From assembly GCA_902542165.1 (NCBI GenBank), contig CACBTF010000003.1:1-48953 (forward strand): a stretch of 48,953 bases of DNA, given 5' to 3'. The stretch is from an uncultured Pelagibacteraceae bacterium (lineage in GTDB: Bacteria > Pseudomonadota > Alphaproteobacteria > Pelagibacterales > Pelagibacteraceae). The notes beneath the pieces were generated by a model. The model did not search any database. It saw nothing but the letters and a program-made list of their open reading frames with translations, and was not told where the DNA came from. Numbering within the stretch: the stretch's first letter is position 1; every line of letters starts with the position of its first letter. Both the position numbers and the translations under genes were made by a program. Positions 1 through 48,953 of this stretch are shown piece after piece.

Positions 1-2
1 TC

Positions 3-386
3 CCATATGTACCTTTGATCGGTGCTGTAGTGATTTCTTTATTTGGTGGTTTAACATTATATTTTAATAATCCGATTTTTATTTATATGAAACCAACAAT
101 AGTAAATTTGATATTTGCAGCTATTCTTCTTGTAAGTAAATCCTTTTTTAATAAAAATTTTTTAAAATTGTTTTTGCAGACGGCGTTTCAATTAAATGAA
201 GAAGGATGGGGAAAACTTAATTCAAGGTGGGCTTATTTTTTTATATTTTTAGCTTTATTAAATGAAGTTATCTGGCGAACTCAGCCTGAAGCAACTTGGG
301 TCAACTTTAAAGTTTGGGGAATGTTGCCAATTACAATAATATTTACTGCGATGCAGTTGCCACTAATAAATAAGTATAAGTTATGA
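3..386 (+). CDS. yciB: YciB/IspZ inner-membrane septation protein, 5' truncated
   Basis: This is the C-terminal 127 residues of a YciB (intracellular septation protein A) family membrane protein; the reading frame is open to the left edge, so the start lies outside the window. The family motif FGGLTLYFNNP follows directly after the edge, and several hydrophobic helices alternate with aromatic stretches such as the one around NEVIWRT. YciB is a polytopic inner-membrane protein linked to cell-envelope synthesis and division. A TTG at 15 could be mistaken for a start, but the conserved residues PYVPLIG run through it. The stop overlaps the next gene by ATGA, indicating co-transcription. Confidence 0.88.
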   Translation, partial: PYVPLIGAVVISLFGGLTLYFNNPIFIYMKPTIVNLIFAAILLVSKSFFNKNFLKLFLQTAFQLNEEGWGKLNSRWAYFFIFLALLNEVIWRTQPEATWVNFKVWGMLPITIIFTAMQLPLINKYKL

Positions 387-730
387 ATAAAATCAGACTG
401 ATAGTTAATAATGAGTCAAAAAGAAATGAAAAAGAAAAATTTTTTATTAAAAAAGAATTACAAAGTATCTTAAATTTGTATGCAAAAATGGTTTCAAACG
501 GTTCATGGAAAGATTATTCGTTTACTTCTGGTATAAAAGAAGTTTCATTCAATGTTTATCAAAGAGCTTCTGAGAAACCTGTATTAAGAATTCTAAAGAA
601 TCTCAAACCAAGATATTTTAATGAAAAATATCTCATCAAGGATAAAAACGGAGCGATTTTAAAAAGATCTGAAAATTTAAATCAGCTAATAGATAAAACT
701 AGTTGGAATAAATTAAGATTAGTGAAGTAA
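383..730 (+). CDS. DUF2794 family protein
   Basis: This is a small soluble protein of 115 residues matching the alphaproteobacterial DUF2794 family from memory. The pattern is an ELQSILNLYAKMVSNGSWKDY segment near residues 25-45, then a FNVYQRASEKPVLRI segment, and a C-terminal ILKR...L..LRLVK ending. No catalytic motif is visible and the function is unknown. It starts inside the yciB stop codon (ATGA). Its stop abuts, with no gap, the stop of the convergent BAX-inhibitor-like gene. Confidence 0.8.
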   Translation: MNKIRLIVNNESKRNEKEKFFIKKELQSILNLYAKMVSNGSWKDYSFTSGIKEVSFNVYQRASEKPVLRILKNLKPRYFNEKYLIKDKNGAILKRSENLNQLIDKTSWNKLRLVK

Positions 731-1483
731 TTATCTTCTTTGACCGAAAAGTCTTAAAAGCATTATAAATAGATTTATGAAGTCTAAGTATAATGTAAGA
801 GCACCCATGACAGCTTTTTTACCCATCATCTCTCCGCTGTCACTTACTAAATACATGTTCTTTATTTTTTGAGTGTCATAAGCTGTTAAACCTACGAAAA
901 CTAATACACCAATTATAGAAATTACAAAGTACATCATTGTGGATTTCATAAAAATATTTACCAATGATGCAATTATAATTCCAAAAAGACCCATCATTAA
1001 AAAAGATCCTAACTTAGTTAAATCTCTCTTAGTAGTATAGCCGTAGATACTCATTGCACCAAATGTTCCAGCAGTTATGAAAAAAACTCTAGTTATGCTT
1101 GTTCCGGTATACATTAAAAATATTGATGAAAGTGATGCACCCATTAAAGCTGCGAATATCCAAAATGTAGTTTGAGCTTTAGCCGCAGACATTTTTGCTA
1201 TTCCAAAACTCATATAAAATACTACTGCTAAAGGAGCCAACATGATCACCCATTTAAGTCCTGAAGCGTAAATTGTATTTCCAAAGTTTGTTAAACCAAT
1301 GATCTGTCCTTCGCTTGAAGTTACAACAGCCATTTTAAAAAATGCAAGAGCTATAAAGCCTGTCAATAAAACACCAGAAGCCATGTAGTTATAGACTTTA
1401 AGCATGTAAGAACGTAAGCCCTGGTCTATAATTGCTTCAGAAGCTGATGACCTTACAGTTGATGTTTGTTTATTAAATACCAT
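731..1483 (-). CDS. BAX inhibitor-1 / YccA-like membrane protein
   Basis: This 250-residue protein has about seven hydrophobic segments and the Bax inhibitor-1 (TMBIM/YccA) family signature, including the C-terminal FVGLTAYDTQKIK motif with the Asp pair region and a final LYLDFINLFIMLLRLFG stretch typical of bacterial members. The family acts as inner-membrane Ca2+ leak or stress-modulating proteins; the exact bacterial role is uncertain. The frame extends upstream to 1621, but the conserved N-terminus (RSSASEAIIDQGLRSYMLKVY) and a -10 box just upstream support ATG at 1483. The extension would overlap the divergent reductase gene. Confidence 0.88.
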   Translation of the reverse strand: MVFNKQTSTVRSSASEAIIDQGLRSYMLKVYNYMASGVLLTGFIALAFFKMAVVTSSEGQIIGLTNFGNTIYASGLKWVIMLAPLAVVFYMSFGIAKMSAAKAQTTFWIFAALMGASLSSIFLMYTGTSITRVFFITAGTFGAMSIYGYTTKRDLTKLGSFLMMGLFGIIIASLVNIFMKSTMMYFVISIIGVLVFVGLTAYDTQKIKNMYLVSDSGEMMGKKAVMGALTLYLDFINLFIMLLRLFGQRR

Positions 1484-1488
1484 GACTT

Positions 1489-1518
1489 TATATATATGTT
1501 TTTTTAAAAACTTTTCAA
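1489..1518 (-). promoter_or_regulatory. Putative promoter of the BAX-inhibitor-like gene
   Basis: On the minus strand TTGAAA (1518-1513) is followed after 18 bp by TATATA (1494-1489). The -10 hexamer ends five bases before the ATG at 1483, so transcription would begin at or next to the start codon. TA repeats leave the exact -10 register open. Confidence 0.4.
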
Positions 1519-1528
1519 TAGTCAAAAA

Positions 1529-1557
1529 TTGACCTAAAAAAGAGCCGTAAATATTAA
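1529..1557 (+). promoter_or_regulatory. Putative promoter of the aldo/keto reductase gene
   Basis: TTGACC (1529-1534) is separated by 17 bp from TATTAA (1552-1557). The -10 box ends five bases before the ATG at 1563, which predicts a leaderless transcript. The spacing and the five-of-six match at -35 are good; the -10 is weaker. Confidence 0.45.
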
Positions 1558-1562
1558 TTTTT

Positions 1563-2600
1563 ATGAAATTTAGAAAACTTGGAACCACAAATATTGATGT
1601 GAGTTTAATCTGCCTCGGCACAATGACATGGGGAACTCAAAATACTGAAAAAGATGCTTTTGAACAGATGGACTACGCTGTATCGAAAGGAATAAATTTT
1701 TTTGATACTGCAGAACTTTACTCTGTGCCACCAACTGCTAACTCTTACGGTAAAACAGAGGCAATGATTGGCAATTGGTTTGAAAAAAGAAAAAATAGAG
1801 ATAAAATTATTTTAGCTTCCAAAGTTGCTGGACCAGGATGCGACTGGATAAGAGGTGGAGGTAATAATTTTGATGAAAAGAAAATTGGCGAAGCTATTGA
1901 TGGTAGCTTAAAAAGATTAAAAACAGATTATATTGACTTATATCAACTACATTGGCCTGAACGTTCTACAAATTTCTTTGGAAGAAGAGACTATCTATTT
2001 AATAATAAAGAGGGAAACTGGAATAGTTTTGAAAATATACTTGAAGCTTTAGAAAAATATATAAAGAGTGGAAAGATTAGACATATTGGTATGTCTAATG
2101 AAACACCATATGGATTATCTAGGTATCTTGAAATATCAAAAAATAAAGGTGCTCCAAGGATGATGTCAGTGCAAAATCCATACAACTTAGTGAACAGAAC
2201 TTATGAGATAGGTATGTCAGAAATTTCTATTAGGGAGAAATGTGGTTTGCTCGTTTACTACCCGCTAGCAGCTGGAGGATTATCTGGCAAATACAGAAAT
2301 GGTAAAATGCCTAAAGATTCAAGAATGGCGCTCTTCAAAGGTTGGGAAAGACATTTAAATCCTTTAGCAATGCAAGCCTATGATAAATATTTTAAACTTG
2401 CTAAAGATTTTAATCTGACAATGGTTCAGTTAGCTCAATCTTTTGTTAATTCTAGACCATTTGTAACAAGCAATATTATTGGTGCTACAACTATGGATCA
2501 ATTAAAAGAGAATGTTGAGAGTATAAATATAGAATTTACAGATGAGATGATGGATAGAGTAAATGAAATCCATAACAACAACCCTAATCCATCACCTTAA
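1563..2600 (+). CDS. Aldo/keto reductase, Tas-like
   Basis: This is a 345-residue NAD(P)H-dependent aldo/keto reductase with the TIM-barrel tetrad visible as Asp48, Tyr53, Lys87 and His130 (in FFDTAELY, LASKV and LYQLHWPE). The long insertion after the His and the overall length resemble E. coli Tas. The C-terminal SNIIGATTMDQL segment is the usual cofactor phosphate-binding region. The substrate cannot be deduced. It is divergent from the BAX-inhibitor-like gene with a 79-bp gap and is followed after 41 bp by the secreted IalB-like gene. Confidence 0.9.
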   Translation: MKFRKLGTTNIDVSLICLGTMTWGTQNTEKDAFEQMDYAVSKGINFFDTAELYSVPPTANSYGKTEAMIGNWFEKRKNRDKIILASKVAGPGCDWIRGGGNNFDEKKIGEAIDGSLKRLKTDYIDLYQLHWPERSTNFFGRRDYLFNNKEGNWNSFENILEALEKYIKSGKIRHIGMSNETPYGLSRYLEISKNKGAPRMMSVQNPYNLVNRTYEIGMSEISIREKCGLLVYYPLAAGGLSGKYRNGKMPKDSRMALFKGWERHLNPLAMQAYDKYFKLAKDFNLTMVQLAQSFVNSRPFVTSNIIGATTMDQLKENVESINIEFTDEMMDRVNEIHNNNPNPSP

Positions 2601-2641
2601 TCCAACGTTGAAATCAGATTATTTTAGTATAAAAACAAGTT

Positions 2642-3142
2642 ATGGTGGTCAAAAAATTTTTTATTATAATTATTCTTGTAATCTTTTCTTTTAACGCATT
2701 TGCAAATACGCCTAGGTCAACTGGTAAATATAAAAATTGGGAAAGTTTTGTTGCGGAGACAGAAAAGGGTAAAATTTGCTTCGCTCAAACTATTCCTACA
2801 AAAAGAGCTCCTGGAGCAATTCAAAGGGAGCAATCGAAGTTGTTTGTGACTTTTAGACCTGGCGAGAATATTAAAGATGAAGTTAGCATTACAAGTGGCC
2901 ATGACTATAAAAGCTCAACTGTTACTGCTAGCTCAGGAAAAAAAAGATACTCTTTTTTTTCTCAAAAAAATTTCGCTTGGTTATTAGATGACCAAGAAGA
3001 AAAAAATTTTATAAAATTAATGAAAAGAGCAACAAATCTTATTGTTAAAGCAAGAACAGTCAAAGGTGCTGAAACTACTGATCATTATTCAATGATGGGT
3101 TTTACAAAGGCGTATAACACTGCAAAAAAAACCTGCGGGTAA
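2642..3142 (+). CDS. Invasion-associated locus B (IalB)-like secreted protein
   Basis: This 166-residue protein carries a signal peptide of about 21 residues (MVVKKFF, hydrophobic core, cleavage after AFA). The mature part matches the alphaproteobacterial IalB family: an NWESFVAETEKGKICFAQT segment near residue 46 and a final Cys at 165, which probably form a disulfide in the periplasm. Despite the family name, members are common in free-living alphaproteobacteria, and no virulence role is implied. The stop codon is directly followed by the argG start. Confidence 0.82.
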   Translation: MVVKKFFIIIILVIFSFNAFANTPRSTGKYKNWESFVAETEKGKICFAQTIPTKRAPGAIQREQSKLFVTFRPGENIKDEVSITSGHDYKSSTVTASSGKKRYSFFSQKNFAWLLDDQEEKNFIKLMKRATNLIVKARTVKGAETTDHYSMMGFTKAYNTAKKTCG

Positions 3143-4327
3143 ATGAAAAAAATTGTATTAGCCTATTCTGGCGGACTAGATACTTCGATTATTTTAAGAT
3201 GGTTGCAAGAAAATTATAAAGCAGAAGTAATTGCCTACACTTCAGACATCGGTCAAGAAATTGATATAAAAAAAATTATATCTAACGCAAAACGTCTTGG
3301 AGTAAAAAAAATAATAATCGAAGATTTAAAAAATATCTTTGTAAAAGATTACGTGTTTCCCATGATAAGAGCGCATGCTGTTTATGAAGGTGTTTATTTG
3401 CTTGGCACTTCAATCGCAAGACCTTTAATAGCCAAAAGACAAATTGCCATTGCAAAAAAATATAAGGCTTACGCGGTATCTCACGGAGCTACAGGTAAAG
3501 GCAATGATCAGGTTAGATTTGAACTCGGTTATGCTTTTTTTGGTGGAAAAAAAATTAAAACTATTGCGCCTTGGAGAGAGTGGAAATTACAATCTAGAGC
3601 AGACTTAATTAAATATGCAAAAAAAAATAATATTTTAATTCCTAAAGACAAAAAAGGTGCTCCACCTTTCTCTGTTGATGATAATATTTTTCATACTTCT
3701 ACTGAAGGTAAGGTTTTAGAAAATCCAAAAAATTCTGCACCAGAATTTATTTTTCAAAGAACCGTTTCGCCAGAAAAAGCTCCAAATAAAAAAACAAAAG
3801 TGAAAATTGCATTTAAAAATAGTGATCCAGTTGCTGTAAATGGAAAAAAATTAAGGCCTGATAAACTTTTAGATAAATTAAATATTCTTGCTGGGAAAAA
3901 TGGCATTGGAAGAGTAGATCTTGTTGAAAATAGGTTTATTGGAATTAAATCAAGAGGAGTTTACGAAACACCTGGTGGGACTTTGTTATATGCTGCCCAT
4001 AGGGCAATTGAGTCAGTGACTTTAGATAAAAAAACATCCCACGATAAAGAAAGGGTGATGCCCGAATATGCTGAATTAGTTTACAATGGATATTGGTTTT
4101 CAAAAAAAAGAATTAAACTTCAAAAAATAATCGATAAAAAAAGAAATCAAGTTTCTGGCGAAATAATTTTGAGCTTATACAAGGGAAATATTACTATTCT
4201 TTCAAGGAAAACAAAAAACAAAGCCTATTCAATGAAAAAAGTTTCTTTTGAGGAAAATAAAACCTTTAATAAGAAAAAAGTTGAAAATTTTATTAAATTT
4301 CATTCTAAACAGTTAAATAAAGGTTAA
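3143..4327 (+). CDS. argG: Argininosuccinate synthase
   Basis: ArgG condenses citrulline and aspartate with ATP to argininosuccinate, the penultimate step of arginine synthesis, in the cytosol. The 394-residue protein has the N-type ATP pyrophosphatase loop AYSGGLDTS (residues 7-15), the SHGATGKGNDQVRFE block (113-127) and a KTIAPWREW motif, all diagnostic. The length is normal. It begins with no spacer after the IalB-like gene, so translation is probably coupled. Confidence 0.97.
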   Translation: MKKIVLAYSGGLDTSIILRWLQENYKAEVIAYTSDIGQEIDIKKIISNAKRLGVKKIIIEDLKNIFVKDYVFPMIRAHAVYEGVYLLGTSIARPLIAKRQIAIAKKYKAYAVSHGATGKGNDQVRFELGYAFFGGKKIKTIAPWREWKLQSRADLIKYAKKNNILIPKDKKGAPPFSVDDNIFHTSTEGKVLENPKNSAPEFIFQRTVSPEKAPNKKTKVKIAFKNSDPVAVNGKKLRPDKLLDKLNILAGKNGIGRVDLVENRFIGIKSRGVYETPGGTLLYAAHRAIESVTLDKKTSHDKERVMPEYAELVYNGYWFSKKRIKLQKIIDKKRNQVSGEIILSLYKGNITILSRKTKNKAYSMKKVSFEENKTFNKKKVENFIKFHSKQLNKG

Positions 4328-4349
4328 ATTTTTGATACAACTATATTAG

Positions 4350-4736
4350 ATGAACAATTCGATTCGAAATATCCAGCTAGTTGCTGTTGTAGTTGTCCTT
4401 ATCTCAACGATCATTGCTTTCTTCTTAGAGATGAAAGAAATGTACGATAATAGAGATATTACGTTAGCAGACCTGCTTTTGATGTTCATCTACATAGAAG
4501 TTATCGGATTAGTAAGATCTTATTGGGAAACAAGAGCAGTTAGAATTACTTATCCTCTGGTAATTGCAATAACAGCTTTAGCTCGTTTCATCATATTGCA
4601 AGACAAAGAGAGTGACCCAACTAACTTAATTTATATATCTTTTGCAATTTTAATTGTAGCCTTAGCTACTGTAATTATAAGATTTAGAAATAGTAGATAT
4701 TTAAAAATTGACAAATCAAAGTCTAACGAGCTTTAA
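4350..4736 (+). CDS. psiE: PsiE family membrane protein
   Basis: This 128-residue protein has four hydrophobic helices and the PsiE (phosphate-starvation-inducible) pattern DLLLMFIYIEVIGLVRSYWE followed by a PLVIAITALARFIIL helix. The biochemical role of PsiE is not established, and phosphate control is known only for E. coli; no Pho box was recognised here. It lies 22 bp downstream of argG. Its last 14 bases overlap the end of the convergent folD. Confidence 0.82.
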   Translation: MNNSIRNIQLVAVVVVLISTIIAFFLEMKEMYDNRDITLADLLLMFIYIEVIGLVRSYWETRAVRITYPLVIAITALARFIILQDKESDPTNLIYISFAILIVALATVIIRFRNSRYLKIDKSKSNEL

Positions 4737-5562
4737 AACAATCCAAGGTATTTTTAAGCAAACAGGCAATAGTCATTGGTCCTACTCCGCCAGGAACCGG
4801 AGTTATAGCTTTGGATTTAACTTTCACAGCATCAAAATCAACGTCTCCAACAATTTTATCTCCTACTTTATTTATTCCTACATCAATAACTATTGAGTTT
4901 TTTTTTACCCAGTCTTCCTTTACTAATTTAGCTACCCCAACTGCAGCAACTAAGATATCAGCCTTCAAACACTCTTGTTTTAAATCTTTTGTTTTTGAAT
5001 GAACAATCGTAACTGTACAATTTTCTTTTAAAAGTAGTTGAGCCATGGGTTTGCCATTTAAATTTGATCTGCCTATTATAACCGCATGTTTTCCTGATAA
5101 ATTTTTTTCAACTTTTTTTATCAAATACAAACATCCTAAAGGTGTACAAGGAACTAAGGCGTCATGACCAGATGAAAGGTTCCCAACATTTATAGGATGA
5201 AATCCGTCTACATCTTTTTTAGGACTTACAGCGTTTATAATTTTTTCCTTATTAATTTGAGGAGGCAAAGGTAGTTGAACTAGTATACCAGAAACATCAA
5301 TATCATTATTCAAATCTTCAATCTTTTTTAAAACTTCTTCTTCTTTAACTTCTTTTGAGTATTTGACAACATTTGAATTAATTCCAACCTCTTTGGCACT
5401 TTTTTCTTTGTTCTTAACGTAAATCTGGCTTGGCACAAAATCGCCAATTAATATTACGGTTAATCCAGGAACTTTATTATCTTTAGATTTTAATAACTCA
5501 ATTTCTTTTTTAATCTCTTGTCTTAAATTTTCAGCCTCTTTTTTTCCATCAATAATCATCAT
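4723..5562 (-). CDS. folD: Bifunctional methylenetetrahydrofolate dehydrogenase/cyclohydrolase
   Basis: FolD interconverts 5,10-methylene-, methenyl- and 10-formyl-tetrahydrofolate using NADP+. The 279-residue protein keeps Tyr48 and Lys52 of the catalytic YVKNK motif, the GILVQLPLP motif, KDVDGFHP, the cofactor-binding GRSNLNGKP and the C-terminal TPVPGGVGPMT. The usual SNIVG/SxxVG residue before GKP/GxP is Asn rather than Val, a minor variant. It is the last gene of a leftward run (hemC-hemD-mscS-yggT-folD); its ATG overlaps the yggT stop (TAATG). Confidence 0.97.
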   Translation of the reverse strand: MMIIDGKKEAENLRQEIKKEIELLKSKDNKVPGLTVILIGDFVPSQIYVKNKEKSAKEVGINSNVVKYSKEVKEEEVLKKIEDLNNDIDVSGILVQLPLPPQINKEKIINAVSPKKDVDGFHPINVGNLSSGHDALVPCTPLGCLYLIKKVEKNLSGKHAVIIGRSNLNGKPMAQLLLKENCTVTIVHSKTKDLKQECLKADILVAAVGVAKLVKEDWVKKNSIVIDVGINKVGDKIVGDVDFDAVKVKSKAITPVPGGVGPMTIACLLKNTLDCFKAR

Positions 5563-5852
5563 TAAAATAAGCTTGGGGCGAACATTTCAAAAATAAAATT
5601 TCTTAAAAACATTAAAGCTAAAATTAATACTACAGGAGAAATATCTATCGAACCTAAGTTGGGCAAAAATCGTCTTATATAGTTTAAAGGAGGAGCAGTT
5701 AATCGGTAAGAAAAATCAAGAACTGCATAAACAAACCTATTTCCAGTGTTTAAGATGTTAAATGCAACTAACCAACTAATAATTGCGTTGATGATTAATA
5801 TCCAAATGTAAAGAGTAATTACATTATCAAACAGTATTAAAACTGACTTCAT
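5562..5852 (-). CDS. yggT: YggT family membrane protein
   Basis: This 96-residue protein has two hydrophobic hairpins with the YggT signature: an IINAIISWL segment, then a YRLTAPPLNYIRRFLPNLGSIDISPVV block. YggT proteins are small inner-membrane proteins of unclear function, sometimes linked to osmotic tolerance. It overlaps the mscS stop by four bases and is joined to folD, so it is part of an operon with a mechanosensitive channel gene. Confidence 0.88.
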   Translation of the reverse strand: MKSVLILFDNVITLYIWILIINAIISWLVAFNILNTGNRFVYAVLDFSYRLTAPPLNYIRRFLPNLGSIDISPVVLILALMFLRNFIFEMFAPSLF

Positions 5853-6943
5853 GAATTTTTCTCCACATAAACCGATGTACTTGGGAACGCAAATGAAGCT
5901 TTATTTTTTTCTACAATGTTTTTAATCTCTAAAGCTAAAGTATCTTTTACATTAAGCCACTCTTGGAATTGCTTTGTTTTTGTAAAACAAATTAGTCTAA
6001 TATCTATAGAGCTTGCAGCAAATTGATCTATTTTAACTGATAATAAAGTGTCCTCAGATTTAATAAAATCATCATTCTTTTTAATATATTCTTCAATTTC
6101 CTTTTTAATATTTTTCAGTTGTTCGCTTGTAGTTCGATATTCTAAACCAATCATCCAATTAATTCTTCTGTTCGTTGTTTGAGTGTTGTTAATTACTGCA
6201 TTTTCAGCAAATTGAAAATTTGGAATCGTTGCTAGAGATTTATCAAATCTTCTTACTACAGTTGATCTAAAGCCGATACTCTCTACAGTTCCTTCAATTA
6301 CTCCCTCTACGTAAATCCAATCACCAACTTGAAATCTTCTCTCAACTAAAACTAATATGCCTGAGATTAGGTTTTTAAATAAATCTTGAGCTCCAAGTGC
6401 AACTGCTACACCAAATAAACCTAAACCAGCAATAATGGGACCAATTTTTATTCCCCAAAGTTCGAGAACAGCTGCAGCTCCCAAAATAACAATTAAAACT
6501 TTTATGGCTTTTATAATCCAATTAATTAAATCTTTTGAAAGTAGACCTCCGACCGATTTGATAACCACTGATAAAGGTCCAATGACTTGATGAAATGTCC
6601 AAAATATTAAAATAGTTATTAAAGATCGATTAATAGTTTCTAAAAATTCAGCTGCTTGTGTTTCAACAGTTAAATAACTTGTGGAAACAAAAAATCCTAA
6701 AACCACTGGAAAGAATTTTGCTGGTCCTTCCATTGAAAAAACAAGAGAGTTATCAAAATTATTTGTAGATTTTGACACGTAATTTTCTAATCTTTTGACT
6801 ACAAACTTAGAAAAAACACCCCTTAAAAATAAAAAAAATAAAAAAATTAGCAATGCAATTATTATTTCTGAAATATTAATTCCGGATATACCTTTGTTCC
6901 ACACATCAAAAAATAAATTTTTAAAATTTTGTAGCACTTCCAT
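5849..6943 (-). CDS. MscS family mechanosensitive ion channel
   Basis: This 364-residue protein has several N-terminal membrane helices, then the Gly/Ala-rich pore helix (GVAVALGAQDLFKNLISG, around residues 180-200) and the beta domain (RRFQVGDWIYVEGVIEGTVE) characteristic of MscS channels. An alpha/beta C-terminal vestibule domain follows. Such channels release solutes on hypo-osmotic shock. The extra N-terminal helices make it larger than E. coli MscS (286 residues). It begins four bases after the hemD stop. Confidence 0.92.
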   Translation of the reverse strand: MEVLQNFKNLFFDVWNKGISGINISEIIIALLIFLFFLFLRGVFSKFVVKRLENYVSKSTNNFDNSLVFSMEGPAKFFPVVLGFFVSTSYLTVETQAAEFLETINRSLITILIFWTFHQVIGPLSVVIKSVGGLLSKDLINWIIKAIKVLIVILGAAAVLELWGIKIGPIIAGLGLFGVAVALGAQDLFKNLISGILVLVERRFQVGDWIYVEGVIEGTVESIGFRSTVVRRFDKSLATIPNFQFAENAVINNTQTTNRRINWMIGLEYRTTSEQLKNIKKEIEEYIKKNDDFIKSEDTLLSVKIDQFAASSIDIRLICFTKTKQFQEWLNVKDTLALEIKNIVEKNKASFAFPSTSVYVEKNS

Positions 6944-6947
6944 ATGT

Positions 6948-7646
6948 TTAAACTTTCAATTTTTCTAATTCTTCTCCTGGTTGGAAAACTTCCAATTTTT
7001 TCCAGCCTGATTTTTTTAATACACCTAAAACTTTTTCACTTATACATAATACTCTAGACTCTGTCATCAACCCATTAAGAGAGTATTTTTTTACTATTTC
7101 AATAAAGCTCTCGGCGCTTCTTTTAGAATAAATAAAAATTATGTCAGGAGGATGATTATTAATTATTTTGTTATTTTCCTCATTAAGATCGGTAATTTTT
7201 TCAGAAGTGTAGTTGATAATCTTATCAATCTGAAATCCATCATTTTTAAGTTCCACATCTAGATTAGAAGAAATGTAATCCCCACAAAAGTAGGCAATAG
7301 ATTTTTTTTTATCAATTTGATCTGAATTTAAAATAATATTTTTTAAAGCGTTTACAGTTCCACCTGCAGAAATTGTATTATTGTATCCCTTTAGTCTTAC
7401 TATTTTTTCAGTAATGGAACCTACACAAAAACATATTTTATTAATATCTTGATTATCCAACTTTAAATTTCTAATAGCATTGGGGCTTGTAAAAATAAAC
7501 GCATCATATTTTTTTGCATCAACTGGACTAACATTGGCTGCTGAAATTTTTAAAGTTGGGATATGAATAATCTTATGGCCTAGAGAAAAAAACTTTCCCA
7601 TTAAATCCTCTGAGTCTATTAAAGGTCTTGTAATTAGAATATTCAT
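6948..7646 (-). CDS. hemD: Uroporphyrinogen-III synthase
   Basis: This 232-residue protein is assigned as HemD, which cyclises hydroxymethylbilane to uroporphyrinogen III. The family is poorly conserved, but the N-terminal ILITRPLIDSEDL, the FTSPNAIRN motif, FCVGSITEK and the IIFIYSKRSAESF segment match, and it directly follows hemC with a four-base overlap. The product would feed HemE and downstream enzymes encoded at 22.9-25.3 kb. Confidence 0.88.
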   Translation of the reverse strand: MNILITRPLIDSEDLMGKFFSLGHKIIHIPTLKISAANVSPVDAKKYDAFIFTSPNAIRNLKLDNQDINKICFCVGSITEKIVRLKGYNNTISAGGTVNALKNIILNSDQIDKKKSIAYFCGDYISSNLDVELKNDGFQIDKIINYTSEKITDLNEENNKIINNHPPDIIFIYSKRSAESFIEIVKKYSLNGLMTESRVLCISEKVLGVLKKSGWKKLEVFQPGEELEKLKV

Positions 7647-8563
7647 TTTTTTTTAAATTCCGATCCTGCGAGTTTTAATAGTTTTTTCCCTACTGATTTC
7701 CCGATGTCTACTGCTTCACTAATTTTACCCTTCATCTCATACTCAAAACTTTTTAATCCTGAGTCTGAAAATAATTGAGCTGTAAATTTAAGATTATTAT
7801 TTTCTATTATTGCTAAACCACCAACAGCTGTTTCGCAATCACCTTTGATTGCTTGTAGCATTGCACGTTCAGATTTTGCGCATACTTCAGTTTCTGTATC
7901 ATTAATATTTCTCAAAAGATTTCTAGCTACGTCGTCATTTTTATTACATTGAACAGCTATAATTCCTTGACCTACAGCTGGTAGAACATCTTCAGTTTTA
8001 AAAGAAAGACCTATTTTATCATCTAAATGTAAGCTTTTAACTCCTGCTGCAGCTAAGATTATTCCATCTAATTTACCTTCTTCGAGTTTTTTAATTCTAG
8101 TATCAATATTTCCTCTCAAACTTATCACAGAAATATTTTTATTAATTTTTTTAAGCTGTAATTCCCTTCTTTTAGAACTTGAGCCAATAACTATTTTAGC
8201 TTTTAAATCTTCTAACCTTTTAATCTTATCGCTTATAATTACATCTCTGTAATCATTTCGCTTTACATATGCGCCGATGATAAGGTTGCTGTCTTCCACG
8301 GACTCCATATCTTTTAAGGAGTGAACAGCAATATCAATTTCTTTCTTCAAAAGTTTTTCTTCAATTTCTTTACAAAATAGATTTTTGCCACCTATTTCAG
8401 ATAATCTTACATTTTGATTAATATCACCAGAAGTTTTGATAGCTTTAAAATCTATATTTTCTTCTCTCAAGTCATTATTTTTTTGAATTAAAAGCTCTTT
8501 CACTTTTTTTACATAAGCAATTGAAAGCTTGCTTCCTCTGGCACCGATTGTAATTTTAGTCAT
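7643..8563 (-). CDS. hemC: Hydroxymethylbilane synthase (porphobilinogen deaminase)
   Basis: HemC polymerises four porphobilinogens into hydroxymethylbilane. Counting from the ATG at 8563, the 306-residue protein has IGARGSKLS at 6-14, the catalytic Asp85 in HSLKD, and Cys243 in KGDCETAVGG, which carries the dipyrromethane cofactor. An in-frame ATG five codons upstream (8578) is possible, but MTKITIGARGS is the usual start. It is divergent from tsaD, as in many alphaproteobacteria. Confidence 0.95.
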   Translation of the reverse strand: MTKITIGARGSKLSIAYVKKVKELLIQKNNDLREENIDFKAIKTSGDINQNVRLSEIGGKNLFCKEIEEKLLKKEIDIAVHSLKDMESVEDSNLIIGAYVKRNDYRDVIISDKIKRLEDLKAKIVIGSSSKRRELQLKKINKNISVISLRGNIDTRIKKLEEGKLDGIILAAAGVKSLHLDDKIGLSFKTEDVLPAVGQGIIAVQCNKNDDVARNLLRNINDTETEVCAKSERAMLQAIKGDCETAVGGLAIIENNNLKFTAQLFSDSGLKSFEYEMKGKISEAVDIGKSVGKKLLKLAGSEFKKK

Positions 8564-8620
8564 AAATTGATTATACATTTGAAAGATTTAAATTATACTA
8601 TTTAAATAATTGAACACATA

Positions 8621-9697
8621 ATGGCAAAAAAAATAACTTTTCTTGGAATAGAAACCAGTTGCGATGAAACAGCTGCTGCTGTTATAAGAGAAAATGTCAA
8701 AGGAACTGCGGACATCCTATCAAATATAGTTTCAAGTCAGATCGAAGAACATAAGAAATTTGGAGGTGTTGTACCTGAATTAGCGGCTAGAGCTCACCTA
8801 GAAAATATTGAATACATTATAGATACAGCTTTAAAAGAAAGTAAAATTTCTATTGATGAATTAGATGGTGTTGCGGCAACCGCTGGGCCTGGTTTGATTG
8901 TTTGTTTAACTGTTGGCCTAAATATTGGAAAATCAATCGCTGCATTTTCTAATAAACCTTTTATTGGGGTAAATCATTTAGAAGGGCATGCGCTAAGCCC
9001 TGGTTTAGAAAAAAAAATTAAATTTCCTTATTTATTATTATTAATTTCAGGAGGTCATACACAGTTTTTAATAGTTAAAGATGTTAATGAATATGAACAA
9101 TTAGGAACAACAATCGACGATGCTTTAGGAGAAGCTTTTGATAAAACAGCAAAAATGTTAGACTTGGGTTACCCTGGTGGACCAAATGTTGAAAAATTTT
9201 CAAAATTAGGAGACAAAAATTTTTTTAAACTACCCCAACCAATTATTAATAAAGCAGGTTGTAACCTATCCTTTGCTGGTCTTAAAACAGCAATTCTAAG
9301 GGAGTCAAAAAAAATTAACGGGGAAGATAAGTCAAAATATCATTTAGCTGCCTCTTTTCAAAATACTATTAATAAAATTCTTTATAAAAAAACTAAAGTT
9401 GCTGTTCAAATGTTTAGAGAGAAAACAAAAAAAGAAAATTTTCAATTAATAGTAGCTGGTGGTGTTGCAGCCAACGAGTCTATAAGGAAAAATTTATTAA
9501 TATTGTCTAACGAAATGGCTTTTGAGACTATTTATCCAGATTTAAAATTTTGCGGTGATAACGCTGCTATGATTGCTTGGGCAGGTATACAAAGATTTAA
9601 AAAAAATATGATTGATGATATCACAGTATCCGCAAAATCAAGATGGCCACTTGATGAAAACGCTCCTTACATGAAGGGACCTGGATTAAAATTATAA
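8621..9697 (+). CDS. tsaD: tRNA N6-adenosine threonylcarbamoyltransferase
   Basis: TsaD (Gcp/YgjD) transfers the threonylcarbamoyl group to A37 of ANN-decoding tRNAs. The 358-residue protein has GIETSCDETAAA (9-20), the metal ligands His119 and His123 in NHLEGH, ISGGHTQ and the C-terminal GGVAANESIR and FCGDNAAMIAW motifs. The length is normal. Its stop overlaps the start of the EVE gene (TAATG). TsaB, TsaC and TsaE partners are not in this window. Confidence 0.97.
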   Translation: MAKKITFLGIETSCDETAAAVIRENVKGTADILSNIVSSQIEEHKKFGGVVPELAARAHLENIEYIIDTALKESKISIDELDGVAATAGPGLIVCLTVGLNIGKSIAAFSNKPFIGVNHLEGHALSPGLEKKIKFPYLLLLISGGHTQFLIVKDVNEYEQLGTTIDDALGEAFDKTAKMLDLGYPGGPNVEKFSKLGDKNFFKLPQPIINKAGCNLSFAGLKTAILRESKKINGEDKSKYHLAASFQNTINKILYKKTKVAVQMFREKTKKENFQLIVAGGVAANESIRKNLLILSNEMAFETIYPDLKFCGDNAAMIAWAGIQRFKKNMIDDITVSAKSRWPLDENAPYMKGPGLKL

Positions 9698-10119
9698 TGC
9701 AATATTGGTTACTTAAATCTGAGCCTGATGTTTGGTCGATAGAACAACAAATGAAAGCTGGAAAAAAAGGAGCAGCTTGGGATGGTGTTAGAAACTATCA
9801 AGCAGCTAATAATTTAAAAGCAATGAAGGTAGGTGATTTATGCTTTTTTTATCACTCGAATATTGGAAAAGAAATTGTGGGCATAGTAAAAGTAATTAAA
9901 GAGGCATTTATTGACAAAACTGATAAAAAAAAAAGATTTGTAGCCGTCCAGGTTAGGTTCGAAGAGCATATAAAATACCCGATATCACTTGAAAAGATTA
10001 AAAAAACAAAGACTATTTCTCATTTGCCACTTATCAAACAGAGTAGATTATCAGTAATGCCAATTGATGATAAAAGCTGGAAAATTATTTATAAGATGGG
10101 TAAGATGAAACCTATTTAG
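9697..10119 (+). CDS. EVE domain-containing protein
   Basis: This 140-residue protein is a single EVE domain, related to thymocyte nuclear protein 1, beginning [15 protein letters not shown] and containing [13 protein letters not shown] and [14 protein letters not shown] domains belong to the PUA-like fold and bind modified nucleobases; the substrate in bacteria is generally unknown. It is translationally coupled to tsaD. The stop codon (10117-10119) overlaps the ribosome-binding site of acs. Confidence 0.9.
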
Positions 10120-10123
10120 GAGA
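10118..10123 (+). promoter_or_regulatory. Strong ribosome-binding site for acs
   Basis: AGGAGA lies four bases before the GTG at 10128. It decides the start of acs, because it places the unusual Lys-rich extension inside the translated protein; few other starts in this window have so clear a Shine-Dalgarno sequence. Confidence 0.7.
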
Positions 10124-10127
10124 AATT

Positions 10128-12284
10128 GTGGCTAAGAGAAAAAAAAAGAAAAAAAAATCTAAAAAGACGAAAAAGACTAGGAGGAAAAAGTCTAAAAAAA
10201 TTATTCGATCTAAAAAGAAATCTAGAAAAGTAAAAAAAACAAAAAAATCGAAATCCAAAAAAAGAAAAAAATCAAAATCTAAATCAAGAAAAACAAAACC
10301 TAGAAAGTTTAATTTTAAAGCACCAAAACTGTTTGAAGATGGTGATGGAAAATCTTTAATAAAAGTTTCTGATAGTTGGGCAAATCATGCCTATGTGAAT
10401 GAGTCTAAATATAAAAAGAAATATAAACTTTCAATCAAAGAGAATGATAAATTCTGGGCTAAAGAAGGAAAAAGAATTACTTGGATTAAAAAATACTCAA
10501 AAATTAAAGACGTTAAATACAGTAAAGAAGAAGTAAAAATTAAATGGTTTTATGACGGAACATTAAATGCTTCAGCTAATTGCATTGATAGACATCTTAA
10601 AAAAAATCCAAGCAAAACTGCAATTATCTGGGTAGGTGATGATCCGGCTGACTCCAAAAAGATATCTTATAAAGAATTGTATCAAAATGTTTGTAAAGCA
10701 GCTAATGGACTAAAAAGTTTAGGTGTTCAAAAAGGAGATAGAGTAACAATTTATTTAACAATGATTCCAGAGCTTGCTTATATTATGCTTGCTTGTGCGA
10801 GAATAGGTGCTGTTCACTCAATTATCTTTGGTGGTTTTTCTCCAGACTCAATTGCAACAAGAATAACAGATTGCGAGTCCGAGTACTTGGTCACAGCAGA
10901 TGAAGGAGTTAGAGGCGGAAAAATTATCCCATTAAAAAAAATAGCAGATGAGGCCTTAGATCAATGCCCAAATGTAAAGAAGTGTGTTGTAATTGAGAGA
11001 ACGGGTAATCAAGTTAATTGGAATGAAGAAAGAGATGTTTCGTACAAAAAACTAATTTCTTCTGTTCCTGCTAAATGTGATCCTGAAGAAATGAGTGCAG
11101 AAGATCCTTTATTTATACTTTATACATCTGGGTCAACGGGAAAACCAAAAGGAGTTTTACATACAACAGGAGGATATATGGTTTATGCCTCAATGACTCA
11201 TCAATATATTTTTGATTATAAACCTAATGATATTTATTGGTGCACTGCAGACATTGGTTGGGTGACTGGTCACAGTTATATTATTTATGGTCCGCTAGCT
11301 AATGGTGCGACTACAATTATGTTTGAAGGCGTTCCGAATTATCCTGATAATTCAAGATGGTGGCAAATAGTAGATAAATATAAAGTGAACACATTTTACA
11401 CTGCTCCTACTGCTATTCGTGCTTTAATGAGAGAGGGAGATGGACCGGTTAAAAAAACAAGCAGAAAATCTTTAAAATTATTAGGCACTGTTGGTGAACC
11501 GATAAATCCTGAGGCTTGGATGTGGTATTATAAAACAGTTGGAGATGCTAGATGTCCTATTGTAGATACTTGGTGGCAAACTGAAACCGGAGGAATATTA
11601 ATAGCACCTCAACCAGGCGCGATAGATTTAAAACCTGGTTCAGCAACAAAACCATTTTACGGAATTAAACCTGTATTAGTAGATAAAGATGGAAAAATTA
11701 TTAAAGGCGAAGGACAAGGAAGGTTATGTATGGCTAGTTCTTGGCCGGGTCAAATGAGAACCGTATATGGTGATCATCAAAGATTTATTGCTACTTATTT
11801 TTCTCAATTCGATGGAAAGTATTTTACTGGTGATGGTTGTCGAAGAGACAAAGATGGTTACTACTGGATCACAGGCAGAGTAGATGATGTAATTATAGTT
11901 TCAGGACATAATTTAGGAACAGCAGAAATCGAAAGTGCTTTTGTTGCTCACCCTAAAGTCGCTGAGGCTGCAGTTGTTGGTTTTCCTCATAGTATTAAAG
12001 GCAATGGTTTGTATTGTTATGTTACACTTAATGCTGAAGAAAAACCTACTGGAGATTTAGAAAGAGATTTAAAACAATGGGTAAGAAAACAGATTGGTCC
12101 TATTTGTTACCCAGATGTGATACAATTTGCACCTGGTTTACCTAAAACTAGATCCGGAAAGATCATGAGAAGAATTTTAAGAAAAATTGCTGCGAATGAA
12201 CCTGACGATCTCGGTGACACTACAACTTTAGCTGACCCAAGTGTTGTGACTTCCCTAGTCGAAAATAGACAGAATAGAGATTAA
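10128..12284 (+). CDS. acs: Acetyl-CoA synthetase with Lys/Arg-rich N-terminal tail
   Basis: Acs activates acetate to acetyl-CoA through acetyl-AMP. The catalytic part (from about residue 75) shows the N-terminal [12 protein letters not shown] and [11 protein letters not shown] region, the P-loop [11 protein letters not shown] (332-342), [31 protein letters not shown], and Lys678 in [10 protein letters not shown], the lysine acetylated in regulated homologues. The first 60 residues are not part of the known family: by my count 33 Lys and 8 Arg, otherwise mostly Ser and Thr. The strong RBS before the GTG supports this start; a GTG at about residue 90 is an alternative. It is followed, after one convergent gene, by a solute/Na+ symporter pair. 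Confidence 0.96.
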
Positions 12285-12910
12285 TTAAAGTTTAAATTCT
12301 TTGTTAACTTTTTAAACTCATCTATTTTTAAATTCCATTTTAATCTCATTGAATTTAAAACTATTTCTTTATCTAGAATTTTTAATTCATCTGCTATCGG
12401 TGCCCAATTATACAGTGCCATACAGCTTTCTTTAAACGGATTATCTAAATAATATTTATGGAAATCTATTTTTTCGTATCGGTTTAAAAATTCTTTCTTA
12501 GCTTTAAGATACACTTCTTCATTTAAACCATTAGCTTTTTCTTTTTCTATGATATCTAAATAAATTTCTTTACAATCGTTCTGTTTAAGATTTTTTTCAC
12601 TTATTAAATAAGAAAAAGTATAAAAAGCGCAATCAGCAATAGCGATCATATAAATATTCCATTTTGCAATATTTATTGATTTGGAAAAAACCTCGTCATC
12701 AACCATTGCTGTATACTTCACGCCTATTCTAGTCTTTAGATAACCGTACAGAGTTGTTTGGGTAACATGGGCCGAACGTTGTTGAATAAATTTTTGTAAA
12801 TCACTTTTAGATTTGATGCTCTTAAAATAGCTAGTAACTTTTTCTACGGGAAATAAGTATTCTCCCATTGTTTTTAGAGTAATTCTAAGTTTTTCCAGAT
12901 TCAATTTCAC
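12281..12910 (-). CDS. Conserved hypothetical protein (alphaproteobacterial)
   Basis: This is a 209-residue, soluble, mostly helical protein. I recall homologues in other alphaproteobacteria sharing the [21 protein letters not shown] block (residues about 41-61), the [18 protein letters not shown] stretch and a [14 protein letters not shown] stretch near the C-terminus, but I cannot give a function. There is no signal peptide, membrane helix or recognised catalytic motif. It lies alone on the minus strand between acs and the symporter genes, overlapping the acs stop by four bases. Confidence 0.75.
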
Positions 12911-13064
12911 GTTGTATTTTAAAAACCCTTATTTTGCTTAACTTATAGCATTTCATATTGGTTTTAGGGTCCTTTTTTCTCTTTAAATTAAACTCATAAT
13001 GGGTAAGGTTCCTACAACTAATAATACTTTTTAGGTAAAAAGTTAAAAATAAATAGGGGGAAAT
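12911..13064 (+). promoter_or_regulatory. Intergenic leader of the symporter operon
   Basis: This 154-bp divergent gap must hold the promoters of the minus-strand hypothetical gene and of the symporter pair. A CATAAT (12994-12999) could be a -10 box, but no convincing -35 was found. A small stem-loop CTTTTT-AGGT-AAAAAG (13027-13042) precedes a purine-rich AGGGGG (13055-13060) that sits four bases before the ATG at 13065 and is probably the ribosome-binding site. No known riboswitch was recognised. Confidence 0.35.
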
Positions 13065-13322
13065 ATGTCAAATAAAGACGCATATTGGAATAAGACCAAA
13101 AACCATATGATAGTTACATTGGCTCTTTGGGCTTTCTTCTCATTAGTGATCTTCATGTTTGGTTCAGAACTGAACACGATGTCTTTTCTTGGCTATCCAT
13201 TAGCATATTACATGACTGCGCAAGGTTCACTTCTTGCCTTTGTGATAATTTTGTTTTGGACTGCAAATAAACAAGAAAAAATCGACGAAGAACATGGTTT
13301 CTCAGAAAGAGAGGATGACTAA
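13065..13322 (+). CDS. Sodium/solute symporter small subunit (DUF4212)
   Basis: This 85-residue protein has two membrane helices with the DUF4212 pattern: an N-terminal YWNKTKNHM segment, a LALWAFFSLVIFMFG helix, and FLGYPLAYYMTAQGSLLAFVIIL with the conserved Gln-Gly. Such proteins are encoded directly before a large SSS-family permease and are named its small subunit. Its stop overlaps the start of the large subunit (TAATG), supporting equal expression. Confidence 0.88.
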   Translation: MSNKDAYWNKTKNHMIVTLALWAFFSLVIFMFGSELNTMSFLGYPLAYYMTAQGSLLAFVIILFWTANKQEKIDEEHGFSEREDD

Positions 13323-15178
13323 TGTTTAAAGGAGATTTTATAAAAAACCTTCCTAAAATATACGGGACCTACACAGGTGGTTTCATAGTATTCATCATTT
13401 TGATGGCTATTGCGGAACAAGCTGGTGTGTCAGCTAAAAACATCGGAGTGATGTTCGTAGCTTTCACGGTTTTGATTTATGCCTTAATCGGTTATTTATC
13501 ACGAACCATACAAGTAGATGCCTACTATGTTGCAGGAAGACAAGTGCCAACCGTATTTAACGGGATGGCAACAGCAGCTGACTGGATGTCAGGTGCTTCA
13601 TTCGTAGCCTTAGCAGGTGGAGTTTACTTTGGTGGCTATACTTATATGGCCTTCTTGGTAGGTTGGACAGGTGGATACGTACTTGTTGCAACTTTAATGG
13701 CTCCGTACCTAAGAAAATTTGGATGTTACACAGTTCCTGATTTTATCGGAACACGATACGGTGGTAATCTCGTAAGAGCTTGCGCAGTATTCGTGCTTTT
13801 CATAGCATCATTTACTTACGTAACTGCACAAATTAACGCTACGGGTACAATTGCTTCTAGAGCTCTTGGAATTCCGTTCGAAGCAGGTGTATGGGTAGGA
13901 TTAATAAGTATCCTTATCTGTTCAATGCTTGGTGGAATGAGAGCCGTAACTTGGACTCAGGTTGCTCAGTACATTGTATTAATCATCGCTTACTTGATAC
14001 CAGTATTCTGGATCAGTTCGAACGTTGGTGGAGGAATTTTCCCACACTTAATGTTAGGTGATGAAGTTGCAAGACTTGGTGAGCTTGAACAACAATTTGG
14101 ACTAGTTAAAAACAGCGCCGCAGATATGAAAGCAGCTGGGGTACCAGGAGGATTGAAATACATCTCTGGAACTCACTCTGGAGTACCTGAAGGTGGAATG
14201 GCTGTCTGGAAATACTTATCGTTAGCGATTTGTATGATGGTGGGAACTGCATCGTTACCTCATATCTTAATGAGATACTTTACAACTCCTTCTGTTAGAG
14301 CAGCAAGAAAATCAGTAGCTTGGTCGCTATTCTTTATTTTCTTACTTTACTCTTCAGCGCCTATGTTAGCGACATTGTCTAAGTTGGCATTAATGGATCC
14401 AAATCTACCAACTGGAATTATCGGAAAATCTATTTCTGAAGTTCAGTCGATAGAATGGGTACAAAGATGGTCTGAAGTTAAACAAGTATTTATCGCAGAC
14501 TTTAATGGTGACGGTATACTTCAGTTGAACGAATGGTTCATGAGAGGTGACGTTGTAGTATTAGCTACTCCAGAAGTAGCGGGACTACCGTTTGTAATCT
14601 CTGGACTAGTGTTTGCTGGAGGTATGGCTGCTGCCATGTCAACTGCTGACGGTCTTGTGTTAGCGATATCAAATGCTTTATCTCATGATATTTACTACAA
14701 AATCATAGATCCAAAAGCTGATACAGCTAAAAGACTTTTAGTTGCTCGTGTACTTCTAGTAATAATCGGAGCTGCAGGTGCTTACATAGCCTCTTTCAGG
14801 CTAACAAGTATCTTAGGTTCGGTTGCTTGGGCATTCGACTTTGCAATGTCAGGCTTATTCTTCCCACTTGTACTTGGTGTATGGTGGAAGAGAGCTACTA
14901 GAGCTGGTGCAATCGCTGGTATTGTATCGGGAATTGCTTCAGGAACATTATACTTATTGTGGGTGTTCCCTAAATTCTCTGTGCCAATATTCGGTGGTGT
15001 AAATACTCCATTCTTAGGTATCGACCACTTAAGATTTGGTTTAATCGGTGCACCAATTTGTTTAGTTGTGATGGTTGTAGTTAGTTTAATGACTAAAGAA
15101 CCAAGTCCAGCTGTTCAAAAAATGGTAGACGATACAAGAATACCTACAGGTAAGGCTATTCTTGGTAAGCAACACTAA
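13322..15178 (+). CDS. Sodium:solute symporter, large subunit (SSS family, acetate/monocarboxylate type)
   Basis: This 618-residue permease has about 13 membrane helices with SSS-family motifs: YYVAGRQVP, ATAADWMSGASF and GGMAAAMSTADGLVLAISNALSHD. A soluble insert between helices contains DFNGDGILQLNE (393-404), a canonical 12-residue EF-hand-type loop. The nearest named relatives are ActP-like and the subfamily paired with DUF4212. The position 0.8 kb after acs suggests acetate or a related short monocarboxylate as substrate, but specificity is inference. Its codons look less AT-biased than neighbours (many GGT, TAC, AAC), as in highly expressed genes. A hairpin terminator follows. Confidence 0.92.
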   Translation: MFKGDFIKNLPKIYGTYTGGFIVFIILMAIAEQAGVSAKNIGVMFVAFTVLIYALIGYLSRTIQVDAYYVAGRQVPTVFNGMATAADWMSGASFVALAGGVYFGGYTYMAFLVGWTGGYVLVATLMAPYLRKFGCYTVPDFIGTRYGGNLVRACAVFVLFIASFTYVTAQINATGTIASRALGIPFEAGVWVGLISILICSMLGGMRAVTWTQVAQYIVLIIAYLIPVFWISSNVGGGIFPHLMLGDEVARLGELEQQFGLVKNSAADMKAAGVPGGLKYISGTHSGVPEGGMAVWKYLSLAICMMVGTASLPHILMRYFTTPSVRAARKSVAWSLFFIFLLYSSAPMLATLSKLALMDPNLPTGIIGKSISEVQSIEWVQRWSEVKQVFIADFNGDGILQLNEWFMRGDVVVLATPEVAGLPFVISGLVFAGGMAAAMSTADGLVLAISNALSHDIYYKIIDPKADTAKRLLVARVLLVIIGAAGAYIASFRLTSILGSVAWAFDFAMSGLFFPLVLGVWWKRATRAGAIAGIVSGIASGTLYLLWVFPKFSVPIFGGVNTPFLGIDHLRFGLIGAPICLVVMVVVSLMTKEPSPAVQKMVDDTRIPTGKAILGKQH

Positions 15179-15197
15179 TAAATAATTATTTAAAATT

Positions 15198-15229
15198 AAA
15201 AGGGGCGATTTTTTCGCCCCTTTTTTTTT
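15198..15229 (+). terminator. Rho-independent terminator after the symporter operon
   Basis: AAAAGGGGCGA (15198-15208) pairs perfectly with TCGCCCCTTTT (15214-15224) around a five-T loop, and the T tract runs to 15229. This is the only strong intrinsic terminator I see in the window, located 20 bp after the symporter stop. Confidence 0.93.
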
Positions 15230-15254
15230 ACCTAAATCATGATACTTTAAAAAT

Positions 15255-15590
15255 ATGATACCTACTTGGGCAATTGTTTTAGATTACATTCTAGGAACAA
15301 TAATGTGGACTTTAATAGGTCGAGCATTCATGAACATTTTTCAAAGAGAAGACTCTACATTCTTTTTTATGAGAGTTTTTGTCAAATACACAAATCCTAT
15401 TATTAATTTATTTAAGTTTATCACACCGAGTTTTTTATTTGGCCCCTTTATAGCTCTCTACGTGGCTTGGTTTTTCTATTTATTTAGATTTTATGCAATG
15501 CCATATATTTTAGGATATGATGTATGGGGAATGCTGGCATTTCCACTTGAAAGTGATTTTTCACGACAGCTATATCAGTTATTCAACTGA
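15255..15590 (+). CDS. Small membrane protein, YggT-like
   Basis: This 111-residue protein has two to three hydrophobic helices and ends with a soluble tail. The layout (MWTLIGRAF helix, YTNPIINLFKFITPSF, then a second helix) resembles YggT-type proteins, but the match is by pattern only. Related proteins occur beside symporter genes in other alphaproteobacteria as far as I recall. The function is unknown. It starts 65 bp after the terminator stem, so it is probably transcribed independently. Confidence 0.7.
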   Translation: MIPTWAIVLDYILGTIMWTLIGRAFMNIFQREDSTFFFMRVFVKYTNPIINLFKFITPSFLFGPFIALYVAWFFYLFRFYAMPYILGYDVWGMLAFPLESDFSRQLYQLFN

Positions 15591-15603
15591 TCTTTTAATT
15601 TTT

Positions 15604-15631
15604 TTGACAAAGTTTTAGTTTAAAATATAAA
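15604..15631 (+). promoter_or_regulatory. Putative promoter of rpe
   Basis: A perfect TTGACA (15604-15609) is followed after 16 bp by TATAAA (15626-15631). The -10 box ends six bases before the ATG at 15638, so transcription should start at or just before the start codon. Confidence 0.6.
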
Positions 15632-15637
15632 CAAATT

Positions 15638-16300
15638 ATGAGTAGTAATATTAAAATTTCTCCATCAATTTTATCAGCTGATTTCAGTAAGTTAGGTAAT
15701 GAAGTTATTTCTTTAGAAAAGGCAGGAGCAGATTATATACACATTGATGTTATGGACGGACATTTTGTTCCTAATCTCACTATTGGGCCAGAAGTGATAA
15801 AAAAACTAAGACCACTTACAAAAAAAACATTTGATGTTCATTTAATGATTTCTCCTGTTGATAATTTTATAAAAGATTTTGCTGATGCTGGTGCAGACAT
15901 AATAACTTTTCACCCAGAGGCTACCCCGGATGTTTCTACAACGATAAGAATGATAAAAGATCTAAATAAAAAAGTTGGTATTTCTTTAAAACCAAAATCA
16001 AAAATTGATTTAATTAAAGATCATTTGAATCAAATTGACTTGGTCTTAATTATGAGTGTTGAGCCTGGCTTTGGTGGTCAAAAGTTTATGCCAGAAGTCT
16101 TAGAAAAAACTAAAACTGTAAGAAATCTAATTAATGAAAATAAGTTAAATGTAGATGTTGAGATAGATGGTGGAATAAATTTTGAAAATTGTTCCAAAGT
16201 AAAAGATGCAGGTGCAAATATACTTGTATCGGGGTCTACCATCTTTAAAGAAAATAAGGGTGACCTAAAAAAAAATATAGAAATACTCAGAAACAATTAA
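15638..16300 (+). CDS. rpe: Ribulose-phosphate 3-epimerase
   Basis: Rpe interconverts ribulose-5-phosphate and xylulose-5-phosphate in the pentose phosphate pathway. The 220-residue TIM barrel has SPSILSADFSKLG, the metal-binding HIDVMDGHFVPN motif, FDVHLM, MSVEPGFGGQKFM and the phosphate-binding EIDGGIN and LVSGSTIF. The length is standard. It is the first gene of a rightward run with the heparinase-like gene (3-bp gap) and purH. Confidence 0.97.
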   Translation: MSSNIKISPSILSADFSKLGNEVISLEKAGADYIHIDVMDGHFVPNLTIGPEVIKKLRPLTKKTFDVHLMISPVDNFIKDFADAGADIITFHPEATPDVSTTIRMIKDLNKKVGISLKPKSKIDLIKDHLNQIDLVLIMSVEPGFGGQKFMPEVLEKTKTVRNLINENKLNVDVEIDGGINFENCSKVKDAGANILVSGSTIFKENKGDLKKNIEILRNN

Positions 16301-16303
16301 TAG

Positions 16304-17941
16304 ATGTTCGGCCTGAAAAGTGTCTATTTTTATTTAGTTGCCTGTCAAATAACTTTAATCAAATTTTTTAAAAAATTATATTTTTCATCAAAGAACTATA
16401 ATAAATCTTTAGAGACTAAGACACCTCAGCAAGTTTATTATAATCCTAATCCGTTTTTATTATCCATCATCACTTCATACAACAATAAATCTTTTAAAAT
16501 TAGTGATGTTGATCCAAATGTATTTTGGCTCGAAGATAAAAAAAAAGACACCAATCAAATGCATAATTTTTTTTGGCTTAATCTTATAGATAGAAAAGCT
16601 GATAGTAAAAAATTAAAAAAGATTATCTACATTTGGATGATGAAAAACTCAAAATATAAACAAAGGATTTGGGAAACTTCCACCTTGAGTGCTAGAGTTA
16701 TAAGTTGGATTTTAAATATAGATATTATTCTTAATAACAGCACATTTGATTTTAAGAAAAATTTTTTAGATTGTATTATCAGTCAAACTAATCATTTAAA
16801 AAAAAATATAAAATTTGAAAAAGAACTTGAAAAAAAAGTTGAGATTTTAACTGCTATAATTCTCACTGGACTTGTTTTTAAAGAATACGAGGAAAATTTT
16901 GATATTGGCATTAAAGAAATGGAGTCGCTTGTTAAAATTTTTTTTGACAACAAAGGTTTTCCATTATCACGAAATCCTAATGATTTAGTTTTTTTTTCAA
17001 AATATTTTATATTCTGCAAAGAAATAATTAAGGATAGTCAAAAATATATCCCTGAATTTCTAGAGGATATTGTTGAAAAAAATCTAAAATGCATTCATTA
17101 CATCAAAACACCAAATGATCGTTTGCCTTTATTTAACGGAGCTACCTCTCTAAACCTAGGTCAAATTCAAAAATATTTAGATGATTTTAAACCAGATAAT
17201 AAGGAAAATAATTTAGGTGGTTTATTCAGGATTAAACATAAAAGTCATTTTTTAATAGTGGATATTGATAAACCCCCAATGAAAAAATTTTCAAAATCCT
17301 ATCAATCGGGACCTTTATCTTTTGAATATTTTTTAGATGGAATAAAAGTAATCACAAATTCTGGTTTTGGATATCAGATCTCAAAAAAAATAGAATTACT
17401 TAGTAGGCTTACGGCTTGTCAATCAACTTTATCAATAAATGATACTTCAATAACAAAATTTGAAAAAAATGAGATTACTAGTAAAATTTTTGGAAACTCT
17501 ATTTTAAATAGTTTTAAATCTTTTGACTTCTCTTCTAAAAATGAGAGTGACTTTATAGGCTGTTCAGCATCGAATAATGGCTATGAAAAAAAATTTGGAT
17601 GTGTTCATAAAAGAGAGATATATATAGATAAAAAGAATAATTTCTTAAAAGGAACAGATCATATACTTAAAGCAAAGGATGGATATCCAATAAGGTATAC
17701 TTTTAGATTTCACATCAATCCTGATTTAAGTGTTGTTAAAACTATGAGCGGAAATAGCGCTTTAATACAAGTTTCTAAAAATAAGTCTCTCATATTTACA
17801 ATTAATGATGAAATTATAGATATAGAGAAAAGTATATTTTTAGGTGAAAAAAAAATAATAGATAATGCTTGTATAACAATTAGTGGTAATTTAGTTAATA
17901 AAAATAAAATCTTTAATTGGGAAATAAAAAAAAATATTTGA
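16304..17941 (+). CDS. Heparinase II/III-like protein
   Basis: This 545-residue protein has a helical N-terminal half (toroid-like) and a beta-rich C-terminal half that begins with the family pattern LGGLFRIKHKSHFLIVDIDKP and SGPLSFEYFLDGIKVITNSG. Alphaproteobacteria commonly encode such a protein directly before purH. Family members include polysaccharide lyases, but the substrate here is unknown and activity is not certain. The protein is Lys/Asn-rich, as expected of an AT-rich genome. The gap to purH is two bases. Confidence 0.8.
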   Translation: MFGLKSVYFYLVACQITLIKFFKKLYFSSKNYNKSLETKTPQQVYYNPNPFLLSIITSYNNKSFKISDVDPNVFWLEDKKKDTNQMHNFFWLNLIDRKADSKKLKKIIYIWMMKNSKYKQRIWETSTLSARVISWILNIDIILNNSTFDFKKNFLDCIISQTNHLKKNIKFEKELEKKVEILTAIILTGLVFKEYEENFDIGIKEMESLVKIFFDNKGFPLSRNPNDLVFFSKYFIFCKEIIKDSQKYIPEFLEDIVEKNLKCIHYIKTPNDRLPLFNGATSLNLGQIQKYLDDFKPDNKENNLGGLFRIKHKSHFLIVDIDKPPMKKFSKSYQSGPLSFEYFLDGIKVITNSGFGYQISKKIELLSRLTACQSTLSINDTSITKFEKNEITSKIFGNSILNSFKSFDFSSKNESDFIGCSASNNGYEKKFGCVHKREIYIDKKNNFLKGTDHILKAKDGYPIRYTFRFHINPDLSVVKTMSGNSALIQVSKNKSLIFTINDEIIDIEKSIFLGEKKIIDNACITISGNLVNKNKIFNWEIKKNI

Positions 17942-17943
17942 TA

Positions 17944-19494
17944 ATGAATTTAAAAGTTAAAAACGCTTTGATATCTGTTTCTAACAAGGAGAATTTAGTT
18001 TCATTGCTTAAAACTTTAAAGAAATTTAATATAAACATAATAAGCTCTGGAGGTACTTATACCGCTATAAAAAAATTAGGTTATCAATGTACAGAGTTAT
18101 CGAAGTATACAGGTTTTAGGGAGATGTTGGACGGAAGAGTTAAGACTCTTCATCCAAAAATACATGCCGGTATTCTTCATGATAGGCAGAATAAAAAGCA
18201 TAAAAATGAAATGTCAAAACAAAATTTCCCGTCAATCGATCTAATTGTAGTAAATTTCTATCCATTTCAAAAAATAGTCACAAACACAAAAAACCCAAAA
18301 AAAATCATTGAAAACATTGATATTGGAGGACCAACAATGGTTCGAGCAGCTGCAAAAAATTTTAAAAATGTAACAATAATAACTAATAAAGATGACTATA
18401 AATCCTTAATCAAAGAGTTAGAAAATTTTAGAGGAAAAACCTCTTTAAAATTTAGAGAGCTGATGTCTTCAAAGGCATTTGGTTTAACTGCATATTACGA
18501 CTCTATGATTGCTAATTGGTTTAATAAGAAACTAAAAATAGAATTTCCAGAGAGAAAAACAATCTTTGGAAGAAAGTTTAAAAATTTAAGATACGGTGAA
18601 AATCCCCATCAAAAAAGTTCCATATATGTAAGCGACTATAATGATCAGCAACTTGCATTTAATCAAATTCATGGAAAAGAACTAAGTTACAATAATTATA
18701 ATGATATGTTTACATCTTTAGAGATTTTAGAATCTTTAAAAAAAAATTCTGGAACTGTAATAATCAAACACGCAAATCCGTGCGGGGTGTCTGAGAATAA
18801 AAATCCATTTAATTCTTTTAAAAATGCATATGCATCCGATCCTATGAGTGCTTTTGGTGGTGTAATTGCATGTAATTACAGAATAAGTAAAAAAATCGCT
18901 AATGAGATTAATAAAAATTTCTTAGAAGTCATACTGGCTAAGGGTTTTGAAAAAGAGTCATTAAAGATACTTAAAAGAAAAAAAAATTTACGTATAATTG
19001 ATATTACAAATTTTAAACTTGATAACCTCTCATCCATAAAAATATTTGACGGGTCTTTTTTGATACAGAGTAAAGATAGTATTGTGATTGAAAAAAAGAA
19101 ATTAAAATGTGTGACTAAATTAAAACCAAAAAAAAAAGAAATGGCTGAAATCCAATTTGCTTTTAATGTTTGTAAGCATGTTAAGTCAAATGCAATAGTT
19201 TTATGCAATAATTTTTCAACTATTGGCATTGGTGCCGGCCAACCAAGCCGATTAGATAGTTGTAAAATTGCAGTTCAAAAAGCCAAACAATTTCAATCCT
19301 CAAAGATCAAAGGATCTGTAGCTGCGTCAGATGCTTTTTTTCCTTTTACCGATGGGATAAATGTTCTTATTCGAGCAGGTGTAAAAACTATAATACAGCC
19401 TGGTGGTTCAATTAAAGATCAGGAAATTATAAACGCTGCAAATAAAGCAAAAATAAAAATGTTTTTTACAGGTATTAGACATTTTAATCATTAA
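17944..19494 (+). CDS. purH: Bifunctional AICAR formyltransferase/IMP cyclohydrolase
   Basis: PurH performs the last two steps of IMP synthesis. The 516-residue protein has the N-terminal cyclohydrolase (MGS-like) domain with ALISVSNKENL, SSGGTY and MLDGRVKTLHPKIHAGIL, and the C-terminal transformylase with KHANPCGVS, IGAGQPSRLDS, SDAFFPFTDG and QPGGSIKDQE. The frame can be extended upstream to a TTG at 17917, but that overlaps the heparinase-like gene; ATG 17944 matches the family start. Its end overlaps convergent phhB by four bases. Confidence 0.97.
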   Translation: MNLKVKNALISVSNKENLVSLLKTLKKFNINIISSGGTYTAIKKLGYQCTELSKYTGFREMLDGRVKTLHPKIHAGILHDRQNKKHKNEMSKQNFPSIDLIVVNFYPFQKIVTNTKNPKKIIENIDIGGPTMVRAAAKNFKNVTIITNKDDYKSLIKELENFRGKTSLKFRELMSSKAFGLTAYYDSMIANWFNKKLKIEFPERKTIFGRKFKNLRYGENPHQKSSIYVSDYNDQQLAFNQIHGKELSYNNYNDMFTSLEILESLKKNSGTVIIKHANPCGVSENKNPFNSFKNAYASDPMSAFGGVIACNYRISKKIANEINKNFLEVILAKGFEKESLKILKRKKNLRIIDITNFKLDNLSSIKIFDGSFLIQSKDSIVIEKKKLKCVTKLKPKKKEMAEIQFAFNVCKHVKSNAIVLCNNFSTIGIGAGQPSRLDSCKIAVQKAKQFQSSKIKGSVAASDAFFPFTDGINVLIRAGVKTIIQPGGSIKDQEIINAANKAKIKMFFTGIRHFNH

Positions 19495-19829
19495 TTAATT
19501 TTATCAATTTTAGCAGCTAAGACGAAGTCACTCTCGGCAAGCCCTTTAATAGCATGAGTATAAATTTTTACTTCGCAGTAACCCCAACCGAAAGAAATGT
19601 CCGGATGATGATTTTCGTCTTCTGAAATTTTAGAAATTTCATTAACAAAATTTTGGCTTTCTTTGAAATCTTTAAATTTAAATTTTTTGATTAAATAAAA
19701 ACTCTTATCTTCATTGCTTTTCACGTTCCATCCGTCAACTTTTTTAAGGTATTTATGGATTTCGCTAGTGTCAAAAGGTGGAATATTTCCATCACATGCT
19801 ACACATTTTTTTTTTGACAGATCAGTCAT
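19491..19829 (-). CDS. phhB: 4a-hydroxytetrahydrobiopterin dehydratase (pterin carbinolamine dehydratase)
   Basis: This 112-residue protein has the PCD motif ENHHPDISFGWGYCEV followed by THAIKGLAESDFVLA, and an N-terminal CVACDGNIPPFD, possibly a Cys pair. PCD dehydrates 4a-hydroxytetrahydropterin; in bacteria without phenylalanine hydroxylase it may serve molybdopterin or folate metabolism. It is the last gene of a unit starting with tRNA-Gly and the FkbM methyltransferase, two bases downstream of the latter. Confidence 0.93.
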   Translation of the reverse strand: MTDLSKKKCVACDGNIPPFDTSEIHKYLKKVDGWNVKSNEDKSFYLIKKFKFKDFKESQNFVNEISKISEDENHHPDISFGWGYCEVKIYTHAIKGLAESDFVLAAKIDKIN

Positions 19830-19831
19830 CT

Positions 19832-20749
19832 TTATTGTTTAAAAATTTTACTCAATAATTCTTTTCTATCTTTACTAATAAGATAAAAGTTTCCAATAGT
19901 ATCGTGCACTTTATCAAGTTTCTCAAGGGATTTTACAACATCTTCTACTGAATATTTGTCACCATTTTTACTATAAATTTCGTAATTTATCACATTTAAG
20001 AAATTTGAAAGATATTCATAATTAAATTTTTCATTCTTCAAAATATATTTTGAAAATTCAATAATTATAAACGGTTTATTTTTTTTTATTGTATTCTTTG
20101 CGCCATCTAAGACATTAATATCTGCTCCCTCGACATCAATCTTTATTATAATTAATTTATTATTTATTTTTCTGTTTTTTAAAACATTATCAATTGTGAC
20201 GGTATCAACAAAAATTTTTTGTTTGATATTAAACTTTCGATTTAATATTGAGCTTTCCCAATCCTTTTCACTTTCATGGAACTCAATTTTTTTATTATCT
20301 AAATCTGCTACAGCCTTATTTAAAATTTCAATATTGTGAAAATTGTTTAAATCTAGATTTTTATTAAATTCTTCTAAAGTATTTTTTGAAGCTTCAATTG
20401 ATATAATTTCATTTTCGTTAGATAGTGATGCTGTGTAAAATGAGTAAAAACCAAAATTACAACCACAATCTATTAAAAATATTTTATGTAAATTGTTTAG
20501 TTTTTTAATAGTATTAATCTCAGAAACGTCAAAAAAATTACACTTTTGCAAAAGTGAGTGCGAAGTTTTGTTTCTTTTATGATTAGAATATAAATATAAA
20601 TTGTCAATTTTAATTCTTAAAGGTTCGTTAAAAAACATTCTCGAAAATCGATAATAAAAATAATAAAAAATATTTCTTTTAAATATTCTTATATCTTTCT
20701 CAGCAATATATTTTTGAAATAATCTTGTCGTTAAGTTTTGATTTTTCAC
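19832..20749 (-). CDS. FkbM family methyltransferase
   Basis: This 305-residue protein carries an SAM-dependent methyltransferase domain of the FkbM type: FLIDCGCNFGFYSFY (motif I), EIISIEASKNT, VTIDNVL, and IIKIDVEGADINVLDGA, the hallmark C-terminal motif. FkbM enzymes usually O-methylate sugars of surface glycans; the target here is unknown. The frame reads upstream into tRNA-Gly, giving a false MPTRRSR start; the first start after the tRNA is the GTG at 20749. Its strong Lys/Asn/Ile content and lack of local pathway partners suggest an accessory, possibly transferred gene. Confidence 0.87.
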   Translation of the reverse strand: MKNQNLTTRLFQKYIAEKDIRIFKRNIFYYFYYRFSRMFFNEPLRIKIDNLYLYSNHKRNKTSHSLLQKCNFFDVSEINTIKKLNNLHKIFLIDCGCNFGFYSFYTASLSNENEIISIEASKNTLEEFNKNLDLNNFHNIEILNKAVADLDNKKIEFHESEKDWESSILNRKFNIKQKIFVDTVTIDNVLKNRKINNKLIIIKIDVEGADINVLDGAKNTIKKNKPFIIIEFSKYILKNEKFNYEYLSNFLNVINYEIYSKNGDKYSVEDVVKSLEKLDKVHDTIGNFYLISKDRKELLSKIFKQ

Positions 20750-20758
20750 AATTTTTTT

Positions 20759-20833
20759 TGGAGCGGGCAAAGGGGTTCGAACCCTCGACCTTCTCGTTGG
20801 CAACGAGACGCTCTACCACTGAGCTATGCCCGC
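20759..20833 (-). tRNA. tRNA-Gly (GCC)
   Basis: The minus strand folds into a complete cloverleaf: acceptor GCGGGCA/TGCCCGC, D arm GCTC/GAGC, anticodon arm TCTCG-TTGCCAA-CGAGA with anticodon GCC, T arm GAGGG-TTCGAAC-CCCTT. Without CCA it is 72 nt (20762-20833); the CCA end (20761-20759) is encoded. A good promoter lies just upstream. Confidence 0.97.
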
Positions 20834-20842
20834 AATTTTTGA

Positions 20843-20872
20843 ATTATAGTATACTCTCTTATCGATGGTCAA
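20843..20872 (-). promoter_or_regulatory. Promoter of tRNA-Gly
   Basis: On the minus strand TTGACC (20872-20867) and a perfect TATAAT (20848-20843) are separated by 18 bp. The -10 ends nine bases before the first tRNA nucleotide, leaving a leader of about three bases. The same transcript probably continues into the FkbM and phhB genes. Confidence 0.75.
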
Positions 20873-20912
20873 CAGATATAAAATGTCTCTACCGATATTC
20901 CAATTTTTTTTA

Positions 20913-20918
20913 TATAAT
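20913..20918 (+). promoter_or_regulatory. Putative -10 box of the LON-domain gene
   Basis: A perfect TATAAT ends six bases before the ATG at 20925. No good -35 hexamer is present at 16-18 bp upstream. The placement again predicts a leaderless mRNA and supports the chosen start. Confidence 0.4.
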
Positions 20919-20924
20919 ATTTAC

Positions 20925-21542
20925 ATGAAAAGTTTTCCGGACATAATTCCTGTGTTTCCTTTAAGTGGGGTTATATATTTTCCTAAGACAAATTTGCCAT
21001 TAAATATATTTGAACAAAGATACTTGGACTTAGTTAATGATGCTTATAAAAAGGACAAGCTAATGGGCATGGTTCAGTCTAAGCGAGAAGATAATGCTGT
21101 ATATAAAGTAGGTTGCTTAGGAAAAATTAGTGATTTTCATAAAAGCAAAGATGGTCGTATATTAATAAATTTAACAGGTATTTCCAGATTCCAAATTATA
21201 AAAGAAATATCTAGCAACAAACTTTACCGGGAATTTCAAGTAGATTATAAAAATTTTGTCAATGATACTAATATTCATCAGAATGAAGTTGATTTTAAAA
21301 ATTTACTTGAAAATATCAAAATTTTCTTTCAAAAAAATGGTTTGCTTCTTAATTGGAAAGAGTTTGAAAAACTGGATAATTCCCAACAAATAAATACTCT
21401 TGCGATGATTGCTCCTATTACAAACGAAGAAAAACAAAAACTCTTAGAGTCTATTTCTTTGGAAAGCAAGGTTAAAACTTTAGAGAATATAATTAGTTTT
21501 TATCTGCACGATTCAAATTCTAATAATTTCACTTTACAATAA
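20925..21542 (+). CDS. LON substrate-binding (N-terminal) domain protein
   Basis: This 205-residue protein is a stand-alone LON N-terminal domain: IIPVFPLSGVIYFPKTNLPLNIFEQRYL at the start and GCLGKISDFHKSKDGRILINLTGISRF in the middle. It lacks the AAA+ and peptidase domains of Lon protease. Stand-alone copies occur widely in alphaproteobacteria; the role is unsettled, perhaps substrate or adaptor binding. The frame extends upstream to 20865, but ATG 20925 fits the family and the -10 box. Only three bases separate its stop from that of convergent rho. Confidence 0.88.
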   Translation: MKSFPDIIPVFPLSGVIYFPKTNLPLNIFEQRYLDLVNDAYKKDKLMGMVQSKREDNAVYKVGCLGKISDFHKSKDGRILINLTGISRFQIIKEISSNKLYREFQVDYKNFVNDTNIHQNEVDFKNLLENIKIFFQKNGLLLNWKEFEKLDNSQQINTLAMIAPITNEEKQKLLESISLESKVKTLENIISFYLHDSNSNNFTLQ

Positions 21543-21545
21543 ATC

Positions 21546-22820
21546 TTAGTTTGGTGATTTATTCATTGAGTCAAAAAAATCAGTATTATTTTTCGTATTC
21601 TTAAGTTTTGCGATAAGAAACTCGATTCCGTCCATTGTACCCATAGGACTTATAATTCTTCTTAGCACATTCATCTTAGAAAGGTCATCTTTTTCAAAAA
21701 GAAGTTCTTCCCGTCTTGTTCCAGATCTTGTGATATCCAATGCTGGATAGATTCTTTTATCAGCTACTTTTCTATCAAGAATTAATTCTGAGTTACCAGT
21801 TCCTTTAAATTCTTCAAAAATAACTTCATCCATCCTGCTGCCAGTGTCTATCAAGGCGGTTGAAATTATAGTTAAAGACCCTCCTTCTTCAACATTACGT
21901 GCCGCTCCAAAAAACCTTTTGGGTCTTTGAAGTGCATTAGCATCTACGCCACCCGTTAATACTTTTCCAGAACTTGGTATAACTGCATTATAAGCTCTTC
22001 CTAGTCTTGTTATTGAGTCTAACAAGATTACCACATCTTTTTTATGTTCAACCAACCGTTTGGCTTTTTCAATAACCATTTCGGCAACAGCAACGTGCCT
22101 TGAAGCTGGTTCGTCAAATGTTGACGCTACTACTTCGCCTTTTACAGATCTTTGCATGTCTGTTACTTCCTCAGGCCTTTCATCTATTAATAAAACCATT
22201 AGATAACACTCTGGATGATTAGCCGTTATAGATTGGGCAATATTCTGAAGAATTATAGTTTTACCTGCTCTAGGCGGTGAAACAATTAATGACCGTTGAC
22301 CTTTACCAATTGGGCTTACTAAGTCTATTAGTCTTGCTGTGTTATCAGGTTTTTTTTCAACTTTTGTGGTCTCGACCTCTAATTTAATTCTCTCATTTGG
22401 GTAAAGAGGCGTTAAGTTATCAAACGCAATTTTATTTTTCCCTTTTTCTGGTTCATCAAAATTAATTTTATTTACCTTTAGCAGGGCAAAGTATCTTTCA
22501 GCGTCTTTCGGTCCTCTTATTTCTCCTTCAACTGAGTCTCCTGTTCTTAATCCAAACCTTCTGATTTGACTTGGGCTTACGTAAATATCATCTGGTCCAG
22601 GCAGATAATTAGATTCTATTGCTCTTAAAAAACCGAACCCATCTTGCAATACCTCGAGAACCCCTGTTGCAGTAATTTGCTCATTTTTTTCTGCTAATTT
22701 TTTTAAAATCGCAAAAAGAATTTCTTGTTTTCTTAATGTACTAGGATTTTCAATGCCAAGTTTTTCAGCTTCATTAATAAGCTCGGCTGGGTTCTTTTGC
22801 TTTAGTTCTTGTAAATTCAT
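21546..22820 (-). CDS. rho: Transcription termination factor Rho
   Basis: Rho is the hexameric RNA helicase that ends untranslated transcripts. The 424-residue protein has the N-terminal Rho domain, the RNA-binding cold-shock-like domain ([29 protein letters not shown]), Walker A in [11 protein letters not shown] (178-188), [13 protein letters not shown] and the ITRLGRAYN and [21 protein letters not shown] motifs. No insertion is seen. Its importance is high here since almost all convergent genes lack space for intrinsic terminators. Confidence 0.98.
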
Positions 22821-22852
22821 GAAATTGAGTTGATTAATTGGGAAGTATTAAA

Positions 22853-22880
22853 AATATATGTTTTTTTTAGAAAAATTCAA
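22853..22880 (-). promoter_or_regulatory. Putative promoter of rho
   Basis: On the minus strand TTGAAT (22880-22875) is followed after 16 bp by TATATT (22858-22853), about 32 bases before the rho ATG. It lies in the 66-bp gap after hemJ, so rho may be transcribed separately from the hem genes as well as by read-through. Confidence 0.4.
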
Positions 22881-22886
22881 GACCTT

Positions 22887-23318
22887 TTATAATGGCTTAA
22901 AAATCACAAGAAATACAACAACAATAAGTATTATTGTGGGCACTTCATTAATGATTCTAAAGTATTTGGAAGATTTAGTATTATTATCCAATGCAAATTC
23001 TCCAAGATATTTTCCAAGTAAAAAATGATAAAAAGTTAATATGATAACTAGGGCTGTTTTAACTTGCATCCATAATTCGGAAAAAACACTAAATCCAAGA
23101 CTATGGATTAATAACACACCGAATAACCAAGATAACAACATAGCTGGCATCATAATATAATTATAGAGTTTTCTTTCCATCGTTTTAAATATTGTTTTTT
23201 GAGATTCATGATATGCTTCTGAATGGTAAACAAATATTCTTGGTAAATACAAAAGTCCCGCCATCCAAGAAATAACTGATATCAGATGTAAAGATTTGAA
23301 CAAGAGATAAATATTCAT
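22887..23318 (-). CDS. hemJ: Protoporphyrinogen IX oxidase HemJ
   Basis: This 143-residue protein with four membrane helices is the HemJ (UPF0093) type of protoporphyrinogen oxidase, common in alphaproteobacteria lacking HemG/HemY. Diagnostic features are FKSLHLISVISWMAGLLYLPRIFVYH at the N-terminus with the conserved His, and the W.QVKTALVIILTFYHFLLG segment with the conserved Lys. It acts between coproporphyrinogen oxidation and ferrochelatase. It begins two bases after the hemH stop. Confidence 0.93.
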   Translation of the reverse strand: MNIYLLFKSLHLISVISWMAGLLYLPRIFVYHSEAYHESQKTIFKTMERKLYNYIMMPAMLLSWLFGVLLIHSLGFSVFSELWMQVKTALVIILTFYHFLLGKYLGEFALDNNTKSSKYFRIINEVPTIILIVVVFLVIFKPL

Positions 23319-23320
23319 CT

Positions 23321-24313
23321 TTAAATATATTTTTTAACTAACTTTTCAAACAAATTGATATGATCTGAATTGTCATTAAGGCATGGTATTAAATCAAAAT
23401 TTTTACCACCATTTTCTATAAAGCTTTCTCTTCCTTGAATATTAATTTCCTCTAAGGTTTCTACACAATCAGAGGCAAAACCTGGACATATAACTAGTAG
23501 GTTTTTAATTCCTTTGCTAGGCAAACTTTCTAGGGTTTTGTCCGTATAAGGTGTTAACCACTCTTGGGGCCCAAATCTTGATTGAAAAGTTGTCTGAATA
23601 TCTACTTCATTAAAATTTTCTTTCATAAGTCTTGTGGTTTTGTGACAGTAACAATGGTATGGGTCTCCTTTATCAAAATATTTTTTAGGAATACCATGAT
23701 AAGAAGATATAATTAAATCTGGTTTCCAACTTATGCTTTTTAATTTCTCTTTAACACTTTTTATAAGGGCATCTATGTATATGGGTTCACTTTCATAATG
23801 GGGTATTACTTGTAAACTTGGTTGCCACCTCATACCCATGAGGGATCTATAAACTTCATCACAAACAGTTGCTGTTGTTGCTGCTGCATATTGCGGATAC
23901 AAAGGAAGTATTATTATATTTTCACACCCTGCATCTTTAAGAATATTGAGTTTTGATTTAATACTAGGATTCCCGTATCTCATTGCAAAATCTACAACAA
24001 TTTTTTCATTCCCTATTTTGCTATTTAATTTTTCTGCTTGGCTTCTTGTAAAGTAAAGTAAAGGAGACTCATTTGACTCTTTTCTCCAAATTTTTTTATA
24101 TGCGTGTGCTGTTTTGGATGGCCTAAAGGTAAGTATAAATAAGTTTAAAATGATTTGCCACAGTACAGGATTTACTTCGATTACCCTTCTATCAGATAAG
24201 AATTCTTTTAAATATTTTCTTATATCCCACCAACTTGTAGAGTCCGGTGTTCCTAAATTTACTAAAAGAACACCTGTTTTGCCAAATTTTACTTCTGGGT
24301 GATCGTTCTGCAT
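23321..24313 (-). CDS. hemH: Ferrochelatase
   Basis: HemH inserts Fe2+ into protoporphyrin IX. The 330-residue protein has the start GVLLVNLGTPDSTSWWDIRKYL, the active-site SSYHGIPKKYFDKGDPY with the metal-binding His, FQSRFGPQEWLTPYTD and the CPGFASDCVETLEEI motif with the catalytic Glu. It lies between hemE and hemJ with two-base gaps, a heme-synthesis operon. Confidence 0.97.
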   Translation of the reverse strand: MQNDHPEVKFGKTGVLLVNLGTPDSTSWWDIRKYLKEFLSDRRVIEVNPVLWQIILNLFILTFRPSKTAHAYKKIWRKESNESPLLYFTRSQAEKLNSKIGNEKIVVDFAMRYGNPSIKSKLNILKDAGCENIIILPLYPQYAAATTATVCDEVYRSLMGMRWQPSLQVIPHYESEPIYIDALIKSVKEKLKSISWKPDLIISSYHGIPKKYFDKGDPYHCYCHKTTRLMKENFNEVDIQTTFQSRFGPQEWLTPYTDKTLESLPSKGIKNLLVICPGFASDCVETLEEINIQGRESFIENGGKNFDLIPCLNDNSDHINLFEKLVKKYI

Positions 24314-24315
24314 TA

Positions 24316-25320
24316 TTAATATTCTCTATAAAATTTTATTAGTTTATTTACTTTAACCGGGTTTGTTTCTGGTAACATACCATGTCCTAGATTAAAAACA
24401 TAAGGCAAACCTTTAAATGCGTCTAAATATTTTCTAGCATTATTGTAAATGTCCTCATCGGACGATAATAAAATTTTTGGATCTAGCCCACCTTGAATTA
24501 CCGTGTCTTTAAGATTTTCTTTAGCCCACATAGGATCAATATTGTAATCTATATTTAACCCGTTAGGTTTTACTAAATTATTAAAATCTTTGTAGTTTTC
24601 TTTTATACCCCTTGGAAAACAAATTACAGGTATATCTTTCTTTTTACAAAACTCTACGATTTTGGAGTTTGGTGTGTAACAAAAACTATTAAGATCTTCT
24701 TGTGGTAACAAACCAGCCCAAGAATCAAAAACTTGGACCACATCAGCTCCAGCGTTAATTTGATTATCTATATGTAAACAAAGATAATTTATTAATTTTT
24801 CCAGTACTAAGCTAATTTCATCTTTTTTCTTGTTAATTAACTTTAAATCAATTTCTTTTTTACTCAATTTGGCTCCAAGCATGTATACTAATAATGTCCA
24901 CGGAGCCCCTATAAAAGATATTAATGATTTTTCTTTATTTAATCTTTTTCTAGTAATTTCTATTGCCTTATAAACTGGTTTAAGTTTTTCAATAAAATCA
25001 ATATCGTTATTTTTTAAAAATTTATTAAGATTAAAGTTTTCTAACTTTGGTCCGTGGTTTTTTAAAAATTCAACTTTTTGATCAAGGGCATAGGGGACTA
25101 TTAATATATCTGAAAAAATTATTGCAGAGTCTAAATCAAACCTTTTTATAGGTTGTAAGGTAATTTCAGAACTTAATTCACTATTCAAACAAAGATTAAT
25201 AAAATTTTTATTTTGAGATCTAATTCTTTGAAATTCAGGTAAATACCGCCCTGCTTGTCTCATAAACCATATTGATTTACAAATCTTTTTATTTATTAAG
25301 ATTTCTTTAAGATTACTCAT
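24316..25320 (-). CDS. hemE: Uroporphyrinogen decarboxylase
   Basis: HemE decarboxylates uroporphyrinogen III to coproporphyrinogen III. The 334-residue TIM barrel contains the diagnostic WFMRQAGRYLPEF near the N-terminus, IIFSDILIVPYAL with the catalytic Asp, VQVFDSWAGLL and a C-terminal FNLGHGMLPETNP with the conserved His. It is the first gene of the hemE-hemH-hemJ-rho leftward unit and borders the candidate replication origin. Confidence 0.97.
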   Translation of the reverse strand: MSNLKEILINKKICKSIWFMRQAGRYLPEFQRIRSQNKNFINLCLNSELSSEITLQPIKRFDLDSAIIFSDILIVPYALDQKVEFLKNHGPKLENFNLNKFLKNNDIDFIEKLKPVYKAIEITRKRLNKEKSLISFIGAPWTLLVYMLGAKLSKKEIDLKLINKKKDEISLVLEKLINYLCLHIDNQINAGADVVQVFDSWAGLLPQEDLNSFCYTPNSKIVEFCKKKDIPVICFPRGIKENYKDFNNLVKPNGLNIDYNIDPMWAKENLKDTVIQGGLDPKILLSSDEDIYNNARKYLDAFKGLPYVFNLGHGMLPETNPVKVNKLIKFYREY

Positions 25321-25591
25321 TAAATAATTAAAAGTTTAAAAACGTAATATAAGCTTTAGGTCCTGTTAGTTAGTTATATAACGATTTATACATTTTTTGT
25401 ACATTAGGTAGTTTATAAGTATTGGCAATAATACTCATTTTAAGTGGTTTATTAGTTTTATAAACATCTAAAAAATCATATTATTAACATTCAATAACAT
25501 GTTTAAATAGTGTTGATTAATGTTAGTAAATTTTTCTAATTTGTTTTTAAGGTGTGTAAAGTAATTTAATTAATATTTTATTTACAAAGTT
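25321..25591. other. Candidate chromosomal replication origin (oriC) region
   Basis: This 271-bp gene-free, very AT-rich gap lies between divergent hemE and ppsR-maf-aroE-coaE-dnaQ, the context of the experimentally known Caulobacter origin (between hemE and the RP001-type gene) and of the Rickettsia one. Degenerate DnaA-box-like nonamers compared with TTATNCACA are TTATAAACA (25458-25466) and TTATTAACA (25481-25489), each with one mismatch, and TTATACATT (25386-25394) with two. No perfect DnaA box and no standard TTAA-N7-TTAA CtrA site was found. The gap must also hold promoters for hemE and ppsR. Confidence 0.7.
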
Positions 25592-26410
25592 ATGAACGAA
25601 AAATACAATGTATATCTTGTGTCTGACTCTACCGGTGAAACTCTAGATAGGATATTTTTATCTTTAAAATCTCAATTTGCTAATTTTGAGTATTATAAAA
25701 AAGAATTTGCATTTATTAGAACTGAACAGCAAATAGACAAAATTATTAAAGAGTGTGCTCTAAATGAAAATTCGATTATTCTATATACAATTGTTGAGTC
25801 AAAGTTAGCCAAATATTTAGCAAACCAAAGTGAAAAAAATTCTGTCCCTTGTTTTGGTGTACTTGGAAATTTAATTTTAAGCTTTTCTAAATTATTAAAT
25901 CAAAAAGCGATACACAAACCTAGCGCTCAACATGTATTAGATGACGATTATTATAAACGTATAGAAGCTATACAATTTACTATGTCACATGATGATGGAA
26001 AAAAAGTTGACGATATTAACAGCGCTGATGTGGTCTTGCTTGGAGTGAGTAGAACAAGCAAAACACCAACCTCAATCTACCTAGCGAATAGAGGATATAA
26101 AACGGTAAATATTCCACTTGTTCTAGATCAAAAAATTCCAGAAGATTTAAAATTTAACTCAACTTCTTGTATAGTTGGACTTGTTGCAGATCCTCAAAGG
26201 CTGTCAGATATAAGACGTAATCGTGTAGCTATAATGAAAGATCAAAATCTGTCAGAATATACAGATTTAGAATCTATAAAAAAGGAGGTAGAAAATTCGA
26301 AAAAATTATTTAAGAAAAATAATTGGCCTATAATAGATGTAACAAGAAGGTCCGTAGAAGAAACTGCTGCATCTATATTAAAAATAATTGAAATAAAAAA
26401 AAATAAATGA
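25592..26410 (+). CDS. ppsR: PEP synthetase/PPDK regulatory protein (kinase/pyrophosphorylase, DUF299)
   Basis: This 272-residue protein is a DUF299 bifunctional regulator that phosphorylates and dephosphorylates PEP synthase or pyruvate phosphate dikinase. The start VYLVSDSTGETLDRI and the P-loop-like GVSRTSKTPTS (151-161) are diagnostic, with a C-terminal NWPIIDVTRRSVEETAA. The target enzyme is not in the window. It is the RP001-type gene beside the origin in other alphaproteobacteria. maf overlaps its end by four bases. Confidence 0.93.
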   Translation: MNEKYNVYLVSDSTGETLDRIFLSLKSQFANFEYYKKEFAFIRTEQQIDKIIKECALNENSIILYTIVESKLAKYLANQSEKNSVPCFGVLGNLILSFSKLLNQKAIHKPSAQHVLDDDYYKRIEAIQFTMSHDDGKKVDDINSADVVLLGVSRTSKTPTSIYLANRGYKTVNIPLVLDQKIPEDLKFNSTSCIVGLVADPQRLSDIRRNRVAIMKDQNLSEYTDLESIKKEVENSKKLFKKNNWPIIDVTRRSVEETAASILKIIEIKKNK

Positions 26411-26988
26411 AAATTATTTTAGCTTCAAAGAGCGGTGTAAGAAAAAAAATCTTAGACTCTTATAAAATTGAAAATGAGGTTATAGTATCCCATGTGGATG
26501 AAGATGAAATTAAAGAGTCACTTTTGGCTGAAGGTGCAAATCCTCTATCTATATCTAAAAATTTAGCTGAGATAAAATCTATAAAGGTAAGCAATAAGAA
26601 ACCAGATAGATTAGTATTAGGAGCAGATAGTGTAATTTCCCTAAATGATGAATTGGTTAATAAACCAAAATCTAGGGAAGAGGCTTTTAAGATTTTAAAA
26701 AAACTCAATAATTCTAAACATTATTTAATAAGCTCCGTTTGCTTTTCAAAAAATGGAGCAATGATATGGAATTATACAGATTCATCCGAACTTAAAATGA
26801 AAAACTTAAATGAAAAGGAGTTATCCTCTTACTTGAGCAAAATAGACACAAAAACCTTGCTTGCCTATGGTGTGTATCAAATAGAAGCTGACGGATTGAA
26901 ACTTTTTGAATATGTTAAGGGTGACAAGGATTCAATTATGGGATTACCTATAAAGCAAATTTTAAACTATATTAAACAATTTAAATGA
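26407..26988 (+). CDS. maf: Maf-like nucleotide pyrophosphatase
   Basis: This 193-residue protein is a Maf/YhdE-type house-cleaning nucleoside triphosphate pyrophosphatase. It shows the start IILASKSGVRKKIL, the LVLGADSVISL block with the conserved Asp, KPKSREEAFKILKKL and the late YGVYQIEADGLKLFEYVKGD-type loop. Which modified or canonical nucleotides it prefers cannot be read from sequence. It overlaps ppsR and aroE by four bases each. Confidence 0.93.
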   Translation: MKIILASKSGVRKKILDSYKIENEVIVSHVDEDEIKESLLAEGANPLSISKNLAEIKSIKVSNKKPDRLVLGADSVISLNDELVNKPKSREEAFKILKKLNNSKHYLISSVCFSKNGAMIWNYTDSSELKMKNLNEKELSSYLSKIDTKTLLAYGVYQIEADGLKLFEYVKGDKDSIMGLPIKQILNYIKQFK

Positions 26989-27806
26989 AAAAAAATTTTG
27001 GAATAATTGGAAATCCTATTAAACACTCACTTTCTCCAATTTTACATGAGTACTGGTTTAAGAAATACAATATTAATGCACAATATTCTATTATTGAAGC
27101 ATCAGAAAAAGATTTGCCATCAATTATTGAAAAAATTAAGGACGGTAGTTATTCAGGTTTTAATGTAACATTACCTTTTAAACAAAAAATATTAAATTAT
27201 GTAGATAAAGCTATTAATGATGCAGAGGCAACTGGCTCAATTAATACCTTGCTTTTAGATAGCGATAAAGCAGTCATTGGTGAAAACACCGATGTTTATG
27301 GTCTGCAAGCCGCTTATTTAAAAGAAATTGAAAATAGATCAAAAAAAAATGCCCTCATAATTGGGGCTGGAGGTGTCTCTCCATCAGTTATCTTATCTAT
27401 TCAAAAATCTGGGATAAGCAATATTTCAATAACAAATCGCACAAATGAAAAATGTATTTTTTTAAAAAAGAAGTTTAAATTTTTAAATATAGTTTTATGG
27501 GAAAACTTAGAACAGGAGATAAAAAATTTTGATATTATCATCAACGCTACAAGTCTAGGCTTAAAGAACGGTGAGGATTTTAATTTTAATTTTGCCAATA
27601 CCAAAAGCAAAGTTATTTATATTGACACAATATATAATCCGTTAGAAACCAAGACATACAAATATCTTAGAGACGAAGGTAAAAAAGTTTTTAATGGATT
27701 GGATATGTTTATTTATCAGGGTCAAAAATCATTTTACTTATGGAATAAAGTTAATCCTGAAATAGATGATAAGCTAATTGAATTATTAAACTCAAGGCTT
27801 AAATGA
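26985..27806 (+). CDS. aroE: Shikimate dehydrogenase
   Basis: AroE reduces 3-dehydroshikimate to shikimate with NADPH. The 273-residue protein has GNPIKHSLSPILH (9-21), FNVTLPFKQ with catalytic Lys66, GENTDVYG with Asp103, the nucleotide-binding ALIIGAGGVSPSV and C-terminal GLDMFIYQGQKSFYLW. The dinucleotide loop is normal. It is translationally coupled to maf and coaE. Confidence 0.96.
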   Translation: MKKNFGIIGNPIKHSLSPILHEYWFKKYNINAQYSIIEASEKDLPSIIEKIKDGSYSGFNVTLPFKQKILNYVDKAINDAEATGSINTLLLDSDKAVIGENTDVYGLQAAYLKEIENRSKKNALIIGAGGVSPSVILSIQKSGISNISITNRTNEKCIFLKKKFKFLNIVLWENLEQEIKNFDIIINATSLGLKNGEDFNFNFANTKSKVIYIDTIYNPLETKTYKYLRDEGKKVFNGLDMFIYQGQKSFYLWNKVNPEIDDKLIELLNSRLK

Positions 27807-28369
27807 TAAAAGTTGGAATTACAGGTTCACTTGCCTCAGGGAAAACTACAGCAAGTAAAATTTTGTCTTTTAAACGTGGGCCTCTCTTTAGTGCAGATAA
27901 AGCCGTAAAGGATCTCTATAAAAATAAGATATTTAAATTACAAATTAGCAAAAAATTTGGAATACAAAACAACAATCAACTTAAAAAAACACTTAAAAAA
28001 TTGATTTTTAAGAACATTACTAATTTAAAAAAATTAGAAAAAATTGTACATCCTCTGGTAAGAAAAAAAATGAAAAAATTTTCTTTAAAAAATAAAAATA
28101 AAAGGATTCTTTTTTACGAAATACCCTTATTAATTGAAAGTAAACTAATGAAACATTTCAATATAATTATATTCATAAAATCTAGAAAAAATTTAAGATT
28201 GAAAAGGTTTAAATTAAAAAGGGGTGATAAAAAGCTTTTTAGTTTGCTAGATAATCAACAAATGTCAGAAAGAAAAAAAATCAAATTTTGTGACTATGTG
28301 GTTGTGAATGAAAAAAACTTAAAGAGTTTAAAAAAGAGGTTATTAATTATAATATCAAAATATGAGTGA
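27803..28369 (+). CDS. coaE: Dephospho-CoA kinase
   Basis: CoaE phosphorylates dephospho-CoA, the last step of coenzyme A synthesis. The 188-residue protein has the P-loop GSLASGKTT (7-15), a FSADKAV segment with the conserved Asp, the IVHPLVRKKM motif and YEIPLLIES. It is unusually rich in Lys, a reflection of AT-rich codons. It overlaps aroE by four bases and dnaQ by eight. Confidence 0.94.
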   Translation: MIKVGITGSLASGKTTASKILSFKRGPLFSADKAVKDLYKNKIFKLQISKKFGIQNNNQLKKTLKKLIFKNITNLKKLEKIVHPLVRKKMKKFSLKNKNKRILFYEIPLLIESKLMKHFNIIIFIKSRKNLRLKRFKLKRGDKKLFSLLDNQQMSERKKIKFCDYVVVNEKNLKSLKKRLLIIISKYE

Positions 28370-29021
28370 AGTTTTTTTAGATACAGAAACAACAGGTTTG
28401 TCTTTTAAAGACGGGCATAAAATAGTTGAAATAGCATGTATTGAGACTGATGATTTAATTCCAACTGGAAAAATTTTTCATAAATTAATTAATCCTAAAA
28501 GAAGCGTACCAAACGAAGCTTTTAAAGTTCATGGTTTCTCAGAAGAATTTTTAAGAGATAAAGAAACTTTTGATAAAATTTCTGATGAGTTTCTGAATTT
28601 CATTGAAAACAAAAAAATTATTATTCACAATGCAGCTTTTGATTTAAGTTTCTTAGATGGAGAACTCGGACTAATAAAAAAGGAAAAAATTAACAAAAAA
28701 CTGGTCATAGACTCCTTAGAGGTTGCTAGAAATAAATTTCCAGGAACATCAAACTCGTTAGATGCACTATGTAAAAAGTTTAATGTAGATCTTTCTAGAA
28801 GAACGAAGCACAATGCCCTTCTTGATTGTGAGTTACTAAGAGAAGTTTACATAAATTTATTAGATGCAAAAGAACCAAAATTTAATCTGTCTAATAATAC
28901 TTTAGAACAAAAAATAAAAAAATCTTATGACTATAGTAAAACCATTATAAAGATATCAGATGAGGAAATTAAAAAACATAAAGCTTTTTTAAAATCTGAA
29001 CTAAAAAAAAATTTTTATTGA
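28362..29021 (+). CDS. dnaQ: DNA polymerase III epsilon subunit (3'-5' exonuclease)
   Basis: DnaQ is the proofreading subunit of the replicative polymerase core. The 219-residue protein shows all exonuclease motifs: FLDTETTGL (Asp and Glu of Exo I), HNAAFDLSFLD (Exo II), and TKHNALLDCELL (Exo III). The C-terminal tail is charged, as needed for alpha-subunit binding. It ends the ppsR-maf-aroE-coaE-dnaQ operon and overlaps convergent secB by seven bases. Confidence 0.96.
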   Translation: MSEVFLDTETTGLSFKDGHKIVEIACIETDDLIPTGKIFHKLINPKRSVPNEAFKVHGFSEEFLRDKETFDKISDEFLNFIENKKIIIHNAAFDLSFLDGELGLIKKEKINKKLVIDSLEVARNKFPGTSNSLDALCKKFNVDLSRRTKHNALLDCELLREVYINLLDAKEPKFNLSNNTLEQKIKKSYDYSKTIIKISDEEIKKHKAFLKSELKKNFY

Positions 29022-29434
29022 TTTTTTCTTATTTTATACAATTTTTCAAAATCAACTGTTTCATTAATCTTTACATCTTTAAAACCTGAATTCTGAAATA
29101 AAAAAATAAATATTCGTCTTAATTCAGAATAAATCTCAGAGGGAATTTCTATAAGAATAATTCTTTCCATTTCTTCTTTTTTCATTTTTTCGTTTTTTAG
29201 TTCTACAAGTGTAGAAAAAATTACCTTTGTTTCAATTTTTTCAAAGTCATTATTAATTGGGGTAAGGTTTAAACTTGTTAAAACTTCAATTATATTTTGT
29301 TTTACTTGATTACTTTTAATATCGATATTAATTTTGTAATTAGATATATTTTTTGAAAGAAGATAAAATGTTTTAGGATTTGGAATATTAAATTTTAAAT
29401 CTTTAATATATTTTCCGATAATTTTATAGCTCAT
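29015..29434 (-). CDS. secB: Protein-export chaperone SecB
   Basis: SecB binds unfolded preproteins and hands them to SecA. This 139-residue divergent member shows the N-terminal YIKDLKFNIPNP (usually YxKDLSFExP) near residues 8-19 and the ESSYxGIF-like region is weak, but the length, the LLIEIPSEIYSELRRIFIF-like C-terminal half and the placement next to dnaQ, fxsA and the Tim44 gene, as in other alphaproteobacteria, support the call. Start overlaps the fxsA end by 11 bases. Confidence 0.82.
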   Translation of the reverse strand: MSYKIIGKYIKDLKFNIPNPKTFYLLSKNISNYKINIDIKSNQVKQNIIEVLTSLNLTPINNDFEKIETKVIFSTLVELKNEKMKKEEMERIILIEIPSEIYSELRRIFIFLFQNSGFKDVKINETVDFEKLYKIRKNQ

Positions 29435-29843
29435 CTTTTTTGTTATCTATTATTTCACCATCAATAATTTTATCATCATTTTTTTCTTTGGTTTTATAAT
29501 CTTTCTTGAAAGCTAAACTAAAAAAAATTTTTCTTGTAAAAGGTATTAATAATAAGAAACCAACAAAATCAGTTAAGAAACCTGGTATTATTAATAAAAA
29601 TGCGGCAAATGCTATTGATGCCCCTGACATTAATTCATAAACTGGCATCTTATTCTGGTATAAATTCATCATACCTGATTTCAATGTTTGGATTCCTTGA
29701 AATTTTGCAAAGTAGATACCAATTATTGCAGTGAAAAAGATGAGGGCTACGGTGTTTAAAGCGCCTATTCCTCCTCCTATTTTAATTAGTAAAAATATTT
29801 CTAGTGCTGGTAATGTGATAAATATGATAAAAAATGGGTTCAT
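29424..29843 (-). CDS. fxsA: FxsA family membrane protein
   Basis: This 139-residue protein has the FxsA/YjeG pattern: ITLPALEIFLLIKIGGGIGALNTVALIFFTAIIGIY in the first half, then GFLTDFVGFLLLIPFTR. FxsA is a polytopic inner-membrane protein known in E. coli for affecting F exclusion of phage T7; its normal role is unknown. A charged cytosolic tail follows the last helix. It is divergent from the Tim44-like gene. Confidence 0.92.
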   Translation of the reverse strand: MNPFFIIFITLPALEIFLLIKIGGGIGALNTVALIFFTAIIGIYFAKFQGIQTLKSGMMNLYQNKMPVYELMSGASIAFAAFLLIIPGFLTDFVGFLLLIPFTRKIFFSLAFKKDYKTKEKNDDKIIDGEIIDNKKDEL

Positions 29844-29887
29844 TTGTCTGATACAAAAATATATGATTAATGTATATTTATCAAATT

Positions 29888-30490
29888 ATGAGTAACAGTT
29901 TTGGATATATTGATATTATTTTGCTCGGCATGATAGCGGGATTTATAATTCTGCGATTAAGGAGTATTTTGGGCAGAAAAACAGGTCATGAGTCTAAAAT
30001 CTATCCAGGTTTTGCTGAGAAGGATTTTAATATACCCAAAAATGATGTTAAACCGGTAAAGAAAAATCTCGAAATTCTTGAAGGAACAGAAAAAAAGGAA
30101 TTTTTACAGGGTGCTGAGATTGCCTATGAAAGTATTTTAACTTCTTTTGCAACTGGTGACTTGATAAAATTAAAAAACTTACTTTCATCTAGTATGTTCT
30201 CAAACTTTTCTGATGCTATTAAAACAAGAAATAAAGAAGGCGTAAAGTCTGAATTCACATTTATTGGAGTAAAAGAATCTTCTTTAGAAAAATATGAAAA
30301 AATAAAAGATGATTTATTTGCTACTGTAAAATTTGTTGCGGAAGTCATTTCTGTTAAAAAGGACAAGGAAAACAAAATAATTGAAGGAAACCCTGATAAA
30401 ATTAAATTTGTAACTGATAGTTGGAAATTTACAAAAAATATTAAGCAAAAAGGTCCAAATTGGTATTTGTCTGAAATTATCAGCAAGTGA
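29888..30490 (+). CDS. Tim44-like domain protein
   Basis: This 200-residue protein starts with one membrane helix (IDIILLGMIAGFIILRL) followed by a Tim44-like domain (GAEIAYESILTSFATGDLIKLKNLLS, TFIGVKESSLEKYEK, FVAEVISVKKDKENKI, DSWKFTKNIKQKGPNWYLSEI). In alphaproteobacteria this type (TimA-like) faces the periplasm or membrane and its function is not settled; it is the presumed ancestor of mitochondrial Tim44. The frame extends to 29870, but ATG 29888 fits better. The TGA stop overlaps the next start (GTGA). Confidence 0.9.
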   Translation: MSNSFGYIDIILLGMIAGFIILRLRSILGRKTGHESKIYPGFAEKDFNIPKNDVKPVKKNLEILEGTEKKEFLQGAEIAYESILTSFATGDLIKLKNLLSSSMFSNFSDAIKTRNKEGVKSEFTFIGVKESSLEKYEKIKDDLFATVKFVAEVISVKKDKENKIIEGNPDKIKFVTDSWKFTKNIKQKGPNWYLSEIISK

Positions 30491-30906
30491 CAAAGAAAAA
30501 AGATATTAATCAAGAAAATAAAAAAATTTGGGAAGAATACATTAAAAATCCTTCCGATATTTACGATAAAGATCAGAATTCATATAATAAAATTCAAAAA
30601 AGTGGGCGTTTTAAATTTGATTTACATGGTTTTACTTTGGATGAAGCAAATATCAAAGTAAAAGAAATCATTAATCACTGTATCAAAAATAAAATTAGAG
30701 AATTGTTACTTATAACTGGTAAGGGTATTCACTCATCAACTGATGGAGATGCTTATATATCAAAAGATTTAGGAAAATTAAAATATTCTGTTCCTGAGTT
30801 TATAAAAACTAATTCAGAATTAAAAAAACTAATAATTTCAATCAATGATGCTGAGAAGAAAGATGGCGGTGCAGGAGCAATTGTTATTAAGTTAAAGAGT
30901 TTATAA
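30487..30906 (+). CDS. Smr domain protein
   Basis: This 139-residue protein has an Smr (MutS2 C-terminal) domain: [28 protein letters not shown] and a C-terminal [13 protein letters not shown]. Smr domains have nicking endonuclease or RNA-cleaving activity in some members; a role in ribosome rescue is described for others. It starts at a GTG overlapping the Tim44-like stop. Its end overlaps convergent hslU by six bases. Confidence 0.9.
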
Positions 30907-32274
30907 TATAAATTTAGACAAATCTGTGTCTTTAACTAAGTTTCCTAAGTTATCTTGCACATATTTTTTATCAACAGTGATTGTTTCGCCCGCTCTATCA
31001 GTGGCATTAAAACTAATATCATCTAAAACTTTTTCAATAATAGTATGGAGTCTTCTAGCGCCTATATTTTCAACTGATGAATTTACTTCTGCTGAAATTT
31101 TAGCAAGCATATCAATTCCATCATCTGTGAATTCTAAATTTACGTTTTCAGTTTTAAGTAATTCTTTGTATTGTTTTATTAAACTGTTATCAGGCTCTTT
31201 AAGAATTCTTTTAAAATCTTCCTCTTTAAGTGCGTCCAACTCAACTCTTATCGGTAATCTTCCTTGTAATTCAGGTAATAAATCTGAAGGTTTAGCTAAT
31301 TGAAAGGCTCCAGAAGCAATGAATAAAATATGATCAGTTTTAATTGGTCCGTGTTTAGTGCTTACACTTGTTCCTTCTATTAGAGGCAATAAGTCTCTTT
31401 GCACACCTTCTCTAGATACATCTCCGCCTATTCTGTCACTTCTAGCTGAAACTTTATCGATTTCGTCTAAGAAAACTATTCCATTTTCCTCAGTCGCTTT
31501 TTTCGCCTCTATAATGATTTTATCCTCTTCGATCATTTTATCTGACTCCTGAGCAACCAAAATATCGTGAGATTCTTTAACAGTCATTTTTTTCTTTTTA
31601 CCCTTTTTACCACCCATAGATTTTCCTAAAATATCTCCAAGATTTACCATTCCAACATTTCCGCCAGGCATTCCAGGTATTTCAAAACTTTTAAGTGGAG
31701 ATGAAGTATTTTGAACTTCTATTTCAATTTCATTGTCATCTAAGTCACCTGATCTCAATCTTTTTCTAAAACTCTCTCTAGTTGCAACACTTGCTTTATT
31801 ACCAACAAGAGCATCCAAAACTTTTTCCTCTGCTTTTAATTCTGCTTTAGCTTTTACCTCTTTTCTTTTTTTCTCTCTTTCCATAGCTATGGCTATTTCA
31901 ATTAAATCTCTTATAATTTGCTCTACATCCCTTCCTACATAACCAACTTCAGTAAATCTTGTTGCCTCCACTTTTATAAAAGGAGCTTCTGCCAGCTTTG
32001 ATAATCTTCTTGATATTTCGGTTTTACCTACACCCGTGGGACCTATCATCAAGATGTTTTTGGGCAGAACTTCATCCCTCATGGCGTCTGACAATGCTTG
32101 TCTTCTCCATCTGTTTCTTAAAGCAACAGCTACTGCTTTTTTTGCATCTTTTTGACCGATTACGTATCTATCTAACTCTGAAACAATTTCTCTTGGAGAC
32201 AAGGCGCTTACTTTAGAATTTTCTTTATCTTTTTTAACTACTTTTAAGTTTGTAACTTTATTTGATGGCGCCAT
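30901..32274 (-). CDS. hslU: ATP-dependent protease ATPase subunit HslU
   Basis: HslU is the AAA+ unfoldase of the HslUV protease. Counting from ATG 32274, the 457-residue protein has [16 protein letters not shown], Walker A GPTGVGKT (78-85), the I domain, Walker [11 protein letters not shown], and [19 protein letters not shown] (sensor 2). The C-terminal DLSKFIL ending docks into HslV. The frame runs 19 codons further upstream into hslV, but the common start and two-base spacing support 32274. Confidence 0.97.
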
Positions 32275-32275
32275 A

Positions 32276-32815
32276 TTAAACTTTTTCCACTGTAACGTTG
32301 TTATTAGTAAATACGCATATGTCAGATGCAACTTTAATAGATTTTCTAGCTATATCTTCTGCGCTCATATCGGTTTCAGCTAATACTTTTGCAGCTGCTA
32401 AGGCGTAATTCCCACCTGATCCAATTCCTATAATCCCATCTTCAGGTTCTAGTACATCTCCAGTTCCTGAAATTATAAAGCTGTGTTTTTTATCTGCCAC
32501 AGCCATTAACGCTTCTAATCTTCTTAAAAATTTATCACTTCTCCAATCTTTAGCTAACTCTACAGCAGCTCGTTGTAAATTACCTGCATGTTTTTCTAAT
32601 TTTGCCTCTAGTCTTTCAAACAAGGTTAGAGCATCAGCAGTTGAACCTGCAAAGCCTGCTATTACACCTCTACTCTCAATTTTTCTTACCTTCTTGGCTT
32701 TACTTTTTAATACAGTATTACCCAAACTAACTTGGCCGTCACCTGCAACTACAGTTTCACCATTTTTTCTAAGCAAGACAATTGTTGTTCCATGCCATTT
32801 TTCAGCTGTATTCAT
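32276..32815 (-). CDS. hslV: ATP-dependent protease subunit HslV
   Basis: HslV is the proteasome-beta-like peptidase. The 179-residue protein has the motif [23 protein letters not shown], so the catalytic Thr is residue 10 after a nine-residue prosequence that must be removed (E. coli HslV needs only Met removal). Also present are [21 protein letters not shown] and [13 protein letters not shown]. It is the first gene of the leftward hslVU unit. Confidence 0.97.
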
Positions 32816-32853
32816 GTTATTATATGTGGAGATTATTTTTAGATCTTCAATAG

Positions 32854-32913
32854 TAAATCTGATTTATTGATAAAATGTCCGATTATATATATATCAAAGA
32901 TAAATCAGAGTTA
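32854..32913. repeat. Inverted repeat in the hslV-hisB intergenic region
   Basis: TCTGATTTAT (32858-32867) is the exact reverse complement of ATAAATCAGA (32900-32909). The inner bases TGATA (32868-32872) and TATCA (32892-32896) also pair, after a three-base AAG bulge, and TAA/TTA extend the outer ends past one mismatch. About 18 pairs surround a 19-base loop that ends 4 bp before the hisB ATG. TTGATA (32867-32872) and TATATC (32890-32895), 17 bp apart, lie within it and may be a promoter. Confidence 0.6.
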
Positions 32914-32917
32914 ATTT

Positions 32918-33508
32918 ATGGCAAGAAAAGCAAAAATTAGTCGAAAAACAAAAGAGACCAATATAGCCGTTTCTGTAAATTTAGATGGAAAAGGTAAATA
33001 CAAAATTAAGACTGGTATTGGTTTTCTAGACCACATGTTAGAACAGCTTTCCAAGCATTCTTTAATCGATTTAGAAGTAAATGCAAAAGGTGATACTCAT
33101 ATTGATTTACACCACACTACAGAGGATACAGGTATTGCTATTGGTGAAGCCATCAAGAAAGCAGCTGGTAACAGAAAAGGTATAAGAAGATACGCGTCAA
33201 CAATGATACCCATGGATGAAACTTTAAGTAGAGTTTCTATTGATGTATCTAACCGTCCATATTTAATTTGGAAAGTTAATTTAAAAGTAGAAAAATTAGG
33301 TGAAATGGATACAGAGCTATTTAAAGAATGGTTCCAGGCTTTCTCACAATCTGCTGGTGTTACTTTACATGTAGAAAATATTTATGGAGAGAATAGTCAC
33401 CACAAAATTGAGTCTTGTTACAAAGGTTTAGCTAGATCATTAAAAGATGCTCTAGAAGTTGATAAAAGAATTAAAAACTCAATACCTTCGACCAAAGGCT
33501 CTATTTAA
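32918..33508 (+). CDS. hisB: Imidazoleglycerol-phosphate dehydratase
   Basis: HisB dehydrates imidazoleglycerol phosphate in histidine synthesis. The 196-residue monofunctional form has [32 protein letters not shown] (metal-binding His), [12 protein letters not shown] and the repeated [18 protein letters not shown]. The E. coli fused phosphatase domain is absent, as in other alphaproteobacteria. It leads the hisB-hisH-hisA-hisF-hisE-HIT-GNAT run. Confidence 0.97.
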
Positions 33509-33513
33509 ATTTG

Positions 33514-34140
33514 ATGAACGTCACAATTGTTGACTACCAATCGGGCAATATAAGCTCAGTCATTAACTCTTTTACAGAGGTCGCTAAAGGCAAAGTTAAT
33601 TTAGAGGTAACTTCAGATACAAAGAAAATTAAATCAAGCGATAAGATTGTTCTACCTGGACAAGGCTCATTTAAAAGCTGCGTAGACTCTCTTAACAAGA
33701 TTAAAGGATTAGTAGACACGTTAAAAGAATTTGCAATCATAAATAAGAAACCTCTATTAGGAATCTGTGTAGGCTTACAAATGTTTGCAGATGTAGGTTA
33801 TGAAGAAGCAGAAACAAAAGGATTAGGTTGGATTTCTGGTAAAGTTTCCAAAATTAACAATCAAAGCGGAAAGTTTAAACTTCCACACATTGGTTGGAAT
33901 GAAATTGAAATTCAAAAAGAAAGTAAAATATTTAAAGACATAAAAAATAAATCTCATATGTATTTTGTGCACAGTTACGAGTTTATTCCAAATGATAAAT
34001 CTGTGATCTCAGCAACAACTGATTACTCGTCTAAGATAGTTTGCTCAGTTGAAAAAGATAATTTATTTGGAACACAATTCCACCCAGAGAAAAGTGATAA
34101 AACTGGATTAAAAATAATTGATAATTTTATAAAATTATAA
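33514..34140 (+). CDS. hisH: Imidazole glycerol phosphate synthase glutaminase subunit
   Basis: HisH supplies ammonia from glutamine to HisF. The 208-residue class I amidotransferase has VLPGQGSF, the nucleophile Cys85 in GICVGLQM, and the C-terminal FGTQFHPEKS with the catalytic His and Glu. An in-frame TTG at 33511 precedes the ATG; ATG 33514 (MNVTIVDYQSGN) fits the family. It starts five bases after the hisB stop. Confidence 0.97.
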   Translation: MNVTIVDYQSGNISSVINSFTEVAKGKVNLEVTSDTKKIKSSDKIVLPGQGSFKSCVDSLNKIKGLVDTLKEFAIINKKPLLGICVGLQMFADVGYEEAETKGLGWISGKVSKINNQSGKFKLPHIGWNEIEIQKESKIFKDIKNKSHMYFVHSYEFIPNDKSVISATTDYSSKIVCSVEKDNLFGTQFHPEKSDKTGLKIIDNFIKL

Positions 34141-34865
34141 TGAAAATATTTCCAGCAATAGATATTAAAGATAAAAAATGTGTGAGATTGATCAAGGGAG
34201 ATTTTGAAAATAAAACTGAATATAAAACTTCACCCATTGATCAAGCAGGTATATACAGAGATAACGGTTTTAAAAATTTACACATTGTTGATTTAGATGG
34301 AGCCCTGACAGGTAAGACAGTTAACCTTGATGTTATTCAAGAAATAGCAAGTAAGTACGATTTAAAAATTGAAATAGGTGGTGGCGTTAGATCTATAAGT
34401 AGTATTAAGAAATATATTGAAGTAGGTGTTGAGAAAGTTATTTTAGGAAGTGGCGCTATTAAAAATAAAGAATTTCTAAAAGAAGCTTGCGAGAAGTTTA
34501 AAAATCAAATCGCTCTAGGCTTAGACGCGAAGGATGGTAATCTGTCCGTGTCAGGTTGGAAAGAAAATTTAAATATTAAAACTGTAGACTTTCTTAAGGA
34601 AGTTAACAGCTATGGAGTGAGCCGTATAATTTACACAGATATAAATAGAGATGGAATGAAGACTAGCCCTAACTTTGAGGAAACAGTAAAAATTGCAGAG
34701 CTTTCCAATTGTCCTGTAGTGATTTCAGGAGGTGTTTCTTCAATAAAAGATATTAAGAAAGCCAAAGAATTAAATAATAAAAAAATTGAAGGTGTCATTG
34801 TAGGTAAAGCTATTTATGATGGTGATATTAAACTTGATGAACTAGCGAAGGAGATCAATGCTTAA
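34140..34865 (+). CDS. hisA: ProFAR isomerase
   Basis: HisA isomerises ProFAR to PRFAR. The 241-residue half-repeat TIM barrel starts [10 protein letters not shown] with catalytic Asp8, has [28 protein letters not shown] with the second acidic residue, [10 protein letters not shown] and VISGGVSS. The stop codon of hisH overlaps its ATG (TAATG). It overlaps hisF by eight bases. Confidence 0.97.
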
Positions 34866-35616
34866 AAATAGAATTATACCTTGTTTAGATGTTAAGAATG
34901 GAAGAGTAGTTAAAGGCATTAACTTTGTTGAATTAAAAGATGCTGGGGATCCAGTTGAGCAAGCCAAGATTTACAGTGACGGTGGAGCTGATGAGATTTG
35001 TTTTTTAGATATTACCGCGTCGAATGAAAACAGAGATACAATTATTGATATTGTAAGAAAAACTGCAAAAGAATGTTTTGTTCCTTTAACTGTCGGCGGC
35101 GGAGTTAGAACTATTCAGAATATAACTGATTTATTATTAGCAGGGGCAGATAAGGTTTCTATAAATACAGCAGCAGTGAAAGATGTTAGTTTTTTAAAAG
35201 AGGCTTCTAAAAAATTTGGCACTCAATGTATTGTTGTAGCTATCGATGCCAAAAAAGTATCAGACAATAAATGGGAAGTCTTTACTCATGGTGGAAGAAA
35301 CAAAACAGGAATTGATGCTGTAGAATTTGCTAAACAAGTCGAAACAAATGGAGCAGGAGAAATTTTATTAACTTCTATGGATAGAGACGGAACAAAGTCT
35401 GGTTATGATGTTGAATTATTAAAAGTAATTACAGATAGTACGAATATTCCTGTTATTGCTTCTGGTGGTGTAGGCACTTTAGATCATCTCTACGATGGTA
35501 TAGTTAAAGGTGGAGCTAGTGCAGTTCTAGCAGCTTCTATTTTCCATTATGGAGAATATAAAATTAAAGAAGCTAAAGAATATTTGAATTCTAAGAATGT
35601 ATCGGTAAGATTATAA
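34858..35616 (+). CDS. hisF: Imidazole glycerol phosphate synthase cyclase subunit
   Basis: HisF forms imidazoleglycerol phosphate and AICAR from PRFAR with ammonia from HisH. The 252-residue TIM barrel has [16 protein letters not shown] with Asp11, [42 protein letters not shown] and VIASGGVG. The AICAR made here can feed PurH encoded at 17.9-19.5 kb. Confidence 0.98.
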
Positions 35617-35617
35617 A

Positions 35618-35890
35618 ATGTTTGAAAACCTTGAACAATTAATGCAAATCATTAGAGAGAAAAAAAATTCTTCTCCTGATAAATCCTATACGAATAAACT
35701 TCTTAACGATAAAAGTTTAAGTGTTGCAAAAGTTAAAGAAGAAATAGGAGAATTAATCGAGGCTGTTGAACAAAACTCTAATAAAATACACGAAGCAGCA
35801 GATGTAATTTATCATTTGATGGTTTATCTTGAGGCTAATAATATCAAGATCGAAGATGTTATGGGTGAACTAAAAAAGAGACAAAAATGA
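35618..35890 (+). CDS. hisE: Phosphoribosyl-ATP pyrophosphohydrolase
   Basis: HisE hydrolyses phosphoribosyl-ATP to PR-AMP, the second histidine step. The 90-residue all-helical MazG-like protein has SYTNKLLNDKSLSVAKVKEEIGELIEAV and HEAADVIYHLMVYLEA with the metal-binding Glu/Asp residues. No hisI domain is fused. The spacing to hisF is one base, and its stop overlaps the HIT gene by four. Confidence 0.95.
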   Translation: MFENLEQLMQIIREKKNSSPDKSYTNKLLNDKSLSVAKVKEEIGELIEAVEQNSNKIHEAADVIYHLMVYLEANNIKIEDVMGELKKRQK

Positions 35891-36243
35891 GTTACGATAA
35901 AAATAATATATTCGCAAAAATTCTTAAAGGAGAAATTCCTTGCAAGAAAGTTTATGAAAACGAGCATGTTTTAGCTTTTCATGATATTAATCCTCAAAAG
36001 AAAGTGCACGTATTAGTAATACCAAAAGGTGAATATGTTGATCTAGATGATTTCAATAATAAAGCCTCTGATAAAGAGATTGTTGAATTAAATAAAGCTG
36101 TTACACACGTAGCAAACTTAATGGGCTCAAAAGATAAAGGTTATAGAGCTCTTACAAATATTGGTAGTGATGGAGGACAAGAAGTCCCTCATCTACACTT
36201 TCATATTTTTGCCGGTGAAAAGATAGGAAAGATGGTAAGCTAA
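35887..36243 (+). CDS. HIT family hydrolase (HINT-like)
   Basis: This 118-residue protein has the histidine triad His102-x-His104-x-His106 in VPHLHFHIFAG and the N-terminal NIFAKILKGEIPCKKVYE typical of HINT-type nucleoside phosphoramidases. The substrate in the cell is unknown. It is coupled to hisE (ATGA) and to the following GNAT gene (TAATG), so it is part of the his transcript. Confidence 0.95.
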   Translation: MSYDKNNIFAKILKGEIPCKKVYENEHVLAFHDINPQKKVHVLVIPKGEYVDLDDFNNKASDKEIVELNKAVTHVANLMGSKDKGYRALTNIGSDGGQEVPHLHFHIFAGEKIGKMVS

Positions 36244-36749
36244 TGGTTTCAAGAGTTAAAAGATACTTTTTAGAGATAAAAGATTTTTCAAATTCTATAG
36301 ATTTAAATCTCCCTAAAAATTATAAAATTATTTTAGATAATAAAGATAATTTTCATTTAAATAAATTTTTCTACAAACAAATAGGTTTAGATCATTTTTG
36401 GAGAGATAGGTTGTTATGGTCAGATAGTGAATGGGTTAAGTATGTGACAAACAAAAATTTAGAAACTCACGTATTAAAAAAAGGAGAAGATCTTGTTGGT
36501 TATTACGAACAAGAATATCATCCAGTTTCTAATGAAGTAGAATTGATAAATTTGGGCGTATTAAAAGAATTTAGGGGTCTAAAACTTGGATCAACTCTTG
36601 TCAATCATGCTATTGCTAGCGCATCGAGAAAGAATCCAAGAAGAATGTGGGTTCATACTTGTAGCTTAGACCATAAACATGCGCTGCAAAATTATAAATC
36701 AAAAGGTTTTGAAATATTTAAAGAAGAAGAAATTGATTTTGTAGCTTAA
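36243..36749 (+). CDS. GNAT family N-acetyltransferase
   Basis: This 168-residue protein has a GNAT domain in its C-terminal two thirds: NEVELINLGVLKEFRGLKLGSTLV with the acetyl-CoA-binding loop R-G-x-x-x-G, and a late ALQNYKSKGFEIFKEEE. The substrate is unknown. It ends the his run and may ride along with it. Its stop overlaps convergent lolA by four bases. Confidence 0.87.
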   Translation: MVSRVKRYFLEIKDFSNSIDLNLPKNYKIILDNKDNFHLNKFFYKQIGLDHFWRDRLLWSDSEWVKYVTNKNLETHVLKKGEDLVGYYEQEYHPVSNEVELINLGVLKEFRGLKLGSTLVNHAIASASRKNPRRMWVHTCSLDHKHALQNYKSKGFEIFKEEEIDFVA

Positions 36750-37306
36750 TTCATTTCAGGAATTTTAAAAGTTCCTTTTTTAAAGACATCATTTTTAGCA
36801 ACAATTTTTAAAGAGAAATTTATATTGTTGTTGTACTGGTCAATTATTTGCCAACCTTTTAAATCTAATGTTTTCTTGTCGAAGAAAACTGTTATCTCGT
36901 TTTCCTCTAAATAAACTAACTTTACAATTCGATCAGATACTTCTAGCTTTCCAGATTTTACAATTTCTAAAAGCTTTTCTTTATACAAAATATTTAGGAA
37001 CGGAGATTTTGAAATAGGATAATAGTAAGTTTTGTTATACCTCTTTTGTGTAATCGCTAATTTTTTTTTATTAATTATTAATTCTTTTTTTTTATCATCA
37101 AAATAATCACATTTTAATTTTCCAGGGAATTCCAAAAGACATTCTCCCTTTTCAGTTTTGTCGTTAATGATTTGATCAAAAGTAAATTCTAAAGAATTTA
37201 AATTATTTAATTGAGTGAGTATTTGATCTTTTTCATCAGCAGAAAGATTTACTGATAATAAAATAAATATTGTGAAAACTTTATAGAACTTCACGTTTAC
37301 CAACAT
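36746..37306 (-). CDS. lolA: Outer-membrane lipoprotein carrier protein LolA
   Basis: LolA carries lipoproteins across the periplasm. The 186-residue protein has an N-terminal signal peptide (YKVFTIFILLSVNLSA) and a beta-rich core with LEFTFDQIINDKTEKGECLLEFPGKLKCDY, matching the family pattern of F.Q......G.......P...... The start is uncertain: ATG at 37306 is given, and GTG at 37294 would give a cleaner signal peptide. Either overlaps the ftsK end, and it lies directly after ftsK as in many alphaproteobacteria. Confidence 0.85.
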   Translation of the reverse strand: MLVNVKFYKVFTIFILLSVNLSADEKDQILTQLNNLNSLEFTFDQIINDKTEKGECLLEFPGKLKCDYFDDKKKELIINKKKLAITQKRYNKTYYYPISKSPFLNILYKEKLLEIVKSGKLEVSDRIVKLVYLEENEITVFFDKKTLDLKGWQIIDQYNNNINFSLKIVAKNDVFKKGTFKIPEMN

Positions 37307-39377
37307 GATTTGCTTTACTGACAATACCTTTTTCTTCCATCATATCAATAATTCTAGCTGCTCTATTATAACCAATTTGTAATTTTCTTTGTAAGAAACT
37401 CGTCGAAGCTTTTCCTTCTGATTTAATAATATCAACTGCTTGTGAATATAGTTCGTCTTCACCGCCGTCTCCCTCTGTTGCAGAAGAAGTTTCTATACTT
37501 GTATGTGCAGTTATTTCATCCATATAATCTGGTTCACCTTGCGCTCTAATGGAGCTAACAATTTTTTCTATCTCATTCTCTGAAACAAATGGACCGTGAA
37601 TTCTAACAATTCTATTTGCTGATGACATGAATAACATATCACCTTTGCCCAATAACTGTTCTGCGCCCTGCTCTCCTAATATAGTTCTACTATCTATTTT
37701 AGAGCTCACTTGAAAAGAAACTCTTGTTGGGAAGTTTGCTTTAATTGTACCCGTGATAACATCAACACTTGGTCTTTGCGTAGCCATAATAATATGTATC
37801 CCTGCAGCTCTAGCCATTTGTGATAATTTTTGAATGTAGTTTTCTATTTCTTTACCAGCAACAAGCATTAGATCAGACATCTCATCAACTACTACAACGA
37901 TGTAAGGCATCTTTAATTTATGTTTAGCATTGTAACCATCGATGTTTCTCACTCCAACTTTGCTCATGAGTTTGTATCTGCTATTCATTTCTTTTACTGT
38001 CCAAGCCAAAGCAGATGTTGCCTTTTTTGCATCGGTAATTACGGGTGTTAATAAATGAGGAATACCTTCATAAGTAGATAGCTCTAACATTTTAGGATCA
38101 ATTAAAATAAATTTACAAAGATCAGGATTTAATTTGTAAAGTAATGAAACAATAATCGTATTAATGCAAACTGACTTACCTGAACCTGTTGTACCAGCAA
38201 TTAATAAGTGAGGCATTGATGTAAGATCTCCTACGATAGGCATGCCCGATATACTTTTTCCAAGCGCTATGGGTAATTTTACATCTTTCTTTTGAAACTT
38301 TTCGTAAGAGATAATTTCTCGAAGCGATACACTTTCTCTCGTCTCGTTTGGTATCTCAATACCAACTGTATTTTTACCAGGAATTACCGAAACTCTTGCT
38401 GATGTCGAACTAGTGTTACGTGCTAAATCTTCAGACAAATTTATTATTTTTGAAACTTTCACCCCAGGGGCTGGTTCAAATTCATATAAACTAACAACTG
38501 GACCATTATTAATTGCTTTAATTTTTCCATCAATACCAAAATCTAAAAGAATTTTTTCCATAAACTCACCATCAGGACGATTTTTATTTAATTCCGATGC
38601 ACTAAGTTTCGTAGAGCTTTTGTCTAAATAATCTATTACTGGAAGTTTATATTTTGATCTTAAACTACTTGTTGGTTTTTCTGATTGAGTTAAGTCACCA
38701 AAAGAAAATGATTGTTGGGGTCTTTCAACGATTTCACTTTTTTCCTCTACAGGATCCACCTCTAAATTTACATCAGGAATAGTATTTTCTTTTCTTCTAA
38801 ATAATGAAGCAAGTATAGAAAAAGTACCAGTAATTATTTTCTTTACATTTAAATCAGCCGAAATAATAAAAAAGATTAAAGTAAGCAATAATAAACCATA
38901 CGCAGAATAAGTATTGTCAATATATGGAAACCATGTACTTAAAAACTCATAACCAATCTTTCCAACAAAACCCGAGTTACCATTATCAATAAGCCAGAAT
39001 GAATTATTAAAGGTAATATAGATAAAGATGGTGCCTAAGACCAAATATGAAACCACTAGAAATAATTTTAAAACTATTCTTTTGATTTCTTTTTGTATGA
39101 TTAAATTAATTCCCCAAAATAAAAAGTTAGCTAAAATTAAAAATGAAACGAGGCCAAAACTCTGTAAGAGAAAATCAGCAATACTACTGCCATAGATACC
39201 AAAAAAATTTTTGATCTCAAATTCCCTATCACCATAGACAAACGAAGGATCTTCTGGCGAATATGTCGTAAAAGCTATCGCTAGACCGATACTCGTTGAA
39301 ATTAAGATTAATCCTATAAATTCAAAGGTTCGTTTTTTCAAAAAATTTGTTACACTATTTAAAAAGTTTGTATTCAT
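37281..39377 (-). CDS. ftsK: DNA translocase FtsK
   Basis: FtsK pumps chromosomal DNA at the septum and activates dimer resolution. The 698-residue protein has four or so N-terminal membrane helices, a short linker, the alpha/beta motor with Walker A in LIAGTTGSGKS (around residue 391), the Walker B region YIVVVVDEMSDLM, and TQRPSVDVITG, then a C-terminal winged-helix gamma domain (FLQRKLQIGYNRAARIIDMM). The linker is much shorter than in E. coli, as in other reduced genomes. Confidence 0.97.
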   Translation of the reverse strand: MNTNFLNSVTNFLKKRTFEFIGLILISTSIGLAIAFTTYSPEDPSFVYGDREFEIKNFFGIYGSSIADFLLQSFGLVSFLILANFLFWGINLIIQKEIKRIVLKLFLVVSYLVLGTIFIYITFNNSFWLIDNGNSGFVGKIGYEFLSTWFPYIDNTYSAYGLLLLTLIFFIISADLNVKKIITGTFSILASLFRRKENTIPDVNLEVDPVEEKSEIVERPQQSFSFGDLTQSEKPTSSLRSKYKLPVIDYLDKSSTKLSASELNKNRPDGEFMEKILLDFGIDGKIKAINNGPVVSLYEFEPAPGVKVSKIINLSEDLARNTSSTSARVSVIPGKNTVGIEIPNETRESVSLREIISYEKFQKKDVKLPIALGKSISGMPIVGDLTSMPHLLIAGTTGSGKSVCINTIIVSLLYKLNPDLCKFILIDPKMLELSTYEGIPHLLTPVITDAKKATSALAWTVKEMNSRYKLMSKVGVRNIDGYNAKHKLKMPYIVVVVDEMSDLMLVAGKEIENYIQKLSQMARAAGIHIIMATQRPSVDVITGTIKANFPTRVSFQVSSKIDSRTILGEQGAEQLLGKGDMLFMSSANRIVRIHGPFVSENEIEKIVSSIRAQGEPDYMDEITAHTSIETSSATEGDGGEDELYSQAVDIIKSEGKASTSFLQRKLQIGYNRAARIIDMMEEKGIVSKANHVGKREVL

Positions 39378-39432
39378 ATCGAATCGTTTACGTACTTTTT
39401 ACCATTTTTATGAAAGTGAGAAAAATTTTAAT

Positions 39433-40530
39433 ATGACAAAACAGAGAGTTTGTATAGTTGGAGACGGTCTTTCAGGTCTGATGACTGCTTTGGCATTAAG
39501 CCAATTAGAAGGCTTAGAAGTTCACTTAATATCTAGAAAAAATAAGCATTCTAAAGATAGACGAACTACAGCTATTTCTGCCTCCAATCGTGAGTTTTTT
39601 AATAAAGTCATAAGTAAACTCGACAATAAATTATTTTGGCCTTCAAAAAAGATCGATCTGTTTTACGAAACAAAAGATCAGACCATGAATTTCTTAAACT
39701 TTAATGAAGATAGCAAAAATCTCATGTACGTTTTTGAGAATGACAAAGTCAAAGAAATTTTAATTAAAGAAATTAAAAGGAAAAAAATCCAAACTCTTCA
39801 AAAAAATATAAATGAATTAAAAGACCTAGATGGTTATGATATGAAAATATTATGCCTAGGCAGATCTTCAAAAATCTATCAAAGTATAGTTGATAAAAGA
39901 TCATTAAACAAAGATTATAAAGAAATCGCAATAACAGGTTACGTTAAACACAATTTAAAAAATTTGAATACTGCCCAATATTTTTTAAAAGAAGGGCCCT
40001 TAGCTATACTTCCTTTCTCAAAAAATAATTTTTCTTTTGTGTGGAGCGTAAATAAAGATTTTCCGACAAAAGATATTAATTCTATTATTAAATCTAAAAT
40101 TTCTAAAGTTTTAAAGATAAATAAAATACAGATTTCAAATCAGCAATCTTATCCGCTGATGTTAAATTTAAAAAGAACTTATTATAAAAATGATATTCTT
40201 ATTCTAGGTGAGGGATTACACACTGTTCATCCTGTAGCAGGTCAAGGTTTTAATCTTGTATTAAGAGATATTAATAAATTACAAAAGATTTTTAAATATT
40301 ATACAGAATTAGGCATGTCTTTAAAAAGCACTCCTGCCCTAGAAGAATTTACAAGTAATAGAAAATCCGAGAATATTATTACTGGTATAGGAATTGATCT
40401 AACTCATAATTTCTTTAAACAAAATAAATTATTAGATCCATTTAAAGAAACAATTTTGAAAAATATTTCGAAAAATGATACTCTTAAAAAAATAAGCAAA
40501 TTTATTTCTAATCAAGGTTTATCAATTTAA
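39433..40530 (+). CDS. UbiH/UbiF/Coq6-type FAD-dependent hydroxylase
   Basis: This 365-residue protein is a ubiquinone-synthesis type flavin monooxygenase. It has the N-terminal FAD motif VGDGLSGLMTALAL and the C-terminal HPVAGQGFNLVLRDI. The second FAD motif reads GEGLH (Glu260) where GDxAH is usual. It is somewhat shorter than E. coli UbiH (392). Which ring position it hydroxylates cannot be told. It is divergent from ftsK and lies four bases before mnmE. Confidence 0.83.
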   Translation: MTKQRVCIVGDGLSGLMTALALSQLEGLEVHLISRKNKHSKDRRTTAISASNREFFNKVISKLDNKLFWPSKKIDLFYETKDQTMNFLNFNEDSKNLMYVFENDKVKEILIKEIKRKKIQTLQKNINELKDLDGYDMKILCLGRSSKIYQSIVDKRSLNKDYKEIAITGYVKHNLKNLNTAQYFLKEGPLAILPFSKNNFSFVWSVNKDFPTKDINSIIKSKISKVLKINKIQISNQQSYPLMLNLKRTYYKNDILILGEGLHTVHPVAGQGFNLVLRDINKLQKIFKYYTELGMSLKSTPALEEFTSNRKSENIITGIGIDLTHNFFKQNKLLDPFKETILKNISKNDTLKKISKFISNQGLSI

Positions 40531-40534
40531 TTCA

Positions 40535-41863
40535 ATGAATATTTACGCGCTTTCATCAGGCAGAGGTCCGTCAGGAATAGCTATCGTTAGAGTCTCAGGT
40601 AAAGACACTCTTAAAGTTTGTAAAAATTTAACTAAACTAAAAGAAATTAGTTCAAATGAAGTGAATTACTGTAAATTTTATGATCCAAAAAACGATAAAG
40701 TCATAGACCCAGAGGCTCTATTATTGTGGTTTCCCGGGCCTAATAGTTATACTGGTGATGATTTAGCTGAGTTTCAGGTCCATGGAAGTAATGCTGTTAT
40801 CAATGCTTTGTTAAAGGCACTATCAGAACAAGATAATTGCAGATTAGCTAAACCAGGTGAATTTACAAAGATAGCTTTTCAAAATGATAAAATTGATCTT
40901 TTAAAAGCTGAAAGTATAGGTGATTTAATTCACGCAGAAACAGAACTTCAGAGAGATCAAGCTGTTAAACTAGTTCAAGGTAATGCTTCAAATTACTATA
41001 ATGATTTAAGAGAAAAAATAATAAAATCTCTGGCTTTTATAGAAGCTAAAATAGATTTTGGCGAGGAAGATTTACCTGAAAAGGTTTTAAAAGATGCTCA
41101 CAATTCAATTAAAGATATTCATTCAGAAATATCTAAAATTATTGAAGATAATAAAGTTGGAGAAAAAATTAGGGATGGGTTTAGAGTTTCAATTACAGGA
41201 GAGGTAAACGCAGGTAAATCATCTTTGTTGAACTTGCTTTCAAAAAGAGAAGTTGCAATTGTTTCAGATGAAGCCGGTACAACAAGAGATGTTATAGAAA
41301 CCTATTTAAATTTAGATGGCTATCCCGTAATTTTAGCTGATACCGCTGGTATAAGAGAAGCTAAAAATGAGGTTGAAAAAAAAGGTATTTCTTTAGCTTT
41401 AGGCAAATCAAAAGAAGCAGATTTAAATATTGTAGTAATAGACAATTCATCTAAAAAAATTAATAAAGAAATACAGAGTATGATTAATAAAGATACTATA
41501 ATTCTCTTAAATAAATCAGATGTTTCAGATAAGCAAAATCATAAATTTGATGTTGATACTGTTTTAGCTTCAGTAAAAAATAATAATAATATCGATAAAT
41601 TGATAAATTTAGTTAAAGCGAAGCTGAGTAAAAAATTCACATCCAATAATAGTGCTTTAATTACGAGAGAAAGGCATAGAATTAAGCTTAAAGAATGTCT
41701 AAAAGAGATAGAAAAGTTTCTTAAGAAAGATCCAACCAAAGACCTTGAACTTGCTGCAGAAGACCTAAGAATGGCTACACAACATCTTGGAAGTATTGTT
41801 GGTAAGGTTGATGTCGAGGAAATCCTTGGATCTATATTTAAAGACTTTTGTATAGGTAAATAA
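40535..41863 (+). CDS. mnmE: tRNA modification GTPase MnmE
   Basis: MnmE with MnmG makes 5-carboxymethylaminomethyl-type modifications at tRNA wobble U34. The 442-residue protein has the N-terminal folate-binding domain (ALSSGRGPSGIAIVRVSG), a G domain with G1 GEVNAGKSS (about 223-231), AGTTRDV, DTAGIR and NKSD, and the C-terminal FCIGK motif with the conserved Cys. mnmG follows after 42 bp. Confidence 0.97.
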   Translation: MNIYALSSGRGPSGIAIVRVSGKDTLKVCKNLTKLKEISSNEVNYCKFYDPKNDKVIDPEALLLWFPGPNSYTGDDLAEFQVHGSNAVINALLKALSEQDNCRLAKPGEFTKIAFQNDKIDLLKAESIGDLIHAETELQRDQAVKLVQGNASNYYNDLREKIIKSLAFIEAKIDFGEEDLPEKVLKDAHNSIKDIHSEISKIIEDNKVGEKIRDGFRVSITGEVNAGKSSLLNLLSKREVAIVSDEAGTTRDVIETYLNLDGYPVILADTAGIREAKNEVEKKGISLALGKSKEADLNIVVIDNSSKKINKEIQSMINKDTIILLNKSDVSDKQNHKFDVDTVLASVKNNNNIDKLINLVKAKLSKKFTSNNSALITRERHRIKLKECLKEIEKFLKKDPTKDLELAAEDLRMATQHLGSIVGKVDVEEILGSIFKDFCIGK

Positions 41864-41905
41864 AATACCTCTTGTATTCCTGATATACCGCGTTACATTC
41901 ATTTT

Positions 41906-43774
41906 ATGAATAAACAAAGCTATGATGTTGTAGTAATAGGGGGTGGACACGCTGGATGTGAGGCAGCAGCAGCATCCGCTAGAATGGGCGTAAATACTGC
42001 CCTTTTTACACATAAAATAGAGACTATTGGTGAGATGTCGTGTAATCCTGCTATCGGAGGACTTGGAAAAGGGCATCTTGTGAGAGAAATAGATGCTTTA
42101 GACGGTGTAATGGGTGTTGTAGCGGATAAATCAGGTATCCAATTTAGATTATTGAATAGAAGTAGAGGTCCAGCAGTGCAGGGACCACGTACTCAGTCAG
42201 ATAGAGCTCTCTACAAAGAGCATATGCAAAAGATTTTACTAAATTACAAAAACTTGGAGGTAATTGCAGATCCAGTTATTAAATTTTTATTTAAGGGAGA
42301 TAAAATTATAGGTTTTGTATGTCAAAGCGGAAAAGAAGTGAGGACTAAGGAACTTGTATTAACTACTGGCACCTTTCTTAATGGATTAATACATATAGGC
42401 GAAACTCAAATACCAGCAGGTAGGTACGATGAGAAACCGTCTACAGGTTTAAGTGAACAATTAGCTAAATTTAAAATGCAAATAGGAAGATTAAAGACAG
42501 GAACTCCACCAAGACTAGATGGCAGCACAATTAATTATGACGAACTAGAAATGCAGCCAGCAGATGATGATCATTATTACTTTTCTTTCCTTACAAACAA
42601 AATTGATAACAAACAAATCAAATGTGGGATGACTTATACTAATAACGAAGTCCACAAAATTATTAGTGACAATATTTCAAGAAGTGCAATGTATTCAGGA
42701 AACATTAAAGGTGTTGGACCTCGTTATTGTCCCTCTATTGAAGATAAAATTTTCAAGTTCAAAGAGAAACAACAGCATCAAATCTTTCTTGAACCCGAGG
42801 GATTAAAGGACAATACTATTTACCCAAATGGTATATCTACTTCCCTTCCAGAAGAGATTCAGCTTAAAATATTAGCTAAAATCAAGGGTTTAGAGCAGGT
42901 TAAGATGAAAAGAGCAGGGTATGCTATAGAATACGATTATGTAGACCCAAGAGAGCTTAATGCCACTTTAGAAACCAAAAAAATTAAGTCATTATTTTTA
43001 GCAGGACAAATTAACGGTACTACTGGTTATGAGGAAGCTGCTGCTCAAGGGTTAGTAGCTGGCGCAAATGCAGCTTTAAAAATCAAAAATAAATCTGAAT
43101 TTATTTTAGATAGATCAACTTCTTACATTGGTGTGATGATTGATGATTTAATAACTAAAGGTGTTACGGAACCTTATCGTATGTTTACCTCTAGAGCAGA
43201 ATATAGATTAACTTTAAGAGCTGATAATGCAGATCAGAGATTAACAGATCTAGGTTTACATTTAAATTTAGTTGGACTTGAAAGAAAAAAAATATTTACA
43301 GAAAAGAGAAAAAATATTTATGCTCTAAATAATTTTTTAGAATCGAAATTCTTAACTCCTAATGAAGCAAAAAAATACGATATTAAAATTGCTATGGATG
43401 GGGTCAAAAGATCATGTCTAGAAGTTATGGGTCAACGAAAAGTAAATATGGCAAAAATAAGGCAAATATTTAGGGACATTCCACTATTTCCAGCCTCTAT
43501 AGAAAAGCAGGTTGTAACAGATGCTCACTATATGGGTTATCTTAAGAGACAGGAGCGAGATATCAAATCTTTTAAGAAAGATGAGTCAGTTATCATACCT
43601 AAAGATTTAAATTATGAAAATTTAAGTGGTTTATCTAATGAGGTTAAGTCGAAGCTAATTTCTATAAGGCCTAAAACGTTAGGACAGGCTATCAGAATAG
43701 ACGGTATCACTCCAGCAGCCATAATTATCTTATTATCTCATATCAAAAAGCTGAAATTTAAAGCTACTGCTTAA
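41906..43774 (+). CDS. mnmG: tRNA uridine 5-carboxymethylaminomethyl modification enzyme MnmG
   Basis: MnmG (GidA) is the FAD partner of MnmE. The 622-residue protein has the FAD motif [11 protein letters not shown] (11-21), [53 protein letters not shown] and the C-terminal helical MnmE-binding domain ending [11 protein letters not shown]. It lies between mnmE and rsmG; its stop overlaps the rsmG start (TAATG). Confidence 0.98.
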
Positions 43775-44388
43775 TGCAGGACAATGAAGTAATAAATATT
43801 CTCCTAAATCAACTTAGTTTCAGTTCTAAGAATATATCTGACCTTAAAATATTTAAAAATGAATTGCTAAAGGCCAATAAAAAGCATAATTTTATCTCTA
43901 AAAACACTGAAACCGTTATTTGGCATCGACATATCCTTGACTCAGCCCAAATAGTAAAATTTATCGATTTTTCGAAAGGGTCTTTGTCAGATTTAGGCTC
44001 TGGGGCTGGTTTTCCAGGTTTGATTTTAGCTTTGTTTAACAAAAATAAGAACTTTCACGTGAAATTATATGAAAAATCACCTGTAAAAAGAGCTTTTTTA
44101 AGGAATATAAGTGATAGATTATCTCTTAATATAGAAATCTGTGGTAATATTTACAATGAATCTATCGATACGGATTACATAGTGAGTAGAGCTTTTAAGA
44201 AATTAGAGTCAATAATACAAGTTTCACGTGAAATCGCTAAAAATTCTCATAAATTAATAATTCTAAAAGGTCAAAACGCACAGGGAGATCTAAAAAAAGC
44301 TTTCAATAAGGAAAAATACGATTATAAACTTGAAAATAGCATTACAAATGAAAAATCTAAAATAATTATAGTCGACTTTAAAAAATGA
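43774..44388 (+). CDS. rsmG: 16S rRNA m7G527 methyltransferase RsmG
   Basis: RsmG (GidB) methylates G527 of 16S rRNA with SAM. The 204-residue protein has NFISKNTETVIWHRHILDSAQ, the SAM motif LSDLGSGAGFPGL, and YEKSPVKRAFLRNIS. Two parS-like palindromes lie within its coding sequence. It overlaps parA by four bases and completes the mnmG-rsmG-parAB block. Confidence 0.97.
   Translation: MQDNEVINILLNQLSFSSKNISDLKIFKNELLKANKKHNFISKNTETVIWHRHILDSAQIVKFIDFSKGSLSDLGSGAGFPGLILALFNKNKNFHVKLYEKSPVKRAFLRNISDRLSLNIEICGNIYNESIDTDYIVSRAFKKLESIIQVSREIAKNSHKLIILKGQNAQGDLKKAFNKEKYDYKLENSITNEKSKIIIVDFKK
44051..44066. promoter_or_regulatory. parS-like site 1 (ParB-binding palindrome)
   Basis: A perfect 12-bp palindrome TTTCACGTGAAA (44053-44064) forms the core of the bacterial parS consensus TGTTTCACGTGAAACA. 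The 16-mer differs from the consensus at four flanking positions. It lies inside rsmG, about 330 bp before parA. Confidence 0.75.
44220..44235. promoter_or_regulatory. parS-like site 2 (ParB-binding palindrome)
   Basis: A second TTTCACGTGAAA core (44222-44233), preceded by G so that the 16-mer differs from the parS consensus at only three positions. It lies 169 bp from site 1, also inside rsmG and 150 bp before parA. Two cores in one gene are very unlikely by chance in AT-rich sequence. Confidence 0.82.
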
Positions 44389-45173
44389 CGACAACTATTT
44401 CAGTGATAAATCAAAAGGGTGGAGTAGGGAAAACAACAACGGTAATAAATTTGGCTGCTTCACTGTCCATTATGGGTCTAACAAATCTTGTTATTGATTT
44501 AGATCCACAAGGAAACGCTACAACAGGATTCGGCAAAAGTAATAATGATGAAGAAAAAAATATTTATAATTTATTAATAAAAAAAATTAGTCTTGGTCAG
44601 GTAATACAAAAAACAAACATACAAAATTTAGATATCATAGGATCACATGTAAATCTGTCAGGTTTAGAAGTTGAAACTGCTAGTGACTCTAAGAGAGCAT
44701 TTGTATTAAAAGAAATATTATTTTCAGAAATGTCAGGCATATTAAAAAAGTATGACAATATATTTATAGATTGCCCTCCTTCTTTAAGCTTGCTCACTAT
44801 TATGTCTTTAGTAGCCTCAGACGAATTACTAGTTCCTTTACAAACAGAGTTCTTTGCCTTGGAAGGAATTACACAGTTAGTAAAAACAATAGATAGAATA
44901 AAAGAAAACCTAAATCCAACACTTTCTATAAGAGGAATACTTTTAACTATGTTTGATAAAAGAAATAAACTTTCATCAGAAGTTGATAGAGAAGCAAGAA
45001 ATTATTTTAAAGATAAAGTTTACAAAACAGTCATTCAAAGAAATGTAAGATTGACCGAAGCACCTTCACATGGGTTACCTTGTGTTATTTATGATAAAAG
45101 TTGTGTTGGAAGCAAATCATATTTCAAATTAGCTGAAGAATTTAAAAATAAAAAAAAAGAGAGTGCTGCATGA
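44385..45173 (+). CDS. parA: Chromosome-partitioning ATPase ParA
   Basis: ParA (Soj) is the deviant-Walker ATPase that pulls ParB-parS complexes apart. The 262-residue protein has INQKGGVGKTTTVINLA with the signature Lys (11-18), IDLDPQGNATTGFG, IFIDCPPSLSLLT and ALEGITQL. There is no N-terminal HTH, so it is of the chromosomal type. Coupled to parB by ATGA-like overlap of four bases. Confidence 0.97.
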   Translation: MTTTISVINQKGGVGKTTTVINLAASLSIMGLTNLVIDLDPQGNATTGFGKSNNDEEKNIYNLLIKKISLGQVIQKTNIQNLDIIGSHVNLSGLEVETASDSKRAFVLKEILFSEMSGILKKYDNIFIDCPPSLSLLTIMSLVASDELLVPLQTEFFALEGITQLVKTIDRIKENLNPTLSIRGILLTMFDKRNKLSSEVDREARNYFKDKVYKTVIQRNVRLTEAPSHGLPCVIYDKSCVGSKSYFKLAEEFKNKKKESAA

Positions 45174-46021
45174 GTGGAAAAAAAAAGGGATTAGGTCGAG
45201 GTCTGTCAGCTTTATTTGGAGACGAAAAACCTAAAGATAAACAACAAAACGCAAACGTTGCTAATAGTGTATCGATAAGTGATTTAAGTCGTAATCCCTA
45301 TCAACCAAGACAGCATTTTAGTGAGGAAAAGCTTGAAGAATTGGTTAACTCCATTAAAAAAAATGGGATAATTCAACCTATAGCTGTTCGTCCAATCAAA
45401 AGTGAAAATGGTAAATATGAAATAGTAGCTGGAGAAAGAAGATGGATTGCCGCTCAGAGAGCTGGACTTCATGAAATTCCAGTTAGAATTTTAGATTTAA
45501 GCGATGTAGAGTCCTTAGAAGTTGCTATCGTAGAAAATATTCAAAGAGATGATTTAAATCCTGTAGAGGAAGCTCGTGGTTATAAAAGATTAAATGAAGA
45601 GTTCAAATATGATCATGAAAGCATATCTAAGCTAATGTCGAAAAGCAGAAGTCATATAAGCAATACTTTAAGACTATTAACTTTGCCTAATGATGTAATT
45701 TCTATGCTTGAGGAGGGTACACTAACGTCTGGACAAGCGAGACCTTTAATTGGAATAACTAATGCGTCATCCATTGCTGAGGAAATTGTTGCTAAAAATT
45801 ACAGTGCAAGAAAAGTAGAATATTTGACTAGAAATAAAAAAACTAATTTTAAAGATAAGAAGATCGATTCAAATATTTTGAGAGCGCAAGAAAAAATTGA
45901 AAAAATTTTAGGCCTTAAAGTAAATATTTTAAATAAAAAGAATAATTCAGGTAAAATTGTAATTGAGTATAAAGATTTAGATCAGTTTGAACTTTTATCA
46001 GATTTACTAACTAAGAATTAG
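45170..46021 (+). CDS. parB: Chromosome-partitioning protein ParB
   Basis: ParB (Spo0J) binds parS and spreads as a CTP-dependent clamp. The 283-residue protein starts with GLGRGLSALFG (7-17), has RNPYQPRQHF, IQPIAVRP, the CTP-binding AGERRWIAAQRAG, NIQRDDLNPVEEA, a central HTH (SISKLMSKSRSHISNTLRLL) and a dimerising C-terminus. Its 3' end overlaps convergent holA by 11 bases. It would act on the two sites in rsmG. Confidence 0.97.
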   Translation: MSGKKKGLGRGLSALFGDEKPKDKQQNANVANSVSISDLSRNPYQPRQHFSEEKLEELVNSIKKNGIIQPIAVRPIKSENGKYEIVAGERRWIAAQRAGLHEIPVRILDLSDVESLEVAIVENIQRDDLNPVEEARGYKRLNEEFKYDHESISKLMSKSRSHISNTLRLLTLPNDVISMLEEGTLTSGQARPLIGITNASSIAEEIVAKNYSARKVEYLTRNKKTNFKDKKIDSNILRAQEKIEKILGLKVNILNKKNNSGKIVIEYKDLDQFELLSDLLTKN

Positions 46022-47005
46022 CACTTTCACAAATATCTAGAATTAACTTTTTAATGAGTATGTTTTTACTCACTGAACTGTTGGATTTTATCATTAATTC
46101 TAAATGGTAAGTTTTTTTCAGAATTTCATTTATTTTTGTTGAGTTCCATTTTTTTGCTTGTAACATAAAATTATTCTTATCTTTCCAAAAAATCGGAGGT
46201 TTTAAACTAGTTACGGCTTGCTCGATATTTAAGTTTTTGGCTTTTTTTACCACTTCATTTAATCGATTTAATCTTTGATTTATAAGATTTAAATATAAAA
46301 TATTTTTTTCTGTCTCAAAAAAAAGTTTCATTTAAAAGCTTATTTGTTTTGATTTTATTACCATTTAGAGCCTCTTCTTTAAGAAGATTAAAATCTTCAT
46401 TTATCTTATCGTCAAGCAATTCTTCCAATTTACTTTGATTAATAATTTTGTCCTCAAATAGAGATAGAATTTTATTTAATTCATTATTAAGTTTTACTCT
46501 ATCTAATCCACAATTATCTAAAATCATATTTATATTATTAGCGTTGAGACCTTTAAAATCTTTCAATTTTGTTATTATTATTTTCTTAAGCGTAATTTCA
46601 TTATCCTCGTAACATGCAACAGATGCAAAGTTTTTTGCCTTTTCATAAAAATTTCTCAGTTTAGATTTTCTATCTAAATTTTCTGAAAAAATTATTAGCT
46701 GGTTCTCTTTAATTTTTTCCATAGATGAGTGTAATGTAGTAAAACTTTTGTCAGTTGCTTGATCAATCATTATAATTTTTTTTTCTTCAAATAATGATGT
46801 ATTATTTAACTCTTTTAGAATTAACTCATTATTACTTATAATCTCATCCTGAGTAAAATTTAAAACTAAATTATTTTTATTTAAAACTTTAATTGTATCT
46901 TTAAAAAAATTTTTTTAGTCCTAAGTTTATTCCGTAAAATAAAATTGAATTGTAATGAGCAATTTTCTCTGGTTCATTTTCAAATATGTAGCTTTTAATT
47001 ATCAT
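46011..47005 (-). CDS. holA: DNA polymerase III delta subunit, interrupted by two frameshifts
   Basis: HolA opens the beta clamp during loading. Starting at ATG 47005, the frame reads IIKSYIFENEPEKIAHYNSILFYG and then stops at a T7 tract (46903-46916 on the plus strand is A7T7); removing one base restores FKDTIKVLNKNN and the frame continues to 46315. A second single-base excess in an eight-base A/T run (46317-46324) separates LLNETFF from ETEKNILYLNLINQRL. Repaired, the protein is about 330 residues with typical HolA layout. Both indels sit in homopolymers, so sequencing error is the likely cause; transcript slippage is possible. No intact copy is seen here. Confidence 0.85.
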
Positions 47006-47467
47006 TATTTTTTAAAATTAATTCTTTAATGATTAAATCTGCAATTTCCTTGGCTAAGTTTTTTTCTAGATTATTTTGATTGTTAATTGTTGTAGAATGG
47101 TTATTTGATACATCATAGCTTCCATCGACTGAAAAGTTTAAGTTTCGCTTTGTTCCAGATATTAGGTTATTAATTATAACTGAGGTATTAACTTTAATTT
47201 GATATTTTGTAATTTGGTTACTATCATTTTTTTCTTTTATTCCCTTCTCTTTAGAAGTTTTCAAATTCTCTCGTTTCCTTCATTATTTTTAAATACCTTT
47301 TGAAGATTATTTTTTATTAAGAAATTTAATTTGTTGTCCCCTTCAGTATCAAAGCTTTCTAATTTGAAATTAAAAAGTTGTGATTTATCTAAAACTTTAT
47401 AACCACAACTAATTGTTAATATTAATAAAGCAAATATAGATGCGTAATACTTAAAAAATTTAAACAT
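46995..47467 (-). CDS. lptE: LPS-assembly lipoprotein LptE, interrupted by a frameshift
   Basis: LptE plugs LptD for LPS insertion into the outer membrane. The first part (from ATG 47467) has a lipoprotein signal ending LLILTISC-GYKVL, and the second (after a frame change between 47264 and 47281) continues TSKEKGIKEKNDSNQITKYQIKVNTSVIINN with the family's beta-strand pattern. One extra base near GGAAACGAG would rejoin them. The gap in the frame is a stop in one register and a TGA in the other, so the position is confined. It is located between leuS and holA as in other alphaproteobacteria. Confidence 0.8.
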
Positions 47468-48953
47468 TTTTTACTATGTAATTAATAATTTTATTTTTAA
47501 CAAATATTGTTTTTAAAATTTCATTATTCTCTAAATATTTTTTAGCTTTTGATTGTTTTAATATAAAAATATTGATGTCTTTTTGATCAAGATCTTTTTG
47601 AACTGAAATTACATCTCTTGTTTTACCGTTAATTTGTACAGCCAATTTTATATTCATTGAGACATTTTTTTATCAATTATTGGCCATTTATCAGTTGTAT
47701 TACAATTAAATAATTCTAAGCATTCAAAAGCTAGATGAGGTGTAAATGGCGTCATCAATTTCATAATCTTTATAATACTTTCTTTTAGCACCTCGTTACT
47801 TACTTCTAATTCTATGGCATCTTTCAAAATTTTATAAATTTGATAAAAATAAGCTATAGATACATTAAATCTAAAATCGTTAATAGACTCATCAATTTTA
47901 ATGACAAACTCATTTATCTGTGAAGAAAGTTTTTTTTCATTATCTTTGTTTCGTGTTTTGTTTTTTCTTTTAAAGATCGCGTAATTAAGATTCCAAATTT
48001 TTTGTAAAAATTTATTTGCTGAGTCCACACCAGTACTGGACCATTGTATATCTTTATCAGGCGGACTATCTGATAAAATAAACCATCTAACGGCATCCGC
48101 ACCGTATTGCTTAATCATTACCTCTGGGTCTATAGTATTTTTTTTTGACTTAGACATTGACTCAGGTGGACCAACTGTAACACGGCTTTTGTCAGATTTT
48201 CTTATATAATTTTCACTATTTATTTTTTCAACTTCATCAGGGTAAAGCCAATTTCCCTTTCCATCTTTGTAGGACTCATGACAAACCATACCTTGAGTGA
48301 ATAAGTTTTTAAAAGGTTCAGTAAGTTTAAAATCTTTATTGCATTTTTTTATCCCTTTTGTAAAAAATCTTGAATAAAGTAAGTGTAATATTGCATGTTC
48401 AATTCCACCTATGTATTGGTCGACTGGCATCCAGTAATCAATTTTTTTTTGGTCAAATGGTGAAGTAGAGTAATTTGGTGAGCAAAATCTTAGAAAATAC
48501 CAAGAAGAGTCTACGAATGTATCAAGTGTATCTGTTTCACGCACCGCTTTTTTTCCGCTTGATTTTTGAATAGTGTTTTTCCATTTAGGGTGATTTTCAA
48601 GAGGATTACCATGAGAATTTAGGTCAATGTCATCCGGTAAAACTATTGGTAGCTCACTTTTGTCAACTGGGACAACACTTCCGTCCTCTAAATATATCAT
48701 TGGTATTGGACAACCCCAATATCTCTGTCTTGAAATACCCCAGTCTTTTAGTCTGAATAAAGTCTTTTTTCTTCCAATGTTAAGTTTTTCTATTTCACTG
48801 ATTATTTTATTTTTAGCCTCATTAATATCTAAACCATTTAAAAAATCCGAATTAATGATTTTACCCATCCCCTTATAAGCTTCAATTAATGGCTCATCAC
48901 TTCCATTTGAAACTACTTTTATAATGGGCAAATTATATTTTTTGGCAAAGTCA
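47460..48953 (-). CDS. leuS: Leucyl-tRNA synthetase, 5' truncated at the window edge and frameshifted near its end
   Basis: LeuRS charges tRNA-Leu. The right-hand edge cuts the gene; from there the frame reads [14 protein letters not shown] (end of the editing-domain region), [28 protein letters not shown], and [26 protein letters not shown] (the class I KMSKS motif), then the anticodon-binding domain. It stops after DKKMSQ at an A7 run (T7 at 47665-47671 in the plus strand). With one more A the protein continues into the conserved [17 protein letters not shown]-terminal domain, which is open for 65 more residues to 47460. Confidence 0.93.

Follow-up and report, generated by a model that had tools for sequence, protein, structure and literature searches.

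Does the short gap between the divergently transcribed genes hemE and ppsR serve as the replication origin of an uncultured member of the Pelagibacteraceae? The window, i.e. the whole stretch of 48,953 nucleotides that was analyzed, corresponds to an entire contig of a 638-kb genome that is distributed over 36 contigs and has an estimated completeness of 59.6%. Its ppsR protein exhibits 91% identity to the equivalent of HIMB058, which we take to be a representative of SAR11 subclade II, and 88% to that of AG-313-A04, both of which are Pelagibacteraceae. The gap and its flanks are composed as follows:

24316-25320, minus strand: hemE, left flank (TIGR01464, 317 bits versus a cut-off of 303)
25321-25591: gap, candidate oriC, 271 bp with 19% GC, between divergent hemE and ppsR
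25592-26410, plus strand: ppsR, right flank, COG1806/DUF299 type (NF003742, 317.8 bits versus a cut-off of 225)

A conserved gap between hemE and ppsR

The leftward gene set rho-hemJ-hemH-hemE and the rightward set ppsR-maf-aroE-coaE-dnaQ are both transcribed outward from the gap. The genes hemE, hemH, hemJ, rho, ppsR, aroE, coaE and dnaQ passed their NCBIfam cut-offs, maf was named from model matches below the cut-off and from its position, and ppsR is presumably equivalent to COG1806. The preliminary description had characterized the gap as the largest gene-free stretch of the window, very AT-rich and located at a strand switch with outward-running operons. The strand switch is evident from the position of hemE (minus strand) on the left and ppsR (plus strand) on the right, and the AT-richness from a GC content of 19% versus 22.5-41.5% across the 1-kb windows of the contig. 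Duplex stability is near its minimum at the 271-bp scale, at which 0.2% of the window positions are less stable than the gap; the respective values are 0.9% and 0.5% in the 51-bp and 101-bp scans, and the least stable single spots are located outside the gap. A tRNA is the sole Rfam match over the window. The stretch from 46771 to 47653, which contains no open reading frame of at least 100 amino acids, is longer than the gap, but it holds frames that resemble broken genes, presumably the tail of leuS and lptE, which leaves the gap as the longest stretch devoid of a plausible gene. One frame of this stretch was run against the models and yielded no match. Throughout the contig end (46011-48953), leuS and two genes that we presume to be lptE-like and holA-like are each split over two frames, which suggests frameshift errors in the sequence.

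The comparison of the gap comprised 129 loci, namely 29 same-genus plus 20 other-genus loci retrieved via hemE and 80 retrieved via ppsR alone, with a partial overlap between the sets. The hemE-fetched loci represent ten genera out of the 14 in the family sample, the other four being g8, g9, g11 and g13. Divergent hemE and ppsR genes with a short gap are present in 128 of the 129 loci, including 79 of the 80 in the ppsR-only set; the sole miss (L118) is a contig end, whose sequence begins 58 bases before ppsR. Within the 197 genomes of the family hemE was detected in 166 and ppsR in 162, adjacency being scored in the 129 loci. Removal of six repeated gap sequences resulted in 123 distinct gaps, the window's own included, with a length of 261-297 bp (median 274) and a GC content of 13-25%. 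The mean identity of the gap amounts to 66.5% versus 39.6% at the 4-fold sites of ppsR, and it is higher in all 35 relatives with a ppsR identity of at least about 76%; 17 more of the group of 52 were dropped by the ungapped protein-identity filter. The gap thus evolves more slowly than synonymous sites in each of the 35 comparisons, and the alignments of 25 and 53 gap sequences exhibit islands of near-invariant bases. In genus g9 (G009, G022, G031, G039, G054, G060) the matches range from about 1e-22 to 1e-23 for hemE and from about 1e-91 to 1e-94 for ppsR; hemE may have been replaced or have diverged in this genus.

DnaA-box-like sites and the hemE side of the gap

The following sites of the gap include the three nonamers that had been named at the outset (TTATACATT, TTATAAACA and TTATTAACA), all of which were retrieved:

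25357-25363, plus strand: TAG with a GC-rich spacer (TAGGTCC), putative remnant of a DnaA-trio side with one clean trio
25364-25372, minus strand: weak hemE-side box-like site TGTTAGTTA, TGTT core retained by 98% or more of the 53 same-group sequences
25386-25394, plus strand: tandem box 1, TTATACATT, conserved block TTATACA, part of the 11-bp pair
25397-25405, plus strand: tandem box 2, TTGTACATT, group consensus TTATACAT, recognized by the alignment and the 11-bp pair spacing
25458-25466, plus strand: box-like site TTATAAACA, conserved in the alignment
25481-25489, plus strand: box-like site TTATTAACA, TTATCAACA in several relatives, recognized by the alignment
25511-25519, minus strand: box-like site TAATCAACA, one mismatch to TTATNAACA
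25521-25529, minus strand: box-like site TTACTAACA, one mismatch to TTATNAACA
25578-25586, plus strand: ppsR-proximal box TTATTTACA, group consensus TTATTAACA, recognized by the alignment

The 123 gaps contain TTATNAACA 2.04 times per gap versus 0.15 times in dinucleotide shuffles, corresponding to an about 14-fold enrichment. TTWTNCACA occurs 0.39 times per gap (0.07 shuffled) and in 43 of the 123 gaps, and the perfect box TTATCCACA in four. Both are absent from the window's gap, whose nonamers are degenerate as previously stated. The ranking of all TTATN-4mers with 4mers seen at least ten times is led by TTATNAACA (AACA; 13.6-fold) followed by TTATNCACA (CACA; 8.6-fold), which is in agreement with the proposal that DnaA may read relaxed boxes here. 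The DnaA of this genome, encoded on another contig, retains the RDHTTV motif, which it shares with the solved DnaA 8btg, presumably the protein of B. subtilis. A change of this motif thus does not account for the relaxed boxes. The absence of Hda, considered on the basis of a single PF00308 match per genome in seven genomes, was dismissed, because ten of ten relatives contain Hda-like frames with a length of 186-249 residues, none of which reaches the curated cut-off.

The local density of the boxes was investigated in three single-contig relatives by scanning twenty 20-kb stretches (400 kb) each. In all three, the ~280 bp with the most TTWTNMACA sites (4, 5 and 5; runner-up 3, 3 and 3) coincide at least in part with the gap, which itself contains 4, 4 and 5 of these sites. 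The maximum count within the window is 2 and is reached at the gap, which harbors two of its 20 sites, with ties elsewhere being possible. Moreover, 61 of the 123 gaps carry in their hemE half a same-strand box pair with a spacing of exactly 11 bp, versus 0.5 in the shuffles. The gap could alternatively represent a mere divergent promoter region of hemE and the ppsR operon with the motifs serving as promoter or operator elements, as its location between two divergent operons and the conserved TATAAC (25377-25382), a conceivable promoter part, would permit. This explanation is very improbable, because it accounts neither for nine-base boxes in both orientations and the 11-bp tandem pair nor for the densest box cluster within 400 kb of each of three relatives and the change points of strand asymmetry nearby.

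The hemE side of the gap carries a second type of signal. A TGTNN site is located there in 123 of 123 gaps according to a permissive pattern, and the 30 bases on the hemE side of this box contain 185 TAG and 10 CTA triplets over all gaps (34 and 27 when shuffled). This direction looks like the one expected for DnaA-trios, with 3'-GAT-5' leading leftwards from the box; the exact direction of the B. subtilis box relative to its trios is our assumption. Directional GAT trios beside the box are present at the family level, not for the window alone, whose own trio tract is degraded to one clean trio. DnaA-trios have been described as 3'-GAT-5' repeats next to the box (PMC8287927; PMC6669920). As far as the basal unwinding system (BUS) of Bacillus subtilis and others is portrayed in these sources, the family shares with it the box, the short GC-rich spacer, the 3'-GAT-5' repeats away from the box, and the occurrence of box groups both close to the trios and at a distance from them (PMC8287927, PMC6669920). 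The window differs from the BUS, since its putative hemE-side box has four mismatches to TTATCCACA and is accompanied by one clean trio. A simplified BUS rule is matched by 123 of 123 gaps but also by 95.6 of 123 shuffles, thus being too permissive in AT-rich DNA; the addition of one CTA trio retains 68 gaps versus 25.4 shuffled, and that of two retains 14 versus 1.1. The window's best match to this rule has a low score, lacks a CTA and is located at a site other than the hemE-side box.

For an origin of replication, these elements would fit the following course of initiation. DnaA would bind to an array of the TTATNAACA type that consists of the hemE-side 11-bp tandem pair, the central boxes and the ppsR-proximal box. 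A DnaA filament would grow from the conserved TGTTNN box over the short GC-rich spacer towards hemE and reach the TAG-rich, DnaA-trio-like single strand. The AT-rich DNA would open on the hemE side, and two forks would leave outward.

Partition genes, dnaA and strand asymmetry

The wider surroundings of the gap contain a partition locus:

44220-44235, plus strand: degenerate parS-like palindrome AGTTTCACGTGAAATC with the core TTTCACGTGAAA, 3 mismatches, 0.32 expected by chance
44385-46021, plus strand: parA-parB, ~19 kb from the gap and behind mnmE-mnmG-rsmG (ParB: TIGR00180, 192.8 bits versus 58.45)

ParA was named from matches below the cut-off and its place before parB. The ori domain has been reported to house par operons and most parS sites (PMC7022226). 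The distance of parB to the gap ranges from 9 to 34 kb in eight of eight genomes and from 19 to 34 kb in five genomes of the window's and the sister genus. Together with the conservation in 128 of 129 loci and the box cluster in three relatives, this proximity supports the initial proposal of a probable oriC. Sites resembling parS (at most two mismatches) are located 1.0-1.5 kb before parB in six of the eight genomes and are missing before parB in G177 and G084; at other places in these genomes, such matches are roughly as frequent as those of a reversed-pattern control. The window's site is situated at the end of rsmG, ~150 bp before parA and ~1 kb before the ParB domain. Both parB and dnaA are found on the ppsR side of the gap in G005, G001, G015, G084 and G177, as is parB in G124. 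In genus g4 the hemE side harbors parB and dnaA (G003, G063) or dnaA (G026), and therefore the segment hemE-oriC-ppsR, or its surroundings, is inverted there.

The preliminary description had suggested cumulative GC skew as a check. The skew of the genome itself is unreadable because of its 36 contigs and a completeness of about 60%, and along the window the skew tracks gene orientation. In the relatives, the coarse GC skew to the left and right of the gap is -0.060/+0.064 in G005, -0.026/+0.041 in G003 and -0.057/+0.009 in G063. Change points within 330 kb were determined for four genomes with three measures (4-fold G-C, 2-fold purine G/A, gene orientation), the sampling being denser near the gap. 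With the informative measure picked after seeing the data, they are placed +1 kb from the gap in G177 (4-fold G-C; 85% range -11 to +10), -2 kb in G003 (2-fold purine G/A; -31 to +3), -4 kb in G063 (2-fold purine G/A; -7 to +3) and -13 kb in G005 (2-fold purine G/A; -25 to +5). The check is thus borne out by one measure in each of the four genomes within 13 kb, whereas the eight other tests point elsewhere (G005: +47, -23; G003: -210, -45; G177: +154, +29; G063: -17, +180 kb). The informative measure differs by genus, and one of the three measures per genome lies within 15 kb of the gap. When coarse means per stretch are used for G177, a split at 233-245 kb attains the same score as the gap at 286 kb. 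Genes are biased towards the leading strand, whose share of 4-fold codons is 0.51-0.71 in eight genomes with 0.51 in G001, and the difference in gene orientation is not significant in G177 (p 0.11) and G063 (p 0.14).

In many bacteria oriC adjoins dnaA, which raises the alternative of an origin elsewhere in the region, e.g. at dnaA. This gene is located 61-86 kb from the gap in G005, G003, G063, G026, G084, G177, G015 and G001, and 61-72 kb in the change-point genomes G005, G003, G177 and G063. The record of G005 starts near dnaA, its coarse skew cannot separate dnaA from the gap, and its 4-fold change point at +47 kb could be taken in the same sense. An origin at such a distance is nevertheless hardly credible, given that the relative scores of the informative measures range from 0.89 to 0.96 at the gap and from 0.11 to 0.60 at dnaA (gap/dnaA: G005 0.90/0.60, G003 0.89/0.11, G177 0.96/0.56, G063 0.89/0.16).

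The sense of the asymmetry differs between genera. The leading-strand genes of G005 (z 7.4), G063 (3.5) and, to a weak extent, G003 (1.4) prefer G to A at 2-fold purine sites, which corresponds to the usual sense. The window's genus exhibits no switch of the usual sense in third-position skew. In its representatives G177, G084 and G124 and in those of g2 (G015, G001) the purine difference is small (z -0.3 to 2.2), and the 4-fold sites of the leading strand are C-rich (z -3.8 to -7.0). The 4-fold values elsewhere are -2.1 in G003 (weakly inverted), -0.3 in G063 and -0.1 in G005. If the gap is taken as the origin, the 4-fold G-C skew of the leading-strand genes of G177 is -0.203 versus -0.016. 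The inversion in the five genomes consists of more C plus less G, with the same sign in seven or eight of the eight codon families in each, and the leading strand is richer in A in eight of eight genomes. That the gap of the window's genus is the terminus, for which the terminus polarity of its 4-fold G-C skew would speak, can practically be dismissed in view of parB at 19-34 kb in the five examined genomes of both genera, a pooled gene orientation of origin polarity in three genomes of the window's genus (p 0.006; not clear in G177 or G001), and a box array common to genera of normal polarity.

For the gap as origin, it is conceivable, albeit somewhat doubtful, that replication-linked asymmetry has been rewritten in the window's genus and the sister genus, with C exceeding G at 4-fold sites of the leading relative to the lagging strand and a switch within ~11 kb of oriC in G177, whereas g4 and g5 show the usual purine asymmetry (G003 weakly). 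Codon selection in expressed genes may be an alternative source of the 4-fold inversion. The skew of Candidatus Pelagibacter ubique has already been published as atypical among Alphaproteobacteria (PMC2031905).

Comparison with known origins and consequences

From the comparison of sequences, we consider it very likely that this Pelagibacteraceae genome has its chromosomal oriC in the gap, where initiation would take place. The gap would represent the alphaproteobacterial hemE/COG1806-type origin with a relaxed dialect of DnaA boxes, thus a known kind with new detail. The Rickettsia origin reportedly harbors CtrA and IHF sites, to judge from the title of a study, whereas the window has only one-mismatch matches to both; a perfect CtrA site (TTAA-N7-TTAA) is absent from the window. 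The resemblance of the neighborhood to Caulobacter and Rickettsia, noted at the outset, holds for the flanks hemE and COG1806 of Caulobacter crescentus Cori and of the predicted Rickettsia prowazekii origin, as far as they are described in PMC1914354. Cori is likewise AT-rich, equipped with DnaA boxes and located between hemE and the COG1806 gene (PMC1914354). It differs in that the SAR11 boxes are mostly TTATNAACA, that ctrA has been reported missing in Pelagibacter (PMC2877005), and that GANTC is rare in the SAR11 gaps (5 sites in 123 versus 19.2 shuffled). The length of the predicted R. prowazekii origin is given as over 400 bp (PMC1914354) versus 271 bp here.

The pattern TTAA-N7-TTAA is present in 58 of the 123 gaps versus 29.7 shuffled, even though ctrA is reported as absent from Pelagibacter (PMC2877005), and this excess is perhaps a by-product of TTAA-bearing boxes. 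Strict IHF sites occur in 16 of the 123 gaps (8.7 shuffled), and IHF/HU-like genes, all below the himA cut-off, in ten of ten relatives. Likewise, dif/Xer has been reported missing from Pelagibacter (PMC2731167). Ori-Finder already lists hemE as an indicator gene (PMC2275245). Our literature search, mostly at the level of titles, retrieved no description of a SAR11 origin sequence; DoriC may hold a prediction.

Given the distance of 61-86 kb between dnaA and the gap, a SAR11 genome whose numbering starts at dnaA would have its origin misplaced. In some SAR11 genera, the polarity of the skew can be misleading if used alone. If the rewritten asymmetry is true, it would indicate that replication errors or repair have changed among SAR11 bacteria, and skew-based origin finders would be misled. 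SAR11 bacteria count among the most numerous cells of the ocean, and the estimation of growth rates from metagenomes depends on the correct origin. With its DnaA-box consensus TTATNAACA, the 271-bp candidate origin of a lineage from which ctrA is reportedly absent would provide a simple and testable system of alphaproteobacterial initiation.
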